A DNA stretch of 64,000 nt. Origin: Asanoa hainanensis. Lineage in GTDB: Bacteria > Actinomycetota > Actinomycetes > Mycobacteriales > Micromonosporaceae. Below, piece by piece: positions 1 to 64,000 of this stretch; within the stretch, counting starts at the first letter, position 1, and each line of letters begins with the position of its first letter. Location: positions 411,552 through 475,551 of the forward strand of contig NZ_FZPH01000004.1 in the NCBI RefSeq assembly GCF_900188485.1. The letters are read 5' to 3'. The position numbers and the translations under genes were made by a program. The notes under the pieces are model-generated. The model searched no databases. It saw nothing but the letters and a program-made list of their open reading frames with translations, and was not told where the DNA came from.

Positions 1-94
1 CCCGCCGCCAGGCCCGACCCGCCGCTCGGGCGCAACGCGCCGCCAGGCGCAACCCGCCGCCAGGCCCGACCCGCCGCTCGGGCGCAACGCGCCG
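1..94. repeat. Two-copy direct repeat, period 52
   Basis: A 42-base GC-rich unit at 1-42 recurs exactly at 53-94, giving a period of 52 bases, and is itself built from shorter CGCC/CGCAAC words. The window starts inside it, so more copies may lie to the left. No gene is visible in it. It may be a remnant of a non-coding repeat or of a low-complexity coding region. Confidence 0.6.
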
Positions 95-444
95 CGCCGT
101 CGGGTCAAGACCGCCCAGCACGGTGCCGCCGCATCCCACGGGCGCGCGCGACGCGCGAAGCGTCGCATCTCGGGCGCACCGCATCGCAGGGCAACCGCAA
201 CGGCAACCCGCGGGTCCGGAGCTCCGCGACGGCCCAATCTCAACGCGCCAGCCCCCGGGCACGGACCACGTCGGCGGCCAGATCTCGATGCGCGGCCAGG
301 CCTATCGCGTGGCCGAGCGCAAGGTGGCGATCGTCGAGGTCTGGACCGCAACCCACGGCCCCGAACGCAACGCGCCACCCAGCGACAGCCCAGACCTCGG
401 TCGCAAGCTGGGGCGTGTGCCACGTCAAGATGCGGCGGCGTTGA
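95..444. other. Gene-poor left edge, possible gene remnant
   Basis: I see no convincing gene in this stretch. A plus-strand reading from about 258 to 350 (residues such as ISMRGQAYRVAERKVAIVEVW-like strand pattern) has third-position GC bias and looks like the tail of some protein, perhaps a transposase C-terminal beta domain, but it lacks a proper start and quickly becomes low complexity. The base composition repeats motifs of the neighbouring direct repeat. I treat it as intergenic or decayed sequence. Confidence 0.3.
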
Positions 445-1248
445 CTAGGTCGTTAGGAGCATTCGCACCTCCGTGGGGGTGTGGCCGACGTGCGTGCGGA
501 TGGTGCGGCACAGGTGGGCCTGGTCGGCGAAGCCCAGGTCTGACGCTAGGCGGGCGCCGGCGGTGTCACCGCTGGACAGGCGGTCTAGGGCACGACCGAC
601 TCGTACCCGGTTGCGGTAGTGGGTCAAGGACACCCCCATCTCCCGGCTGAACGCGCGGCTCAGCCGATAAGGCGACGCGGACAGCGACGCGGCCAACGGC
701 AACAGCCCGCGCGCCGCCGGGTGGTCGGCGGCGATCGCCGCACGAGCCCGTGCCACCAGCAGCCGGTCGGCCGCCGAGCCGCCGTCAGTGGCCGGCACCG
801 GAGCAGCCGACGAGCGAGACGCCACCAACCCGAGCAGTGCCATCAGCGACTCGGCCAGCCGGTAGTCGCGGTCTAGGCCCGACGCCGCCCGGAGCAGGCG
901 GCGGTGGGCCAGGTCCAGACGTGCGTCGACATAGATCGCGGACATCGGCCGTTGGTCGCCGGCCACGTCTTGCCATAGCCGCGAGGACACCGAGATCGCC
1001 GTGCACACATCACCACCATGGGGGTGGGCGAAGCGTTCCTCCGCGCCCGGCACCGACACGTAGCCCACCGTCGGGTCCAGGTCGACGCCCACGCCGTCGG
1101 CCAGGCGGCGGAACAGGCCCCGGCTGGGCAGCACGACGGCGTGGGCGCGGGTCGACTCCACCGGCGACCAACCCGCGTGGTCGTCGGTGCAGGTCACCAC
1201 CCCGACGCTGAAGCCCGGCCCCGTGGCCAGCGCACGCCCCGTCTGCAT
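445..1248 (-). CDS. AraC family transcriptional regulator
   Basis: A 267-residue regulator with the AraC-type double helix-turn-helix at its C-terminus (about residues 165-262; the second motif reads SDLGFADQAHLCRTIRTHVG followed by TPTEVR). The first 150 residues would be the ligand-sensing domain and include a PHGGD stretch typical of AraC cupin-like domains. The ATG start at 1248 leaves 84 bases to the divergent VOC gene at 1333, so it probably controls that gene and itself. The effector is unknown. Confidence 0.85.
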   Translation of the reverse strand: MQTGRALATGPGFSVGVVTCTDDHAGWSPVESTRAHAVVLPSRGLFRRLADGVGVDLDPTVGYVSVPGAEERFAHPHGGDVCTAISVSSRLWQDVAGDQRPMSAIYVDARLDLAHRRLLRAASGLDRDYRLAESLMALLGLVASRSSAAPVPATDGGSAADRLLVARARAAIAADHPAARGLLPLAASLSASPYRLSRAFSREMGVSLTHYRNRVRVGRALDRLSSGDTAGARLASDLGFADQAHLCRTIRTHVGHTPTEVRMLLTT

Positions 1249-1332
1249 GTGAGCACGCTACGACGCCCGTACGACAAGAAATGGCAAGGATCTTCAAGCC
1301 CCACGACAAACCCCGGCGGCACCCTCGAGAGC

Positions 1333-1674
1333 ATGAATCTCGCCGCGATCGTCATCGACACCGCCGACCCGGCCAAGCTGGCCGCCTTCTACGCCGAGCT
1401 CACCGGGTGGGCGCCCGGCTACCAGGACGACGACTTCCACTACCTCGAGAACACGAACGGCCCGAATCTCGGCTTCCAGCGCGTGGCCGACTACCAGGGA
1501 CCCGGCTGGCCGGACCCGGCCAAGCACGCCCACCTCGACTTCAGCGTCCCTGACCGCGAGAAGGCCGTCGAGCGGGCACTGCGGATCGGCGCGACCAAGC
1601 CCGATTTCCAGCCTGGCGACACCTGGGTGGTGCTGACCGACCCGGAGGGCCACCCCTTCTGTTTGACCAGCTAG
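1333..1674 (+). CDS. VOC family (glyoxalase-like) protein
   Basis: A 113-residue protein with the vicinal-oxygen-chelate fold pattern: an N-terminal strand (NLAAIVIDTADPAKLAAFY), the second strand pair with HAHLDFSV, and the closing DPEGHPFCL motif. Single VOC modules of this length usually act as dimers in isomerase, dioxygenase or binding roles; the substrate cannot be told. The ATG at 1333 is chosen because the family begins at this strand; longer in-frame upstream sequence overlaps the divergent regulator. Probably first gene of a short operon with the next two. Confidence 0.8.
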   Translation: MNLAAIVIDTADPAKLAAFYAELTGWAPGYQDDDFHYLENTNGPNLGFQRVADYQGPGWPDPAKHAHLDFSVPDREKAVERALRIGATKPDFQPGDTWVVLTDPEGHPFCLTS

Positions 1675-1687
1675 TAGCGTCGAGCGG

Positions 1688-2230
1688 GTGTACGGGTTCG
1701 CGCGCCGGGAGTTTGTCTTCACGCTGCTCCGGCGCATGGCCGACTACCAGCCTGAGCTGGTCAAGGACGCGTACGCCCGGCTCGGGGCCAGCAAGGCCGA
1801 CTACCTGAACGCCTTCAACCGGTGGCAGACCATGCTGCACTCGCGACGGGCGCCGAAGGGGCTGGACCTGCTGCACGCGGTGCTCGGGCCCGAGGATCAC
1901 CACGAGACAGCCAAAGCCGGCGACGTCACCGCGACCGTCCTCCACTGGCGCCTTCCCCTCTGGCCCGACCTACGCTGGCAGGCGATCATCGGTGCCGCCA
2001 ACGTGGTCGTCGACGGCACCCTGGTCCGCGCGCCGGATACCCCACGGCCACAGCTGCCCGAAAAGCCTGAGCCCTGGTCCTGCGTCGTCGCCGACACCTT
2101 CGACCGCTGGCCCGACGCGCGACAGCGAAATCCCGAGGTGCCCAGTCGCTGGCTGGTCGAGACCGAGCGCCACCGGCTCTGGTTCACCCACGGCCTCCTG
2201 CAGCTCACAGAGGACCGGGACGGTGGATGA
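1688..2230 (+). CDS. Hypothetical protein, 180 aa
   Basis: I do not recognise this family. The GTG start at 1688 lies 13 bases after the VOC stop. The protein is charged and mostly helical at the N-terminus, then rich in Trp and Pro (WRLPLWPDLRW; a later RWPDARQRNPEVPSRW segment). It has no signal peptide or membrane segment. Codon use matches its neighbours. Co-transcription with the VOC gene and the following LuxR regulator is likely from spacing. Confidence 0.6.
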   Translation: MYGFARREFVFTLLRRMADYQPELVKDAYARLGASKADYLNAFNRWQTMLHSRRAPKGLDLLHAVLGPEDHHETAKAGDVTATVLHWRLPLWPDLRWQAIIGAANVVVDGTLVRAPDTPRPQLPEKPEPWSCVVADTFDRWPDARQRNPEVPSRWLVETERHRLWFTHGLLQLTEDRDGG

Positions 2231-2262
2231 CCGATCACACCCCGTGATGGGACCATCGGCAG

Positions 2263-4854
2263 GTGGAGCTGTGGGAGCGCGCCGCCCCGCTGGCCGTGCT
2301 CGACGACCTGCTGCGGTCGACGGCGACCGGCGGCCGCGTCGCGCTCGTCGCGGGTGAGGCGGGCGTCGGCAAGTCGGCGCTCGTCAAGGAGTTCGCCAAA
2401 AAAGCCGGCGCGCGCACCAGGTTCCACTGGGGATGGTGCGACCCCCTGGTCACCCCGCGCGCCCTCGGCCCCGTCCACGACATCGCCCGCCAGACCGGCG
2501 GCGCGCTGGCCGAAAGACTGGGCGACGGCGCACCGCTGGAGGACATCCTCGCGGCGGTGCTCGACCACCTCGACCACCCGGCCGCCCGGCCGGTGCTCGT
2601 CATCGAGGACGCACACTGGGCCGACGAGGCGACCCTCGACATGCTGGTGCTGCTCGGCCGCCGGATGAGCCGGCAACGAGCGCTGCTCGTGGTCACCTAC
2701 CGCGACGACGAGGTGGGCTCGACGCACCCCCTGCACCGCGTGCTCGCCACCCTCCGCGGCACGCGGATCAGCCTCGCCGCCCTGTCCGACGCGCGGGTCG
2801 CGCAGGAGGCCACCAGACACGGCCGCGACGCCGCCTCCGTCCTCGCGCTGACCGGCGGCAACCCGCTGCTGCTCACCGAGCTCCTCAGCACCAAGAGCGA
2901 TCGGGCGCCGGAGACCGTACGCGGCCTGATCCTCGACCGCATCAGCGCGCTGCCCGACCAAGCCGCCGACCTGGCCCGGCTCGTCGCCGTCGTGCCCGGC
3001 CGGGCCGACAAGCCCCTGCTCGCGGGCCGCGACGACCAGGTCGACGCCTGCGTGGCCGGCGGCGTCCTGGTGCCCGTGGACGACGGCGGCGTCGCCTACC
3101 GGCACGAGCTCCTGCGCACGGCCGTCGAGGACTCCCTCGCGCCGAGGCAACGCGCCGCGCTGCACGCCGAAGCGCTCCGAGCCCTGGCAGACGCGGACGG
3201 CGCCGACCCGGGGCGGCTCGTCCACCATGCGCGTGGGGCGGGCGACACCGACGCGGTGCTGCGCTGGGGCCAGATCGCCGCCGCCGCCGCGGCCCGCCAG
3301 GGTGCCAGGCGGGAGGCGGCCGACCACTACCGAGCCGCTGCCACGTACGCCGACCGCCTGCCGCCGCGACAACAGGCGGACCTCCTGGAGCGGTACTCGA
3401 CCGCCGCCTACCTGGCCGGCACCGCGAAGGACGGTCTGGAACCGCGCCGCGCAGCGATCAAGATCCGCGCAACACTCGGCGAGCCGGAGCCGCTCGGCGC
3501 GAGCTGGCGTTGGCTGTCCCGGATCGCCTGGTGGGCGGGCGACTCGGTGGAGTCCCGCACGGCGGCCGACCACGCCGTCGCGGTGCTGGCAGCCGAAGAG
3601 CCCGGCCGCGAGCTGGCGATGGCCTACAGCAACCTGTCCCAGTTGAGGATGCTCGACTACGACTTCGACGGCGCCATCGAGCTCGGCAGGAAAGCGAAAG
3701 CGCTCGCCGAAGAGGTCGGCGACGACGAGACCGCCATCCACGCCGCGACCAACGTGGGCAGCTCGGAGATGCAACTGGACCGGCCGGGCGGTCAACACAC
3801 CCTGGAAGAAGCGCACGCGGCGGCGGCCGCACACGGATTCGCCGACCACGCGACCCGGGCGCTGCTCAACGTCGCGGGCGGGCTGGCCGAACAGGCTCAG
3901 TTCACCAAGGCCGGACCCGCGCTCGACCGGGCCATCGCCTACGCCAGACAACAGGACCTCGACGGCTACGTGCAATGCCTGCTCGGCACCCGGGCGGGGG
4001 TCAAGCTCCAGGCCGGCGACTGGTCCGGCGCGCTGGCCGACGCCGAGGAGAGCCTCCGCCTCCCGGCCCAGGGCGGTGTCGGCCGCGTCCCAGCGTTGGT
4101 CGTCCTGGGCCGCATCCACGGCGCCCGCGGCGACCGGGCAACCGCCCGCGCGCACCTCGACGAGGCCGACCACCACGCCGGTCCGGCCCGCGAGATGCAG
4201 TGGGTCGCCCCGACCAAGAGCGCACGAGCCGAACACTTCCGGTGGTACGGAGATCCGGAGCAAGCAGCCGAAGAGGTACGCGCGGCCCTCGACCGGGCGA
4301 CCGGCCAGCACGCCGCCCCCCACAGTGGAGAGCTGGCGCTCAGGCTGTGGCAGGCAGGCGGCGGTGCCCACGCGCCTGCCGACGCGCTCACCCCGTACCG
4401 CCGGATGATCGAAGGAGACTGGCGCAACGCGGCCGAACAATGGCACCAGCGCGGAGGCCATTTCCTGAGGCTGGAGTCATTGGCCCGAGGCGACCGCGCA
4501 GCGGCCACCGAAGCGCTCCGTGGCCTCGACGCGCTGGGCGCCACCCAGGCGGCCGCCTGGCTGCGCGCCGACCTGCGCCACCGAGGCATCGAAAGAGTCC
4601 CGCGCGGCCCGAGGAAAACGACAGCAAACCACCCGGCCGGCCTCACCGCGCGCCAGGCCGAGGTGCTGAGGCTGATCACCGACGGAATGTCCAATGCCGA
4701 CATCGCCCTGACGCTGCGGCTCGCGCCGAAGACCGTCGACCACCACGTGTCGGCGGTGCTGGCGCGGCTCGGCGTGAGCAGCCGGGGCCAGGCGGCGGCC
4801 CGGGCACACAAGTTAGGGATTTCTCCCCATTCCTCGGACGGTCCGGCTGCCTAG
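2263..4854 (+). CDS. Large ATP-binding LuxR (LAL) regulator
   Basis: 863 residues in the classical LAL layout: an N-terminal AAA/STAND ATPase with Walker A GEAGVGKS at residues 31-38 and Walker B VLVIEDAHWADE near 106-117, a long helical repeat middle (about 300-760) and a C-terminal LuxR helix-turn-helix starting LTARQAEVLRLITDGMSNAD and ending near ARLGVSS. Such proteins are ATP-switched activators, often for sugar or secondary-metabolite genes. The GTG at 2263 places the P-loop at the expected distance. Thirty-one bases separate it from the DsrE-like gene, a candidate target or partner. Confidence 0.9.
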   Translation: MELWERAAPLAVLDDLLRSTATGGRVALVAGEAGVGKSALVKEFAKKAGARTRFHWGWCDPLVTPRALGPVHDIARQTGGALAERLGDGAPLEDILAAVLDHLDHPAARPVLVIEDAHWADEATLDMLVLLGRRMSRQRALLVVTYRDDEVGSTHPLHRVLATLRGTRISLAALSDARVAQEATRHGRDAASVLALTGGNPLLLTELLSTKSDRAPETVRGLILDRISALPDQAADLARLVAVVPGRADKPLLAGRDDQVDACVAGGVLVPVDDGGVAYRHELLRTAVEDSLAPRQRAALHAEALRALADADGADPGRLVHHARGAGDTDAVLRWGQIAAAAAARQGARREAADHYRAAATYADRLPPRQQADLLERYSTAAYLAGTAKDGLEPRRAAIKIRATLGEPEPLGASWRWLSRIAWWAGDSVESRTAADHAVAVLAAEEPGRELAMAYSNLSQLRMLDYDFDGAIELGRKAKALAEEVGDDETAIHAATNVGSSEMQLDRPGGQHTLEEAHAAAAAHGFADHATRALLNVAGGLAEQAQFTKAGPALDRAIAYARQQDLDGYVQCLLGTRAGVKLQAGDWSGALADAEESLRLPAQGGVGRVPALVVLGRIHGARGDRATARAHLDEADHHAGPAREMQWVAPTKSARAEHFRWYGDPEQAAEEVRAALDRATGQHAAPHSGELALRLWQAGGGAHAPADALTPYRRMIEGDWRNAAEQWHQRGGHFLRLESLARGDRAAATEALRGLDALGATQAAAWLRADLRHRGIERVPRGPRKTTANHPAGLTARQAEVLRLITDGMSNADIALTLRLAPKTVDHHVSAVLARLGVSSRGQAAARAHKLGISPHSSDGPAA

Positions 4855-4885
4855 CGTCGAGGGCAACCACACCGAGGAGGAAGAA

Positions 4886-5251
4886 ATGCCTGGTAAAGCC
4901 GTAGTCAGCCTGACCACCGGTCTGGAGGACCCGGAGAAGGTGACCGTCGCGTTCCTGGTCGCGGTCGGTGCCGCCGAGTCGGGCCGGCCGACGCTGATGT
5001 TCCTGACCAAGGAGGCCACCCGGCTGGCCCTGGACGGCATCGCGGTCGGCACGGCGTGTGCCGGTTGCCCGCCGCTGGCCGACCTGATCCGGCGGTACGC
5101 GGCGGCGGGCGGCAAGCTGCTCGTCTGCCCGATCTGCTTCAACGCCCGCGAGCTGGACAAGGGCGACCTGATCGACAACGCCGAGATCGGTGGCACGGTG
5201 CCGATGTGGGAATGGATCGGCGACGAGGGGGCCACCACGTTCAGCTACTGA
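4886..5251 (+). CDS. DsrE/DsrF-like family protein
   Basis: A 121-residue protein of the DsrE-like fold: a first strand KAVVSLTTGLEDPEKV, a second strand PTLMFLTKEA, and a conserved cysteine region KLLVCPICFNAR. Cys residues occur also in TACAGCPP. Members of this fold relay sulfur or are of unknown role. An excellent ribosome site (GAGGAGG, about 6 bases upstream) fixes the start at 4886. It follows the LAL regulator closely and is followed by a terminator hairpin, so both genes likely end one transcript. Confidence 0.8.
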   Translation: MPGKAVVSLTTGLEDPEKVTVAFLVAVGAAESGRPTLMFLTKEATRLALDGIAVGTACAGCPPLADLIRRYAAAGGKLLVCPICFNARELDKGDLIDNAEIGGTVPMWEWIGDEGATTFSY

Positions 5252-5271
5252 CGAAACCCGCTGAACCCTTG

Positions 5272-5311
5272 GCGACCGCCGCTCGTACCCACTGTCGGCG
5301 GTCGCTTCTCT
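5272..5311 (+). terminator. Terminator hairpin after DsrE-like gene
   Basis: A 10-bp perfect stem, GCGACCGCCG at 5272-5281 with CGGCGGTCGC at 5296-5305, with a 14-base loop and a following TTCTCT tract. It sits 20 bases after the plus-strand stop codon and fits an intrinsic terminator, although the T-tract is short. Confidence 0.65.
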
Positions 5312-5334
5312 CCGCAAAGCCGAGCGACCACCGG

Positions 5335-5372
5335 GTGCGGCGCCGCCTCTCCCCCAGGAGGCGGCGGCGCAC
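5335..5372 (-). terminator. Terminator-like hairpin after response regulator
   Basis: The arms 5335-5349 and 5358-5372 pair over 15 bases with one mismatch around an 8-base loop. It lies 11 bases beyond the minus-strand response-regulator stop and probably ends the ABC/two-component operon. No clear U-tract follows, as is common in very GC-rich actinobacteria. Confidence 0.55.
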
Positions 5373-5383
5373 CGACCAGTCAG

Positions 5384-6013
5384 CTACCCCTTGGGCGTAA
5401 GCAGGCCGCGGTGGAACGCCTCCGCCACCGCGGCCGCCCGATCTCCGACGCCGAGCTTGGCGTAGATGTTGAGCAGATGCGTCTTGACCGTCGCCTCGCT
5501 GATGAACAACGTCGCGGCCGCCTCCCGGTTGTTCTTCCCCGCCGCGACGAGCTCGAGCACCTGGAGCTCGCGCTGGCTGAGCGGCCCGGCACCCGGTGCC
5601 CGCACCCGGTTCATCAGCTTGCCGGCCACCGCGGGCGACAGCACCGACTCGCCCCGGGCCGCCGCCCGCACCGCCCGCAGCAACTCGTCGCGCGGTGCGT
5701 CCTTGAGCAGGTAGCCGGTCGCGCCCGCCTCGATCGCGGGCACCACGTAGCTGTCGGTGTCGTACGTCGTCAGCACCAGCACCCGGCTCGACAGGCCCAG
5801 TCGGGACAACGAGCCGATCGCCGTGACCCCGTCGGTGCCCGGCATCCGCAGGTCCATCAGGATCACGTCGGGCCGCAGCGCCCGGGCCAGCCGCACCGCC
5901 TCGTCGCCGTCGCCGGCCTCGCCGACCACCTCGAAGTCCGGGTCACTGGCGAACATGCCCGTCAGGCCGTTGCGGACGACCGGATGGTCGTCGACGACCA
6001 GCAGCGTGATCAT
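5384..6013 (-). CDS. NarL/LuxR family response regulator
   Basis: 209 residues: an N-terminal receiver with the acidic pair in LLVVDDH, the phosphoacceptor Asp54 in LMDLRMPG, and Lys in YLLKDA; then a LuxR-type DNA-binding domain (SQRELQVLELVAAGKNNREA ... VKTHLLNIYAKLGV). Its ATG overlaps the kinase stop (ATGA), so the two are translationally coupled. It is the last gene of a four-gene operon and most likely controls the ABC exporter encoded with it. Confidence 0.93.
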   Translation of the reverse strand: MITLLVVDDHPVVRNGLTGMFASDPDFEVVGEAGDGDEAVRLARALRPDVILMDLRMPGTDGVTAIGSLSRLGLSSRVLVLTTYDTDSYVVPAIEAGATGYLLKDAPRDELLRAVRAAARGESVLSPAVAGKLMNRVRAPGAGPLSQRELQVLELVAAGKNNREAAATLFISEATVKTHLLNIYAKLGVGDRAAAVAEAFHRGLLTPKG

Positions 6014-7248
6014 GCGGGCACCGCCGCCGAGATCGCCGTGCCGGACCGTGGCTCGGACTCGACCTGGAGCGTCCCGGACAACCCCTCGATCCGTTGCCGC
6101 ATCGCGACGAGACCGAACCCGCCGGCCGACACCGGTGGCACGGCCGGATCGAAGCCACACCCGTCGTCGCGTACGTCGAGCGCCACCGAGTCGTCCAGAT
6201 AGGACAGGGTCAGCCCGACCCGGCCGGCGCCGGCGTGTGCCGCGACGTTCGCGAGCGCCTCCTGGGCGGTACGCAGCAGCGCGAGCTCCGCCTCCGGCGA
6301 CATCGGCCGCTCGGTGCCGGTCGTGGTCACCTCGACCGGGATGCCGTGCCGGGCCGACCAGCTCCGGGCGACCCCAGCCAGCGCGTCGGCCAGCCGGGCG
6401 TCCCGCAACGGCTCGGGGCGCAGCGCGTGCACCGACCGGCGGGCCTCCCGCAGGCTCTCCCGGGCCAGGTCGGTGGCGGCGGTCAGGTGCCGCCGCCACC
6501 GGTCGGTCTCCGCTGCCGCCGAGGCCGCCTGGAGCTGGGTGATGATGCCGGTCAGCCCCTGCGCCAGGGTGTCGTGGATCTCCCCGGCCATCCGCTGCCG
6601 CTCGTCGTGGACCCCGGCCTCCCGCGCCTGGGTCAGCAGGCGCTCGTGCAGGGCGGCGTTCTCGGCGAGCGTGCCCTCCAGCTGCCGGTTCGCTTCGGCC
6701 AGCTCGTCCATCGCCCGTCGGCGGGCGGCGCCCTCCTGGTCGTTGTTCCAGTCGATCCAGGCGAACGCGCACATCGGCACGGCGTTGATCAGGATGATCG
6801 CCGCGTACCACCCGATCGCCTCACCGGAGTCGAAGGCGATCCCGGACGCCTGGGCGAGGCCGGCCGCGACGGCGACCGCCGCGACCCCCGGGATCCGCCA
6901 CGGCCACCGCAGGATGCCGAAGGCGAAGAAGTAGCCGGCCGGGGTCAGGAAGCCGAACCAGGGCGCGATCATGACGAGGGCCAGCAGGATCGCCAGGAAG
7001 CCGACGAAGAACACCGCCATCAGCACCGGCCGTACGCGCCACGCGGGGCGCAGGGTGTAGAGGCAGAACACCCACACCGCCGCCAGCAGGCAGAGCCCCA
7101 GGACCTGCAGGGTCTCCCGCGTCGAGTCGGTCAGCAGGGGGCTGAACCCGCCGAGGAAGGCCAGCAGCGCGTACGGAGCCAGGTTCGCCCACCGGGCCCA
7201 GCGGAGGGTGGCCTCGTCGGCCTCCGACCACGGCATCGCGTTCGGCAT
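6010..7248 (-). CDS. Sensor histidine kinase (HisKA_3 type)
   Basis: 412 residues. Five or so hydrophobic segments in residues 20-160 form a membrane sensor; a short coiled region follows (about 170-210); the HisKA_3 dimerisation box ERQRMAGEIHDTLAQG carries the phospho-accepting His225; a HATPase domain ends the protein (VRDDGCGFDP, GGFGLVAMRQR). This is the DesK/NarX-like kinase class that pairs with LuxR-type regulators. It starts 9 bases after the permease stop. Membrane-sensor kinases of this arrangement often sense envelope or antibiotic stress; the signal here is unknown. Confidence 0.93.
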   Translation of the reverse strand: MPNAMPWSEADEATLRWARWANLAPYALLAFLGGFSPLLTDSTRETLQVLGLCLLAAVWVFCLYTLRPAWRVRPVLMAVFFVGFLAILLALVMIAPWFGFLTPAGYFFAFGILRWPWRIPGVAAVAVAAGLAQASGIAFDSGEAIGWYAAIILINAVPMCAFAWIDWNNDQEGAARRRAMDELAEANRQLEGTLAENAALHERLLTQAREAGVHDERQRMAGEIHDTLAQGLTGIITQLQAASAAAETDRWRRHLTAATDLARESLREARRSVHALRPEPLRDARLADALAGVARSWSARHGIPVEVTTTGTERPMSPEAELALLRTAQEALANVAAHAGAGRVGLTLSYLDDSVALDVRDDGCGFDPAVPPVSAGGFGLVAMRQRIEGLSGTLQVESEPRSGTAISAAVPA

Positions 7249-7257
7249 GGTTGGAAC

Positions 7258-8004
7258 CTACTCCCACCGGAAGAGGCGGACGCCGAGCGAACCGGTCCCC
7301 ACGACGTAGCCGGCGAGCAGCAGCAGCCGCCAGGCCGGCGGCCAGTGACCCGCCGTGGAGTCGGACAGCGCCTGGACCGCGGCGCCGAGTGGTGTGGCCT
7401 CGCTCACGTGCCGCAGCACCGGCGGCATGGCCTCGATCGGCAGCCACAGCCCGGCGAAGAACATCATCACGTAGAACAGCACGGACCCGATCGCGTTGGC
7501 CGCCTTCGCGGTCGGGGTGACCGCGGCCACCAGCACCGCGACGCCGATCAGGGCCAGGGCGGCGAGCACCGCGCTGAGCGTGAACGCGAGGGGCTGTCGC
7601 GGCAGCGGCACGTCGAACGCGAGCCGCGCCACCGCGAGCAGCAGCACGACCGAGACCAGCGCCGTGCCGAGGCAGATCGCGAACTGGGCGCCGAGGACCT
7701 GGGCCGGCCCGACCGGGGTGGTACGCAGCCGGCGCAGCACCCCCTGCTCCCGGTAGCTGGCCAGCGTCGGCGGGAGGCTGTTGAGCGCCAACATCGCGAT
7801 CACGAAACCCACCAGGATCGGCGTGTACGTGTAGAGCAGCGGCTGCCCGTCGATGCCGTTGGCCGGATCGGTGAAGAAGTCGAGGTTGCCGAACACGCAC
7901 AGCAGGGCGGTCGGGAACAGCACGCCGAAGATCGGCCCGACCTTGTCGCGCAGGAACAGGGTGAACTCGGTGGCGGTCAGCCGCCGCAGGGCGTCAGTGG
8001 ACAT
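7258..8004 (-). CDS. ABC-2 type transporter permease
   Basis: A 248-residue membrane protein with about six hydrophobic segments and the ABC-2 family layout: cytoplasmic N-terminus (TATEFTLFLRDK), a long first segment, and a conserved EQGVLRRLRTTPVGP stretch before the central membrane segments. It would form the channel with the ATPase encoded just upstream, whose 3' end it overlaps by 11 bases. The cargo is unknown; drugs or lipids are usual for this exporter class. Confidence 0.9.
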   Translation of the reverse strand: MSTDALRRLTATEFTLFLRDKVGPIFGVLFPTALLCVFGNLDFFTDPANGIDGQPLLYTYTPILVGFVIAMLALNSLPPTLASYREQGVLRRLRTTPVGPAQVLGAQFAICLGTALVSVVLLLAVARLAFDVPLPRQPLAFTLSAVLAALALIGVAVLVAAVTPTAKAANAIGSVLFYVMMFFAGLWLPIEAMPPVLRHVSEATPLGAAVQALSDSTAGHWPPAWRLLLLAGYVVGTGSLGVRLFRWE

Positions 8005-8743
8005 CGGTGGTCTCCCCGGTCAGTGCGACGAAGGCGTCTTCCAGCGTGGCCCGCTCGACACCGAGGTCGGCGGCGGCGCGTTTGGTCAGGGCGGCCGGGG
8101 TGTCGACGGCGACGACCCGGCCGGCGTCGATCACGGCGACCCGGTCGCAGAGGCGCTCGGCCTCGTCCATGAAGTGGGTGACCAGCAGGATGGTGACGCC
8201 GCTGGCCCGGACGTCCTCGATCAGCCGCCAGGTCTCCCGCCGGGCGCGGGGGTCGAGCCCGGTGGTGAGCTCGTCGAGCACGGCGACCCGCGGGTTGCCG
8301 ATCAGTGCCAGCGCGATCGAGAGCCGCTGTTGCTGGCCGCCGGAGAGCTTGCCGAACCGGGTGTCGCGGATGCCGTCGAGCCCCAGCGCGGCCATCAGGT
8401 CGGCCGGGTCGGCCGGCCGCCGGTAGAACGACCGGTAGAGGTCGAGGGCCTCGCCGACCCGCAGCTTCTCGGGCAGGTGGGCACCTTGGAGCTGGACGCC
8501 GAGCCGCTGGGTCAGCTCGGCGCGGTCGCGCACCGGGTCGAGCCCGAACACCCGGATCGTGCCCCGGTCGGCCCGGCGCAGCCCTTCCACGCACTCGACC
8601 GTGGTGGTCTTGCCCGCGCCGTTCGACCCGAGGATCCCGAAGATCTCCCCCTCGTCGACCCGGAACGAGACGTCGTCGACGGCGACCTTGTCGCCGTACC
8701 TCTTGTGTAACTCCTGAACCTCGATAACCGCTGTCATGCCCAT
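7994..8743 (-). CDS. ABC transporter ATP-binding protein
   Basis: About 249 residues from the first of two nearby starts (8743 or 8737, MGMTAV). Walker A GSNGAGKTTT, signature LSGGQQQRLSIA, Walker B VAVLDELTTGLDP and the switch His in LLVTHFMDEAE are all present; the residue after the Walker B Asp is Glu, as needed for hydrolysis. It is the first gene of the exporter/two-component operon that runs to 5384. Longer in-frame sequence upstream is Arg-rich and unlike the family, so the internal start is preferred. Confidence 0.92.
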   Translation of the reverse strand: MGMTAVIEVQELHKRYGDKVAVDDVSFRVDEGEIFGILGSNGAGKTTTVECVEGLRRADRGTIRVFGLDPVRDRAELTQRLGVQLQGAHLPEKLRVGEALDLYRSFYRRPADPADLMAALGLDGIRDTRFGKLSGGQQQRLSIALALIGNPRVAVLDELTTGLDPRARRETWRLIEDVRASGVTILLVTHFMDEAERLCDRVAVIDAGRVVAVDTPAALTKRAAADLGVERATLEDAFVALTGETTDVH

Positions 8744-8840
8744 AAGCCTCGGCCCGGCAGCGCGACGCGGGCACCGACCAGCTAGCGACGCGGCGGCCGG
8801 CCGCGGTGGATTTCGCCGGTCAACCGATCGGTGGATAGAC

Positions 8841-9350
8841 CTAGTGCAGGGAGCAGCAGGGGATTTCTTCGGGCATCTCGAACGGGGCGATCCGGCCACC
8901 GGTGTGCGGCAGGGTGACCAGGGTCAGCCTGCCCGACATCCACATAGGACGCACATGGTCCCGCGTGTGCACGAGCGTGTCCGGCTTCGGCGGCGCGCCA
9001 CCCATCACGGTCACCCGCTCGATGGCGCTGCGCGACAGCAGCTCCGCGACGGTCAGCTCGCCGACCAGGGCGGCGCGCCCGGGATAGGCGAACGCGCGGC
9101 CGCCCTGGCCCGAGAGGTGTTCCTCCCGGGCCAGGTCAGCCGCGGCAGCGAGGCCGTCGGGGACGGGTGGCAGATCCACCTCGACCCCCGACGGCAACGC
9201 GATGCTGAACGCCACGTGCGGGCTCGGCACGCGCAACAGGTGGGTGCAGGCGACGACGCGGTCCAGCTGGTCGCCGAGCAACTCGACGAACCAGTGCTCC
9301 GCCGCCCGCACGTCCGTGTCCGCGCGATCGAATCCGACGTGAACGACCAT
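8841..9350 (-). CDS. Conserved hypothetical protein, 169 aa
   Basis: I know no function for this protein. It is soluble, 169 residues, with an ordered alpha/beta pattern (SPHVAFSIALPSGVEVDLPP; RVTVMGGAPPKPD) and a Cys-Cys-His tail (EIPCCSLH) that could bind metal. The ATG at 9350 overlaps the end region of the PHP-domain gene by only a few bases of spacing (stop at 9353), so the two are almost certainly one transcription unit. Its pairing with a secreted metallohydrolase is the best clue to its role. Confidence 0.7.
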   Translation of the reverse strand: MVVHVGFDRADTDVRAAEHWFVELLGDQLDRVVACTHLLRVPSPHVAFSIALPSGVEVDLPPVPDGLAAAADLAREEHLSGQGGRAFAYPGRAALVGELTVAELLSRSAIERVTVMGGAPPKPDTLVHTRDHVRPMWMSGRLTLVTLPHTGGRIAPFEMPEEIPCCSLH

Positions 9351-9352
9351 GG

Positions 9353-11074
9353 TTAGCGGGCTTCCACCCAGATCGGGTTGCTGTAGAACCACAGGTCGGC
9401 CCACGGGTCGGCGTCGCCGACCACGTCGATCGCCGGGCCGTGCGGGTCCACCGACGCGCCGAGGTAGCCGGGCGCTACGCGGTTGCCGTCGGTGCCCCGG
9501 ACCCGCACGTAGTACGAGTGGTCGACGCGGCCGAGAGCGTACGTGAACTTGACCTTCTTCTGGCCGGAGCCGACCTCGAAGGACTTCTCGACCCGCGTGT
9601 TCGGGGTGGTGAAGGTGTCCTTGTCCTGCGGCTTGCCGGTCACCTTGCCCCGGATCACGTCGACCCGGGCCAGCTTCGGCACGAACTCCGCCCAGTTGGG
9701 CAGGACCGCCAGGTCGATCGTGATGACCAGCTCGAGCGCGGTGCCCTTCTTGACGGACAGGGTGCCGCCCAGCGGCGTGCCGCCGTCGGGCGAGCGGTCG
9801 CCGGCCTTGCGGACCCGCATGTCGAGACCTGCGATCAGGCCGCCGTGGTCGACCCAGACCCGGCCGAGGCGCAGGCCGTCCATGACCGCCTTGTAGGAGT
9901 CGGTGGTGGCTCCGACGTGGGTCTTGCTGTAGTAGCCGGGCCAGAAGTCCCCGTTGGTAGTGACGACCTTGCCGCCGTGCACCGGGTCGAGGTAGTAGCC
10001 GAGCGCGTTGAAGTCGGTGCTGCCCCGGACCGCGGTCTCCAGGAAGATCGTGTGCGCGTCCGAGTTCGCGGTGATCCACCACGGCTTGCCCTCGGCCAGC
10101 AGGCTGTCCCAGAGGCCGCCGACGGTCGAGGTGAACCAGTCGAAGCCACCCCAGGTGCGGTAGCTCTCCAGCGGGTACGGGAACGAGTTCACCGACGGGC
10201 TGTTGCCGTAGAAGCCGCGGGCGCTGCCGGGGCCGTTGTTGGCGGTGGAGATGCCCGCCGCCTGGTGGCCGGGCGCGCCCTCCCAACCGATGGCGATGCC
10301 CGGGGCGGCGTCGCGCCAGCCGCGGACCTCGTGGGGCGAGTCGATGCCGTTGCGGGCCGGGTGGTTGGCCAGGAACAGTGCGTGCTCGACCTTGCCGCGC
10401 TTGACGGCGTCGGAGAGGAAGTTCAGGCCGGCGATCGCGAGGGCCTCGTTCGCAGGCGTGTTCGCGCCGGCGCCCTTGATGCTCGAGTCGTAGTCGTTCT
10501 CGAACTGCTTGAGGACGGAGACCTCGTTCTTGCCGGGGTGCACGAAGACCGTGCCGTGCTCGGCGGCCGGGATGTTCCACTCAAGACCCTGGAAGATCAG
10601 GGTGTCCTTGAGCGCCTCGCGCGCGGCGAGGATCTCCGGGTTGACCACGTCGACACCGATCTTGGCGTGCGCCTCGCTGCCGTGGTCGGTGATGACCATC
10701 CAGTCCAGACCGTACGCGCGCCCGTGCTGGACCTGGTCCAGCACGCGGTACATCGCGTCGCTGCTGAAGCGGGTGTGGATGTGGTGGTCACCGGCGAGCC
10801 ACTTGAAGCTGCCGCCCTTGCCGTCGTCGTGCTTGTCGTCGTCCTTGCCGTGCGCGGCGGCCGGGAGCGCGCTGACGCCGGCACCCGCCAGCGTGCCCGC
10901 GGCCGCTACGCCAGCACCGAGGAGGCCGGCGCGGCGCAGGAACGCGCGGCGGCTCCGGTCCTCGGGGCGAAGCTCTTCGTCCGGAGTCGACAGGTCGAGA
11001 GCGGCGGGCAGGTCGCTGCCGCCGATCCCGACCTCGTCGTGGTGGTGGTGATGGTGCCCAGGGCCATGGCCCAT
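9353..11074 (-). CDS. Tat-exported PHP-domain metallohydrolase (CehA/McbA-like)
   Basis: 573 residues. A twin-arginine signal (SRRAFLRRAGLLG, Arg42-Arg43, then a hydrophobic stretch to an AAAHG cleavage region) is followed by a PHP-type domain whose first metal motif is DHHIHTRFSSD and second VITDHGSEAH. CehA-like proteins of this class are hydrolases of esters, carbamates or phosphoesters; the substrate is unknown. Oddly, six consecutive His (residues 7-12) precede the Tat motif. The start at 11074 has a strong GAGGAGG site about 6 bases upstream, better than the longer option at 11134. Confidence 0.82.
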   Translation of the reverse strand: MGHGPGHHHHHHDEVGIGGSDLPAALDLSTPDEELRPEDRSRRAFLRRAGLLGAGVAAAGTLAGAGVSALPAAAHGKDDDKHDDGKGGSFKWLAGDHHIHTRFSSDAMYRVLDQVQHGRAYGLDWMVITDHGSEAHAKIGVDVVNPEILAAREALKDTLIFQGLEWNIPAAEHGTVFVHPGKNEVSVLKQFENDYDSSIKGAGANTPANEALAIAGLNFLSDAVKRGKVEHALFLANHPARNGIDSPHEVRGWRDAAPGIAIGWEGAPGHQAAGISTANNGPGSARGFYGNSPSVNSFPYPLESYRTWGGFDWFTSTVGGLWDSLLAEGKPWWITANSDAHTIFLETAVRGSTDFNALGYYLDPVHGGKVVTTNGDFWPGYYSKTHVGATTDSYKAVMDGLRLGRVWVDHGGLIAGLDMRVRKAGDRSPDGGTPLGGTLSVKKGTALELVITIDLAVLPNWAEFVPKLARVDVIRGKVTGKPQDKDTFTTPNTRVEKSFEVGSGQKKVKFTYALGRVDHSYYVRVRGTDGNRVAPGYLGASVDPHGPAIDVVGDADPWADLWFYSNPIWVEAR

Positions 11075-11168
11075 GCGGTCCTCCTCATATGTGGCGTGCC
11101 GACGGCCAACCTCACGGAGGACGAAGAACGTCAAGTGTTTCCTGGGCGCTCCTTACATGAACTCTTCG

Positions 11169-12926
11169 CTATGGCAAGGCGTTGAGGAACGGCTCGTGGT
11201 TGAGTCGGAACTCCCAGTTGTAGTAGCGGTCCCAGTTGATGGACCAGGTCATCAGCCCCCGGAAGTTGGGGTTCGTGCCGCTGCGCGGGGTGTAGCCGCC
11301 GCAGCTCTGGCCCCGGACCAGGCAGTTGACCGCCTGCTGGATGCCCGCAGGTCCCACGTAGCCGTTGCCGGCACTCACCGACGACGGTGCGCCGAACGCG
11401 ACCTGGTCCTCGCGCAGCGGCGGGAAGACGTTGGCTGTGTTGCCCGCGACCGGGAAGCCGGCCATCAGCATGTCGGTCATCGCGATGTGGAAGTCGGCAC
11501 CGCCCATGGTGTGGTACTGGTTGTCCAGCCCCATGATCGGCCCGGAGTTGTAGTCCTGCACGTGCAGCACGGTGATGTCGTCGCGCAGGGCGTGGATCAC
11601 CGGCAGGTACGAGCCGGCGCGCGGGTCCTGGCCGCCCCACGGCCCGGAGCCGTAGTACTGGTAGCCCAGCTGCACGAAGAACGTCTCGGGCGCCATCGTC
11701 AGCACGAAGCGCGACCCGTACCGCTGCTTCAGGGTCCGCACCGCGGAGATCAGGTTGACGATCACCGGCGTGGTCGGGTTACGGAAGTCGGTGTCGCCGG
11801 TGTTCAGCGACAGGGAGTGGCCCTCGAAGTCGATGTCCAGCCCGTCGAGGCCGTACCGGTCGATGATCGCGGCGACCGAGCTCACGAACCGGTCGCGGGC
11901 GGCGGTCGTGGTGAGCTGCACCTGCCCGTTCTGCCCACCGATCGAGATGAGCACCTTCTTGCCGGCGGCCTGCTTGGCCCGGATCGCCGCGATGAACTCG
12001 GCCTCGGTCTCGACGCCCGGGCACTCGGCCGCCGGGCAGAGCTGGAACCGGATGTCGCCCGAGGTCACGCTGGTCGGCTCGCCGAAGGCCAGGTTGATGA
12101 TGTCCCAGTCGGCCGGCACGTCGGCCATCCGCACGTAGCCGGAGCCGTTGGCGAAGCTGGCGTGCAGGTAGCCGATCAGCGCGTGCTTCGGCAGCCCGGT
12201 CGGCGGCGGGGTGGTCGACCCGGTCGTCCCGGTCACGCTCGCGCTGCGCGGGCCTTCACCGACGCTGTTGTACGCGGCCACGGTGTAGGTGTGCGTCGTG
12301 CTGGCGCCGAGCCCACCGATCGTGGCGCTGGTGGTGGTGACGGTGGCGCGCACCGTGCTGCCCTCGTACACCCGGTAGCCGGTGACCGTGCCCGAGGGTG
12401 CGGTCCAACCCAACGAGATCGAGCTGCTGGTCGTGCCGGTGACGCTCAACGCGGTGGGCGCTCCCGGGACGGTGGGGTTGGGCGGGTTCGAGGTCGGCGG
12501 GTTGCTGGTCGGTGGCGTGGTCGGCCCGCCGCCACCGCAGGAGGCACCGTTGAGCGTGCAGTTGGTCGGGGTGGCGGCGCCGGACCCGTTGAACCCGAAG
12601 GAGACCGAGGCACCCGGCGCCACGGTGCCGTTCCACGACTTGTTGCGGAACGTGAACCGCTGCCCGGACCGCGTCATGTCCGCGTCCCAGAAGGTGTTGA
12701 TGTTGGCACCGGACGGCAGGTCGAAGGCGACCGTCCACGAGGTCAGCGCGCTCGTGCCGCCGTTGGCGACCGTGTAGCGCCCTTCCCAGCCGGAACCCCA
12801 GTCGGACACCTTGGTGAAGGTGGCCGTGGGCCCGGCCGCGGCGGCGCTGCCGGCGAAGGCGACAGCGCCGCCGGCCGCGGCCAGGACCGCGACCAAACCC
12901 ATGACGATCGATCTGGTACGACGCAT
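11169..12926 (-). CDS. Secreted family 18 chitinase with CBM2 and fibronectin domain
   Basis: 585 residues: Sec signal peptide (MRRTRSIVMGLV to the SAAAA region, about 31 residues), a CBM2-type domain (WGSGWEGRYTVANGG to NCTLNGASC, about 35-135), a Pro/Thr linker, a fibronectin III domain (PGAPTALSVTGTTSSSISLG, about 160-245) and a GH18 catalytic domain with the DGLDIDFEG motif in which Glu368 is the acid/base. It should hydrolyse chitin outside the cell. The start at 12926 gives a proper signal peptide; a longer start at 12956 only adds residues before it. Confidence 0.93.
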   Translation of the reverse strand: MRRTRSIVMGLVAVLAAAGGAVAFAGSAAAAGPTATFTKVSDWGSGWEGRYTVANGGTSALTSWTVAFDLPSGANINTFWDADMTRSGQRFTFRNKSWNGTVAPGASVSFGFNGSGAATPTNCTLNGASCGGGGPTTPPTSNPPTSNPPNPTVPGAPTALSVTGTTSSSISLGWTAPSGTVTGYRVYEGSTVRATVTTTSATIGGLGASTTHTYTVAAYNSVGEGPRSASVTGTTGSTTPPPTGLPKHALIGYLHASFANGSGYVRMADVPADWDIINLAFGEPTSVTSGDIRFQLCPAAECPGVETEAEFIAAIRAKQAAGKKVLISIGGQNGQVQLTTTAARDRFVSSVAAIIDRYGLDGLDIDFEGHSLSLNTGDTDFRNPTTPVIVNLISAVRTLKQRYGSRFVLTMAPETFFVQLGYQYYGSGPWGGQDPRAGSYLPVIHALRDDITVLHVQDYNSGPIMGLDNQYHTMGGADFHIAMTDMLMAGFPVAGNTANVFPPLREDQVAFGAPSSVSAGNGYVGPAGIQQAVNCLVRGQSCGGYTPRSGTNPNFRGLMTWSINWDRYYNWEFRLNHEPFLNALP

Positions 12927-12968
12927 TCGGGCCTCCACATATCGATGGATGCCCAATTATTAAGACTG

Positions 12969-13637
12969 TTAACTGTTCCTGTAAAGCCCCGCGCTCAACT
13001 CGGCGAGCGCGGCGATCCGCTCCCCCGGCCAGGCCGGGTCGGTGTCCTGGAACTCGGTCGTGCGGATCACCGCCATGCCGACCGCCGCCGCGCCCGCCAG
13101 CTCGCCGTCGGCGCCGTCGCCGACGAACCAGCAGTCGCGGGTGCGCACGCCGAGCCGGTCGGCGGCGGCCTCGTAGATCCGCGGGTCCGGCTTGGCCACC
13201 CCGACCTCGGGCGAGAAAACCGCGGCGTCGAACCGCGCGGCCAGCGCGGTGCGCGGCCACAGGTCGGTCGTCTCCGCCGTGGTGTTGCTCAGCACGGCCA
13301 GCCGGAACCCGTTGGTGCGCAACGCGTCGAGCACGTCGAGGGTGGACTGCTTGACGTCGGTGAGCAGCCGCAGGCCCAGCTCGCACCGGATCCGGACCGC
13401 TTCGGCCACGGCGGCGTCCGTCGGGTGCGCGCCGAGCCGCCCGGCCAGGATGCGGACCGTCTCGGCCGGGTCCCAACGGACCAGCCGGTCGGGCCAGCTC
13501 GCGTGGAACTCCCGCACGAACGCCGCGGGATCGACGCCGACGACCGCGGCCATCCGCTCGATCCCCCGGTCGCGGGCTCGGTCGCCGCCCGGCACGAGCG
13601 TGTTGAACAGGTCGAAGACGACGGCGGTACGCGGCAC
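12969..13637 (-). CDS. HAD superfamily hydrolase
   Basis: 222 residues with all four haloacid-dehalogenase motifs: the nucleophile Asp in VVFDLFNTL at the N-terminus, the Thr/Ser motif LAVLSNTT, the Lys of VAKPDPRIYEAAADRLG, and the acidic WFVGDGADGEL. A helical cap lies between motifs I and II, as in phosphoglycolate-phosphatase-like enzymes. Substrate is unknown. GTG at 13637 puts motif I at residue 8, the family norm; the upstream ATG would add an Arg-rich stretch. Confidence 0.85.
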   Translation of the reverse strand: MPRTAVVFDLFNTLVPGGDRARDRGIERMAAVVGVDPAAFVREFHASWPDRLVRWDPAETVRILAGRLGAHPTDAAVAEAVRIRCELGLRLLTDVKQSTLDVLDALRTNGFRLAVLSNTTAETTDLWPRTALAARFDAAVFSPEVGVAKPDPRIYEAAADRLGVRTRDCWFVGDGADGELAGAAAVGMAVIRTTEFQDTDPAWPGERIAALAELSAGLYRNS

Positions 13638-13743
13638 CCGAGCACCGTACCGACTCCTGAATCCGACAAAACCGGCCAATCGGGTTTTGGTGGATGGATC
13701 GCGGGTAGGCGGGCGGAGATGACGTGACGACGGAGGCAACATC

Positions 13744-14091
13744 ATGAAGCCAGGTGGGAGTGCCGCGCTGGCGATCGGCGCCGGCTACGTGCTGGGTCGG
13801 CAGCACAAGCTGCGGGCCGCGGCCCTGCTGGCCGCGGGCGCGGCGACCGGACGGATCATGCGCGGCGGTGTCGGGCAGATCGGCAGTTCCGGACAGAACG
13901 GCGACGGGCAGAGCGGCGGAAACGGCCACGGCGGCGGCGACGGCAAGTCGGGCCTGCTGGGCAAGCTCGGCGGCGCCGGCCGCAGCGTCGCGATCACCGC
14001 CTTCGCGCGCTCGGCCGACCGGATCGGTGACCGGCTCACCGAACGGGCCGCGGCGATGCGCCAGGGCAGCTCCGGAGGGGATGACAAGTGA
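13744..14091 (+). CDS. Small glycine-rich protein, unknown
   Basis: 115 residues: a hydrophobic Ala/Gly-rich N-terminal segment (about residues 7-40, containing GYVLGRQHKLRAA) that could sit on or in a membrane, a Gly/Asn/His linker (about 45-68), and a basic amphipathic helix (ITAFARSADRIGDRLTERAA). I do not recognise a family. It overlaps the next gene by GTGA, so they are translationally coupled, and a purine-rich site (ACGGAGG) precedes the ATG. It likely works with the SRPBCC protein. Confidence 0.65.
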   Translation: MKPGGSAALAIGAGYVLGRQHKLRAAALLAAGAATGRIMRGGVGQIGSSGQNGDGQSGGNGHGGGDGKSGLLGKLGGAGRSVAITAFARSADRIGDRLTERAAAMRQGSSGGDDK

Positions 14092-15002
14092 GCCAGAGTT
14101 CGAACGGAAACGGCCACGGCACGATCACCGGCAAGCTCGTCGAAGGGCTCAAGGACATGGCCGGCGCCGTGGCTGACAAGGCGGTCAGTGCCGTCAACGA
14201 GCGGGTGAGCGACCTGACCGACCGGATCGTCGAGTCGGCGTCCGGCGGCGAGGAAGGCGGTCCCCGCCAGGCGGCGGTGGCCAAGGGAGTCGAGAGCCTC
14301 CAGAAGGGCGACTCGCCGGTGAAGGCCGCGCTGGGTGCCGGGGTGACCGGCGGCAAGGAAGAGGTCAAGCAGACGTTCGGCAAGGGCGGCGGCAACGGTG
14401 GCAAGAAGAACGACCTCAAGGTCACCAACATCGTCGAGTCGATCGAGGTCGGGGTGCCGGTCACGGTCGCGTACAACCAGTGGACCGAGTTCAAGACGTT
14501 CCCCAGCTTCATGAAGAAGGTCGAGGACATCGACCAGAAGTCCGAGGAGCAGCTGACCTGGAAGGCGCAGGTCTTCTGGTCACACCGCACCTGGGAGTCG
14601 ACGATCACCGAGCAGGTGCCCGACGAGCGGATCGTCTGGAGCTCCAAGGGCGACAAGGGATCGGTGGACGGCACGGTCACCTTCCACGAGGTCACGCCGG
14701 ATCTCACCCGGATCCTGGTGGTCCTCGAGTACCACCCGCAGGGCTTCGTCGAGCAGACCGGCAACCTCTGGCGCGCGCCGGGTCGCCGGGCCCGCCTGGA
14801 GCTCAAGCACTTCGTCCGGCACGTGATGCGCGAGACGATTCTCAACCCGGACGACGTCAAGGGTTGGCGCGGCGAGATCCGCGACGGCCAGGTGGTCCAG
14901 CAGGACAACCGCGGCGACGGCGACGGCCCGGATGCGGAAGACCAGGCCGAAGAGCAGAAACAAGAGGAGCGGGAGAAGGAGAAGACCGGCGCCAAGGCAT
15001 AG
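14088..15002 (+). CDS. SRPBCC (polyketide cyclase/START-like) protein
   Basis: 304 residues. An N-terminal helical, low-complexity part (1-110), then an SRPBCC domain from about residue 108 (VTNIVESIEVGVPVTVAYNQ, WTEFKTFPSFMKKVE, IVWSSKGDKGSVDGTVTFHE) to about 250, and a charged Glu/Gln/Lys tail. In other actinobacteria proteins of this shape occur near gas-vesicle genes (from memory, uncertain); no gvp gene is visible here. Starts with GTG overlapping the previous stop. It ends in a terminator shared with the convergent repeat-protein gene. Confidence 0.8.
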   Translation: MSQSSNGNGHGTITGKLVEGLKDMAGAVADKAVSAVNERVSDLTDRIVESASGGEEGGPRQAAVAKGVESLQKGDSPVKAALGAGVTGGKEEVKQTFGKGGGNGGKKNDLKVTNIVESIEVGVPVTVAYNQWTEFKTFPSFMKKVEDIDQKSEEQLTWKAQVFWSHRTWESTITEQVPDERIVWSSKGDKGSVDGTVTFHEVTPDLTRILVVLEYHPQGFVEQTGNLWRAPGRRARLELKHFVRHVMRETILNPDDVKGWRGEIRDGQVVQQDNRGDGDGPDAEDQAEEQKQEEREKEKTGAKA

Positions 15003-15016
15003 CCCGCGCCACAGCG

Positions 15017-15046
15017 GCCCCGGCGCTCACCAGCGCCGGGGCTTGC
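15017..15046. terminator. Bidirectional terminator hairpin
   Basis: An 11-bp perfect stem (15017-15027 with 15032-15042) around a CACC loop lies between the convergent SRPBCC gene and the repeat-protein gene, overlapping the latter's stop codon. TTGCGCTT follows on the plus strand. It likely ends both transcripts. Confidence 0.6.
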
Positions 15047-16073
15047 GCTTGGGCAGGCCCGGCCGCGCCCGGGGCCGTCCGTTGCCGCTGCCTGGTGGGT
15101 CCCGCTCTTCCTCGTGGTCGGCCGCCACCGTCGACTGTGCGGAGATGTCCGGATCGTCGCCGTCGGTGGACTCGGCCTCCGCGGCGTGATCTGTCACCTG
15201 CTTGCCGGACTCCCGCGCCTTGGCGCCGAGGTCATCCGCATCGCGAGCACCGGAGACCACGTCCCGGACCTCGTCGCCCGCGCCCTCGCCGACCGAGTCG
15301 CTGAAGCTGCCGGCGCCGCCGACCTCGCCCGCACCGCGGGCCAGATCCCGCGTCGCCTCGCCCGTAGGCCGCCCAACGTCGCGCGTTGCCTCGTCCGCGA
15401 CACCGCCCACGTCCCGCGTCGCCTCGCCCGCGACACCGTCGACCTCGCGCACCGCGTCCCCCGCGGCGCCGGGGACATCGCGCACCGCGTCCCCTGCGGC
15501 GCCGGGGACGTCGCGGACCGCGTCACCCGCACCCCGGCCGACGTCGCGGACCGCCCCGCCCGCACCGGTGCCGACCTCGCGCACCGCGCCGCCCGTGCCG
15601 CTGCCGATTTCGCGGACCGCCTCGCGCGCGCCCCGGCCGGTGTTGGTCACCGCCGACTCGATCCCGCGGCCGGTCGCCCCGATCGCCTTGCCCGCGTTCT
15701 CCACCAAGGGCGTAATGATCTCCGGGTGGTCGTCGATGGTGCCGAGGACCCGGTCGATGATGTGGGCGACGTTCTCCAGGCGGACCTTGAGCTGCGCCTG
15801 GGCATCGACGCCCTCGATGGTCAGGTGCACCTGGTCGATGGCCGCGTCCACGCCCACGTTGAGCCGCAGCAGGCTGAGCACCTCGGCGTTTAGCGACACC
15901 TGCGCCCGCAGGTTGGCCACGTCGATCTCGATCTTGTCCACCTGCAGCTTGGGGATGTCGAGGAACACGTCGTCCTGGCGCGCGACGGGAGCCTCGCGGT
16001 GCCCGTTGCCCCGGCCGTTGTGCTCGTGGCCGTCGGGTGACGGATCAGGCGGACGTACCCCATTTTCTGCCAT
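15027..16073 (-). CDS. Protein with nine 11-residue helical repeats
   Basis: 348 residues. After a charged leader, residues 35-120 form a conserved-looking domain (DVFLDIPKLQVDKIEIDVAN, VGVDAAIDQVHLTIEGVDAQ, then NVAHIIDRVLGTIDDHPEI). Residues about 145-245 are nine tandem 11-mers of the type G-x-x-A/G-G-E/D-A-V/T-R-D/E-V (for example GRGAGDAVRDV, PGAAGDAVRDV), the pattern of an amphipathic 11/3 helix as in LEA group 3 or apolipoproteins. The tail is acidic, ending in a basic PKRKPRRW. A membrane- or surface-coating structural role is my inference; no enzyme motif is present. Confidence 0.7.
   Translation of the reverse strand: MAENGVRPPDPSPDGHEHNGRGNGHREAPVARQDDVFLDIPKLQVDKIEIDVANLRAQVSLNAEVLSLLRLNVGVDAAIDQVHLTIEGVDAQAQLKVRLENVAHIIDRVLGTIDDHPEIITPLVENAGKAIGATGRGIESAVTNTGRGAREAVREIGSGTGGAVREVGTGAGGAVRDVGRGAGDAVRDVPGAAGDAVRDVPGAAGDAVREVDGVAGEATRDVGGVADEATRDVGRPTGEATRDLARGAGEVGGAGSFSDSVGEGAGDEVRDVVSGARDADDLGAKARESGKQVTDHAAEAESTDGDDPDISAQSTVAADHEEERDPPGSGNGRPRARPGLPKRKPRRW
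15340..15650 (-). repeat. Nine 33-base coding repeats
   Basis: The tandem 11-residue units of the repeat protein appear as diverged 33-base DNA repeats; two adjacent copies, both encoding PGAAGDAVRDV or PGAAGDAVREV, are nearly identical and suggest recent expansion by slippage or unequal recombination. They keep frame throughout, so selection is on the protein. Confidence 0.7.
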
Positions 16074-16122
16074 GATTTGAGCATTTCAGGCCCGGACCGC
16101 CGCGCGCCCCGCTTCGGGACAG

Positions 16123-16581
16123 CTAGGGACGGGTGATGCGGACGGGGCGGGCGAAGAACGACTCCAGGACCACGATCGTCTCGGTGCTGCCGACCTCGTG
16201 CAGCCGCCGGAGCACGTCCTGGAGCTCCGGCGTGCCGGCCGTGCGGATCTTGACCAGCAGCGACGCCGTGCCGGCGATCACGTGGGCTTCCTCGATCTCC
16301 TCGATGGCCGCGAGGGCCGCCCGGGTGTCGGCGTCGCCGACCCAGCGCTCGCTGCGGACCAGCACGAACGCGAGCACCGGGGTGCCGACCGCCGCCGGGT
16401 CGACCTCGATCGTGGTGCGCCGGATGACACCGCGTTCGCGCAGCTTGCGTACCCGCTCGTGGGTTGCCGCCGTTGACAACCCGGCGGCAGCGGCCAACGC
16501 GGTGTAGGGCTGCGCCGCGTCGCGCTGCAACTCGGCGAGCAGAATGGCATCCGCCTGATCCATCCGAAATCCGACCTTCAT
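16123..16581 (-). CDS. Lrp/AsnC family transcriptional regulator
   Basis: About 152 residues: an N-terminal winged helix (MDQADAILLAELQRDAAQPY, GLSTAATHERVRKLRERGVI) and a C-terminal RAM/effector domain (AHVIAGTASLLVKIRTAGT, ETIVVLESFF). Such regulators sense amino acids or related metabolites. Starts at 16581, 16563 or 16602 are possible; 16581 (MKVGFRMDQ) is my choice. It is divergent from the SMP-30 gene with only a few tens of bases between, which suggests direct control. Confidence 0.88.
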   Translation of the reverse strand: MKVGFRMDQADAILLAELQRDAAQPYTALAAAAGLSTAATHERVRKLRERGVIRRTTIEVDPAAVGTPVLAFVLVRSERWVGDADTRAALAAIEEIEEAHVIAGTASLLVKIRTAGTPELQDVLRRLHEVGSTETIVVLESFFARPVRITRP

Positions 16582-16623
16582 ACGGGCTTTCGCATCTAAC
16601 ACCGAACAGGATACGGTCTGCTT

Positions 16624-17550
16624 ATGCTAACGCCACACGACGTCCGGCGAAACGTTGATCGGGTCCCGGCTCGCTTCGAGTCCCTCGACGAGCGGTTCGG
16701 CCGCACCGACGGCGACGCCTTCCTCGAGCGGCTGTTCGGCGACGGCCGGTGGCTGGAGGGTCCGGCCTACTTCCCCGCCGGGCGCTACCTGGTCTTCAGC
16801 GACATCCCCAACGACCGCGTGCTCCGCTGGGACGAGACCACCGGCGCGGTCGGCGCGCTGCGGCAGCCCGCGAGCTACGTCAACGGCAACACCGTCGACC
16901 GGGCCGGCCGGCTGATCAGCTGCGAGCAGGGCAACCGCCGGGTGACCCGCACCGAGCCGGACGGCACGATCACCGTGCTCGCCGAGCGCTACCGCAGCAA
17001 GCGGTTCAACAGCCCCAACGACGTGGTCGAGCGGGCCGACGGCACGGTCTGGTTCACCGACCCGAGCTACGGCATCACCACCGACTACGAGGGGCACCAG
17101 GCCGAGCCCGAGCTCGACGGCTGCCACGTCTACCGGGTCGACCCGTCGGGCGAGGTGCGGGCGGTCGCCGAAGACTTCGAGCGCCCCAACGGGCTGGCGT
17201 TCAGCCCCGACGAGCAGACCCTCTACATCGCCGACACGCGGCGCAAGCACATCCGCCGGTTCACCGTCGCCGACAGCACCAACCTGATGGCCGGCGAGGT
17301 CTTCGCGACCTGCGACAACGGCTCGTTCGACGGGCTGCGGGTCGACGCCAAGGGTCGGGTCTGGGCCGCCGCCCACGACGGGCTGCACTGCTTCTCACCC
17401 GAGGGCGACCTGCTCGGCAAGCTGTTGGTGCCCGAGATCGTCAGCAACTTCACGTTCGGCGGCGCGCGCCTCAACCACCTGTTCATCACCGCCACGACGT
17501 CGCTCTACACGCTGCGGGTCAACTTCAACGGCGCGAGCTACCCGAGATAG
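16624..17550 (+). CDS. SMP-30/gluconolactonase family protein
   Basis: 308 residues forming a six-bladed propeller with the family hallmarks: WLEGPAYFP (metal-binding Glu), NSPNDVVERADGTVWFTDPS (Asn and Asp of the active site) and ERPNGLAFSPDEQTLYIADT. Members hydrolyse sugar or other lactones with a divalent metal. No signal peptide, so cytoplasmic. It is divergent from an Lrp-type regulator. The last 13 bases overlap the convergent membrane-protein gene. Confidence 0.9.
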   Translation: MLTPHDVRRNVDRVPARFESLDERFGRTDGDAFLERLFGDGRWLEGPAYFPAGRYLVFSDIPNDRVLRWDETTGAVGALRQPASYVNGNTVDRAGRLISCEQGNRRVTRTEPDGTITVLAERYRSKRFNSPNDVVERADGTVWFTDPSYGITTDYEGHQAEPELDGCHVYRVDPSGEVRAVAEDFERPNGLAFSPDEQTLYIADTRRKHIRRFTVADSTNLMAGEVFATCDNGSFDGLRVDAKGRVWAAAHDGLHCFSPEGDLLGKLLVPEIVSNFTFGGARLNHLFITATTSLYTLRVNFNGASYPR

Positions 17551-18371
17551 CCGCGGGCCACCGGCGCCAGCAGCAGATAGGCTGCGCCCAGGCCGATCAG
17601 GGCCATGCCCGGCACCATCAGCCAGCGCTCGACCGGGCCGCCGGCGCGGAAGCGCATGAACTTCGGCGTGCCCACCGTGCGCCAGGTGCAACCGCGGATC
17701 TTGGCCGGCCAGAACAGCGGGCTGCCCCAGTGGGTGATCGAGTCGCCCAGCGTGTGGGCCAGCGTGCCCCAGCCGGCCGCGAGGCCCACCCACCACCAGC
17801 TCGCACCCGGCTCGGCGAAGTGGCGCACCGCGTACGCGAACGCGGTGGCCGCGATGATCGCGCCGAGCGCCGCCGTGAACTTCCTGGCCCGCTTGCCCCG
17901 GATCTGGCCCGGGATGAGCGCGTCGACGATCTCGGCACGGGTGTGCGGCGTCAGCGCGCTGTGGGTCGCCAGCCAGACCGCGAAGCCGACGATCACGATG
18001 CTGGCCGTCACGCCCCCGTACCGACCGGCCAGCGCCGCCAGCAGGAAGACCAGGATCGCGAACGGCACGGTGTGCGTGACCAGCCGGTGTCCACCCTGGC
18101 CACGCTGACGTTCACAGTGGTCACAGGTGGCCTTGCCGAAGGCCGCCGCAGCACCCGAGACGCCCCGCGAGATCATCCGGGTGATCGGGCCGAGGGTGCG
18201 GGACACGGTCGAGCTCGGGTGGTCGATGTCGGGCAACAGCGCGAAGCCGGACGCGACGGCGGCACCGGCCACGATCGACAGTGGCGCCACCGGATGCCCG
18301 GCCGCGACCAGCCCGGCACACCCGCCCAACCAACCAACCGCGCCCGAGAGCGCGTGCGACTTGCCCATCAT
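17538..18371 (-). CDS. Membrane-bound metal-dependent hydrolase (YdjM-like)
   Basis: 277 residues. The N-terminal MGKSHALSGAVGW and LLPDIDHPSST motifs and GGHRLVTHTV carry the conserved His/Asp residues of the YdjM/LexA-regulated membrane hydrolase family; several hydrophobic segments follow, with a further THSALTPHTR and THWGSPLFWP motif. Function within the family is poorly known. A Cys-x2-Cys (ATCDHCERQ) is an unusual insertion. Start at 18371 or 18368. Convergent overlap of 13 bases with the SMP-30 gene. Confidence 0.8.
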   Translation of the reverse strand: MMGKSHALSGAVGWLGGCAGLVAAGHPVAPLSIVAGAAVASGFALLPDIDHPSSTVSRTLGPITRMISRGVSGAAAAFGKATCDHCERQRGQGGHRLVTHTVPFAILVFLLAALAGRYGGVTASIVIVGFAVWLATHSALTPHTRAEIVDALIPGQIRGKRARKFTAALGAIIAATAFAYAVRHFAEPGASWWWVGLAAGWGTLAHTLGDSITHWGSPLFWPAKIRGCTWRTVGTPKFMRFRAGGPVERWLMVPGMALIGLGAAYLLLAPVARGYLG

Positions 18372-18429
18372 GGAGCCAGTATCAGTGGCCGGCGCGAGCA
18401 CCCCGCGCTGCGACACACGTGAGATCCAC

Positions 18430-18726
18430 TCAGCTCCGATCGGGCTCCCAGCGGGTCGGGTCCCGGGTCAGCCCCAGCAGATAGGTGACCGAGCAGGTCA
18501 GGGCCTCGGCCAGGTCCGGCAGCTTGCCCAGGTCGAGCCGGCGGCCATTTTCCATCGCGCTGACCGTGCGGTTGGTGAGCGCGAGCCCTCGTCGAGCCAG
18601 CAGATCGGCCAGATCGGACTGGGTCAGGTCGAGTTGGCGCCGGCGCTCACGGATCCGGCGGGCACAGATCCAGGCCCGCTCGGCGGTGCGGTCACTCGAC
18701 AGGTCGTCGGGCGCACTCACAGCCAT
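18430..18726 (-). CDS. XRE family helix-turn-helix protein
   Basis: 98 residues with one Cro/C1-type helix-turn-helix (about residues 25-85): RRQLDLTQSDLADLLARRGL, LTNRTVSAMENGRRLD, LPDLAEALTCSVTYLLGLT. Small single-domain regulator, DNA target unknown. ATG at 18726 has a GGAAGG site about 5 bases away; a GTG at 18732 is possible. The 260 bases to the next plus-strand gene contain a palindrome at 18877-18899 that could be its operator. Confidence 0.85.
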   Translation of the reverse strand: MAVSAPDDLSSDRTAERAWICARRIRERRRQLDLTQSDLADLLARRGLALTNRTVSAMENGRRLDLGKLPDLAEALTCSVTYLLGLTRDPTRWEPDRS

Positions 18727-18876
18727 CGCCACCTTCCACGAACGTTGAGGGGCGCGGGCCTAGTTTTCGCGGCATCACGGAGTGCCGCAAGCGGTGACAG
18801 CGCTGGTCATCCATGCGGGTGAACGGCCGTCCGGGCGCGCTCTTGAGCGACAAGGGTTACCCGGCATATGCTGGCC

Positions 18877-18899
18877 AAAACGGTCAACATGATCGTTTT
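18877..18899. promoter_or_regulatory. AT-rich palindromic operator candidate
   Basis: AAAACGGTCA at 18877-18886 and TGATCGTTTT at 18890-18899 form an inverted repeat matching at 9 of 10 positions with a 3-base centre. It stands out as AT-rich in this GC-rich DNA and lies about 100 bases upstream of the gene at 18997 and beyond the XRE gene start. A regulator site is inferred. Confidence 0.4.
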
Positions 18900-18996
18900 A
18901 CCCCGATGCCCCGCAATACCATCGCACCGCCACGCGCTGCCCCGTGGGATCCGCCAGCTCCAGGCCCAGCCAAGAAGCCGAGGTGCAGCAGCGCTC

Positions 18997-19860
18997 ATGG
19001 ACATCGACGCGGCGCGAATCGTCGCCGACACCGTCCTCTGTGCCGGTCCGGTGCTCCGGCCCTACCGCGCCGCCGGTCACCGGGACCCGAACCGGTGGCA
19101 GTTCGGCATGCTGATGCCGGCCGACCTCGCCGCCGGCGACGAGTCGCTGTCCGCGACCGCGCAGACCGAGTGCCTGGTCGAGGCCGATCCCGGCGTACGC
19201 CTGCGGGTGCTGCTCCGGTTCCTGCAGGTGCAACGCCGCACCGTCTACCGCTGGCTGCCCGACCGCGGGCGGTTCAAGCCGGTCGGCTCGCTCGGCGTCG
19301 ACGGCAGCGCGATCGCGTCCTGCGACGAGCCCGTCGAGCACGAGCTCCTCTTCGACGTCGACGAGGCGACGCTGGTCGGCGCCGGGGCGCGGCACACGAT
19401 CCGGGTGCCCGGCGGGTTCGACCGCACCGAGCTGCACGACGCCGGCCGCGCCCTGGTCGGCCAGGTGGTCCGGCATCGCCGACCCCTGTGCGCGATGCTC
19501 AACGTGAGCGCCCAGCCCGTGTCGGCACCCCACCGGGCGCTGCGGTTGCGGGTCTGGGTGGAGAACCGCACCCGGGCCGGCGCCGACGGCCACGAGGTCG
19601 CCCTGACCACGGCCCTGGTGGCCAGCCACCTGATCCTGTCGGTCGACAACGGCGCCTTCGTCTCCATGGCGGACCCGCCCGGCTGGGCGGTGGAGGCGGC
19701 CGAGGACTGCGCGAACGTCGGCCTCTGGCCCGTGCTGGTCGGGCCGCCCGGCCGGCACGACACGCTGCTGGCCACGCCGCGGATCCTCCGCGACCACCCC
19801 GGCGACCTGCTCGACAGCGCGGTCGACGAGCTGTTGCACCTGCGTAACCTCGCCGGCTGA
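18997..19860 (+). CDS. Conserved hypothetical, hydrogenase-locus type
   Basis: 287 residues from the ATG at 18997 (MDIDAARIVADTVL). The opening ADTVLCAGPVLRPYRAAGHR and RWQFGMLMPADLA resembles an uncharacterised protein that I recall beside actinobacterial [NiFe]-hydrogenase genes (memory, not checked). No hydrogenase gene is present here, so it would be an orphan copy. No signal peptide, metal motif or transmembrane segment. It is followed after 6 bases by an MFS gene. In-frame sequence upstream of 18997 is possible but unlike the family. Confidence 0.6.
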   Translation: MDIDAARIVADTVLCAGPVLRPYRAAGHRDPNRWQFGMLMPADLAAGDESLSATAQTECLVEADPGVRLRVLLRFLQVQRRTVYRWLPDRGRFKPVGSLGVDGSAIASCDEPVEHELLFDVDEATLVGAGARHTIRVPGGFDRTELHDAGRALVGQVVRHRRPLCAMLNVSAQPVSAPHRALRLRVWVENRTRAGADGHEVALTTALVASHLILSVDNGAFVSMADPPGWAVEAAEDCANVGLWPVLVGPPGRHDTLLATPRILRDHPGDLLDSAVDELLHLRNLAG

Positions 19861-19866
19861 GCGGGC

Positions 19867-21069
19867 GTGGGTCACGCCCTCCGTCGCTACCGCGACCTGC
19901 TCCGCACCCCCGGTGTCGTCCGGATCGCCGTGCCGTCGCTGGTCGGCCGGCTGCCCATCGGCATGCTCACGCTGCTGTTCGTGCTGGCGGTCGCGCAGGG
20001 CACCGGCTCGTACGGTGCCGCCGGCCTCGCCACGGCGGCCAACTCGGCCCTGACCGCGCTGGTCGGGCCGGTGCTGGGCCGGCTGGCCGACCGCGGCCGG
20101 GCCGTCGGCGTGCTGGTCTGGTGCGGCCTGGCCCAGGCGGCGCTGCTGGTGGCCCTCGTGCTGGCGCTGCGGGCGGGCACTCCGGCGTGGACGGCGATCC
20201 TGCTGGCCGGGCTGGCCGGCGCCGTCAACCCGCCGATCGACCCGGTCACCCGGGCCGTGCTGCCGCGGATCGCGCCCAAACACGTACACACGGCGTACGC
20301 GCTGGACGCCATCGCGGTCGAGCTGACCTATGTGGTCGGCCCGGCGCTGGTCGGCCTGATCACCGCGCTGGCCGACGCGTACGCGGCGACCCTGGTCGCG
20401 GCCGCGGTCACCGCGGTCGGCTCGATCGCCCTCGCCACCGCGGCGCCGGTCCGCCGGGGCTGGCCCGCGCCACCGGCCACGCGCCGGCGGGTGAGCCCGG
20501 TGCGGTCCGCCGGGATGCTGGTGGTGCTGGCCGTCGCCGGGCTGGCCTCCGTCGCGTACGGCCTGATGGAGGTGGCGATCCCCGCCCACGCGGCGGTGGA
20601 GGGACACGCCGACCAGGCCGGCCTCCTGGTGGCGGTGTGGAGCGCCGGCTCGATCGCCGGTGGGCTCTGGTACGCCGGCCGGACGTTCCGCACCCCGCCG
20701 TGGCGCCAGTACGGGATCCTCATGCTCGGCAACGTCGCCGGCTTCGGTGTGATCCTGCTCCAGCAGAACCTGTGGTCGCTGGCGGTGCTGCTGCTGTTCG
20801 CCGGGCTGTTCATCGCGCCGACCACGACCGTCGAGTTCACCCTGGTGGCCGAGCTGACACCCGACGAGGCCCGGGCGGAGGCGTTCACCTGGGCCAACAC
20901 GGCGGTCTACCTGGGCTTCGCGGCCGGCTCGGCGCTGGCCGGCACGGCGCTCGAGCCGGTGCTGGGCACGCCCGACGGCCTGCTGATCACCGGCGCCTGC
21001 GCGGTCGGCGTGGTCGCGGTCGGCGCCCTGATCTCTTTCGGGGCACGCGGGGCGCTGAAACCGCGCTGA
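19867..21069 (+). CDS. MFS transporter
   Basis: 400 residues with about twelve hydrophobic segments and an MFS inter-helix signature (GPVLGRLADRGRAVGVL, the GxLaDrxGrr loop between segments 2 and 3). This half-conserved exporter family in actinobacteria moves small molecules outward using the proton gradient. GTG at 19867 lies 6 bases after the previous stop, so the two are probably co-transcribed. Substrate unknown. Confidence 0.88.
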   Translation: MGHALRRYRDLLRTPGVVRIAVPSLVGRLPIGMLTLLFVLAVAQGTGSYGAAGLATAANSALTALVGPVLGRLADRGRAVGVLVWCGLAQAALLVALVLALRAGTPAWTAILLAGLAGAVNPPIDPVTRAVLPRIAPKHVHTAYALDAIAVELTYVVGPALVGLITALADAYAATLVAAAVTAVGSIALATAAPVRRGWPAPPATRRRVSPVRSAGMLVVLAVAGLASVAYGLMEVAIPAHAAVEGHADQAGLLVAVWSAGSIAGGLWYAGRTFRTPPWRQYGILMLGNVAGFGVILLQQNLWSLAVLLLFAGLFIAPTTTVEFTLVAELTPDEARAEAFTWANTAVYLGFAAGSALAGTALEPVLGTPDGLLITGACAVGVVAVGALISFGARGALKPR

Positions 21070-21118
21070 GTTGGGCGATCGGCGTACCCGGCCCGCCCGG
21101 CGGAGCAGAATCGGCCCC

Positions 21119-21694
21119 ATGGAGCTCACCGCCGCGTACCAGCGGGCGCTGCGCGGGTTCGCCGACCAGGTGGCGCGGATCCGTCCCGACCAGTGGTCGG
21201 CGCCCACCCCGTGCACCGACTGGACCGTGCGCGACCTGGTCAACCACCTGGTCTACGAGGACCGCTGGTCGGTGCCGCTGATCAACGGGGCCAGCCTGGG
21301 CTCCGTCGGCAACAGGTTCGAGGGCGACCTGCTCGGTGCCGACCCGGTCGGCGCGGCCCAGGACGCCTCGGCCGAGTCGGTGGCCGCGGTGCGCGCGTCG
21401 GGTGCGCTGTCCCGCGACGTGGAGCTGTCCTTCGGGGTGACACCGGCGGAGGAGTACGTGCGGCAACTGCTCGCCGACCACGTCGTGCACGGCTGGGACA
21501 TCGCCGCCGCGACCGGCCAGGACCGCGACCTCGACGACGACCTGCTCCAAGAGGTGGCCGCCTGGTTCCCGGCCAACGAGGACGCCTATCGTTCCGGTGG
21601 CGCCATCGGCGCCGCGGTCGAGGTGCCGAGCAACGCCACGGCACAGGACAAGCTTATTGCTGCCTTTGGCCGTAACCCGAGGTGGATTGCATGA
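21119..21694 (+). CDS. TIGR03086/DinB-like metal-binding protein
   Basis: 191 residues. The N-terminal pattern VARIRPDQWSAPTPCTDWTV and DLVNHLVYEDRW, plus QLLADHVVHGWDIA, matches the mycothiol-dependent maleylpyruvate isomerase/DinB-like four-helix family, whose His residues (here in NHLV, DHVVHGW) bind a divalent metal. These proteins use mycothiol as cofactor in characterised cases; the reaction here is not known. The ATG at 21119 is 50 bases after the MFS stop. Confidence 0.85.
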   Translation: MELTAAYQRALRGFADQVARIRPDQWSAPTPCTDWTVRDLVNHLVYEDRWSVPLINGASLGSVGNRFEGDLLGADPVGAAQDASAESVAAVRASGALSRDVELSFGVTPAEEYVRQLLADHVVHGWDIAAATGQDRDLDDDLLQEVAAWFPANEDAYRSGGAIGAAVEVPSNATAQDKLIAAFGRNPRWIA

Positions 21695-21705
21695 CCGAAA
21701 ATCGC

Positions 21706-21725
21706 CGCGACGTGACAGCGTCGCG
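21706..21725 (+). terminator. Small hairpin after DinB-like gene
   Basis: CGCGACG at 21706-21712 pairs with CGTCGCG at 21719-21725 around TGACAG, 11 bases after the stop codon. No T-tract; a weak terminator at best. Confidence 0.35.
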
Positions 21726-21753
21726 ACGACTGAGGACGGCTCGCCTAAGGGCG

Positions 21754-21759
21754 TAACCT
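21754..21759 (+). promoter_or_regulatory. -10 element, leaderless alcohol dehydrogenase mRNA
   Basis: TAACCT at 21754-21759 fits the actinobacterial TANNNT -10 consensus and ends 6 bases before the GTG start at 21766, so transcription would begin on the start codon. There is no ribosome site upstream, in agreement with a leaderless transcript. Confidence 0.45.
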
Positions 21760-21765
21760 GACGCC

Positions 21766-22815
21766 GTGCGCGCTGTGTACTACGAAGCTTTCGGGTCCCC
21801 ACCCCAGGTGGCCGAGGTGCCCGACCCGACGCCGCCCCCGGGCGGTGCGGTGATCAGCGTGTCGGTGACCGGGTTGTGCCGCAGCGACTGGCACGGCTGG
21901 CGGGGCCACGACCCCGACATCGTGACGCCGCACGTGCCGGGCCACGAGTTCACGGGCGTGATCACCGAGATCGGCACGGGCGTGACCCGCTGGCAACCGG
22001 GCGACCGGGTCACGGTGCCGTTCATCTGCGCGTGCGGGCGCTGCCCGAGCTGCCTGGCCGGTGACCAGCAGGTCTGCGAGAACCAGAGCCAGCCCGGCTT
22101 CACCCGCTGGGGTTCGTTCGCCGAGCTGGTGGCGATCGAGCACGCCGACGTCAACCTGGTGCGGCTGCCCGACACGGTCAGCGACGCCGCCGCGGTGAGC
22201 CTCGGCTGCCGGTTCGGCACCGCCTTCCGCGCGGTGGTGCACCAGGGCCGGGTCGCGCCCGGCGAGTGGGTGGCCGTGCACGGCTGCGGCGGCGTCGGCC
22301 TCTCTGCCGTGATGGTCGCGGCCGCGGCGGGCGCCCGCGTGGTCGCCGTCGACATCGCACCGCGCGCCCTGGAGCTGGCCGCCCGCGCCGGCGCCGCCGA
22401 GGTGATCGACGCCTCGGCCATCACCGGCGGCCCGGCCGACGTGGCGGCAGCCGTCCGCGACCGCACCGGCGGCGGCGCCCACCTGTCACTGGACGCGCTC
22501 GGCTCGTCGGTCACCTGCGTCACCTCGATCGAATGCCTGCGCCGCCGCGGCCGGCACGTCCAGGTCGGCCTGCTGCCGGCGGTGACCGGCCGCCCGGCAC
22601 TGCCGATGGACCGGGTGATCGCCTACGAGCTGGAGCTGCTCGGCAGCCACGGCATGCCGGCACACGCGTACCCGGAGATGCTCCGCCTCATCGAAGCCGG
22701 CACCCTGCGCCCGGACGAGCTCGTCACCGACAACCTGACCCTCGACGAGGCACCGGCAGCCCTGATGTCGATGGTCCGCGCCCCGGTCAACGGCATCCGA
22801 CTGATAAGGCCCTAA
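21766..22815 (+). CDS. Zinc-dependent alcohol dehydrogenase family protein
   Basis: 349 residues of the medium-chain dehydrogenase family: catalytic zinc ligand Cys in GLCRSDWHGW, the GHEFTG motif, the structural zinc site CACGRCPSCLAGDQQVC, and a Rossmann motif VHGCGGVGLSAV for NAD(P). The fold and all ligands appear intact. It oxidises an alcohol or reduces an aldehyde; substrate unknown. Its 3' end overlaps the convergent methyltransferase gene by 4 bases. Confidence 0.92.
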   Translation: MRAVYYEAFGSPPQVAEVPDPTPPPGGAVISVSVTGLCRSDWHGWRGHDPDIVTPHVPGHEFTGVITEIGTGVTRWQPGDRVTVPFICACGRCPSCLAGDQQVCENQSQPGFTRWGSFAELVAIEHADVNLVRLPDTVSDAAAVSLGCRFGTAFRAVVHQGRVAPGEWVAVHGCGGVGLSAVMVAAAAGARVVAVDIAPRALELAARAGAAEVIDASAITGGPADVAAAVRDRTGGGAHLSLDALGSSVTCVTSIECLRRRGRHVQVGLLPAVTGRPALPMDRVIAYELELLGSHGMPAHAYPEMLRLIEAGTLRPDELVTDNLTLDEAPAALMSMVRAPVNGIRLIRP

Positions 22816-23453
22816 GGCAGGCGCCAGACCGACGTCTGTTTCTTCGTGACGCTTTCCAGGGCCATGGTGGTGGGGACCTCGTACGTGGCGACCTCTGTGC
22901 CGGCGGCGCCTGGGCGGAAGGCGCGGCCCGGGTCGCCCGCGTAGGCGTCGGCGCCGGCCTTGCGGGCCCGGCGGAGGAAGCCGAACATGCGCGTGGCGAA
23001 GGCCTGGCTGTAGAAGACGTCTCCGGCCAGGACCACGTCGGCGTCGGCCGGGCCGTCGAGGATGTCGGCCAGGTCGGCGGTCACCGTCACCCCGTTGGCG
23101 GCGGCGTTGACGTTCACCGCCGCGATCGAGAGCGGGTCGATGTCGACTGCGCGGACGGAGGCGGCACCGGCCTTGGCCGCGGCGATGCCGACGAGGCCCG
23201 AGCCGCAGGCGACGTCGAGCACGCGGCGCCCGGCGACCACCGACGGGTTGTCCAGCACGTAGCGGGCCAGCCCCTGGCCGCCGGCCCAGGCGAAGGCCCA
23301 GAACGGCGGTGGCTGTTCGCTGCGGAACTGGCCCTCGGTCAGCTCCCAGAGCCCGATCGGCTCGTCGGCCTGGTGCAGCACGATCTCCGGAGTCAGCGGC
23401 ACCGGCGCCAGCCGGGCGTGCAGCCGGACGAACGCGTCGGCAAGGTCGGTCAT
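22812..23453 (-). CDS. Class I SAM methyltransferase (ETFB-lysine-like)
   Basis: 213 residues. The pattern VLDVACGSGLVGIAAAKAGA with RAVDIDP is the SAM-binding motif I/II, and an FWAFAWAGGQGLARY segment before it is characteristic of the protein-lysine methyltransferase (ETFKMT/nicotinamide-like) group. Its ATG at 23453 overlaps the BioD stop (TGATG), so translation is coupled with bioD. It does not resemble BioC in its N-terminal part. Substrate unproven. Confidence 0.82.
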   Translation of the reverse strand: MTDLADAFVRLHARLAPVPLTPEIVLHQADEPIGLWELTEGQFRSEQPPPFWAFAWAGGQGLARYVLDNPSVVAGRRVLDVACGSGLVGIAAAKAGAASVRAVDIDPLSIAAVNVNAAANGVTVTADLADILDGPADADVVLAGDVFYSQAFATRMFGFLRRARKAGADAYAGDPGRAFRPGAAGTEVATYEVPTTMALESVTKKQTSVWRLP

Positions 23454-24190
23454 CAGTCGATGTTCTCCGCCCAGGCGCGCCAGTCGTCGAGCACCCCGTG
23501 CAGGGTCGGGGTGAGCCAGCCGGGCGCGGAACGGCCGAACACCCCCGGTTCCATCGAGCCGGCGCCCTCGGGCAGCACGCCCACGAGGTTGTCGACCAGG
23601 TCGGTCAGGTTGGACCAGTGCGCGAGCTCCGGCTCGGCCGGCCAGGCGCCGAGCACCACGCCGGCCGTCACGGCCCGCCGGGACAGCGCCTCCAGGGTGA
23701 GCGCGATGTGGTTGAGCGTGCCCGAGCCGGCCCGGGCCACCACCACCGCCGGCGCGCCCAACGAGACGGCCAGGTCGGCCATCGTCCACGGTTCGCCGGA
23801 CGGGCGCAGGCCCATCGGCACCAGCAGCCCGCCGGCGCCGTCGACCAGCACCACGTCGTGCTTCTCCACCTCGGCGCGGACGGCGTCGACGACGGTGTAG
23901 AGCTCGAGCGGCTCCTCCTGGGCGATCCTGGCCGCGGTCAGCGGCGCCAGGGGCTCGGGATAGGAGGCCAGCGATCGGGCCGTCGCGGGCGCGGCCAGCA
24001 GGCGGACCGTGTCCACGTCGGACGGTTGGCCCGCGACGGCACCCGTCTGGCCCGGCTTGATCACGGCCACCCGCAGCCCGGCGGACTGCGCGGCCACGGC
24101 GACGGCCGCGGTCAGGATGGTCTTGCCCACCCCGCTGTCGGTGCCGGTCACCAGAACCGGGCCGGTCCACGCGTCGCTCACGCCGCGCAC
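23453..24190 (-). CDS. bioD: ATP-dependent dethiobiotin synthetase
   Basis: About 245 residues with a Walker A GTDSGVGKT at the N-terminus, the KPGQTG carboxylation loop, and VVLVDGAGGLLVPMG of the BioD family. It closes the ureido ring of dethiobiotin from diaminopelargonate, CO2 and ATP. No bioA, bioB or bioF is present in this window; its partner here is a methyltransferase. GTG at 24190 or 24181 can be the start. Confidence 0.9.
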   Translation of the reverse strand: MRGVSDAWTGPVLVTGTDSGVGKTILTAAVAVAAQSAGLRVAVIKPGQTGAVAGQPSDVDTVRLLAAPATARSLASYPEPLAPLTAARIAQEEPLELYTVVDAVRAEVEKHDVVLVDGAGGLLVPMGLRPSGEPWTMADLAVSLGAPAVVVARAGSGTLNHIALTLEALSRRAVTAGVVLGAWPAEPELAHWSNLTDLVDNLVGVLPEGAGSMEPGVFGRSAPGWLTPTLHGVLDDWRAWAENID

Positions 24191-24235
24191 TTCACCACAA
24201 CCCGGGGAGCCGGGTCAAAATCTGGCACGGAAAAC

Positions 24236-24736
24236 TCAGTCGATCAGGTCGTCGTTCAACAGGTCGAGCAGCAGCCCGTCGTGGAAGGTGCCGTCGGGAC
24301 CGCGCTCGTAGCGGCGCAACACGCCGACCCGCCGGAAGCCCACCTTCTCGTACGCCCGGATCGCGGCCGCGTTGTTGGCGGCGGGGTCGATCACCAGGCG
24401 GTGGTGTCCGACGGTGCGGATCAGGTGCCGCGCCATCGTGCGGACGGCGTCGGTGCCGATGCCCCGGCCGTACGACGAGGGCTCCAGGTAGATGTCCATG
24501 CCGGCGTGCCGGTACATGGGGTCGTCTTCCTCGTAGGTCTGCACGGCGCCGACCATGCGGCCGTCGACCTCGATGACGAAGGTCCGTTCGAGGTCTTCGG
24601 CGACCGCCGCCGGGTAGTCCTCTTCGTCACCCCACCATTTCGTGACCTCGGGGGCCGACCGGATCACCGCCAGCGGAGCGATGTCGGCGTCGGTCGCGGG
24701 CCGCAGAAGCACCAGCGCGCCGGTCAACGTCGTCAT
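24236..24736 (-). CDS. GNAT acetyltransferase, AAC(6')-like fold
   Basis: 166 residues with GNAT motif A in SYGRGIGTDAVRTMARHLI (acetyl-CoA pyrophosphate loop) and motif B in NAAAIRAYEKVGFRRVG. The early VTKWWGDEEDYP and middle GMDIYLEPSSYGRG segments resemble aminoglycoside 6'-acetyltransferases, but that similarity is shared with many non-resistance GNATs. I would not call resistance from it. Start ATG at 24736; the divergent non-coding stretch begins right after. Confidence 0.82.
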   Translation of the reverse strand: MTTLTGALVLLRPATDADIAPLAVIRSAPEVTKWWGDEEDYPAAVAEDLERTFVIEVDGRMVGAVQTYEEDDPMYRHAGMDIYLEPSSYGRGIGTDAVRTMARHLIRTVGHHRLVIDPAANNAAAIRAYEKVGFRRVGVLRRYERGPDGTFHDGLLLDLLNDDLID

Positions 24737-24900
24737 TCTTGAAAGGTTATCGCTGACGGAATGGTGGAACGAGACAGTTTTCCCTCCAGCAACAGGGCCA
24801 TCACAAGAGCCGACGCGGCGGTCGTCACCACACGGTGGTACCAGCGCTTTTGGCCTTTCGGCCGGGACGCATAGGTGTTATCGGGCATTAAACTCAGCGC

Positions 24901-24975
24901 TGTCCGTGGAGCCGCGCGCGACTACGCGCAGCGGAGGACACGAGGGGGCGGATGTGGGCGCATCCGCCCCCTTTT
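24901..24975 (+). ncRNA. Candidate small structured RNA
   Basis: A compound hairpin: TGTCC (24901-24905) pairs with GGACA (24936-24940), CCGC (24912-24915) with GCGG (24931-24934), and GCGCG (24916-24920) with CGCGC (24925-24929) around loop ACTA. Three bases later comes an 11-bp perfect terminator stem and TTTT. The transcription start is not clear; TAAACT near 24890 is a possible -10. No ORF ends here, so the terminator needs another transcript, and I infer an sRNA. No known family recognised. Confidence 0.45.
24944..24975 (+). terminator. Strong intrinsic terminator
   Basis: GGGGGCGGATG at 24944-24954 and CATCCGCCCCC at 24961-24971 form an 11-bp perfect stem with loop TGGGCG, followed by TTTT at 24972-24975. 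This is the clearest rho-independent terminator in the window, and is oriented plus, away from any annotated plus-strand gene. Confidence 0.8.
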
Positions 24976-24992
24976 AACGCCTGGAAAACACC

Positions 24993-25062
24993 CGCGGGCG
25001 CGACGCCGAATCGGCATCGCGCCCGCGATGTGGGGCCCCTTCCCGCCGTCCCACGGGAAGGG
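24993..25062 (-). terminator. Two hairpins after ACT-GNAT gene
   Basis: A 15-bp stem with one mismatch (24993-25007 with 25013-25027) and a 9-bp perfect stem (25037-25045 with 25054-25062) lie 75-145 bases beyond the minus-strand stop at 25137. They likely end or protect that transcript. No long T-tract in either direction. Confidence 0.45.
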
Positions 25063-25136
25063 ACCCTGACCCATCCCCTACCCCCGTCGAATCCGGTCCT
25101 GCACCAAGACCGAGTCCGTCGGAGCTTTCACCGGCG

Positions 25137-26177
25137 TCAGGCCGACGCCGAAGTTCCATGTCGCAAGGGCACCGTGGTGCTCGCGACCGCACCGTCGCGC
25201 CGCACCGGCGCCGGGTGGCCGAGCCGCCGCAGCGTGCGCTCCATGGCCAGGTTGTCCACGGTCGTGTGGGCCAGCACCGCCGCGCAGCCGAGCCGCTCGG
25301 CGTGGGCCAACGCCCGCCGCACCAGCGCCGTGCCGACGCCCCGGCGCTGCCAGCCGTCCTCGACGACCACCGACAGCTCCGCCAGCGAGCCTTCCATGAC
25401 CAGGTTGGCCATCGCGACGACGGTATCCACGGAGGTGACCCCCGGCACGGCCGCGAGCAGGGTCCGCACGCGGCTGGCGTCGAGCAGCCGGCCGAGCTGG
25501 GCCGGCCCGGGCACCCCGTCGCCGGTCAGGTAGCGCTGCCGCCGGGTGCCAGCCGAGCAGCGCTCGTGCATCGCCACCAGGGCCGGCAGGTCGTCCGGCG
25601 TCGCCGGTCGCAGCACGAGCTCCGCGCCGTCGGGGAGCAGCAGCGTCGTCAGGTCGGCCGACCGCGCCGCCGCGGCGGCCACGTCGACCAGCGCCTGCGC
25701 ACGCGCGTACTCGGCCGGGGTGAAGTCGGGCTGCGCCCTGAGCACGTCGTAGCGGCCGCCGGTCGGGTCCGGCAGCACCATCGAGCCGGCCCGCATCCCG
25801 GCCCGGGTCGGCCCGGCGGGCCGCCAGGTGACCGCGTCGGCGTCGAGCAGGGTCCGCAGCGCGTCGCCGAGGGCGTCCGGGTCGCGGACCAGCCGGGTCG
25901 CCAGGCCCAGCACCCGCGTCGGTTGGTCGGCCAGGCCCTGCGCCTCGGCCGGCGCGATCCAGGCGTCCCGCCCCCGGCCCTTCTCGACCGCGGCGCGCAG
26001 GTCGGCCTCGGTCAGCACGTGCGGTGCGTCGACCAGGAACTCGTCGACCGCGCCGGCCTCCGTGGTGTGCACCTGGACGGCGAGGATGTTGACCGCCTTG
26101 AGCGCCAGGCTCGCGGTGAGCACGGAGAGATAGCCCGGACGGTCGTCGACCGTCGCGCGGATCCGCCAGAGTGTCAT
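25137..26177 (-). CDS. ACT domain-GNAT acetyltransferase fusion
   Basis: 346 residues. Residues 1-75 are an ACT domain (IRATVDDRPGYLSVLTASLA, ALKAVNILAVQVHTTE), a middle linker of unclear fold follows, and about 190-335 is a GNAT domain (VLRPATPDDLPALVAMHERC, DGWQRRGVGTALVRRALAHA). ACT domains usually bind amino acids, so this looks like an amino-acid-regulated acetyltransferase, a design known from actinobacterial protein acetylation. It follows a second ACT gene by 13 bases, with GAGGAGG before its start. Confidence 0.85.
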   Translation of the reverse strand: MTLWRIRATVDDRPGYLSVLTASLALKAVNILAVQVHTTEAGAVDEFLVDAPHVLTEADLRAAVEKGRGRDAWIAPAEAQGLADQPTRVLGLATRLVRDPDALGDALRTLLDADAVTWRPAGPTRAGMRAGSMVLPDPTGGRYDVLRAQPDFTPAEYARAQALVDVAAAAARSADLTTLLLPDGAELVLRPATPDDLPALVAMHERCSAGTRRQRYLTGDGVPGPAQLGRLLDASRVRTLLAAVPGVTSVDTVVAMANLVMEGSLAELSVVVEDGWQRRGVGTALVRRALAHAERLGCAAVLAHTTVDNLAMERTLRRLGHPAPVRRDGAVASTTVPLRHGTSASA

Positions 26178-26190
26178 GCCGTCCTCCTCA

Positions 26191-26895
26191 CTACGCGGAC
26201 ACCGGTGGCGCGCTGACCAGGTCGAGCCGGTCGCCGAGGATCATCGCGGCGGCCCGGACGAGCTGGGCCAGCCGGTCGACCTCGCTGATGTGGAACGCCG
26301 CGGCCGGCAGCTCCTCACCGGCGCCGCGGGCGGTGACCAGCACCAGGCCGGCCCGGCCGAACGGCGCGACCGCGTACCGCATGCCCTGTGGTCCGTCGAG
26401 CGGCCGGGCCCGCAACGGGGTGACCTCCGGGAGCACCGGCGGCTCCGGTGCCCGCCAGCTCGCGCAGGCGACCGCCGGGGCCGCACCCGGAGCCGAACCG
26501 GCCCGGGCCGCCCAGTCGGCGGGCACCACCACGGCGGCCGCCCAGTCCGCGGCCAGCAACCCCGGCACGGCGTCGACCAGGGTGGCCAGTCCGTCGGCCG
26601 GGTTGGCGGCGAGTTGGCCGAGCAGCTCCGCGTCGTGGCCGCTGGTGGTGGGCGCGCCGATCGCCCGCCAGATGCCGTCGACGTGCACGCCTGGGATCGC
26701 ACCGAGCCCAGCGCGCAGCCGCTCCAGCCGGTTGCTGCCCGGCCATACGACGGTGAAGTCGTCGACGGCGCGGCCACCCATCCGTTCCAGCACGACGACC
26801 TGGACGATGTCGGCACCGGAGACGCCCAACGTGCGCGCCACCTGACCGAGCGCCCCGGGCCGGTCGGGAAGGGTCACCCGCAACCGCAACAACAT
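26191..26895 (-). CDS. ACT-domain regulatory protein
   Basis: 234 residues: an N-terminal ACT module (LRLRVTLPDRPGALGQVART, GADIVQVVVLER), a second, more degenerate half rich in Ala and Pro, and a C-terminal stretch (AAFHISEVDRLAQLVRAAAM). No catalytic motif. With the ACT-GNAT gene after it in the same operon it probably forms part of one amino-acid sensing unit. ATG at 26895 starts directly at the ACT strand; longer starts add only a basic stretch. Confidence 0.75.
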   Translation of the reverse strand: MLLRLRVTLPDRPGALGQVARTLGVSGADIVQVVVLERMGGRAVDDFTVVWPGSNRLERLRAGLGAIPGVHVDGIWRAIGAPTTSGHDAELLGQLAANPADGLATLVDAVPGLLAADWAAAVVVPADWAARAGSAPGAAPAVACASWRAPEPPVLPEVTPLRARPLDGPQGMRYAVAPFGRAGLVLVTARGAGEELPAAAFHISEVDRLAQLVRAAAMILGDRLDLVSAPPVSA

Positions 26896-26989
26896 CCCCC
26901 GTCTCCCCTCGCTCGCGTTAGGGACAAGCCTGCCGGCTGACCATTTCGTCCCTGTTGCCGAGCCATGTCCCGGCAGATACAACCTCGGC

Positions 26990-27018
26990 TTGACACCGTG
27001 AACGGCGTGCCCTCAACT
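26990..27018 (+). promoter_or_regulatory. Possible promoter for leaderless phosphotransferase mRNA
   Basis: TTGACA at 26990-26995 is a perfect -35 hexamer. TCAACT at 27013-27018, 17 bases on, is a weak -10. The ATG at 27025 then sits where transcription should begin, giving a leaderless message. Confidence 0.35.
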
Positions 27019-27024
27019 GTTCAG

Positions 27025-28053
27025 ATGACCTCGGAGGGGCCGGCTGGGCTCGATGTGCGTAGTCTGTCCGGCTACCTGGGCGCGGAGGTCACCGCGACGC
27101 TGATCCCCGGCGGCCGGTCGAACCTGACCTATCACGTGGTCGCGGCCGGCGAAGACCTGGTGCTGCGCCGCCCACCGCTGGGCCACGTGCTGGCCACCGC
27201 GCACGACATGGGCCGCGAGTTCCGCGTCATCTCCGCGCTGGCGTCGACGCCGGTGCCCGTACCCGAGACGGTCCGGTTCTGTCCAGACGAGACGGTGATC
27301 GGCGCACCGTTCTATCTGATGCGCCGCGTCGACGGCACGGTCTTCCGCAGCCACACGCAGACCGACCCGCTGGGCGCGGACCGCCGTCGCGACCTGGCCT
27401 TCGCGATGATGGACACGCTCGCCGCGCTGCACACGGTCAAGCCCGACGAGGTCGGGCTCGGCGACTTCGGCCGCCCCGACGGCTTCCTGGCCCGCCAGGT
27501 CCGGCGCTGGAGCGGCCAGCTAGACAAGTCCCGCAGCCGCCCGCTGCCCGATGTGGACGCGCTGCGCGACAAGCTGGCCGCGAGCATCCCCGACCCGGTC
27601 GGGCCCGGCGCGATCGTGCACGGCGACTACCGGCTCGACAACCTGATCGTCGCTCCCGACGGCAGCGCCATCCGCGCGGTGCTCGACTGGGAGATGGCCA
27701 CGCTCGGCGACCCGCTGACCGACCTGGGCCTGCTGCTGACCTACTGGGACGTGCTCGGCGGCCCGGCCGCGGCGGGTGCCGCGGGGGTCGTCTCCGACGG
27801 GATCGGCCCCCGGGCCGGTTTCCCGAAGGGCGCCGAGCTGATCGACCGGTACGTGGCCGCCGGCGGCGTCGACGTGGGCCCACTGGACTGGCACGTGGCA
27901 CTCGGCTGCTTCAAGCTGGCCGTGATCGCCGAGGGGATCTACTACCGATTCACACTTGGCCAGACCGTTGGCGAGGGCTTCGAGCGGTTCGCCGACATGG
28001 CCGCTCCGCTCACCGCGCACGGGCTCGCCGCACTCGCATCCGTGGAGGGCTGA
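27025..28053 (+). CDS. Phosphotransferase family protein (kinase-like)
   Basis: 342 residues from the ATG at 27025. It has the aminoglycoside-phosphotransferase/choline-kinase fold marks: [16 protein letters not shown] (catalytic Asp in HGDxxxxN) and [18 protein letters not shown] (Mg-binding Asp). The class coupled with acyl-CoA dehydrogenases, as in mammalian ACAD10/11, phosphorylates hydroxyacyl-CoA. The next gene is an acyl-CoA dehydrogenase overlapping by one base, which supports that role over drug resistance. Longer starts at 26965 or 27007 are possible. Confidence 0.88.
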
Positions 28054-29267
28054 TGGACTTCGGGTTCGATCAACGCACCGGCGAACTGCACGAGGCGGTC
28101 AACGACTTCCTGACCGAGCACGTCTACCCGGCCGAGGCGGTGTTCACGGCCCAGGTCGAGCGGGCCGAGAACCCGTGGACCCGGCCGCCGGTCATGGAAG
28201 AGCTCAAGACCGAGGCCCGCCGGCGCGGCCTGTGGAACCTGTTCCTGCCCGGATCGCACGGCGCCGGCCTGACCAACTTGCAGTACGCGCCGCTGGCCGA
28301 GTTGCTGGGCCGCAGCCCGCACCTGGCGCCCGAGGCGCTCAACTGCGCCGCGCCCGACACCGGCAACATGGAGTTGCTGGCCGAGTTCGGCTCGCCCGAG
28401 CAGCAGGCCCGCTGGCTCAGCCCGCTGCTGGAGGGCACGATCCGGTCAGCGTTCTGCATGACCGAGCCCGACGTGGCCTCGTCCGACGCGACCAACATCG
28501 CCACGACCATCCGGCGCGACGGCGACTCGTACGTGATCGACGGCCGCAAGTGGTGGTCGTCCGGCGCGATGGACCCGCGCTGCGAGATCTTCATCGTGAT
28601 GGGCAAGACGGACCCGTCGGCCGAGCGGCACAAGCAGCAGAGCATGATCCTCGTGCCGCGCGACACCCCTGGTGTGACGGTCGAGCGGGGCATGACGGTC
28701 TTCGGCTTCACCGACGGCACGCACGGCGGCCACGCGGAGATCTCGTTCGAGGGGGTACGCGTACCCGCGGAGAATTTGATCGCCGCCGAGGGCGACGGCT
28801 TCGGCATCGCCCAGGCCCGCCTCGGCCCCGGCCGGATCCACCACTGCATGCGGCTGATCGGCATGGCGGAGCGGGCGCTCGAACTGCTCTGCGGGCGGGT
28901 GGCCGCGCGCGCGGCGTTCGGCAAGCCCCTCTCCGAGCAGGGCGTGGTGCGCGACTGGATCGCCGAGTCCCGGGTGCGCATCGAGCAGGCCCGCCTGCTG
29001 GTGCTCAAGACGGCCTGGCTGATGGACACGGTCGGCAACAAGGGCGCGCACACGGAGATCCAGGCGATCAAGATCGCGACGCCGTCGATGGCCGAGTGGG
29101 TGATCGACAAGGCGATCCAGGCGCACGGCGCGGCCGGCGTCAGCCAGGACACGCCGTTGGCGGCGCTCTGGACCTCGGCCCGCACGCTGCGGCTCGCGGA
29201 CGGCCCGGACGAGGTGCACCGCGCCTCCCTGGCCCGCCGCGAACTGCGCAAGTGGTCCCTCAACTGA
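28053..29267 (+). CDS. Acyl-CoA dehydrogenase family protein
   Basis: 404 residues. FAD and substrate motifs: [35 protein letters not shown], and a C-terminal [12 protein letters not shown] with AHGAAG. The ATG overlaps the upstream stop (TGATG). Proteins of this type oxidise acyl-CoA thioesters; in the ACAD11-like subgroup a phosphorylated 4-hydroxyacyl-CoA is processed with the kinase partner. The end overlaps the convergent VOC gene by 8 bases. Confidence 0.9.
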
Positions 29268-29988
29268 GCCACTCGTCGAGCAGCGTGGGGTCGGCGACGG
29301 CCGACCTCACGCTTTCTCTCTCCGCCGGGCTCAGGTCGAGCTCGCGCAGCCGCGCACCCCACTGCTCGACCGGCTCACCCAGGGCCGTCGACAGCTCGAC
29401 GAGCTGAGCCAGCGCCGACGCCCGCTCGACCTCCGACGCGGCCTCGCCGTGGCGGCGCAGTCCGGAGTTCAGTGCCCGGAACGCGGCCTTGTCGTCCTCC
29501 TTGAACTCGCGCAGGATCCGCGCGTTGTCCAGCACCTTCGCCAGGCCCTGCAGCGCCTTGTCCCCGCCGTACTCGAGCTCCGCGGGCTCGTCCCGCTGGA
29601 TGAAGACGATCGAGTTGCCGGACGGATCCATGATCGTGAACCGCGAGGCCCCCGCCCGGTAGCGGGTGATCCGGGGCAGCCCCTTGGCGAGCACCTTGCC
29701 GTGTTCCGCGCGCATGGTCGCGGCGAACTCCGCGTGGTAGGGCGCCACCTCGTCGACCATCACCAGCGCGCCGCCGGTGGTCTCCTCGGCCGGGTCGACG
29801 CCGGTGGGCGGGCGCCCGTAGTGCAACTGGACGCCGCGCCACTTGAACGCCAGATAGAGGTACGGCTTGCGCTGCTCCCAGATCGTCTCGAAGCCCAGGG
29901 CCCGCCAGAAGGCCAGGGTCTCGTCGGGGGCGAGGCAGGGCAGCAGCGGAACGGTGGTCTCGTTGGCCGGCACGCGCTCGTCAAGCAT
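29260..29988 (-). CDS. VOC-family protein with extra helical C-terminus
   Basis: 242 residues. Residues 1-130 match a bleomycin-resistance/glyoxalase-like fold ([56 protein letters not shown]). A helical C-terminal part (about 140-242) is not part of a typical VOC domain and I do not recognise it. ATG at 29988 starts in the normal place. Function unknown; binding or resistance roles are common. Confidence 0.78.
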
Positions 29989-30068
29989 CCGCCGGAGTCT
30001 GCCAGGCCGGGCCGCCGGGCGCACATACGCGGATGCGAGCCCGACTCACTGTTTGGCACCATGGCCTG

Positions 30069-30650
30069 GTGCTGGATGAACCGAAGCTCGAGCTGCACCC
30101 GACCTACCCCGTGCGCACGGAACGCCTGCTGCTGCGCCCGCTGACCGCCGCCGACACCGACGCCCTGCTGGCCTACCGAAGCCTGCCGGACGTGTGCCGC
30201 TACGTGCCGTTCGAGCCGATGTCCCGCGAGGTGATCGCGGACCGGCTGGCCGGGATGTGGTCCCTCACCTCGCTGACCGACGAGGGCCAGGCCCTGACCC
30301 TGGGCGCGGAGCTGGCCGAAACGGGCGAGCTCGTGGGCGACGTCGTCCTGTTCCTCCACAGCCGCACCCACCGCAGCGGCGAGCTCGGCTACATGATCAA
30401 CCCCCAGTTCGAGGGCAAGGGGTACGCGACGGAAGCGTCCCGCGCGATGCTCCGGCTGGCCTTCGAAGACCTGGGCCTGCACCGCGTGATCGGCCGCATC
30501 GACGAACGCAACGAGCCGTCGGCCAAGGTCCTGCGCCGCCTGGGCCTGCGCCAGGAAGCCCGCCTGGTGCAGAACGAATGGTTCAAGGGCGAGTGGAGCA
30601 CAGAACTCGACTTCGCGATGCTCGCCGACGAGTGGCGCGCCCAGGGTTGA
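30069..30650 (+). CDS. GNAT acetyltransferase (RimJ/RimL-like)
   Basis: 193 residues with the RimJ/RimL type of GNAT: RTERLLLRPLTAADTDALLA at the start, SGELGYMINPQFEGKGYATE (acetyl-CoA loop) and HRVIGRIDERNEPSAKVLRR. It acetylates N-termini or small amines; target unknown. GTG at 30069 is preferred because it begins just ahead of the conserved start; 30033 would add an unrelated leader. Confidence 0.85.
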   Translation: MLDEPKLELHPTYPVRTERLLLRPLTAADTDALLAYRSLPDVCRYVPFEPMSREVIADRLAGMWSLTSLTDEGQALTLGAELAETGELVGDVVLFLHSRTHRSGELGYMINPQFEGKGYATEASRAMLRLAFEDLGLHRVIGRIDERNEPSAKVLRRLGLRQEARLVQNEWFKGEWSTELDFAMLADEWRAQG

Positions 30651-30663
30651 CACACGTCGTGTC

Positions 30664-31149
30664 CGTCGCCTCCAGCGCATCGAGCTCTTCGACGGGAGTC
30701 TTCTCGTGAGTCCGGCACCGAGCAAGCGCCACCAGCGGGTGAGCCGCAAGCTGGCCGCGATGCTCGACGTCACAGCCGAGCCTGCAGGGCTGATCGTCTA
30801 CAAAGCGATCGACCTCCGTCTCAAGGCCGATCGGGTGGTCATTCCAGACCTCGTCGTCGCTGACACCGACGAGGAAGGCTCGGTGGTCGAAGCCTCCGAG
30901 GTGCGTCTGGTCTGCGAAATCGTCTCGCCGAGCAATGCCATCGCTGATCGCGTCTTGAAGATGCAGCTCTACGCGATGGCCGGTATCCCGGCATACCTCT
31001 TGGTCGAGACCGAAGCCACGACACCGCTGCTCCGGCTGTTCGTGCTCCACGGCGAGCATTATGTGCTCGCGGCCGAGGCCGGACCGGGCGGGCACCTGCG
31101 CACGTCGGAACCCTTGCCGTTGGAGATCTCGGTGGCTGGGCTCGCCTGA
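30664..31149 (+). pseudogene. 5'-truncated Uma2-family nuclease
   Basis: The longest legal reading starts with GTG at 30706 (147 residues), but the in-frame codons just before it read LQRIELFDGSLLVS, i.e. the normal Uma2 core strand (compare HPRIELIDGSLLVT in the full copy at 44981). No start codon exists in that upstream piece, and it begins 14 bases after the GNAT stop. About 20-30 N-terminal residues are therefore missing. The catalytic Asp (IPDLVV), Glu (RLVCEI) and Lys (RVLKMQ) survive, so a short protein may still be made. Confidence 0.65.
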
Positions 31150-31170
31150 GCTCAGGCGAGCCCAGGGACT

Positions 31171-32217
31171 CTAGGCGCTCTCGCGTTCGACGAGCCAGGT
31201 GTCCAGCACGACGTGCGGCTGGGTGATCTCCTCACGGCGGATGCGGGCGACCAGCAGCCGGGCCATCTCGCGGCCCATCTCCTCGATCGGCTGGTGCACC
31301 GTGGTCAGCGCCGGGTTGGCCTGGCGGGCGATCGGGGCGTCGTCGAAGCCGACCACGGAGACCTCCGCCGGCACCGACCGGCCGGCCTCCTGCAGCGCGC
31401 GGACCGCCCCGTACGCCATCAGGTCCGAAGCGGCGAAGACCGCGTCCAGGGTCGGGTTGTCCTCGAGCAGGCGGCGCATCGCCGCGGTGCCGCTGGCCTC
31501 GCTGAAGTCGCCGTAGCCGATCAGCTTCTCGTCGACCTGGGCGCCGAGCGCCTCGACCGCCTGGCGGTAGCCGGCGAGTCGGGTGACGCCCGCGCCCATG
31601 TCCTGCGGGCCGGCGATCGTGGCGATCCGGCGGCGGCCCCGACCGAACAGGTATTCCACCGCCTGCCGGGCACCGCCGGCGTTGTCGACGTCGACGTAGT
31701 AGGCCTCCTGGGCGTCCGGCTGGAGCATCCGGGCCGGGCGGCCACCCAGCACCGCCGGCAGCCCGCGCTGCTCCAGCAGCGTGGGCAGCGGGTCGGCGTC
31801 GTGCAGCGAGAGCAGCAGCACGCCGTCGATGTGCTGGTTGGTCAGGTGGTGCTCGATCCGCTCGCGCTCGGCCGGCGACTGCGCCATCGCCAGCCAGAGC
31901 TGCATCGACGTGTCGAGCAGGCCCGAGCTGACGCCGCGCACGATCGCCGCGAAGAACGGCTCGCCGAAGACCCGCTCCTCGGACTCCGAGACGACCAGGG
32001 CGACCGAGTCGGTGCGCTGGGTGACCAGGGCCCGGGCCGCGCGGTTCGGCACGTAGCCGAGCTCGGCGATCGCCGCCTGCACCGCCGCCCGGGCCTCCGG
32101 GCTGACCTGCGGTGAGCCGTTGACGACCCGGGAGACGGTGCCCCGGCCGACCCCGGCCCGGGCGGCCACCGCGTCCAGGGTCGGCCGACCTAGCGACCGG
32201 GTTCGTTGGGTCGTCAT
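31171..32217 (-). CDS. cebR: LacI family regulator, CebR-like
   Basis: 348 residues: a LacI helix-turn-helix (TLDAVAARAGVGRGTVSRVV, then NGSPQVSPEARAAV) and a periplasmic-binding-protein-like sensor domain. It directly follows bglC on the same strand. CebR-type repressors bind a 14-base palindrome TGGGAGCGCTCCCA; three close matches lie upstream of cebE, which supports the assignment and autoregulation. Cellobiose is the inducer in Streptomyces. The placement at the operon's end rather than ahead of it is a difference from the usual Streptomyces layout. Confidence 0.88.
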   Translation of the reverse strand: MTTQRTRSLGRPTLDAVAARAGVGRGTVSRVVNGSPQVSPEARAAVQAAIAELGYVPNRAARALVTQRTDSVALVVSESEERVFGEPFFAAIVRGVSSGLLDTSMQLWLAMAQSPAERERIEHHLTNQHIDGVLLLSLHDADPLPTLLEQRGLPAVLGGRPARMLQPDAQEAYYVDVDNAGGARQAVEYLFGRGRRRIATIAGPQDMGAGVTRLAGYRQAVEALGAQVDEKLIGYGDFSEASGTAAMRRLLEDNPTLDAVFAASDLMAYGAVRALQEAGRSVPAEVSVVGFDDAPIARQANPALTTVHQPIEEMGREMARLLVARIRREEITQPHVVLDTWLVERESA

Positions 32218-32240
32218 CGTTTACTCCTCCGCAGGCGGCC

Positions 32241-33601
<1,361 letters not shown>

Positions 33602-33605
<4 letters not shown>

Positions 33606-34444
33606 GACTTGACGGCGCCTTCCATGATGCCGCCGATGATCTGACGGCCGAACAGGATGAACACGAGCAGCAGCGGCACGGTGCCGACCGCCGTCGCGGC
33701 GAAGACCTGCGAGTAGTCGGTGTAGTAGGCGTACGACAGGAACGCCAGCGAGACCTGCAGCGTCGGGTTGTCGTTGGTCAGTGCGGCGTACGGCCAGAGG
33801 AACTGGTTCCAGGTGTCCATGAAGGTGAGCAGGCCGAGCACCGCGGCCGCCGGACGCAGCGCGGGCAGCACGACGTTCCAGTAGATCCGGAACGTGCTGC
33901 ACCCGTCGACCCGCGCCGCCTCGATCAGCTCGTCGGAGACCGCCTGGGTGGCGTACTGGCGCATCATGAACACGCCGAACGCGCTGACCAGGAAGGGGAT
34001 CGTGACGGCGTAGAGCGTGTCGTACCAGCCCAGGTCCTGCATCATCCCCCAGAGCGGGATCAGGCCGAGCTGGGTCGGCACCATCATCGTCACGACGATG
34101 GCGAGCAGCAGCCCGTTGCGACCCTTGAACCGCAGCTTGGCGAAAGCGAACCCGGCCAACGTGCCGGACAGCACGACCGCGACCGTTACCACTGTGGACA
34201 CGATGACGGAGTTGACCACGCCCTTGACGAAGTTGGCGGCGTCGTTGTCGAGCACCCGCTGGAAGTTCGCGCCGAACGCGTCGCCCGGCGTGAACGGCGG
34301 CGGCACGGAGTTGATGGCGTCCAGGCTGCGGGTGGCGATGACGAACATGTAGTAGAACGGATAGATCGACGCCAGAACGGCGAGGACCAGCGCGATGTAC
34401 GTCAGCGGGCTGGTCTTCCAGAGGCGGGCGGAGGCCGCGACCAT
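33602..34444 (-). CDS. cebG: Sugar ABC transporter permease, CebG-like
   Basis: 280 residues, six predicted membrane segments and the EAA-loop ([20 protein letters not shown], then VVLPALRP), typical of the MalG subfamily. It starts at 34444, 11 bases after the cebF stop. In the CebEFG system it imports cellobiose and cellotriose together with CebF; the ATPase (MsiK type) is usually encoded elsewhere, and none is visible here. Confidence 0.92.
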
Positions 34445-34455
34445 CGTGGGCTCCC

Positions 34456-35421
34456 TCACTTGACGGTACGGCGGACGACGGCCAGGTTGATCGCGGCGAT
34501 GATGCCGATCAGCACGAACAGAGCCCAGGCGATCGCGGCTCCGTATCCGGCCGTGTTCAAGCTGTTGATGCCCTTCTCGTACATGTACATGGCGAGCGTC
34601 TGGAACTCGCGCTGCGTACCACCGCGCATGTTGCCGTTGCCGAAGAGCAGCGGCTCGGTGAAGAGCTGCAGCCCGCCGAACGTCGACAGCAGCACGACGA
34701 AGACGAACGTGGGCGTCAGCATCGGCAGGGTGATCCGCCAGAACTGCCGCCACTGGTTGGCACCGTCGATCGAGGCCGCCTCGTAGAGGTCGCGCGGGAT
34801 CGCCTGCATGCCGGCGAGGAGGATCAGCGCGTTGTAACCGGTCCACCGCCAGTCGACCATGAACGCGATCGCGGTCCACGAGCTCCACCGCTCCGCGTCC
34901 CAGTCGATCGGGTCGACGCCGACCACGCTGAGCAGCCAGTTGGCGACGCCGAAGTCACGCTGGAAGAGCATCGCGAAGACGATCGCCACCGCCGCGACCG
35001 AGGTGATGTTGGGTACGAAGATGGCCATCCGGAACAGCGTCTTGCCCCGCAGCCGGGTGCGGTTGAGCAGGTTCGCGAGGAACAGCGCGAGAACGAGCTG
35101 CGGGATCGTCGCGACGACGAAGATGCCGAGCGTGTTGACCAGCGCGTTCCAGAAGTAGTCGTCCTTGAGCAGCTCGGCGTAGTTGTCGAAGCCGATGAAG
35201 GTGTGCTCGCCGATCATGTCCCAGTCGTGCAGGGACATCCAGGCGGTCTTGGCCATCGGGTAGAGCCCGAAGATGCCGAACACGATGAAGAACGGTGCGA
35301 TGTAGACGTACGGCGAGTACTTCATGTCCCAGCGGGCGCGCTTGGCGCTGCCGGTGTTCCGGTGCCGGGGCGGCCGGGTCGGCGCGGGCGGCGCCGGGCG
35401 CGCGGGCGTGGCGAGTGCCAT
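34456..35421 (-). CDS. cebF: Sugar ABC transporter permease, CebF-like
   Basis: 321 residues with a Pro-rich cytoplasmic N-terminus ([15 protein letters not shown]), six membrane segments and an EAA loop ([20 protein letters not shown], then ITLPMLTP), MalF-like. The ATG has GAAAGGA upstream. It lies downstream of cebE with a 13-bp hairpin in the intervening 84 bases. Confidence 0.92.
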
Positions 35422-35462
35422 GGTGGTGTCCTTTCTGGACCGTCGAACCCGGGCGACCGTGC

Positions 35463-35493
35463 GGAAGGGCCCTTCGCACAGAAGGGCCCTTCC
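35463..35493 (-). repeat. 13-bp perfect stem-loop between cebE and cebF
   Basis: GGAAGGGCCCTTC at 35463-35475 and its reverse complement at 35481-35493, separated by GCACA. Each arm itself is a 12-base palindrome. On the minus-strand mRNA it sits just after the cebE stop. Such hairpins after binding-protein genes stabilise the upstream message and limit read-through, giving more binding protein than permease. Confidence 0.7.
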
Positions 35494-35505
35494 GGTCGGG
35501 TTCCG

Positions 35506-36801
35506 TCAGAAGGCGCCCTGGGTCGCGGCGTCCTTGATGAACTGGTCCCAGGCGGCGGCCGCGTTCGCCTCGCCGTTCTCGTAGGCCCGGAGGGCCGGCT
35601 CCATCGCCTGCTCCTTCACGGCCTGGTGCTTCGGGCCGAGGTGGACCGGCTTGATGCCCTCGACGCTGCCGCCGAAGATCTTGCCAGTCGGCGCGTCACT
35701 GAAGTACGGGTTCGTGTACGACTGGAAGTCCGGGTTCTTCAGCGCTTCCAGGTTGGTCGGCAGTGGGCCCTTGAGCTTGAACGCCGCCACCTGGCTGCTC
35801 GCGCTGGTCAGGTACTCGGCCAGCTTCGCGGCCTCGGCCTTGTGCTTCCCCCGTTCAGGCACACCGAGCCACGAGCCACCCCAGTTGCCGGACTTGCCGG
35901 GCACACCGGCGACGTCCCACTTGCCCTTGTTCTCCGGACCGGAGTTGTCCTGCACGATGCCGAGCATCCACGAAGGACAGAAGGTCGCGGCGAACGTGCC
36001 CTGCTTGAAGCCGGCGCTCCACTCCGGCGACCAGGTGGCCGTCTTCGCGGTGATGTTGGCGTCGACCATCTGCAGCGAGGTGTCCCACGCCTGCTTCACC
36101 GACGCGCTCTTGTCCGCGACGATGTTGTCCTCGGCGTCGTAGAAGATGTCGCCGCCGATCTGCATGGTGATCGCGCTGGCCGCGGTGGTGACCGAGTCGA
36201 GCAGGCCCTTGCCGGTCTTCTCGCGGTACTTCTTGCCGGTCTCGATGAACGCCGGCCAGTCGGGCCAGAGCGCGGTGACGGCGTCGCGCTCGACCGGCAG
36301 GCCAGCCGCCTTGAACAGGTCGGTGCGGTAGCAGACCGCCAGGCTGCCGACGTCGGTGGGCAGGCCCATCAGCCGCCCGTCGGCGGCCTTGCCCAGCTCC
36401 CACTTCCACGGCAGGTATTCCGTGCTGTGGTCCTTGACCAGCGGCGTCAGGTCGGCCCAGTTGGCCGGGTTGGTCTTGAACTCGTTGAGGATGCCCTCTT
36501 CGAGTGCGACGACGTCGGCGACGCCCTTGCCGGTGGCCAGGCTGCGCACGATCTTGGGGCGGTACTCGTTGAGCTGGGCGGTCTTGCGCAGCTCGACCTT
36601 GATGCCGGTGTCCTTCTCGTACTGCTTGACCAGTTCGTCATAGCCGAACTCGCCGAAGGTCTCGACGACCAGCTTGTCGGGCTTGCCGCCGGCAGTGGTG
36701 CCGCTGTCGCCCTCGTCACTGCCACAGGCAGTGACGCCGAGCACGAGTGCGGTACCTGCGGCGAGCGCGACCAGCTTGCTTCCGCGTCCGCTGACGCTCA
36801 T
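35506..36801 (-). CDS. cebE: Extracellular sugar-binding lipoprotein, CebE-like
   Basis: 431 residues with a lipoprotein signal: hydrophobic segment residues 10-22 and lipobox GVTAC with Cys26 to be lipidated. The rest is a family 1 extracellular solute-binding protein (LVVETFGEFGYDELVKQYEK, DVVALEEGILNEF). It should catch cello-oligosaccharides for CebFG. A GAGAGGGG ribosome site precedes the ATG. First gene of the ceb operon; three CebR-type boxes lie 81-171 bases upstream. Confidence 0.92.
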   Translation of the reverse strand: MSVSGRGSKLVALAAGTALVLGVTACGSDEGDSGTTAGGKPDKLVVETFGEFGYDELVKQYEKDTGIKVELRKTAQLNEYRPKIVRSLATGKGVADVVALEEGILNEFKTNPANWADLTPLVKDHSTEYLPWKWELGKAADGRLMGLPTDVGSLAVCYRTDLFKAAGLPVERDAVTALWPDWPAFIETGKKYREKTGKGLLDSVTTAASAITMQIGGDIFYDAEDNIVADKSASVKQAWDTSLQMVDANITAKTATWSPEWSAGFKQGTFAATFCPSWMLGIVQDNSGPENKGKWDVAGVPGKSGNWGGSWLGVPERGKHKAEAAKLAEYLTSASSQVAAFKLKGPLPTNLEALKNPDFQSYTNPYFSDAPTGKIFGGSVEGIKPVHLGPKHQAVKEQAMEPALRAYENGEANAAAAWDQFIKDAATQGAF

Positions 36802-36881
36802 CCAGGACCCCTCTCAGGTCAGGAGATGCAAGTGGTGGGGTTGGTCAGGCGAAACCCGGATGCGTCGTGTTCCACGGTTCC

Positions 36882-36895
36882 CGGGAGCGCTCCCA
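36882..36895. promoter_or_regulatory. CebR operator 1
   Basis: CGGGAGCGCTCCCA matches the 14-base CebR palindrome TGGGAGCGCTCCCA in 13 of 14 positions. It is 81 bases upstream of the cebE start, placed to block the cebE promoter. Confidence 0.75.
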
Positions 36896-36936
36896 CGAGA
36901 TTGCCGACAGGTTTCGCCGGCGTCAATACCAATCGA

Positions 36937-36950
36937 TGGGAGCGTTCCCA
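36937..36950. promoter_or_regulatory. CebR operator 2
   Basis: TGGGAGCGTTCCCA, 13 of 14 positions of the CebR box. It lies 55 bases (about five helical turns) from operator 1. Confidence 0.75.
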
Positions 36951-36958
36951 TATCGTTA

Positions 36959-36972
36959 TGGGAGCGCTCTCT
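36959..36972. promoter_or_regulatory. CebR operator 3
   Basis: TGGGAGCGCTCTCT, 12 of 14 positions of the CebR box, 22 bases (two helical turns) from operator 2. This pair is closest to the divergent gene at 37059 and might affect it. Confidence 0.6.
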
Positions 36973-37058
36973 GGGCGCGGTCGGTGAGACCCGTTCTACG
37001 CATTGGCGCTGTTGGCAGGTACCTTCGGTGGCCGTACGGGGGGAAGTGATGGTTTTTC

Positions 37059-39638
37059 ATGGCAAGCTCAGGCGAGCCGGTTTCCGCGCGCAACGTGATC
37101 CACACACCGGACCGCAGGTTACGGGTGTTCGTCTCGTCGACGCTGGAAGAGCTCGAGCCTGAGCGACTCGCCGTCCGGGACGCCATCTCCCGCATGCGCC
37201 TGGTCCCGGTGATGTTCGAGCTGGGCGCCCGACCGCACGCGCCGCGCGACGTCTACCGGGCGTACCTGCAGCAGAGCCAGCTCTTCATCGGCGTCTACTG
37301 GGAGAGCTACGGCTGGCTGGGGCCCGAGGCCACCGTCTCCGGCCTCGAGGACGAGTTCCGGATGTCCGGTCACCTGCCGAAGCTGATCTACGTCAAGTCA
37401 CCGGCGCCGAACCGCGACCCGCGACTGACCGCGCTGCTCGACCGGATCCGGGACGACGCCCGGGTCAGCTACCGGCATTTCCACTCGGCCGACGAGCTGC
37501 GGCGCGTGGTCGGCGAGGACATCGCGCTGCTGCTCACCGAGCGGTTCAACCCACGGCCCGCCCAGCCGGCCGAGCCGGAGCCGCTGCCGCGCGACGAGCT
37601 GCCCATCCCGCCGAACCCGCTGCTCGGCCGCACGGCCGAACAGCGGGCGTTGCTGGACCTGTTGACCGACCAGGACGTGCGCCTCGTCACGCTGATCGGC
37701 CCGGGCGGAGTGGGCAAGACCCGGCTGGCGATGGAGCTCGGCTCCGCGCTGCGCGACACCTTCACCGACGGTGTGCGGTTCGTCGACCTGTCCGCGGTCA
37801 CCGACCCCGCGCTGGTGCCGGCCGCGCTCGCGCAGTCGCTCGGGCTGCGTACCGTGCCCAACCGTCCCCCGATCGAGGACCTCGTCACCTACCTGCGCAA
37901 CCGCTCGCTGCTGCTGGTCGTCGACAACATGGAGCACGTCGCGGACGCCTCGCCCGTGCTCGGTGCCGTGCTCAGCGCGGCCTCCGGCGTCACGATCCTG
38001 GCGACCAGCCGGGTCCCGCTGCGGCTGACCGGCGAGCACGTGTTCGCCGTGCCGCCGCTACCCGTGCCGGCGGTCAACGAGGACCCGACGACGGCGGTCC
38101 GCCGCGACGGCGCGGCCCGGCTGTTCGTCGAGCGGGCCCGCGCGGTCAAGGCCGACTTCGCCGTCAGCCCGGAGAACGCGGTGGCGATCGCCGAGATCGT
38201 CCGCCGGCTCGACGGCCTGCCGCTGGCCGTCGAGCTCGCCGCCGCCAAGGTCCGGGTGCTCACCCCGCAGGCCCTGCTCAACCGGCTGACCAGCCGGCTC
38301 GGCACGCTCACCGGCGGCGCCCGCGACCTGCCGACCCGCCAGCGCACGCTGCGCGACGCCATCGCCTGGAGCTACCAGCTGCTGCCCCGGCGCGAGCAGG
38401 AGCTGTTCGCCCGCCTCGGGGTGTTCGCCGGCGGTTTCGACCTCGACGCCGCCCGCGCGGTCGCCGGCGTGCCCGCGCGCTACGCCGGCCTGGACGCGCT
38501 CACCTCGCTGGTCGAGAGCAGCCTGGTCAAGCAGGAGACGGGCGACCGCGAGCCGCGTTTCACGATGCTCGGCATCATCCGCGACTTCGCCCTCGAGCGG
38601 CTGCGCGAGGTCGGCGACTGGAAGGACACCCACGACCGGCACGCCCGGCACTACCTGGAGTTCGCGGAGCGAACCTCACCGCCGCTGGGCCGCACGACGA
38701 CCAACCCCCAGTCGCTCGACGTGCTGGAGAGCGAGCAGGACAACCTGCGGGCGGCGATGACCTGGTTCATCGACACCGACCAGCTCGAGGACGCGGTCCG
38801 GCTCGGTTGGGTGGTCTGGGTCCTCTGGTGGATCCGCGGCCGCAGCGACGAGGGCGCGCGCCACATCGAACGGGTGCTGGAGAAGGCGGAGGCGCTGTCC
38901 CCCAAGGCGTACGCCCGGCTGATCTTCGGCGACGGCGCGATGTCGTTCATCACCGGGCAGCTCGTCCGGGGCCGGACGCAGCTCGAGAAGGCGCTGCCGC
39001 TGCTGCGCGAGATCGGCGACGAGGACGCCACCGCGCGGACGGCCGGGATGCTCGGCCAGCTCGCCCTGGCCCGCGGCGACTACGACCTGGCCCGCGAGCT
39101 GCTGGAGGAGACCCGGCAGATCAGCGAGCGGCTGGGCGAAGAGTGGATGATCGCGCTCTACTACACCCGGCTCGGCCTGGTGCCCCTGGGCGAGGGCGAC
39201 TTCGCCTCCGCGACCGAGCACTTCGCACACGGGTTGCGGCTCGCCCGCAAGACCAACGACCACCTCGGCGAGGTCGTCGCGCACTACAGCCTGGCCGTCA
39301 CGGCGCTCGCCAGCGGCGACGCGGACACCGCGGCCACCCAGCTGCGCTCGGGCCTGCGGGTCGCGGCCGACGCCGGCGACGAGGCCGGTGCCGCGCTGTT
39401 CCTGGAGGCGATGGCCAACCTGGCGGCGCGGGACGGCGCGATCGACCGGGCGGTCCGGTTGGTCGCGGCAGCCCGCAAGCTGCAGACCGTCACGGGCGCG
39501 GCCTGGATGCGGGCGTACGTGCCGGCCTGGCCGACCGGCGGCGAACCCGAGCTGGACGCGGCCCGCCATCCCGGGGCGTGGGCATTGGGCACCGCGGACA
39601 ACCTGGGTTCGGCCGTGGCCTACGCGCTGGAGGGCTAG
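37059..39638 (+). CDS. DUF4062-STAND ATPase-TPR protein
   Basis: 859 residues: an N-terminal DUF4062 domain (RVFVSSTLEELEPERLAVRD, QSQLFIGVYWESYGW; about 20-165), a STAND/NB-ARC ATPase with Walker A GPGGVGKT at 214-221 and Walker B LLLVVDNMEH, a winged-helix part, and TPR-like repeats to the end. There is no DNA-binding domain at the C-terminus, unlike LAL regulators. Proteins of this architecture are known or suspected signal-triggered switches, some in phage or cell-death systems; that role is inference here. It is divergent from cebE and starts after GGGGGAAG. Confidence 0.82.
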   Translation: MASSGEPVSARNVIHTPDRRLRVFVSSTLEELEPERLAVRDAISRMRLVPVMFELGARPHAPRDVYRAYLQQSQLFIGVYWESYGWLGPEATVSGLEDEFRMSGHLPKLIYVKSPAPNRDPRLTALLDRIRDDARVSYRHFHSADELRRVVGEDIALLLTERFNPRPAQPAEPEPLPRDELPIPPNPLLGRTAEQRALLDLLTDQDVRLVTLIGPGGVGKTRLAMELGSALRDTFTDGVRFVDLSAVTDPALVPAALAQSLGLRTVPNRPPIEDLVTYLRNRSLLLVVDNMEHVADASPVLGAVLSAASGVTILATSRVPLRLTGEHVFAVPPLPVPAVNEDPTTAVRRDGAARLFVERARAVKADFAVSPENAVAIAEIVRRLDGLPLAVELAAAKVRVLTPQALLNRLTSRLGTLTGGARDLPTRQRTLRDAIAWSYQLLPRREQELFARLGVFAGGFDLDAARAVAGVPARYAGLDALTSLVESSLVKQETGDREPRFTMLGIIRDFALERLREVGDWKDTHDRHARHYLEFAERTSPPLGRTTTNPQSLDVLESEQDNLRAAMTWFIDTDQLEDAVRLGWVVWVLWWIRGRSDEGARHIERVLEKAEALSPKAYARLIFGDGAMSFITGQLVRGRTQLEKALPLLREIGDEDATARTAGMLGQLALARGDYDLARELLEETRQISERLGEEWMIALYYTRLGLVPLGEGDFASATEHFAHGLRLARKTNDHLGEVVAHYSLAVTALASGDADTAATQLRSGLRVAADAGDEAGAALFLEAMANLAARDGAIDRAVRLVAAARKLQTVTGAAWMRAYVPAWPTGGEPELDAARHPGAWALGTADNLGSAVAYALEG

Positions 39639-39656
39639 CCGGTAACGTCCCGGCAC

Positions 39657-40367
39657 ATGACCTCTACCGCACTCGTCACCGGCGGTTCCCGTGGCATCGG
39701 GCGGGCCGTCGTGGAGCGGCTGGCCGCGGCCGGCCACCGCGTCGTCTTCACCTACCAGCGCGACAAGGTGGCCGCCGACGAGGTGGTCGCGAGCTGCCCG
39801 GGCTCTTTCGCGGTGCGGGCCGACCAGACGTCGTTGTCCTGTTTGGACGAGATGTTCGCGCCTGTCCAGGATGGACTCGACATCCTGGTCAACAACGTGG
39901 GCCTCATCGTGCCGGCGACGATCGCCGACGTCACGGCCGAGGAGTTCGACCGGGCGATGACGGCCAACACGTTGGTCCCGCTGCTGGCCGTCCAGCGGGC
40001 CGCCGCGCTGATGCGGGACGGCGGCCGGATCGTCAACATCTCCACCATCAACACGATCGCGCCGGCCCCGGGCAACGTCCTCTACTGCGCGAGCAAGGGC
40101 GCCCTGGAACAGGTGACGGCGGTGGCGGCCCGCGAGCTGGGACCGCGCGGCATCACCGTCAACACGGTCTCACCGGGCGCCACCGACACCGACCTCCTGC
40201 GGGCCCACAACTCCGCGGCGGAACTGGCCGAGTCGGCCGAGTGGAGCCCGCTGGGCCGGCTCGGACAGCCGCACGACGTGGCGGCGGTGGTCGCGTTCCT
40301 GACCACGGCGGACGCGGGCTGGATCACCGGCCAGAACATCCGCGCGACCGGAGGGCTGCTGATGTGA
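39657..40367 (+). CDS. SDR family oxidoreductase
   Basis: 236 residues of the classical short-chain dehydrogenase family: TGGSRGIGRA cofactor motif, NNVG, catalytic Ser (IVNISTINTIAPA) and YCASK with the Tyr/Lys pair, and GGLLM at the end. NADP preference is suggested by the basic YQRDK after strand 2. It begins 18 bases after the STAND gene; a weak operon link. It overlaps the next gene by GTGA. Confidence 0.92.
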   Translation: MTSTALVTGGSRGIGRAVVERLAAAGHRVVFTYQRDKVAADEVVASCPGSFAVRADQTSLSCLDEMFAPVQDGLDILVNNVGLIVPATIADVTAEEFDRAMTANTLVPLLAVQRAAALMRDGGRIVNISTINTIAPAPGNVLYCASKGALEQVTAVAARELGPRGITVNTVSPGATDTDLLRAHNSAAELAESAEWSPLGRLGQPHDVAAVVAFLTTADAGWITGQNIRATGGLLM

Positions 40368-40666
40368 GCCGGCCAAGCTCAGCGGGGTTGCTGCTGGTCG
40401 CCGTCGTCGAGTTCGCCGACGGGCACGCCGAGACCGGGCGGCGCTACGAGGACGCGGTGCTGGCGCTGCTCGGCCGGCACGGTGGCACGCTCGAACGCCG
40501 CACCCGGGGCACGGACGGCATGACCGAGGTGCACCTGATCCGGTTCGCGGCGCGCGCCGGACTCGAGTCCTTCATGGTCGACCCGGAGCGGCTCGCCCAC
40601 CGCGAAGCGATCGGCGAGGCCGCCCCGACGACCAGGGTGATCGAGGTGCTGGACGTCAGCGGGTGA
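40364..40666 (+). CDS. Small DUF1330-like protein
   Basis: 100 residues, GTG at 40364 overlapping the SDR stop. The ferredoxin-like pattern (LLLVAVVEFADGHAETGRRY, EDAVLALLGRHGGTLERRTR, EVHLIRFAARAGLESFMVDP) resembles DUF1330/EthD-type dimeric alpha-beta barrels. Such proteins often have small-molecule binding roles. Its 3' end overlaps the convergent TerB gene by 11 bases. Confidence 0.65.
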   Translation: MSRPSSAGLLLVAVVEFADGHAETGRRYEDAVLALLGRHGGTLERRTRGTDGMTEVHLIRFAARAGLESFMVDPERLAHREAIGEAAPTTRVIEVLDVSG

Positions 40667-41270
40667 TCGACTGCTCGACCGTGGCGATGACGCCGGTCGC
40701 GTGGGCCGGCGTCATGCCGAGCTGCGCGGCGATCCAGCCGATCGCCTCGCGCTCCGCCTGGTTGATCGGGCCGTCGGCCAGCGCGACCCGGACCGCGTTG
40801 GCCAGCTGGCGCTCGCAGGCGTCCTGGGTGAAGTTGGCGGCCAAGCCGCGCAACGGCTCGACCGCCAGCTCGGACGGCTGCTCGGCGTCGGCCATCAGCT
40901 GCGTCGCGTCGTAGCCGGGCTCGCCGGCCTCGCGGACCGCGTCGACCGCGGCGCGGACGGCGACCTCGGAGGCGCCGCCGGCGCGCAGCACCACGGCGGC
41001 GGCGGCGCGCATGCCGGCCGGCAGAGCGCTTTCCAGCTGCGCCGTCGTCGCGCGGCGCAGCACGATGGGGTCGTACTTGGTGCGGCAGGTCGTGCACTTG
41101 ACGATCTCGCCGACCTTGTCGAGCGGGATCACCGGCAGGAAGAAGAGCGTGAAGAACCGGCGGGCCGTGCGGTGCTCGTACGCCCGGTCGCCGCCGCAAT
41201 GCGGGCAATGGAACTGCCCTGTGCCGATCAACCCGAAGATGTAGAAGACCGACACACCAAAAATGATCAT
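40656..41270 (-). CDS. Zinc-ribbon protein with TerB-like domain
   Basis: 204 residues. A hydrophobic N-terminus (MIIFGVSVFYIFGLIGTG), a two-CxxC zinc ribbon (HCPHCGG and KCTTCRTKY), a second hydrophobic stretch (RRFFTLFFLPVIPL) and a C-terminal helical TerB-like domain (VRVALADGPINQAEREAIGW). TerB-like domains bind metals or act in stress signalling at membranes. Function not known. Confidence 0.75.
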   Translation of the reverse strand: MIIFGVSVFYIFGLIGTGQFHCPHCGGDRAYEHRTARRFFTLFFLPVIPLDKVGEIVKCTTCRTKYDPIVLRRATTAQLESALPAGMRAAAAVVLRAGGASEVAVRAAVDAVREAGEPGYDATQLMADAEQPSELAVEPLRGLAANFTQDACERQLANAVRVALADGPINQAEREAIGWIAAQLGMTPAHATGVIATVEQSITR

Positions 41271-41406
41271 TGCGACTCCGGGCTGAGGGGGACGGCTGTG
41301 ACCTGGGGGACCTTACCAACGCGGGGCCCCTCTTGCGGTCCGCTCGCGCCGTAGGGGACCATAGGCAAATGATCTCCAACCGAAAGGGCGTCGACGCCCT
41401 CGCGCG

Positions 41407-42240
41407 ATGACCGCGCCTACGCGGCGCAGTGACGCCGCGTTCTGGAATGTCGTTCCGGCCCGCCAGTACTGGCAGGAAGCCGTGACCATCCGTCGGGAGT
41501 GGCTCGACCACGGCCTGTCCACGTCGCCCGCCGACCGGGAAACCGCAGAGCGGTCCGTGGCCGCCGTCTACGCCCGGATGTCCCGACCCCGTCCCCGGTT
41601 CGAGTGGGTCGACTCCCCCGCCAAGGCCCTGGCCCTGGTCGACGGCTGGCCCACGCTGGACGACCTGTACCACTGGATCCGTGACCCGCGGGGCCGCCCG
41701 GCGCTGGCCAGCGACCTGGCCACGGTGGCGTCCCGGTTGCGGGCCGCGCTCAGTGCCGGTGTCGCGTACGCCGACCCGGAGCTGTCACCGGCCCGCAAGC
41801 CTGGCAAGAGCAAGGAACCGTGGCCGGAACTGCCGCCGCTGGACGCGCTGGATCGCGGCGTACCCCTGGCCGTGGTGTTGCACCAGTCCGTACGCGGATC
41901 GCTGCATCGCAGTCTGGGCAAGGGATTCCGGCAACCGGTGCGCGCCGCCCTGGGCCACGCCGCACCGGTCTGCTGGTACGGCCAGCAGGACGCCTGCTGG
42001 ATCGGCTACTACGACACCCTGCGGCGGCTCGGCCTGGCCGACTGGTCTCCCGGCACCACCGACCACTTCGGAGTGTGGGCCGACCTGACCCGCTCGTGCG
42101 GCTGGTGGTGGCCGGGCGAGCAGGTGTGCGTGCTGGTCGACCGGCCGGCCCGGGTGCGGGTGGAACCGGTGCCGGGCGGCCTGCACGACGAGGTCGCCCT
42201 GGCCTCGGTGGTCTACCGCGACGGCTGGCGGCCGGTCTAG
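41407..42240 (+). CDS. Hypothetical protein, DUF6745-like
   Basis: 277 residues with aromatic-rich C-terminal half: CWYGQQDACWIGYYDTLRRL, DLTRSCGWWWPGEQVCVLVD and VVYRDGWRPV at the very end. This GWWWP motif recalls the actinobacterial DUF6745 family (memory, unverified), but the usual sequence after DGW is missing, so it may be a shortened member. Cytoplasmic, function unknown. It converges with the PucR gene with a 4-base overlap. Confidence 0.6.
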   Translation: MTAPTRRSDAAFWNVVPARQYWQEAVTIRREWLDHGLSTSPADRETAERSVAAVYARMSRPRPRFEWVDSPAKALALVDGWPTLDDLYHWIRDPRGRPALASDLATVASRLRAALSAGVAYADPELSPARKPGKSKEPWPELPPLDALDRGVPLAVVLHQSVRGSLHRSLGKGFRQPVRAALGHAAPVCWYGQQDACWIGYYDTLRRLGLADWSPGTTDHFGVWADLTRSCGWWWPGEQVCVLVDRPARVRVEPVPGGLHDEVALASVVYRDGWRPV

Positions 42241-43433
42241 CCCCGCCAGTGCAGGATCTCGAGGGCCGCGCCGACTTCCACGGCGCGGCCCGCGAGGGGC
42301 CGGGGCAGCAGCCGGTCGGCGCGGGCCAGCCGCCGCAGCAGGGTGTTGCGGTGGGTGAACAGGCGGGCCGCCGCCCGGGAGGCGTTGCACTGCTCGGCGA
42401 TGAAGGCCCGCACAGCGGCCCGAAGCTCCACCGGCGCGCTCTCCAGCGCGCCCAACGTGCGGGTGACGAACCGGTCGGCGCCCTCCGCGTCCCGCGTGAC
42501 CAGCGCGACCAGCTCCACCTCGTCGAACGTCGCGAACCGGTGCGCCTGGGTGAGCCGGGCCAGCAGGCGCTGGGTGGTCAACGCGTCGTGATGGCTGCGG
42601 CGGAAGCCGTCGACGCCGGCCGCCGGTGAGCCGAGCGCGACCCGCACCGCGGGCAGGCGGTCCAGGGCCGCGCGCAGGTCACCCGCGTCGGGCCGGCCGT
42701 GCACCCACACCCAGCGGGTAGCAGCGCTGGCGATGACGCTCAGCGGCCGGGCCGCGCCGGCCAGGGCGTCGGCGGCCCGGTCGAGCTGGCGCGGGTCGGC
42801 GTCCGGGTCGTCCGTCCAGACCACCGCGGCTGTGTGGGTGCGGTCCAGGGCGTACCCGAGCCTGGTCTCCGCGCCCGTGATCGGTGCGCCGTCGAGCAGC
42901 AGGATGACCGTCTCGCGGCGTTCGGCGTGGCTGCCCTGGGTCAGGGCCGCCCGCTCGGCCCGCATCCGCAGCGAGATGGCGGCGACCGTGGCGTCGACGA
43001 ACGCGGCGATCGACCGCAGCGAGACGTCGAGCACCTCCCGCAGCTCGTCGGTGTCGCTGGTCAGCGAGCAGGCGATCTGCGTCCAGAGCCGGGCCGCGAC
43101 CGCCTCGCCGACCCGGTACGAGTCCAGTGCCGACTCGTCGAGCCCGCGGCGGACGAGATCCCGGGCGATCGCCAGCGGTGCCGCGTCGTCGTTGGCGGGC
43201 ACGGGCTGACCCGGCGCGCGTACGTTGGCGGCCGCCCAGAACAGCAGGTTGGACCGGTTGGTCCGGCGGGTGGCGGCGGCCAGCACCGGGTCGTCGGCGA
43301 TCGCGCGGCGCGCCTCACCGGCCAGCGTCGCCGCGTCGATCTCGGCCAGCCACTCGGGTCGCGGGTTGAGCGCGATCTCGGCGCCCTGCCGGATCAGCTC
43401 CCGCACCCGGGGCGACGGCGAGTCCCAGGACAT
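42237..43433 (-). CDS. PucR family transcriptional regulator
   Basis: 398 residues: an N-terminal regulatory part, a GGDEF-like degenerate domain in the middle, and the C-terminal PucR helix-turn-helix (AFIAEQCNASRAAARLFTHR, NTLLRRLARADRLL). ATG at 43433, 98 bases from the divergent monooxygenase gene at 43531, which is the likely target. Effector unknown. Confidence 0.85.
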   Translation of the reverse strand: MSWDSPSPRVRELIRQGAEIALNPRPEWLAEIDAATLAGEARRAIADDPVLAAATRRTNRSNLLFWAAANVRAPGQPVPANDDAAPLAIARDLVRRGLDESALDSYRVGEAVAARLWTQIACSLTSDTDELREVLDVSLRSIAAFVDATVAAISLRMRAERAALTQGSHAERRETVILLLDGAPITGAETRLGYALDRTHTAAVVWTDDPDADPRQLDRAADALAGAARPLSVIASAATRWVWVHGRPDAGDLRAALDRLPAVRVALGSPAAGVDGFRRSHHDALTTQRLLARLTQAHRFATFDEVELVALVTRDAEGADRFVTRTLGALESAPVELRAAVRAFIAEQCNASRAAARLFTHRNTLLRRLARADRLLPRPLAGRAVEVGAALEILHWRG

Positions 43434-43530
43434 GCCGGTCACGGTAGTGGTGCAGTTCGCACCTCGCCAGCCCTGATAACGGTGCAGATCGTCCGGCGCT
43501 CGCGCGGCGGGCACGGTCGACCATGAACAG

Positions 43531-45042
43531 ATGGCGGTGGAGCATTTCGATGTGCTGATCATCGGTGCCGGGATCTCCGGCATCGGCGCCGGGCGCTACC
43601 TCAAGACGGAGCTCCCGGGCAAGACGTTCGCGATCCTCGAGGCCCGCGGCGCGTCCGGCGGCACCTGGGACCTGTTCCGCTATCCCGGCACCCGGTCGGA
43701 CTCCGACCTGCACACCTTCGGGTACGCGTTCAAGCCCTGGCGCGACAAGGAGGCCATCGCCTCGGCGCCGCGGATCCTCTCGTACCTGCGGGAGACGGCG
43801 ACGGAAAACGGCCTGGACCCCCACATCCGCTACCACCACCGGGTACGCGCAGCGGCGTTCGACTCCTCGACGGCACTGTGGACGGTGGCCGTGGACCATG
43901 TCGGGTCGCCGTTGACGCTGACCGCCAACTGGGTGTTCTGCGCGGGCGGCTACTACCGCTACGAACAGGGCTTCACACCGGAGTTCCCGGGGCGGGATCG
44001 CTTCCAGGGCACGATCGTGCACCCGCAGCACTGGCCCGCGGAGCTCGACCACCAGGGCAAGCGGGTGGTCGTGGTCGGCAGCGGCGCGACCGCGGTCACC
44101 ATCGTGCCCGCGATGGCCGAGACCGCCGCACACGTGACGATGCTGCAACGCACGCCGACGTACATCCTGTCGATGCCGACGAAGGACGCGATCGGCAACG
44201 CGTTGAAGAAGTATCTCGGGCCGGTCCGCGGGCACGCCCTGACCCGGCGCAAGAACATCGCGATGCAGCGCGCGATCTGGAAGTTCTGCCAGCGCCGCCC
44301 CGAACGGGCGCGCCGGGTGATCCGCTGGCTCAACGCCCGACAGCTACCCGAGGGCTATCCGGTCGACGAGCACTTCCGGCCGCCGTACAACCCGTGGGAC
44401 CAACGCTTGTGCCTGGTGCCGGACGGCGACCTGTTCAAGGCGATCCGGGCGGGCACGGCCTCGGTCGTCACGGACCGGATCGAGACGTTCACCGAGGACG
44501 GCATCCTTCTGGGCAGCGGCGCGGAACTGAAGGCCGACATCATCGTCACGGCCACGGGCCTGCAGGTGCAGGCGCTGGGCGGGGTGCCGCTGACGGTCGA
44601 CGGGTCGCCGGTCAACGTCGCCGACACGATCGCGTACAAGGGCATGATGCTCTCGGGGGTGCCGAACTTCGCGTTCATCGTGGGCTACACGAACTCGTCC
44701 TGGACGCTCAAGGTCGGGCTGCTCTGCGCGCACTTCTGCCTGCTGCTGGCCCACATGGACAAGCACGGCTACGAGCTGTGCCGCCCGGAGCCCGCCGACC
44801 CGGACATGCCCACGCGCCCGTTCCTGGACTTCGGCGCTGGCTACATCCGCCGGGTCATCGACCAGCTCCCCCGCCAGGGCGACCGCCTACCGTGGCTGAC
44901 CTCGATGCACTACCACACGGACGTCAAAATCCTCCGAGCCGACCACGTCGTCGACCCAGAGCTCCACTTCGGCCACGTCGCTACCGATCGTGTTGCGGAA
45001 GTGTCGGGCCACGTGGGAGATCAGCAAATGCCGGCTCGATGA
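43531..45042 (+). CDS. FAD-dependent Baeyer-Villiger-type monooxygenase
   Basis: 503 residues. FAD motif IIGAGISGIGAGRYLK, BVMO fingerprint FQGTIVHPQHWP (fits FxGxxxHxxxWP) and the NADP motif VVVVGSGATAVT. It would insert oxygen into ketones or hydroxylate other substrates using NADPH and FAD. The family normally ends near residue 480 (VVDPELHFG); the last 20 residues run into the 3' end of the convergent Uma2 gene over 62 bases, so the stop may be a secondary one. Divergent from a PucR regulator. Confidence 0.9.
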   Translation: MAVEHFDVLIIGAGISGIGAGRYLKTELPGKTFAILEARGASGGTWDLFRYPGTRSDSDLHTFGYAFKPWRDKEAIASAPRILSYLRETATENGLDPHIRYHHRVRAAAFDSSTALWTVAVDHVGSPLTLTANWVFCAGGYYRYEQGFTPEFPGRDRFQGTIVHPQHWPAELDHQGKRVVVVGSGATAVTIVPAMAETAAHVTMLQRTPTYILSMPTKDAIGNALKKYLGPVRGHALTRRKNIAMQRAIWKFCQRRPERARRVIRWLNARQLPEGYPVDEHFRPPYNPWDQRLCLVPDGDLFKAIRAGTASVVTDRIETFTEDGILLGSGAELKADIIVTATGLQVQALGGVPLTVDGSPVNVADTIAYKGMMLSGVPNFAFIVGYTNSSWTLKVGLLCAHFCLLLAHMDKHGYELCRPEPADPDMPTRPFLDFGAGYIRRVIDQLPRQGDRLPWLTSMHYHTDVKILRADHVVDPELHFGHVATDRVAEVSGHVGDQQMPAR

Positions 45043-45538
45043 GGCGCGAGATCTGGCCCGACTGCTCTTCGGCGACCTGGACATAGTCCGCGCCTCGAAG
45101 TCGAAACAACCGGAGCGCAAGATCCGCTGCCGGTCCGTAGGCGAGCAGGTAGTAACGGATGCCTGCGTCCGCATAAAGCCGAGGCTTGGTCACCTGGTCC
45201 GCGACGGCGCTAACAGGTTCGACGATCTCGCAAACCAACCGCACGTCCGCGGCCTCGACCGCCAAGCCTTCGTCGTCGGCCTCCGCCACGACGATGTCCG
45301 GAATCAAGATCCGGTCGGGTCCAAGACGAACGTTCACCCCCGGATACACGACGAGCCCGGCTGCTCGGGCTGCCCCGTCCAGCTCCGTCGCGAGCTCGAA
45401 CGCGATGAGCTGGTGAGACAGATCGCCCGCCGGGGTCACCAGCAGGCTTCCATCGATGAGCTCTATGCGCGGGTGGGTCTCGCCCAGGTCGAAATAGCCC
45501 TGTTCGGTCCACGGACCTACACCCAGGTGATCCAGCAA
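44981..45538 (-). CDS. Uma2 family endonuclease
   Basis: 185 residues in the PD-(D/E)XK-type Uma2 fold: RIELIDGSLLVTP, Asp in RILIPDIVV, Glu in RLVCEIVEP and Lys in VTKPRLYADAG. Function is unknown; the fold suggests a nuclease. The only in-frame start is TTG at 45538, 18 bases after the nurA stop, and an in-frame TGA precedes it, so it appears to be the tail gene of the herA-nurA operon. It overlaps the BVMO gene by 62 bases. Confidence 0.78.
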   Translation of the reverse strand: MLDHLGVGPWTEQGYFDLGETHPRIELIDGSLLVTPAGDLSHQLIAFELATELDGAARAAGLVVYPGVNVRLGPDRILIPDIVVAEADDEGLAVEAADVRLVCEIVEPVSAVADQVTKPRLYADAGIRYYLLAYGPAADLALRLFRLRGADYVQVAEEQSGQISRLIEPAFADLPRGPTLPQHDR

Positions 45539-45556
45539 GGGAGAGCTCCCGAAACG

Positions 45557-46516
45557 TCAGACGGGTACCGCGGCGCTGCGGGCGGCGGCCAGGGTCAGGG
45601 CGCGGTGCAGGAGGCGGGAGTCGCCGAGTAGGGCGCGGAGGCGGCGTTCCAGGCCCGCGATCGGGATCAGGTTCTGCGGGGCGCGCGGGTCCTTGTACGG
45701 GTTCGAGGCGAACCTCGGCAGCGTGACCAGCGACAGGTCGGCGAGCTCGATCGCCTCCTGGGCCGGGATCTCCGTCGTGCACTCGACCCGGACGATGCCC
45801 GCCCACGGTGCGCCCGCCGGGCCCGGGAGCCGCAGGTACCACGAGTAGCCGCCCCACGCCGTGCCCATCAGGAAGACCGGCGACCGCTCACCCGGGCGCA
45901 GGGCCGTGACCACGTTGGTCAGGGCCGCGTCCAGATATTGGCTCTGCTGCGTCTTCACGTAGCCGATCGTGCGGCTGAGCTGGCGGCGGTTGCGCAGCGG
46001 GCCGTCCAGGACCAGCAGGTCCTCGGACTCGCCGCGGACCGACGTCGAGATCGCCACCTCCAGCGCCGTCAGCGGGCCCTGCACCGCCGGCACCAGGCGG
46101 GCCGGGTCCGGTGCGCCGGCGATCTGGCGCACGCCGTAGCGGACCGAGCCGGCCTCGATGTCCGTCGCCGTCGGGGACGTCGTGAACAGGCCGCGTTCGA
46201 CCAGCGTGCCGGCCAGCGTCGCCGCGCCCGCGCGCAGGTCACACCGAACCACGCCGGCCGCGTACGACGCCGCCAGGCCCGGGTGCGACGTGCCGTCCTC
46301 CTCGCGGGTCCACAGTGTCGCGTCGATCCGGCGCACGCCGTCGACCAGCAGCACCACGTCGGGCGCGCGGACCGTCGGTGGGGCGGTGAGCGGGCGCCAG
46401 GCCGCCGCAGGCAGCTCCACGTCGGTGTTGATCTGGGCCGTGCTCTGCGAGACCGGCGCCGCCTCGAAGGAGGCTCCGTACGCCGGGTCCCAGTTGTCGA
46501 TGAAGTATTCCGTCAT
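45557..46516 (-). CDS. nurA: NurA-like 5'-end nuclease
   Basis: 319 residues with the NurA pattern: an early Asp in VVLLVDGVRRIDA, a second in LLVLDGPLRNR, then the RTIGYVKTQQSQYL segment and a Trp-rich GGYSWYLRLPG region with WAGIVRVEC. NurA proteins degrade the 5' strand at DNA ends with Mn and depend on HerA. Its ATG overlaps the sbcC stop by ATGA, and herA and sbcD lie upstream. The homology is by pattern and context; the sequence is clearly divergent. Confidence 0.78.
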   Translation of the reverse strand: MTEYFIDNWDPAYGASFEAAPVSQSTAQINTDVELPAAAWRPLTAPPTVRAPDVVLLVDGVRRIDATLWTREEDGTSHPGLAASYAAGVVRCDLRAGAATLAGTLVERGLFTTSPTATDIEAGSVRYGVRQIAGAPDPARLVPAVQGPLTALEVAISTSVRGESEDLLVLDGPLRNRRQLSRTIGYVKTQQSQYLDAALTNVVTALRPGERSPVFLMGTAWGGYSWYLRLPGPAGAPWAGIVRVECTTEIPAQEAIELADLSLVTLPRFASNPYKDPRAPQNLIPIAGLERRLRALLGDSRLLHRALTLAAARSAAVPV

Positions 46517-48990
46517 ATCCCGCTCCGGGTGATGTGGGCGACGGATCGCGCGTCCTTGCTGACGTCGAACCGCACCGGCACGCGTTCGGCCAGTGCCGGC
46601 ACGTGGGTGACCACGCCGACCATCCGGTCGCCGCGGGCGGCCAGGCCCTCCAGCGTCGCGGCCACGGTGTCCAGCGTCGCGGCGTCCAGCGTGCCGAAAC
46701 CCTCGTCGAGCAGGATCGACTCCAGGCTCGCGGCCGAGGTCGACATGCCGGCGAGCTGCTCGGCCAGCGCCAGCGCCAGGGCCAGCGACGCCTGGAACGT
46801 CTCGCCGCCCGACAGCGTGCGGACGCCCCGGCGCAGGCCGGCGTCGTGGTGGTCGACGACCGAGAACTCGCCCTTCTCGTGTACGAGGTCGTACTGCCCC
46901 GCCGACAGCTCCCGGAGAATCCGCGACGCGCCCTCGACCAGCAGGTCGAGCGCCTCCTCCAGCAGCCAGCGCTCGAAGTTGTTGGCCCGCAGGTGTCCGG
47001 CCAGCGCCTTGGCCACCTGGCCGTCGCGCTCGTGTGCCACGCGCTTGTCGAGCAGCCCGCGCACCTGCGCCCGCCGCTCCTCGACCCGCTCGTGTGCGGC
47101 CGTGGCCCGTTCGACGGCCACCGTCGCGGCTCGGACGTGGTCGTCGGGTGCCGGCAGCCCGGCCTCGACGAAGGCGGCGTCCAGCCGCGCCCGCACCACC
47201 TCGACCGCGGCGTCAGCCTCGGCGGCGCGCGAAGCCAGCGTGGCGCGGGCGGCGCGGCGGGTCTCCACTTCGGACACCGACCAGCCGGCCAGGGCCGACC
47301 ACGACTCGGCCAGGTCGTCGCGCGCGGCGGCCGGTGGCGCGAACCGGGCCACCGCGTCCCGGGCGGCGTCGAACTCCTGCCACCCGTGGGTCAACCGCTG
47401 CTCCGCCGCCGCGCGCGCGGTCACCGCGGTCCGCGCCTGCTCGCGGGCCGACTTCAACGCCGCGACCGACGCGTCCAGCGACTTCTGCAACCCGGCCAGG
47501 GTCGCCAGCTCCCGGCGGAGGGCGGTGACGCCCGGCGACGTCGCGAGCTGCGCGTCGAGGGCGGCCAGCCGGGAGGCGAGCTGCTCGTGCTGGGCGCGGG
47601 CCCGGTCGAGGGTGCGCTCCAGGGCCCGGGCCGCCCGCTCCCGCTCGGCCACCTGGGCCTCGGCCTGCTCGTGCGCGGCCTTCGCCGCGTGCCCCGCCTG
47701 TTCCGCGGCGGGCACCGCCGAGGTCGCCGGGACCGCCGGCACCGTCGTCACCGGCTGCTCGCAGACGGGACAGGGAGCACCGGCATGCAGGTGTACGCGC
47801 AGCGCCCCGGCCCGGTCGGCCGCCTGGGCGTCCTGGTAGGCCCGCCGGGCGGCGTCCAGCTCGCTCGCCGTGCGCAGCGCCGCCGCCCGCGCCGTCTCCA
47901 AGGCCGCCGCCGCGGTGCGGTGCTCGGTGGTGGCGGCGGTGAGTCCGTCCTGGAGGGACGTCGACTCGGCCGCGACCGCGTCGCGTTCCTCGTGCGCGCG
48001 CAGCAGCAGCCGCAGCGCGGAGGCGTCGCCGGCCGCGGCGAGCTCGCCGCGCAGCTTCTCCTCGTGCTCCTCGGCCGCCGTCACCGCGTCGGTGGCCGCG
48101 GCGGCCGTCTCGCGCGCGTCGGCCGCCGCCGAGGCCAGGGCGGCCACACCGCGCGGCGCACGGACCCGGTCGAGCAGCGCGATCTCGTCGTCGATCGCCG
48201 ACAGCCCGGCCGCCGCCGAAACAGCCGTCTGCCGCGCCTCGTCGAGCGCCGGCATGTCGTCGGTGACCCGGGTGGCCAGGGCCAGCATCGCCTCGACCCG
48301 CTCGGCCGCGTCGGCCAGCGCCTCGTCGGAGGTGTCGTCGAGCCCGGCCAGCAGTTGGTCGACGGCCCGCAGGTCGGCGTCGGCCTGTTGAGCCCGGGCG
48401 GTGGCCCGCTTCTGGACGTCTTCGTAGACGTGCAGGCCGAGCAGGTTGACCAGGATCTGCTGGCGGGTGGCGGGCTTGGCGTGCAGGAAGTCGGCGAACT
48501 GGCCCTGCGGGAGGATGACGCAGCTGGTGAACTGCTCGTACGGCAGCCCGACGGCGTGCAGCACCGCCTCGTCCATCTCGCCCGGGGTGCCGGCCAGCAC
48601 GTCGCCGAGGTCCTCCGGCGTCATCCCGGTGTCGAGTTTGGACACGTCGAAGTTGTCGGGCATCTGCTGGAGGCCGGCGCCGCCGGTCTTCACGTTGCCC
48701 CGGCTGTCGCGGCGGACCACCCGGGTGGCCACGTAGCGGGCGCCGCCGGACTCGAACACCAGCCGCACCCGGGCCTCGGTCGCCGAGGGCGACAGCGCGT
48801 TGGCGATGCCCCGGCTGCTCCCCCACCGCGGCACCTGGCCGTAGAGCGCGAAGCAGATCGCGTCGAGCACGGTCGACTTCCCGGAGCCGGTCGGCCCGAC
48901 CAGCGCGAAGAAGTCGGCGTCCATGAAGTCGACGGTCGTCTCGTCCCGGAAGACCGTGAACCCCGCCATGTCGAGCCGCAGCGGCCTCAT
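46513..48990 (-). CDS. sbcC: Rad50/SbcC ATPase
   Basis: 825 residues: Walker A LVGPTGSGKSTVLDA near residue 35, a long Ala/Arg/Glu-rich coiled coil, a zinc-hook CPVC at residues 407-410, a second coiled coil, the signature TLSGGETFQASLALA and Walker B ILLDEGFGTLD. It pairs with SbcD as a DNA double-strand-break processing complex. The ATG overlaps the sbcD stop by four bases. It is shorter than the 1048-residue E. coli SbcC but normal for actinobacteria. Confidence 0.94.
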   Translation of the reverse strand: MRPLRLDMAGFTVFRDETTVDFMDADFFALVGPTGSGKSTVLDAICFALYGQVPRWGSSRGIANALSPSATEARVRLVFESGGARYVATRVVRRDSRGNVKTGGAGLQQMPDNFDVSKLDTGMTPEDLGDVLAGTPGEMDEAVLHAVGLPYEQFTSCVILPQGQFADFLHAKPATRQQILVNLLGLHVYEDVQKRATARAQQADADLRAVDQLLAGLDDTSDEALADAAERVEAMLALATRVTDDMPALDEARQTAVSAAAGLSAIDDEIALLDRVRAPRGVAALASAAADARETAAAATDAVTAAEEHEEKLRGELAAAGDASALRLLLRAHEERDAVAAESTSLQDGLTAATTEHRTAAAALETARAAALRTASELDAARRAYQDAQAADRAGALRVHLHAGAPCPVCEQPVTTVPAVPATSAVPAAEQAGHAAKAAHEQAEAQVAERERAARALERTLDRARAQHEQLASRLAALDAQLATSPGVTALRRELATLAGLQKSLDASVAALKSAREQARTAVTARAAAEQRLTHGWQEFDAARDAVARFAPPAAARDDLAESWSALAGWSVSEVETRRAARATLASRAAEADAAVEVVRARLDAAFVEAGLPAPDDHVRAATVAVERATAAHERVEERRAQVRGLLDKRVAHERDGQVAKALAGHLRANNFERWLLEEALDLLVEGASRILRELSAGQYDLVHEKGEFSVVDHHDAGLRRGVRTLSGGETFQASLALALALAEQLAGMSTSAASLESILLDEGFGTLDAATLDTVAATLEGLAARGDRMVGVVTHVPALAERVPVRFDVSKDARSVAHITRSGI

Positions 48991-50132
48991 GCGGACGTCT
49001 CCTCATAGAGCTCGTCGAACAGTTCCTGCACGCCCTCGTCCGAGACCCCGCGGCTGGCCAGATAGTCGGCGAACAGGTCGCGTGGCGACCGGCCAGCACG
49101 TTCCTCGGCCCGCGGGCCCGGGGCCGCGGCGATCATGTCCGGATCGATCCGCACTTCCAGCGCGCGGGGCAGCATCTCCTGGACCTCTTCGCGCAGGCCG
49201 GCCCGGGGCATCTCGCGCACGTAGACCCGCAGCCAGGCATCGCCCGTCTTCAGGGAGGCCAGCTGTTCGAGGGAGCCCCGGACGGTACGCAGCGCGGCGG
49301 CCGACGTGACCGGCACCTCCCGTACCTTCGCGGCGGTCTTCGCGGTGACCTCGACCACCGAGACGGCCGGCACGTTCTCGCCCTCGCCGAAGTCGATCGC
49401 GAGCGGGCTGCCGCTGTAGCGGACCGGGCACGGGCCGAGCACCGTCTGGGCCCGGTGCAGGTGGCCGAGCGCGACGTAGTGCGTGTTGGTCGGGAACACG
49501 GTGGCCGGCACGGCGTAGCCCAGCACCGTCTGCGACTCGCGCTCGCCGCCACCCTGGCTGGCGCCGACCACCGTCACGTGCGCGGTGACCAGGTTGACCA
49601 CGCCCGCCTCGCCGAAGCCCTCGGTCAGCTTGCCGAGCAGCCGGGCCAGGTGGTCCGCGTAGGTCTGCGTCGCCTCGGCCGCGGTCAGGTCGTACATCTC
49701 GACCGCGCGGACGGCGTACCGCTGCGACAGGAACGGCAGTGCGACCAGCCGCCACCGCTCGCCGCCCGCGGTGGTGCCCTCGATGACGTGCTCGGCGGGG
49801 TTGTCGCGGACGCTGCCGCGCAGCGTGATGCCGGCCGCCTCGGCCCAGGGCCGCAGGGCGTCGAGCGCGGCCCCGTTGTCGTGGTTGCCGCCGATCGCGA
49901 CGACGTCGGCGCCGGTGCGCCGCAACGCCGACAGGGCGCGGGTGACCAGCCGGGTCGACTCCGGCGACGGCGCCGCGGTGTCATAGAGGTCGCCGGCCAC
50001 GATCACCAGGTCGGGCTGCTCGGCCTTGGCGATCTCGACCACCTGGGCCAGCACCGCGACGTGCTCCTCGACCCGCGACTGTCCCTTGAGGACCTTGCCG
50101 ACGTGCCAGTCGGAGGTGTGCAGGACGCGCAC
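48987..50132 (-). CDS. sbcD: Mre11/SbcD nuclease
   Basis: 381 residues of the Mre11/SbcD calcineurin-like phosphoesterase family: HTSDWHVGK, IVAGDLYDTAAP, GGNHDNGAALD and TAHVTVVGAS carry the metal ligands. It nicks and degrades DNA ends with SbcC. GTG at 50132 begins directly at MRVLHTSDWH. It starts 12 bases after the herA stop, so both are one transcript. Confidence 0.94.
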   Translation of the reverse strand: MRVLHTSDWHVGKVLKGQSRVEEHVAVLAQVVEIAKAEQPDLVIVAGDLYDTAAPSPESTRLVTRALSALRRTGADVVAIGGNHDNGAALDALRPWAEAAGITLRGSVRDNPAEHVIEGTTAGGERWRLVALPFLSQRYAVRAVEMYDLTAAEATQTYADHLARLLGKLTEGFGEAGVVNLVTAHVTVVGASQGGGERESQTVLGYAVPATVFPTNTHYVALGHLHRAQTVLGPCPVRYSGSPLAIDFGEGENVPAVSVVEVTAKTAAKVREVPVTSAAALRTVRGSLEQLASLKTGDAWLRVYVREMPRAGLREEVQEMLPRALEVRIDPDMIAAAPGPRAEERAGRSPRDLFADYLASRGVSDEGVQELFDELYEETSA

Positions 50133-50144
50133 CGGATCAGCCTC

Positions 50145-51908
50145 CTAGAAGGGGATGTCGTCGTCGGACAGCGCGCCCGACCGCGAGCCGACCACCGCGA
50201 ACGGGTCGGCGGACTGGGTGACCGAGCGCAGCGAGCCGGTCGGCGCCGCGCCCGCCTCGGAGTGCCGGGTCGCCCACGACGGGAACGGGAACTCCAGGCA
50301 GAGCGGCACCGGGATGTCGGGCTGGTTGACGAACATCGTGCCGGGCTTGGCCAGCAGCACCCGTTGCCGCTGCGCGGGCGGGAGGAAGCCGTATTCCGGG
50401 CGCGACGCCTCGGCCGGGTCGAGCCGGCCGACCACCCGCACCGCCGAGTTCGTGACGATGCGGCGCTCGACCTCGCTGGCGGTCTGCTGCGCGCCGACCA
50501 GGATCACGCCGAGCGAGCGGCCCCGCTCGGCGATGTCGAGCAGCACCTCCTTGATCGGCGACGAGCCTTCCCGGGGCGCGTATTTGTTGAGCTCGTCGAG
50601 CACCACGAAGAGCAGCGGCTTGGCCGTGCCCTTCTTCTCCTTGCGCTCGAACTCCTTCTTGAGCGTCACGCCGACCACGAACCGCTGGGCGCGGTCGGGC
50701 AGGTTGTGCAGGTCGACGACGGTGACCTGGGCGCTCTCGTCGGTGTTGATCTGGTGCGGCCGGCGGGTGGCCAGATCGCCGCGGATCAGCCGGCCGAGGT
50801 CGCGCTTGCTGGCGATCAGCCGCCGGGCGAACGCGTTGACCGTGCCGAGCCCGACCGCGCTGCCGGTCCAGGCGAACCGGGTCTCGTCGTCGGAGAGCTG
50901 CGCGACCACGAAGTCGACCAGGTCGGCGTACGAGCTCAGCCGCGTGCCGGCGATCGCCACGCCACCGTCGGCCGGCACGGCGTGCCGGGCCAGGTGGGCG
51001 GTCACGGCGTGCACGACCATCGTGTATTGCTGCCGCTCGTCGTCGGCGTCGGCGAACACGTACGGCAGCAGCGAGCCGGCGCAGAACTCCTCGAGCGTCC
51101 AGTAGAAGCTGTCGACGCCGGTCAGGCGGCTGCTGACGTCGGGCGTGCCGGATGCGTCACCCATCCTCGGCGGCGCGTAGACCCGGACGTCGTCGAACGG
51201 CTTGGCCGGCAGCCCGAGGGCCGCGTACGCCGCGACGGTCTTCTCGTCGAGCTTGACGTTGGGGTGGTCGAGGAAGAGCAGGTCCTCGCCCTTGACGTTG
51301 AAGATCAGTGCCTTGGCGTTGACCGCGTCGCCACCCAGCGCACCGGAGTTGAAGACCGCGTAGAGCAGGAACGTCGCGAAGCTCGTCTTGGTGGCGACGC
51401 CGGAGATGCCGGAGATCGACACGTGCGCGCCCCGGGTGCCGTCGAGGAAGTCGGCGTTGAGGTAGACCGGGATGCCGTCGCGCCCCGTGCCCATCGGGAT
51501 CTGCCGTTCCATCCGGTCGAAGTGCAGCGCGGCGGCACGCAGGTCGCCGGTGGCCCGGTGGACGATCGCGCCCGGCGCGGGCGGCACGTAGAGCTCGGGG
51601 TCGACCCGGGTGACGGTGATCTCGGCGGCCTCCTGCACCTGGGCGGGCAGCGTGCCGTCGGCGATCGAGAAGACGTCGCTGTCGAAGACGGCGCCCTCGT
51701 GCCGGGCCCGGACCTGGGTCACCACGCCGGCGATCCGCACCGGTGGCCGGTCGGGCAGCTCACGGGTGGTCACCACGACGTCGTCGAGCTGCAGGTAGCT
51801 GCCGGGCGCGACCGCCGTCCAGAACTGCAACGGAGTGGCGTCGGAGGTGCCGAGCACCCGGCCGACCGCGGTCTGTTCACCCAAAGCTTCCACTCCCACG
51901 ACTCGCAT
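50145..51908 (-). CDS. herA: HerA-like DNA-translocating ATPase
   Basis: 587 residues. A small N-terminal beta barrel (about 1-130, HAS-barrel type), then a P-loop ATPase with Walker A ISGISGVATKTSF, where Thr replaces the usual second Gly before Lys, Walker B LLFVVLDELNKYAP, and an arginine-finger type region (RRIVTNSAVRVVGRLDP). HerA forms a hexamer that drives NurA. The start at 51908 (MRVVGVEALGEQ) is preferred over GTG at 51935. It heads the herA-sbcD-sbcC-nurA(-uma2) operon. Confidence 0.87.
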   Translation of the reverse strand: MRVVGVEALGEQTAVGRVLGTSDATPLQFWTAVAPGSYLQLDDVVVTTRELPDRPPVRIAGVVTQVRARHEGAVFDSDVFSIADGTLPAQVQEAAEITVTRVDPELYVPPAPGAIVHRATGDLRAAALHFDRMERQIPMGTGRDGIPVYLNADFLDGTRGAHVSISGISGVATKTSFATFLLYAVFNSGALGGDAVNAKALIFNVKGEDLLFLDHPNVKLDEKTVAAYAALGLPAKPFDDVRVYAPPRMGDASGTPDVSSRLTGVDSFYWTLEEFCAGSLLPYVFADADDERQQYTMVVHAVTAHLARHAVPADGGVAIAGTRLSSYADLVDFVVAQLSDDETRFAWTGSAVGLGTVNAFARRLIASKRDLGRLIRGDLATRRPHQINTDESAQVTVVDLHNLPDRAQRFVVGVTLKKEFERKEKKGTAKPLLFVVLDELNKYAPREGSSPIKEVLLDIAERGRSLGVILVGAQQTASEVERRIVTNSAVRVVGRLDPAEASRPEYGFLPPAQRQRVLLAKPGTMFVNQPDIPVPLCLEFPFPSWATRHSEAGAAPTGSLRSVTQSADPFAVVGSRSGALSDDDIPF

Positions 51909-51994
51909 CTTGCAACATCCGTACGACCGGCTCACAGCCGACGCGCGGGGCGGTGCCAGATGGGATGAAAGACTGTTTCACCCTTTTAGGGCGC

Positions 51995-52540
51995 CTATGT
52001 CAGGCGACGTAGCAAGGTGGTCGCCCGCGCCGGGTCGAACGCGTCGGGCGCGAAACCGGACCCGACCCAGCTCCGCAGCTCGTCGTGCTGCGGGTGGTCC
52101 GCCTCGTGCAGGGCGACGAGCAGCTCGGCGTAGCCGAAGGCGCCACCGACGTCCTCCGGCGGGCAGGCCCGCTCACCGGCGACGCAGCGGGGGTAGCGCT
52201 GGTCCGGCTCGGCGACGAAGGCGTCCTCCACCAGCACGTCGTGCTCCCACCAGTCGCCGAAGTCGTAGGTGTAGAGCAGCCGGGTGCCCTTGTGGGCCAC
52301 CGCGTCGAGGCGCACGTCGATCTCGTCGCGCACGGCGAGCTCGCCGTCGGGGTCGGGATCGCCGTACTGCACGCCGTCGACCTCGAACGAGTGCAGGTGG
52401 TAGTTCTGCCAGCCCATCGCGTGCTGGATCACCTTGTGCACCCGATCAAGGGTGTACGCACCCGGCAGCTCGACCCGGCGCCACACCTCGGGCAGCACTT
52501 CGGCCAGCGTCACCTTGAGCTGGAAGATCTGCCGGGTCAT
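51995..52540 (-). CDS. Plasmid pRiA4b ORF-3 family protein
   Basis: 181 residues with the family's signatures: FQLKVTLAEVLPEVWRRVEL, WQNYHLHSFEVDGVQYGDPD, TYDFGDWWEHDVLVED and CVAGERACPPEDVGG. Function is unknown; occurs widely in bacteria. Start at 52540 with GAGGGACGAC upstream. It lies 86 bases beyond herA's start and is not in its operon. Confidence 0.85.
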   Translation of the reverse strand: MTRQIFQLKVTLAEVLPEVWRRVELPGAYTLDRVHKVIQHAMGWQNYHLHSFEVDGVQYGDPDPDGELAVRDEIDVRLDAVAHKGTRLLYTYDFGDWWEHDVLVEDAFVAEPDQRYPRCVAGERACPPEDVGGAFGYAELLVALHEADHPQHDELRSWVGSGFAPDAFDPARATTLLRRLT

Positions 52541-52632
52541 GCGTCGTCCCTCGAATAGGGTGGCCGGATGAGCTGCGACTGTCAGCACCGTACCCCGATG
52601 GCCGCCACCCCAATCGGCTCCGCGGTGGCCGG

Positions 52633-53391
52633 ATGAGCCCGCCGCCGATCCGGGCGTTGTGGAGCGTCGACGCAGCTCAGCCAGGTGGTGCGGAACTGGA
52701 CGACGAGGCCCTGACCAGGTGCTACGCGCGTGGCACGGCGCCGACAGTTCGTGTCAATTTCGTGACCAGCGTCGATGGCGCGGTCGAGGTCGACGGCTAC
52801 TCGGCGGGCCTGTCCGGGCCGGCCGACAAGCGGGTGTTCGGCATCCTGCGCAAGGTCTGCGACGGCCTGCTGGTCGGCGCCGGCACCATGCGCCACGAGG
52901 GCTACCGCGCGATCAAGCTCGACGAGCCGCGCCGGGCCTGGCGGCTGGCCCAGGGCCTGCCCGCCGTGCCGACCCTGGTGGTGGTCTCCGGGCGGCTCGA
53001 CGTCGACCCGGCGTCCCCGGTGTTCACCGAGGCACCCGTCCGGCCGGTCGTGCTGACCACTACCGTGGCCACCGCGCCGAAGGGCCTGGACCAGGTCGCC
53101 GACGTGGTACGCGTCGGCGAGCGCGAGCTCGACCTCACCGCGGGTCTGGCCGTCCTGCGCGAGCGCGGGCTGAACCAGATCCTCTGCGAGGGCGGCCCGC
53201 ACCTGCTCGGCACGCTGACCGCGGCGGACCTGGTCGACGAGCTGTGCCTGACCGTGTCGCCGCTGCTGGCCGGCCCGGGCGGGGGCCGGATCACCGCCGG
53301 ACCGCACCGCGCCGGCGGCCCGCTGCCGCTCCGCCTGCACCACTCGCTGCTCGGCGACGACCTGCTGCTGCTCCGCTACACGCGGCGCTGA
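52633..53391 (+). CDS. Pyrimidine reductase family protein (RibD C-terminal type)
   Basis: 252 residues: VNFVTSVDGAVEVDGYSAGL, DGLLVGAGTMRHEGYRA, ILCEGGPHLLGTL and LTVSPLLAGP match the RibD reductase/DHFR-like fold, which reduces a pyrimidine or pterin intermediate with NADPH. It is a stand-alone copy without a deaminase domain and not near rib genes. Its 3' end overlaps the membrane-protein gene by 16 bases. Confidence 0.85.
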   Translation: MSPPPIRALWSVDAAQPGGAELDDEALTRCYARGTAPTVRVNFVTSVDGAVEVDGYSAGLSGPADKRVFGILRKVCDGLLVGAGTMRHEGYRAIKLDEPRRAWRLAQGLPAVPTLVVVSGRLDVDPASPVFTEAPVRPVVLTTTVATAPKGLDQVADVVRVGERELDLTAGLAVLRERGLNQILCEGGPHLLGTLTAADLVDELCLTVSPLLAGPGGGRITAGPHRAGGPLPLRLHHSLLGDDLLLLRYTRR

Positions 53392-54683
53392 CGGCGCCGG
53401 CGGACGATCCAGAGCAACACCAGGAACGGCGCCGCCACCAGCAGGTACGCCCAGGCCGGCGCGGCCCAGATCGACGGCTCCGGGGGCGTCCGGCCGAACG
53501 AGCCGGCCCGGAGCAGGTCCTCCGGGACCTCCAGGTTGGAGACGCCCGGCGGGGTGTCCACCAGCGTGTCGACCGCGCCGTCCGGCCGGAGCGCGACCAG
53601 CGTCCGGTGCTCGGGATCGGTCCGGCTCGCGCTGTAGGTGAGCACCGCGTCCCCGCCGCGCCAGCCGACGACCTCGTCCGGCAGCCCCTCGATCGGCACC
53701 GGCCGAGTGACGATGTTGCCGGTGTTGGCGTCGGCCAACTCCAGGCGCCAGCGCCGGTCGGTCATCCGCTCCGGCTCACACGGGTCCGCACAACCTTCGA
53801 AGGCGAGCATCGCCAGCAGGCCGCCGTCCGGGGTCCAGGCGGCCCGCCCGGCCAACTCCCGGTCCCGTGCGGAGCTGTCGATCGTCCACTCCGGGGCGCC
53901 GGTGCGCGCGTCCATCACCGACAGCCGGCGCCCGTTGTCGGCGTAGCCGATCGAGCCCTCGACGGCGATCCGGGCGCCGTCCGGCGACCAGGCCGCCGCC
54001 GTGTACGAGTTGAACCGGCCCACCGCCACATACCGTTTGGCACCCGTACGCAGGTCGACGGCGACGAGGTCGTCGGGCTTGGCCGGGTCGTTGTCCGGCA
54101 CGTTGTCCGTGCCGTACGTGATCACGTGGTCGTCGTTGGAGACGCCGATCAGCAGTTCCCTGCCGTCCGGCGAGAAGGCGAGCGGCTGACCCCAGATCGG
54201 CTCGCCGGACAGCTGCCGCTGCTTGCCCGTGGTCAGGTCGAGCAGCCGCAGCCCCGGGCCCACGTAGTAGCGGCCGTCCGGGGTGAGCAGGCCGTCGCCC
54301 TCGCCGATCCGCTGGTAGATCAGGCGATAGGCGCCCTCGGCGCCGACCACGACGCCGGTGCCCTCCAGATAGCGGGTCTTCGACGTGAAGAACACCAGCG
54401 CCGCGGGCCCGGGTGGCCCGGCCGGCCACTGCCCGACCTTGGCCTGCCAGAGGTGCGGCAGCTCGACCCGCGACGGCACCGCGCCGGGCCGGTCCGCCGG
54501 CACGATCGCGGCCCGGCGGTGCGCCGCCCACTCCGGCAGCGTCACCGCGAGGACCAGGACCAGCACCGCCGCGACCGCGTAACCGAGCCGGCGCCGCCGG
54601 CGCAGCCGCCGTCCCGCACCCCACAGGTCGTCCGGCAGCCGGGCGGGCGTCATCTCGCCGGCGAGCTCCTTGAGCTCTTTCAT
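53376..54683 (-). CDS. Membrane-anchored beta-propeller protein of sigma-factor locus
   Basis: 435 residues. A basic region (RRLRRRRRLGY) and a hydrophobic segment (AVAAVLVLVLAVTLPEWA, about 34-52), then a WD40-like/TolB propeller (for example LAFSPDGRELLIGVS, AAWSPDGARIAVEGS) and a C-terminal hydrophobic segment (WAYLLVAAPFLVLLWIV). Its ATG overlaps the sigma-gene stop by ATGA. In place of a normal anti-sigma factor it may sense the outside and control the sigma factor; I see no zinc-binding anti-sigma motif. Confidence 0.75.
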   Translation of the reverse strand: MKELKELAGEMTPARLPDDLWGAGRRLRRRRRLGYAVAAVLVLVLAVTLPEWAAHRRAAIVPADRPGAVPSRVELPHLWQAKVGQWPAGPPGPAALVFFTSKTRYLEGTGVVVGAEGAYRLIYQRIGEGDGLLTPDGRYYVGPGLRLLDLTTGKQRQLSGEPIWGQPLAFSPDGRELLIGVSNDDHVITYGTDNVPDNDPAKPDDLVAVDLRTGAKRYVAVGRFNSYTAAAWSPDGARIAVEGSIGYADNGRRLSVMDARTGAPEWTIDSSARDRELAGRAAWTPDGGLLAMLAFEGCADPCEPERMTDRRWRLELADANTGNIVTRPVPIEGLPDEVVGWRGGDAVLTYSASRTDPEHRTLVALRPDGAVDTLVDTPPGVSNLEVPEDLLRAGSFGRTPPEPSIWAAPAWAYLLVAAPFLVLLWIVRRRRQRRV

Positions 54684-55183
54684 CGCGCCTCCCGCAGGTC
54701 CGCGAGCTCCGGGGCGGTAGTCCGCAGCCGGGCCAGCGCGTCCCGGGTGTTGCTCTTCACGGTGCCGACCGAGCAGCCGAGCACCTCGGCCGTCTGCGCC
54801 TCGGTGAGGTCCTCGAAGTAGCGCAGCACCAGCACGGCCCGCTGTTTCGGGGTCAGCCTGCGCAGGGCCTGCCGCACGGTCAGCTCGGTGTCCACGTCGC
54901 GCCCGCGGTCGGCGACGGCGGTTTCGGGCAGGTCGGCGTGCGGCCGGTCGACCAGGCGGCGCCACCGCCACCAGGAGACGTGCTGGTGGTAGAGGACCCG
55001 GCGGACGTACGGGTCCGGGTCGCCGCCGGCGGAGATCTTCTCCCACCGGCTGGCGACCTGGACGAGCGCCTGCTGCACCAGGTCCTCCGCGAGATGCCGG
55101 TCACCCGTCAGCAGGTAGGCGGCCCGCGACAGGCCCACCAGCCGCGCCGCGACGTAGTCGCGGAACGAGTCCTCAGCCGCCAT
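54680..55183 (-). CDS. SigE-family ECF sigma factor
   Basis: 167 residues with region 2 (LVGLSRAAYLLTGDRHLAED, LVQQALVQVASRW) and region 4 (ALRRLTPKQRAVLVLRYFED, VLGCSVGTVKSNTRDALARL). This SASP/SigE-like ECF group is common in actinomycetes. It forms a two-gene operon with the propeller membrane protein. The divergent gene at 55246 is 62 bases away. Confidence 0.92.
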   Translation of the reverse strand: MAAEDSFRDYVAARLVGLSRAAYLLTGDRHLAEDLVQQALVQVASRWEKISAGGDPDPYVRRVLYHQHVSWWRWRRLVDRPHADLPETAVADRGRDVDTELTVRQALRRLTPKQRAVLVLRYFEDLTEAQTAEVLGCSVGTVKSNTRDALARLRTTAPELADLREAR

Positions 55184-55245
55184 ATCTGGTTACACGCTTC
55201 CCGGGGCTCGTTCGGAGGGGTGGTCGGGAGGCTAAGTTTGCGGGT

Positions 55246-56118
55246 GTGGGTCGGCAGCGGGGGCAGGGGCGGCGGGTGGTCGCCCAGATTGGGTCGGGCG
55301 TCGCCGAGCTGTTGCCCGACCATGACCGGCCGCGCGCGTACACGTTGCTGGTCGATGGCGCACCGCAGTCGCACGTCGACCTGGACGATCCCACCTACCT
55401 CGAGTTCGAGTACGTTCGCCGGATCGCCGCCTCGCTCGACCTGACCGCGCCGCCGTCGATGCCGCTGCGGGTGCTGCACCTCGGCGGCGGCGGGCTGACC
55501 CTGGCCCGCTACATCGCCGCCAGCCGCCCCGGCAGCCGGCAGCGGGTGGTCGAGGCCGACGCCAAGCTGGTCGCCTTCGTCCGCGAGCACCTGCCCTGGC
55601 CCACCGACCCCAAGCTGAAGCTGCGCGTCGGCGACGCCCGCACGGAGCTGACCAAGGCCCGCGACGACGAGTTCGACGTGGTGATCGTCGACGTCTTCTC
55701 GGGCGCCCGCACCCCGGCCAGCGTCCGCTCCGTCGAGTTCGTCCACGAGGCGGCCCGGGTGCTGCACCCGGACGGCCGCTACCTGGTCAACATGACCGAC
55801 GGGCCGCCGCTCGTCCTGGCCCGCGCCCAGGTGGCCACCGTGTCCGACGTGTTCCCGCAGGTCGCCCTGGTGGCCGACTCGTCGGTGCTGCGCGGACGGC
55901 GGTTCGGCAACCTGGTGCTGACCGCCGCCAACACCCCGCTGCCGACCGCCGCCCTCGCCCGCCGGGTGGCCGGCGACTGGTTCCCGGGCCGGCTGCTCAC
56001 CGGCGACGACCTGACCCGTTTCGCCGGTGGTGAGACGGTGGTCACGGACGCCGCCGCCACCCCGTCCGCCCCGCCCCCGGTCGGCATGTTCGGCCCCCGT
56101 CCGAAGATCGAGGAATGA
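55246..56118 (+). CDS. Spermidine synthase-like methyltransferase-fold protein
   Basis: 290 residues with a Rossmann-type SAM/aminopropyl fold: PLRVLHLGGGGLTLARYIAA (glycine loop), VVEADAKLVAF, VGDARTELTKARDDEFDVVI. The N-terminus keeps YLEFEYVRRIAASLD, as in PABMT/spermidine-synthase-like proteins. GTG at 55246 is the start by length. Its last 4 bases overlap alkA. Real activity is not shown; many of these are not spermidine synthases. Confidence 0.8.
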   Translation: MGRQRGQGRRVVAQIGSGVAELLPDHDRPRAYTLLVDGAPQSHVDLDDPTYLEFEYVRRIAASLDLTAPPSMPLRVLHLGGGGLTLARYIAASRPGSRQRVVEADAKLVAFVREHLPWPTDPKLKLRVGDARTELTKARDDEFDVVIVDVFSGARTPASVRSVEFVHEAARVLHPDGRYLVNMTDGPPLVLARAQVATVSDVFPQVALVADSSVLRGRRFGNLVLTAANTPLPTAALARRVAGDWFPGRLLTGDDLTRFAGGETVVTDAAATPSAPPPVGMFGPRPKIEE

Positions 56119-57026
56119 TGGCCGACGTGCGGCGGGTGATGCGGCTTCCGGAGCACTACCACCTCGGCGGCTCGGTCGGTCCGATCGTGATGCGCCACTG
56201 GGACCCGTGCGCCAGGTTCGTCGGCGACACGTTCTGGTGGGCGACCCACACCCCGGACGGGCCCGCCTCGCTCGCTTTGAGCCGCGCTGGTCAGGAGCTG
56301 ACCGCCACCGGGTACGGGCCGGGCCGGGAGTGGGTGGTCGCGCGCGCCGACGCGGTGGCCGGGCTGCGGGACGACCTGACCGGTTTCGCGGAGCTGGCGG
56401 CGACCCACCCGGTGGTCCGCGAGCTGGCCCGCGTCCATCGCGGCCGGCGCATCCCCGCGACCGGGGTCGTCTTCCCCCGCCTGATGCGGGCCATCTTCGA
56501 GCAGAAGGTGACCGGCAAGGAGGCGTCCAAGGGCTACGCCGGGACGCTGCGTGCTTTTGGAACGCCCGCGCCCGGCCCGCTCGAAGGCCTGCTGCTGCCG
56601 CCCCTGCCCGAGGTGATCGCCGCCCAGCCCTACTGGGTCTTCCACCCGTTCGGCGTCGAGCAGAAGCGGGCCGACACGCTGCGCCGGGCCGCCGCCGAGG
56701 CCGCCCGGATCGAGCGCTGCGCGACGGCGGAAGAGGCGACGACCCGGATGCGGGCGATCCGCGGCATCGGCCCCTGGACGGCGGCCGAGGTGGTCCGGAT
56801 CGCGTACGGCGACGCGGACGCGGTCAGCGTCGGCGACTTCCACATCCCGAACACGGTGGCGTGGCACCTGGCCCGCGAGCCCCGCGCCGACGACGCCCGA
56901 ATGCTGGAGCTGCTGGAGCCGTTCCGCGGCCACCGCGGCCGGGTCTGCATGCTCCTGGAAGCCACGGGAGTCATGGCCCCGAAGTTCGGCCCGCGCATGC
57001 CGATCCGGTCGTTCGCGCGGTTCTAG
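56115..57026 (+). CDS. DNA-3-methyladenine glycosylase (AlkA-like)
   Basis: 303 residues of the HhH-GPD family: helix-hairpin-helix MRAIRGIGPWTAAEVVRIAY and the catalytic Asp241 in VGDFHIPN. It removes alkylated purines from DNA. The start overlaps the upstream gene by ATGA, and the stop overlaps the convergent DUF1990 gene by 4 bases. I see no iron-sulfur cluster motif, so AlkA rather than endonuclease III. Confidence 0.88.
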   Translation: MMADVRRVMRLPEHYHLGGSVGPIVMRHWDPCARFVGDTFWWATHTPDGPASLALSRAGQELTATGYGPGREWVVARADAVAGLRDDLTGFAELAATHPVVRELARVHRGRRIPATGVVFPRLMRAIFEQKVTGKEASKGYAGTLRAFGTPAPGPLEGLLLPPLPEVIAAQPYWVFHPFGVEQKRADTLRRAAAEAARIERCATAEEATTRMRAIRGIGPWTAAEVVRIAYGDADAVSVGDFHIPNTVAWHLAREPRADDARMLELLEPFRGHRGRVCMLLEATGVMAPKFGPRMPIRSFARF

Positions 57027-57511
57027 CTCTTCACCAGTCTTCTCAGCGCTCGGGCGCACCACGCCGCGTAGGTCCGTTGGAAGAGCCGTGCTCCCGGACC
57101 GGCCGCCTTCATCAGGAACCCGGCCGGCACGCTGAACGCGGTCACCTCGAACCAGGTCACCCCGTCTTCCCCCTGGCTGACGACGAACGACTCCTCGCCC
57201 CGCGCCGGATGCCCGGGCAGCGTCCCGTACCCCCAGCCGGCCTTGTTCGGCTCGTCGACGACCCACACCACGCGACACGGCGCGGGCAGCGGCCCGATGT
57301 GCATGGTCACGTCGACACCCGGTGCGGCTTTTGCCGAGGCCGTGTCCACCTTGATGCCGGCGGCCCGGTGCATCCGCCAGGTCAACACCGCCTCCGCGGC
57401 GACCGCGAACACGTCACGCCCGATCGCGGTGCGGTAGCGCAGGTGCCGGTAGCCGGGCGGCAACTCGCCGGTCTCGGTGGCGCCGACTTCGGCGTAGGTC
57501 AGGGGCGTCAC
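57023..57511 (-). CDS. DUF1990 family protein
   Basis: 162 residues with the DUF1990 starting motif PLTYAEVGATETGELPPGYR and the later GYGTLPGHPARGEESFVVSQ. Function is unknown; the fold is SRPBCC-like. ATG at 57511 is 15 bases from the MerR stop at 57527, so it may be the last gene of that operon. Confidence 0.88.
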   Translation of the reverse strand: MTPLTYAEVGATETGELPPGYRHLRYRTAIGRDVFAVAAEAVLTWRMHRAAGIKVDTASAKAAPGVDVTMHIGPLPAPCRVVWVVDEPNKAGWGYGTLPGHPARGEESFVVSQGEDGVTWFEVTAFSVPAGFLMKAAGPGARLFQRTYAAWCARALRRLVKS

Positions 57512-57526
57512 GTCGTCTCCGTCCGG

Positions 57527-58312
57527 TTAGGCGCTGACTCGCTGGCGGAGCAGCTCGTTGAGGCGGATCCACGCTGGTGAGTACTCGCTCACGTGCGTGG
57601 CCAGCAGCGCCTGCTCGTCCTTGGACACCGTCTCCTGGATGGTCATGCGGGCCGTCTCGACCCCGGTGGCCCGGGCCTCCTGGCGCAGTCGCTCGGCCAT
57701 CACGTCGGCCAGGGCGTCGAGCCGCGGATCGTCGGGACGCCAGTCGTACGCGCGATCGTAGGTCAGGTAGAACTCCCGGAACGCGGGGTCGGCCAACTGC
57801 TCGCGTTTCAGGGCGATCCACTCCAGTGCCGTGTCCGGATAGTTCGCGGTCAGCATGATCCAACCATCGCGCTCCATGCGTACGCCGCGCTCACTCACCC
57901 CGAGCTCGCGCAGCTGCTGGAGGTAGTCGGCGATCTCGGCGGGCAGGAACAGGCGATCGCCGCCGACCAGATCGGCGAGTCGGGTCCGGCGCTGTCGGAG
58001 CTCGTCGATCTGCCGCTCCAGCGCCGCGTCGATCTCCGCCACCGCCTCGGCGAAGTGAGCCGGGTCGGCCGTCATCAGCTCCTGGATGCGCGGCAACGGC
58101 GTACCCGCCTCGGCCATGGTCTTGATCCGGATGAGGTCCACGATCGCCTGGGCGTCGTAGCGGCGGTAGCCGGAGGAGTCCCGCTCGGGCTCGGGCAGCA
58201 GGCCCGTCTGGTGGTAGTGGCGCACCGCGCGGACCGTCACGCCGACGTACTCCGCGAGCCGTTTGATGGTGAGCAACGCGGGTCCTCCTCGGCTCATGTT
58301 CAACCGGCTCAT
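57527..58312 (-). CDS. MerR family transcriptional regulator
   Basis: About 261 residues: an N-terminal MerR winged helix (LLTIKRLAEYVGVTVRAVRH, YHQTGLLPEPERDSSGYRRY), a coiled coil (ALERQIDELRQRRTRLAD, about 100-130) and a C-terminal effector domain of unknown type. The ATG at 58312 overlaps the permease stop by ATGA, so it is the third gene of the DrrAB-like operon and probably autoregulates it through the inverted promoter at 60024-60121. Confidence 0.88.
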   Translation of the reverse strand: MSRLNMSRGGPALLTIKRLAEYVGVTVRAVRHYHQTGLLPEPERDSSGYRRYDAQAIVDLIRIKTMAEAGTPLPRIQELMTADPAHFAEAVAEIDAALERQIDELRQRRTRLADLVGGDRLFLPAEIADYLQQLRELGVSERGVRMERDGWIMLTANYPDTALEWIALKREQLADPAFREFYLTYDRAYDWRPDDPRLDALADVMAERLRQEARATGVETARMTIQETVSKDEQALLATHVSEYSPAWIRLNELLRQRVSA

Positions 58313-59085
58313 TGTGCACGGCCCTGGCGGAAGGCGGAGAGCGCCCAGGTCGCGCCACCCGCCGCGATCACCACGCACCAGGCGACGGCGATCACGCCGT
58401 TGTGGCCGATCGGCGTGCCGGTCAACAGTCCGCGGACCGTCTCGATGGCCGGCGTGAACGGCTGGTACTCGGCGAACTGGCTCACGCCGGCCGGCATCGC
58501 CGAGGCCGGGGCGAACGCGCTGCCGACGAAGGGCAGGAACACGATCAGCATGGGTGCGTTGCTGGCCGCCTCGGGGGTCGCCGACACCAGCCCGAAGGCG
58601 ACGGCCAGCCAGGTCAACGCGAAGGTCAGCACCAGGAGCAGGCCGATCGCGCCGACCCAGGCGCCCGCCGTGGCGTGCGGACGGAATCCCAGCAGGACGG
58701 CGACGAGCGTGACCGCCGCCGTGCTCGCCACGGTGGTGAGCATGCTGTTGACGACATGGGCCGACAGGAACGCGACCCGGGAGATCGGCATCGTCCGGAA
58801 CCGGTCGACGATGCCCTCGGTCAGGTCGACGCAGATGGCGACCGCGGTGGCCATGCTGCCCGACGCCACCGCGGTGATGATGATCCCGGGTGCGAGGTAG
58901 CCGATGTACCCGCCGGTGCCGACGGGCAGCCCGGCGCCGAGGGTGCGCCCCAGCACGCCCACGAACAGCAGCAGCATGATGACGGGGCCGAAGACCGACC
59001 CGATGGTCATGGACGGGTAGCGCAGGGTGTGGCGGACGTTGCGGCGCAGCATGGTGGCGGTGTCAGCGAACGTGTGCTTCTTCAT
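58309..59085 (-). CDS. ABC-2 permease (DrrB-like)
   Basis: 258 residues with about six membrane segments and the ABC-2 pattern (LRYPSMTIGSVFGPVIMLLL, DLTEGIVDRFRTMPISR). It resembles the daunorubicin-resistance exporter permease DrrB. It follows the DrrA-like gene by 11 bases. Substrate unknown; antibiotic or lipid export likely. Confidence 0.88.
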   Translation of the reverse strand: MKKHTFADTATMLRRNVRHTLRYPSMTIGSVFGPVIMLLLFVGVLGRTLGAGLPVGTGGYIGYLAPGIIITAVASGSMATAVAICVDLTEGIVDRFRTMPISRVAFLSAHVVNSMLTTVASTAAVTLVAVLLGFRPHATAGAWVGAIGLLLVLTFALTWLAVAFGLVSATPEAASNAPMLIVFLPFVGSAFAPASAMPAGVSQFAEYQPFTPAIETVRGLLTGTPIGHNGVIAVAWCVVIAAGGATWALSAFRQGRAQ

Positions 59086-59096
59086 GGCCGGATTCC

Positions 59097-60023
<927 letters not shown>

Positions 60024-60026
<3 letters not shown>

Positions 60027-60121
60027 GCCGCCATGCTCGAAGGTTGACGCTGGGTCAAGGTCCAGCCCTGACTTTCGGGCTTGACCATGACGCCGCGTCA
60101 GCCTTCGAGCATGGCGGCATG
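60024..60121. promoter_or_regulatory. Inverted duplicated MerR-type divergent promoter
   Basis: The 20 bases CATGCCGCCATGCTCGAAGG at 60024-60043 recur as reverse complement at 60102-60121, and similarity continues inward with a few mismatches. Each half has a -35 (TGGACC for the minus gene, complement 60059-60064; TTGACC at 60081-60086), a 20-base spacer containing a dyad (TTGAC-N5-GTCAA; TGACGC-C-GCGTCA), and the same -10-like GAGCAT next to an ATG. Long spacers with central dyads are the MerR-activated promoter form. Confidence 0.75.
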
Positions 60122-61054
60122 TTGAAGCCGTGGAAGCAGTGGCACCGCCCCCTGATCACGAACGTGACCCTCATGATCGGACTCGCGCTGGTCGCGGGAG
60201 TGGGCGTGCTCGTCGACCAACGCATGCTGCTGGGCGAGTCGGTGTGGATAAAGCCGATGAAGTTCGGCATCGCGTTCGCGCTCTACTCGGGCACGCTCGC
60301 CTGGCTGCTGACCCGACTGGAAAGGGCGCGGCGGTTCGGCTGGTGGTTGGGCACCCTGTTCGCGGTGTCCGCCACGATCGAGGTCGCCGGCATCACGGTG
60401 CAGGCGGCCCGCGGCACGTTCAGCCACTTCAACACCGACGTCGCGGACCCGATCACCGCGGCGGCGACGCAGGCCCTCACCACCGGCGTAGCCGCGCTGT
60501 TCCTCATGCAGCTCGGGATCGCCGCCGTCCTGCTGGTCCAGCGGGCCGGTGACCGGGCCTTCCGCCGGGCCGTACGCGCCGGGATCACCCTGTCCACGCT
60601 CGGCATGATCGTCCCGATCTACTGGATGGTCACCGAGCTCGACCGACGCACGGTCGTCGACGCCAACGGCCGGCAGATCACGATGTACCAAGGCCACGGA
60701 ATCGGCGACCCGGACGGCCACGGCATGCCGATCACCCACTGGAGCACCACGGGCGGCGACTACCGGGTGCCCCACTTCGTCGGGCTGCACGGCATCCAGG
60801 CCCTGCTGCTGGTCGCGGCGGTGCTCGGCGCGCTCGCCACGCGGGTCGCCTGGCTACGCAGCGAGCAGGTCCGCACCCGGCTCGTCGGCGTCGCCGCCCT
60901 CGGCTACGCCGGGGTGTTCGCCACGGTCACCTGGCAGGCGGGCCGCGGCCAGTCACTGATCCACCCGGACGCCCTGACGGTCATCGCCCTGGCCGCCGTC
61001 GTGACCTGCACGATCGCCCTGGCCATCGCGTCGGTACGCCGCACCGCACCCTAA
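60119..61054 (+). CDS. Hypothetical multi-pass membrane protein
   Basis: 311 residues with about eight hydrophobic segments. Notable: SVWIKPMKFGIAFALYSGTL, AGITVQAARGTFSHFNTDVA and GQSLIHPDALTVIAL. I do not know a function, though proteins like this exist in actinomycetes. ATG at 60119 is inside the inverted promoter, so it probably responds to the same MerR regulator as the DrrAB-like exporter. It converges on ohr with a 4-base overlap. Confidence 0.75.
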   Translation: MLKPWKQWHRPLITNVTLMIGLALVAGVGVLVDQRMLLGESVWIKPMKFGIAFALYSGTLAWLLTRLERARRFGWWLGTLFAVSATIEVAGITVQAARGTFSHFNTDVADPITAAATQALTTGVAALFLMQLGIAAVLLVQRAGDRAFRRAVRAGITLSTLGMIVPIYWMVTELDRRTVVDANGRQITMYQGHGIGDPDGHGMPITHWSTTGGDYRVPHFVGLHGIQALLLVAAVLGALATRVAWLRSEQVRTRLVGVAALGYAGVFATVTWQAGRGQSLIHPDALTVIALAAVVTCTIALAIASVRRTAP

Positions 61055-61476
61055 TCCGCGATCTGAAGCTCGACGGGGATGTTGCCGCGGGTGGCCCGGG
61101 AGTAGGGGCAGACCAGGTGCGCGGCGTCGGCGAGCTCCTTGGCCGTGCCGGGTGCGACGTGGGGCAGGTGGACGACGAGGGTGACCGCCAGACCGAGAGC
61201 GTCGTCCTCCGCGTTTCCGATGCCGACCCGGCCGGTGACCGTGGAGCCGGTCAGGTCCGCGTCGGTGTGGCGGGCTACCAGGCGCAGCGCGCTGTGGAAG
61301 CAGGCGGCGTAGCCCGACGCGAACAGTTGTTCCGGGTTGGCGCCGTTGCCTGTCCCGCCGAGCTCGGGCGGCATGGCCAGGTCGAGGTCGACGCGGCCGT
61401 CCGCGGTGGCGACGTGACCATTGCGGCCGTCACCCGTGGACACGGCCTCGGCGCTGTAGAGAACCTTCTTGAGCAT
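61051..61476 (-). CDS. ohr: Organic hydroperoxide resistance protein
   Basis: 141 residues, standard length for Ohr/OsmC. The two reactive cysteines are Cys59 (SGYAACFHSAL) and Cys123 (HLVCPYSRATRGN), spaced as in Ohr. It reduces organic hydroperoxides with lipoyl or other thiols. ATG at 61476. An AraC-type regulator is divergent; no OhrR is seen nearby. Confidence 0.93.
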   Translation of the reverse strand: MLKKVLYSAEAVSTGDGRNGHVATADGRVDLDLAMPPELGGTGNGANPEQLFASGYAACFHSALRLVARHTDADLTGSTVTGRVGIGNAEDDALGLAVTLVVHLPHVAPGTAKELADAAHLVCPYSRATRGNIPVELQIAD

Positions 61477-61542
61477 GACGTTCCTTCCGGCTGGACGTCC
61501 GCTCAGCGTATGAACGGCAGCACGGGCGTTCCATGGCGGAGA

Positions 61543-61570
61543 GTCTTGCTTCTATGTCTGATCGTCTTGC
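61543..61570. promoter_or_regulatory. Direct-repeat operator candidate, ohr/araC gap
   Basis: GTCTTGC at 61543-61549 and again at 61564-61570, spaced by exactly 21 bases (two helical turns), as AraC-type dimers prefer. It lies between ohr and the AraC-type gene. Confidence 0.45.
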
Positions 61571-61599
61571 ACGGGCATTGTGGACGATACGATCGGGCG

Positions 61600-62517
61600 A
61601 TGGATCCGCTCAGTGACGCCATCGGGGCCATGCGCGTCGGGCGGCCGCACTCGACCGAGATCCGCAAGCGGGCACCGTGGCGGGTGCGCGCCGAGCCGTT
61701 CTCCGGCGCCGGCTTCCACGTGGTCCTCGAAGGGACGTGCTGGCTGCTTCCACCCGATGGCGCGCCGGTCGCGCTCGGTGCGGGCGATGTCGTCTGCCTG
61801 CCGCACGGCAGCGGGCACACGTTGGCCGACAGCCCGTCGACGCCGGCGGCCGGTGCGTCCTCGGCCCTCCTGCCGGAGCTCGCGCCGGTCACCGACGACG
61901 GCGCCGGGGCAGCGGCGGTCCTGCTGTGCGGCGCCTACACGCTCGACCGGACGCGGCCACATCCGTTGTTCGCGGAGCTGCCCGAGGTGATCCATCTGCC
62001 GGCTCGGGCCGATCACCGCGGACCGCTGCACGCCGCCGTGAACCTGCTCGGTGACGAGGTCGCCAATCCCGAGCACAGAACCGAGGCCGTCGTGTCGGCC
62101 CTACTGGACGTGCTGCTGCTCTACATCGTGCGGGCCTGGCTCACGCAACGGACCGCGGACGACGAGCCGGTGACCGGGTGGGCCGCGGCACTGCGGGACC
62201 CGGTGGTCGCGGCGGCGTTGCGCCACATCCACGAAGAACCGACTCAGCCGTGGACGGTCGAGACCCTCGGTGCCAAGGCCGGACTGTCCCGGGCAGCCTT
62301 CGCACGCCGGTTCACCTCGCTGGTCGGCCAACCACCACTCGCCTATCTGACCTGGTGGCGGATGACCCTGGCGGCACGGCTGCTCCGCGACAGCGACAAA
62401 CCGCTACCGGCCATCGCGCACCGCACCGGGTACACGTCCGAGTTCGCCTTCGCCAAGGCCTTCAAGCGAGAGCACGGCCTACCTCCAGGGCAGTACCGCC
62501 AGCGCTCGCGAAACTGA
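61600..62517 (+). CDS. AraC family regulator with cupin domain
   Basis: 305 residues: an N-terminal cupin (FHVVLEGTCWLLPPDGAPVA, LGAGDVVCLPHGSGHTL) and a C-terminal AraC helix-turn-helix (GLSRAAFARRFTSLVGQPPL, AHRTGYTSEFAFAKAFKREH). ATG at 61600. This cupin-6 AraC type commonly controls a divergent oxidoreductase or peroxide-related gene; here that gene is ohr. Confidence 0.9.
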   Translation: MDPLSDAIGAMRVGRPHSTEIRKRAPWRVRAEPFSGAGFHVVLEGTCWLLPPDGAPVALGAGDVVCLPHGSGHTLADSPSTPAAGASSALLPELAPVTDDGAGAAAVLLCGAYTLDRTRPHPLFAELPEVIHLPARADHRGPLHAAVNLLGDEVANPEHRTEAVVSALLDVLLLYIVRAWLTQRTADDEPVTGWAAALRDPVVAAALRHIHEEPTQPWTVETLGAKAGLSRAAFARRFTSLVGQPPLAYLTWWRMTLAARLLRDSDKPLPAIAHRTGYTSEFAFAKAFKREHGLPPGQYRQRSRN

Positions 62518-62560
62518 GGCGCACGGTCGACGCGCGGGTCCCGGCGGAAACCCGAGCGCG

Positions 62561-63220
62561 TCAATCGGTTTCGCAGGCCTCGCCATCATCGTCCCGGTCC
62601 AGCGCCGACCGGTAGCCAGGCTCACCCTTACGAAGTGGTGCGGCGCCGGCGGCACGGGCCTCGGTGCAGTTCTTGTAGTACGCCTCGTCGGCCGGCTCCT
62701 GCTCGACGGGCTCTTCTTCGACGACAGGTTCCGGATCGTCCTGTTCGGGCACGTCCAACTCCTCGACGGATTCATCCGCATCCGCCGGAGGAAACGGGGC
62801 AGCTTCGTCCGGGCCTGCGTCGCCACGAAGGCGGTTCAGCTCGCTCCACCCGCTGACGCTGGTGTTGACCCATCGATCACGTCGCGCGCCGGTTGCCTGC
62901 TCGGCTCGAAGCAACGCGGCGTTCTCGGCGCTGCCGGCGACCTGACCGACAGGCGCATCACGCTCGCTTCGAATCGTCATCGGATCCGGCAACGGCCACG
63001 CGGGGTCCAACTCGGGATGCTCAGCGGATTCCGCGGGTTTGATCTCGCATGCGAGATCGACCTCGTGGACCGAGACGAGAATCCCGGACGCTGTGTACGG
63101 GTCGACTCTTACCCACCGGATCCGCCACTTCCCGTTCCGCCGCACTCGGCCGAGATATTGCTCGACCGGCGTCATCCAGCTAAGGGCCATCCCTGGGGAT
63201 TCGGGGGGTAGGAACCGCAT
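62561..63220 (-). CDS. Hypothetical protein with C-terminal Excalibur domain
   Basis: 219 residues. Middle part acidic and Pro/Glu-rich (about 145-180, PEQDDPEPVVEEEPVEQEPA); the C-terminus (about 182-218) is an Excalibur calcium-binding module (YYKNCTEARAAGAAPLRKGE, LDRDDDGEACE). The N-terminus (WMTPVEQYLGRVRRNGKWRI) is like a DUF found in actinobacteria. There is no signal peptide in this start, which is odd for Excalibur proteins; a start further in might be the real one. Confidence 0.7.
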   Translation of the reverse strand: MRFLPPESPGMALSWMTPVEQYLGRVRRNGKWRIRWVRVDPYTASGILVSVHEVDLACEIKPAESAEHPELDPAWPLPDPMTIRSERDAPVGQVAGSAENAALLRAEQATGARRDRWVNTSVSGWSELNRLRGDAGPDEAAPFPPADADESVEELDVPEQDDPEPVVEEEPVEQEPADEAYYKNCTEARAAGAAPLRKGEPGYRSALDRDDDGEACETD

Positions 63221-63262
63221 TGGGTCAGCCTGCCATTCGCAACGGGCTCGTCAGGTCGAGAG

Positions 63263-63997
63263 CTAGACCCTGAGCGCGCGGTAGACGGTGGTCACGTAGG
63301 GCAGGTCGAAGGTGTCTCGGCCCGTGAGGTCCGGGTGGGTGGCGCAGAGTTCGGCGATCCGGTCGAGGGTCAGGCGTTGCTCGGCTGGCGTCGCGGTCAG
63401 GTAGGTGGATCGGGAGGCGACCAGGGCGGCGAGCCCCTGCGGGCTCTGTGCCACGACGTGCGGGAACTGTTGTCTGGTCACCTCACCGAACAGCGGGCCG
63501 AAGCTGCGTGACTCCTCCAGCGCGGCGCGCCGGCCCGAGACCTGTCGGTGGGTCCTGATAAGCCTTGACAGCTCCGCGACCCATGGCGTCGTCTTGTCGC
63601 GGTCGTTCCAGATCGCCGCGAGCACGCCGCCCCGGCGCAGCACCCTGGCCATTTCCTGGTGGGCCGGCTCCGGATCGAACCAGTGGTACGCCGTTCCCGC
63701 GAGCACCGCATCCACGCTCGCGTCCGGCAGCGGGATGGCTTCGGCCGACCCGGCGAGGGCGCGGACGCCCGCCGCGTCGAAGCGCGTCCGCATGTCCTGG
63801 TCGGGTTCGATGGGAATCACCTCGTGCCCGGCGGCCGCGATCACCCGGCTCAGCGACCCCGTGCCCGCGCCCAGGTCCACGACCCGCAGCCGGTCGGCGC
63901 CCAAGGTCCAGTGCACCGCGGCCATCGGGTACGTCGGACGAGCCTGGTCATAGTCTGCGGCGGCGCCGAAAGACAGCCGGTGGGCGTCGAGGGTCAC
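63263..63997 (-). CDS. Class I SAM-dependent methyltransferase
   Basis: 244 residues. SAM motif VVDLGAGTGSLSRVIAAAGH and post-motifs (PIEPDQDM, ALAGSAEAIPLPDASVDAVL, YHWFDPEP) give a Methyltransf_11-type enzyme, with a helical C-terminal part. GTG at 63997 lies three bases from the window edge; a start further upstream cannot be excluded. Substrate unknown. Confidence 0.85.
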   Translation of the reverse strand: MTLDAHRLSFGAAADYDQARPTYPMAAVHWTLGADRLRVVDLGAGTGSLSRVIAAAGHEVIPIEPDQDMRTRFDAAGVRALAGSAEAIPLPDASVDAVLAGTAYHWFDPEPAHQEMARVLRRGGVLAAIWNDRDKTTPWVAELSRLIRTHRQVSGRRAALEESRSFGPLFGEVTRQQFPHVVAQSPQGLAALVASRSTYLTATPAEQRLTLDRIAELCATHPDLTGRDTFDLPYVTTVYRALRV

Positions 63998-64000
63998 TGT

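Follow-up and report, generated by a model that had tools for sequence, protein, structure and literature searches.

The herA/nurA/mre11/rad50 operon is known from archaea (PMC12977600, PMC5448004), and HerA-NurA has been reported to be essential in Sulfolobus islandicus (PMC4351679). The role of the pair is contested, with end resection for recombination on one side and plain destruction of duplex DNA on the other (PMC12977600, PMC9960219). A bacterial pair is described from Deinococcus radiodurans (drHerA and drNurA; structure 7f6d), and the conclusions of PMC9960219 place NurA-HerA in few bacteria, such as the Deinococcus-Thermus phylum without RecBCD. In Oceanithermus profundus, hepA(herA) is followed by sbcD and sbcC, a single case that PMC5448004 reads as an archaea-like arrangement and interprets as later recruitment of sbcDC. 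The quartet as a kind is already known; here we describe it in an actinobacterium, Asanoa hainanensis.

Gene organization

The window, a 64-kb stretch of the A. hainanensis genome, contains on its minus strand a complete quartet in the order herA-sbcD-sbcC-nurA. The herA gene (50145..51908, ATG at 51908), encoding a predicted Deinococcus-type HerA DNA translocase of 587 aa, is separated by a 12-base spacer (50133..50144) from sbcD (48987..50132), which starts with GTG and encodes a predicted Mre11-type nuclease of 381 aa. Next come the genes for a predicted Rad50-type ATPase with a CPVC zinc hook (sbcC, 46513..48990, 825 aa) and a predicted RNase H-like nuclease (nurA, 45557..46516, 319 aa). 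The sbcD/sbcC (48987..48990) and sbcC/nurA (46513..46516) junctions are 4-base ATGA overlaps, which suggest translational coupling. These coordinates agree with an earlier, sequence-only reading, which had placed the four genes on one strand with 12-base, ATGA and ATGA junctions.

That reading had let the module span 44981..51908. The quartet part of this span stands, whereas the start at 44981 does not, since it includes a Uma2-like ORF (44981-45538; Pfam PF05685, E = 1.2e-18) outside the module. We rejected this ORF as a fifth operon member, as it lies beside the operon in 3/67 related loci, all of them from Asanoa. Another ORF, at 52582-53343 (-), gave matches at 48/67 loci but proved to be a shadow of a RibD_C-domain gene (52633-53391, +), and was dismissed as a conserved neighbour. 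Six neighbours in the window were tested: five seldom recurred beside the operon elsewhere in the family (2 to 7 of 67 loci), and the sixth is a metabolic gene. In the 200 bases upstream of herA, a strict SOS box occurred in 0/64 cases and one with a single mismatch in 3/64 (shuffled mean 3.1), and the PafBC core with one mismatch in 0/64 (shuffled mean 1.9). Because no SOS or PafBC-like motif stood out, damage induction is not indicated.

Identity of the four proteins

As a single sequence, the 319-residue protein matched drNurA (7f6d_H) with an E value of 1.8e-19 (phmmer), and a profile of 41 members reached 8.1e-55 with the same chain and 4.3e-20 with T. maritima 1zup. An AlphaFold2 model (pLDDT 82.1; the mean pLDDT of the five models spread from 52 to 82) retrieved 7f6d_G (E = 3.3e-17, TM 0.67) and 1zup (E = 1.3e-14) in a Foldseek search, with TdpAB as a distant fold neighbour, so that the proposed match to solved NurA structures was found. 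The Pfam NurA model PF09376 gave 17.7 bits, under its curated cut-off of 21. PF09376 is insensitive to this NurA branch (22 of the 41 relatives match at E <= 0.1, the best at 2.5e-6), and the structure matches decide. Residues D59, E153, D171, K188 and R278 were kept in 109/109 sequences, and three of these invariant residues, D59, K188 and R278, align with drNurA D53, K201 and R309, whose mutation abolished nuclease activity according to PMC9960219. W9, present in 102/109 sequences, lies by eye, without an alignment, at about the same place as drNurA W8, which adjoins the strand-splitting pin. By sequence and predicted fold, the 319-residue protein is NurA.

The window HerA matched drHerA (7f6d_B) across both halves with an E value of 1.6e-148 and 498.8 bits (phmmer); the next-best chains had E values of 0.002 or worse. 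The alignment to drHerA indicated that the Walker A/B, pore, ATPase and DNA-pump residues are retained: drHerA K175, T176, D220, D487 and E488 correspond to K174, T175, D209, D438 and E439, invariant in 107/107 sequences, and R495 and R552 to R446 (in 102) and R503 (in 100; read off the alignment). The acidic patch of drHerA described as binding drNurA (D78, E80, D81) is partly kept, the first acidic residue alone being retained as judged by eye. The catalytic and pump residues are identical to those of D. radiodurans HerA-NurA (PMC9960219), whereas the window set differs in forming one operon with sbcD-sbcC. The numbering in alignments A1 and A2 and in the HerA, SbcD and SbcC structure queries is one below that of the full protein, as the reference lacked the start codon.

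SbcD scored 178.9 bits on NCBIfam TIGR00619 (sbcd; cut-off 77.65) and matched 4lty and 6s6v with E values of about 1e-33. It carries the motifs DWH, GDLYD, GNHD, AH and GHLH, with D8, H10, D48, N83, H84, H185, H224 and H226 invariant in 110/110 sequences. SbcC matched TIGR00618 (sbcc; E = 1.3e-75) with 255 bits, under the curated cut-off of 478.5, and 6s6v_C with an E value of 2.6e-37. Its motifs are Walker A GPTGSGKST at residue 32, CPVC at 407, LSGGE at 726 and LDEGFG at 761, and the hook cysteines C407 and C410 are present in 105/105 sequences. The P-loop, zinc hook and nuclease residues that had been read from the DNA were all located, including the acidic and basic residues of NurA. The type of the pair was also clear from the models: SbcC gave 255 bits on the bacterial SbcCD model versus 68 on the archaeal Rad50 model, and SbcD 179 versus 52 on the archaeal Mre11 model.

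At the level of sequence, these comparisons show that the four proteins are HerA, SbcD, SbcC and NurA with intact catalytic residues, and sequence, fold and motifs together bear out the proposed HerA-NurA-Mre11(SbcD)-Rad50(SbcC) set with overlapping genes. The description of the operon as archaeal-type did not hold. The window operon shares with the archaeal one the four activities, whereas its proteins are, from their sequences, of bacterial type: NurA resembles its Deinococcus and Thermotoga counterparts, HerA matches drHerA, and SbcCD the bacterial models.

Distribution and phylogeny

We found NurA in 197/200 Micromonosporaceae genomes. In the three negative genomes the contigs stop inside sbcC, ahead of nurA, and loss of nurA is accordingly not shown. 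Of 67 named Micromonosporaceae loci, 61 had all four genes in herA-sbcD-sbcC-nurA order, and contig ends truncated the remaining six; the conserved neighbourhood sought in related genomes is therefore present. Chance is excluded because this order recurs at 61/67 loci and the catalytic residues checked in NurA and SbcD are invariant. Among genomes drawn from the class (Actinomycetes), 23/394 had NurA, and the four genes were complete in 11/13 fetched non-family loci of the class and in 32/39 loci retrieved from other Actinomycetota classes. Elsewhere in Actinomycetota the quartet is patchy, in the order herA-sbcD-sbcC-nurA or nurA-herA-sbcD-sbcC, the latter in 19 of the fetched loci. This second order is the one that O. 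profundus hepA(herA)-sbcD-sbcC, as described in PMC5448004, resembles, whereas the window operon has herA first and nurA last. The operon had been called unusual in an actinobacterium, which is true of the class but not of Micromonosporaceae.

In the NurA, HerA and SbcD trees, Micromonosporaceae grouped together within one clade of class-level operons. Although family, motifs and gene order are shared with stand-alone bacterial SbcCD, the operon SbcD belongs to a lineage split from 19/21 other actinomycete SbcD (branch SH-aLRT 100%). In addition, the quartet is carried by one Streptomyces plasmid, where a restriction endonuclease lies about 3.8 kb from it, and by two cyanobacterial plasmids. 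In the literature searched we found no mention of the quartet as core to Micromonosporaceae, of a distinct SbcD lineage or of carriage on plasmids.

The A. hainanensis genome also contains an AdnAB-like pair, with a UvrD helicase and PD-(D/E)XK in both proteins, in contrast to the Deinococcus-Thermus phylum, described in PMC9960219 as without RecBCD. Adjacent long PD-(D/E)XK frames were found in at least five other operon-bearing genomes (G204, G342, G401, G545, G585). Genomes holding both rule out that AdnAB and the quartet are mutually exclusive. The suggestion of a module besides AdnAB/RecBCD is correct in that the AdnAB-like pair is separate, but the operon SbcC and SbcD are the sole copies detected in the genome.

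Discussion

We propose, at a probability of roughly 70%, that the operon specifies a single machine for processing DNA ends, a core repair module working in Micromonosporaceae beside AdnAB. On the model of studied homologues, SbcCD (Mre11-Rad50) would capture and clip the double-strand end, blocked ends included, and a HerA hexamer would load beside it and, by analogy with drHerA, pump the duplex into a NurA dimer (6:2) by ATP hydrolysis. In the NurA dimer the duplex would be split and the 5' strand degraded, so that a 3' tail remains for RecA. The SbcCD of the operon would also serve as the ordinary SbcCD of Micromonosporaceae cells. This proposal is supported by the sequence and fold identities, the invariance of residues essential in drNurA and the kept ATPase and pump residues of HerA; by the gene order in the family, the complete loci fetched outside it, the near-universal NurA and the shared placement in the trees; and by the single SbcD and SbcC. 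Against it stand the partial retention of the acidic contact patch, the putative nature of the SbcCD-HerA contact and the lack of a conspicuous SOS or PafBC-like motif upstream of herA. In addition, according to PMC12977600, T. kodakarensis HerA-NurA degrades mainly both strands of the duplex, which leads its authors to question resection, and PMC9960219 describes the effects of nurA or herA mutations on damage resistance in Deinococcus and Thermus as modest or even as an improvement. Experimental work on members of the actinobacterial group was not found in the literature searched.

The relation between the two halves of the operon could be looser or tighter than this. HerA-NurA and SbcCD might be merely co-regulated, with SbcCD acting on hairpins or blocked ends and HerA-NurA as an accessory nuclease. 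Thermus nurA-hepA, described in PMC5448004 without adjacent sbcCD, is consistent with this, as are nine other-class loci with herA 0.3-5.3 kb from sbcD (L099, L102, L105, L109, L120, L122, L124, L125, L131) and incomplete loci (L104, nurA alone; L108, no herA within 4.9 kb; L221, no herA or sbcD); at L208 and L210, an SbcD without adjacent herA or nurA groups with the operon-type SbcD in the tree. However, one SbcD lineage accompanies HerA-NurA in two distinct arrangements of the genes, and plasmids of two phyla carry all four together; we regard mere co-regulation as less likely than not. Conversely, and tentatively, a specialised SbcCD lineage may have become an obligate partner of HerA-NurA in a four-protein end-resection holo-machine, which in Micromonosporaceae would have displaced the ordinary SbcCD, parallel to AdnAB, and would also move between bacteria on plasmids (Streptomyces, cyanobacteria).

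Other explanations concern the purpose and origin of the operon. The quartet might be a nuclease against viruses or plasmids that destroys the ends of foreign double-stranded DNA and contributes to repair secondarily. In favour of this reading, cleavage by T. kodakarensis HerA-NurA is mainly of both strands, for which an antiviral role was suggested (PMC12977600), HerA is an engine in several defence systems, TdpAB neighbours NurA in fold, and the quartet occurs on three plasmids, on one of them near a restriction endonuclease. In PADLOC searches, the window HerA weakly matched the mad8 and HerA models (E = 2.8e-7 to 5e-3), and parts of SbcC matched SMC-like defence models such as mad3 (8e-27) and LmuB (1.6e-20), as a Rad50-type ATPase may do anyway. 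A full-length defence-HerA match with a defence effector partner, as expected of HerA-based anti-phage systems, was not found, the HerA matches being weak and partial, and NurA had no PADLOC match. Unlike a defence island, the operon is near-core in Micromonosporaceae, most of its tested neighbours are rare at other family loci, and no further SbcC or SbcD was detected in the genome. A dedicated defence module, offered earlier as an alternative to end resection, is thus improbable. Recent horizontal import from archaea, which would account for the four functions matching those of archaeal operons (PMC12977600, PMC5448004), is highly improbable: the archaeal NurA structures 2YGK and 3TAI were absent from the matches of the NurA sequence and profile searches, drHerA was by far the best HerA match, SbcCD is of bacterial type, and the operon proteins nest among those of other actinobacteria, their closest relatives (in trees without archaeal sequences).

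The near-universal quartet in Micromonosporaceae qualifies the view of NurA-HerA as confined to few bacteria (PMC9960219). It is a standard part of the family rather than an oddity. Micromonosporaceae are mesophilic, cultivable bacteria, and a complete quartet with an AdnAB-like pair as possible backup makes them tractable for single and combined gene deletions.

Layout and identity of the herA-sbcD-sbcC-nurA operon

The quartet lies on the minus strand of the window, in the order herA (50145-51908), sbcD (48987-50132), sbcC (46513-48990) and nurA (45557-46516), with a 12-base spacer between herA and sbcD and ATGA overlaps at the next two junctions, as the sequence-only reading had described. 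The span proposed there, 44981 to 51908, holds for the quartet but not for the 44981-45538 stretch, which is a separate minus-strand Uma2-like ORF. This Uma2-family ORF, just downstream of nurA, adjoins the operon in three Asanoa loci only and matches PADLOC PDC-S03 (E 2.1e-11). The region upstream of herA showed no prominent SOS or PafBC-like site. Elsewhere in the 8.6-Mb source genome lies an AdnAB-like pair, with a UvrD helicase and PD-(D/E)XK in both proteins.

The 319-residue product of nurA scored 17.7 bits against Pfam NurA, below the cut-off of 21, and the NurA assignment therefore required a stronger test. When searched against solved structures by phmmer, the protein matched Deinococcus radiodurans NurA (drNurA; 1.8e-19) and Thermotoga maritima TM1739 (0.01), and a profile of 41 relatives matched the same two structures at 8.1e-55 and 4.3e-20. 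An AlphaFold2 model built from 35 family sequences (best model: mean pLDDT 82.1, pTM 0.81; the other four, 52-62) matched 7f6d_G (3.3e-17, TM 0.67) and 1zup (1.3e-14), and its next structural matches, TdpAB and endonuclease V, were far weaker. These results bear out the proposal that the NurA-like protein is NurA. The drNurA residues D53, K201 and R309, described as essential for digestion in the text of PMC9960219, correspond to D59, K188 and R278 in the window NurA (chain numbering minus a 20-residue offset).

HerA matched D. radiodurans HerA (drHerA) at 498.8 bits and keeps all of its K175, T176, D220, D487, E488, R495 and R552; SbcD and SbcC match bacterial SbcCD. Residue conservation was counted among stop-free members 0.85 to 1.5 times the length of the window protein, with generic SbcCD loci excluded. 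NurA D59, E153, D171, K188 and R278 are kept in 109/109 members, and HerA K174, T175, D209, D438 and E439 in 107/107 (R446 in 102, R503 in 100). Eight SbcD residues are invariant in 110/110 members, and SbcC retains the hook cysteines in 105/105 and the Walker lysine in 101/105.

Distribution on chromosomes

NurA was present in 197 of 200 Micromonosporaceae genomes; the three negatives (G687, G695 and G720) retain herA and sbcD, but the contigs concerned break off inside sbcC. The conserved neighborhood expected in related genomes was found: 61 of 67 named family loci carry herA-sbcD-sbcC-nurA on one strand, and the remaining six meet a contig end upstream. The 61/67 count describes order and strand rather than frame integrity, because the best sbcC match is partial in four of these loci (L045, L047, L075 and L081) and 1.6 kb separates sbcD from sbcC in a fifth (L097). 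Judged by NurA, the closest of the named relatives is Asanoa ishikariensis (99% identity over the best segment). Five of six window neighbors tested were found again at just 2 to 7 of the 67 loci; the sixth, a proxy for a RibD_C gene, was present at 48. That gene encodes a RibD_C-domain reductase (52633-53391, plus strand); a match to its shadow frame lies close to the operon at these 48 loci, with the opposite orientation to herA at 46 of them.

Among 394 genomes of the class, 23 had a NurA match, including three family members. All four genes, arranged as in the window, are present at 11 of 13 loci fetched from the 20 non-family genomes. A contig end truncates one further locus (L225). In the other (L221, 6394-8729, genome G581), nurA adjoins a partial sbcC match (39% identity), and neither herA nor sbcD was detected in the 14 kb fetched; this is possibly a degraded or rearranged operon. 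NurA matches also occurred in 67 of 296 phylum genomes, including two family members. Among 39 loci fetched of 65 from other classes, 32 have all four genes, ordered herA-sbcD-sbcC-nurA in 13 (leaving out the family member G204) and nurA-herA-sbcD-sbcC in 19. Two of the other loci (L103, L120) are cut by contig ends, one (L104) has nurA alone, and in one (L108) the 4.9 kb of upstream sequence fetched lacked herA. L133-L135, all from one actinobacterial family (f18), have remote NurA matches (<25 bits) next to a divergent HerA (25-26% identity); L134 and L135 may be remote quartets, since weak SbcD and SbcC matches lie downstream on the same strand.

Plasmids and phages

By tblastn, the window NurA was found in 4 of 72,556 plasmid records. 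A linear Streptomyces plasmid of 451,593 bases, the sole Streptomyces record among these matches, carries a complete herA-sbcD-sbcC-nurA quartet (NZ_CP134205.1, locus L234, 2433-10002); beyond the quartet lie a helicase-domain protein and then, at a distance of about 3.8 kb, a restriction endonuclease. The order nurA-herA-sbcD-sbcC occurs on two cyanobacterial plasmids. That of Sphaerospermopsis kisseleviana (AP018315.1, L237, 6449-13449) is typed conjugative. In the other, from Nostoc (NZ_CP091916.1, L236 and L238), the quartet spans the junction of the circular record, which opens with sbcD and sbcC and closes with nurA and herA. The fourth, a Nonomuraea record, is chromosome-sized (11.85 Mb), with an unannotated quartet seen by tblastn. 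Cyanobacterial NurA and HerA queries yielded no additional NurA plasmid record. Among 50,697 phage records, NurA was absent at E 1e-5 and HerA occurred in two (~26% identity). The plasmid-borne quartets therefore indicate that the module can travel, but it does so rarely in the collections searched.

Lineage of the operon's SbcD

The window genome has a single SbcD and a single SbcC (E <= 0.001). Operon-type SbcD was found in 61/61 family genomes tested (55-100% identity over the best match), and a second near-full-length SbcD in only one of them (G692, 29% identity). Of 20 NurA-less class genomes, 14 gave a clear SbcD match (29-37% identity); the match was weak and partial in four and absent in two. 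Among 11 class genomes with NurA, five (G378, G401, G460, G545 and G585) have a generic SbcD in addition to the operon copy, and G581 had no SbcD match in the same search. In a 70-row SbcD tree (quick IQ-TREE, SH-aLRT only), a branch with 100% support splits 19 of 21 generic SbcDs from the operon-type rows; the other two (L208 of G519, L210 of G182) fall among operon-type rows with the nurA-first type, and herA and nurA were absent within the 10.5 kb fetched around them. On these sequences, the operon's SbcD is a separate lineage, and ordinary SbcCD may have been displaced in Micromonosporaceae.

Micromonosporaceae grouped together with support of 100 in the NurA and HerA trees (46 rows each) and in the SbcD tree, nested in one clade of class operons (NurA 99, HerA 100, SbcD 98). 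The three trees agree on this placement, and the quartet has therefore long been co-inherited. The trees agree more weakly at deeper nodes, where support for separating the two gene orders is 98 for NurA versus 66 for HerA. The patchy presence elsewhere could reflect loss, transfer or both, which unrooted trees do not separate.

Proposed function

An association of herA with sbcD and sbcC has already been shown in a bacterium, Oceanithermus profundus, in the text of PMC5448004. Searches of open-access full text gave no earlier description of the quartet from Actinomycetota or from plasmids, which is weak evidence of absence. According to PMC9960219, drHerA-NurA digests the 5' strand during translocation. 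Work on T. kodakarensis dissents on resection (PMC12977600), and mutant phenotypes are mild, as quoted in PMC9960219; mainly for these two reasons, we place the probability of the resection reading at roughly 0.7. By analogy with drHerA-NurA, the quartet would most likely perform end resection for recombination, with HerA-NurA digesting the 5' strand as it translocates and SbcCD feeding or helping it.
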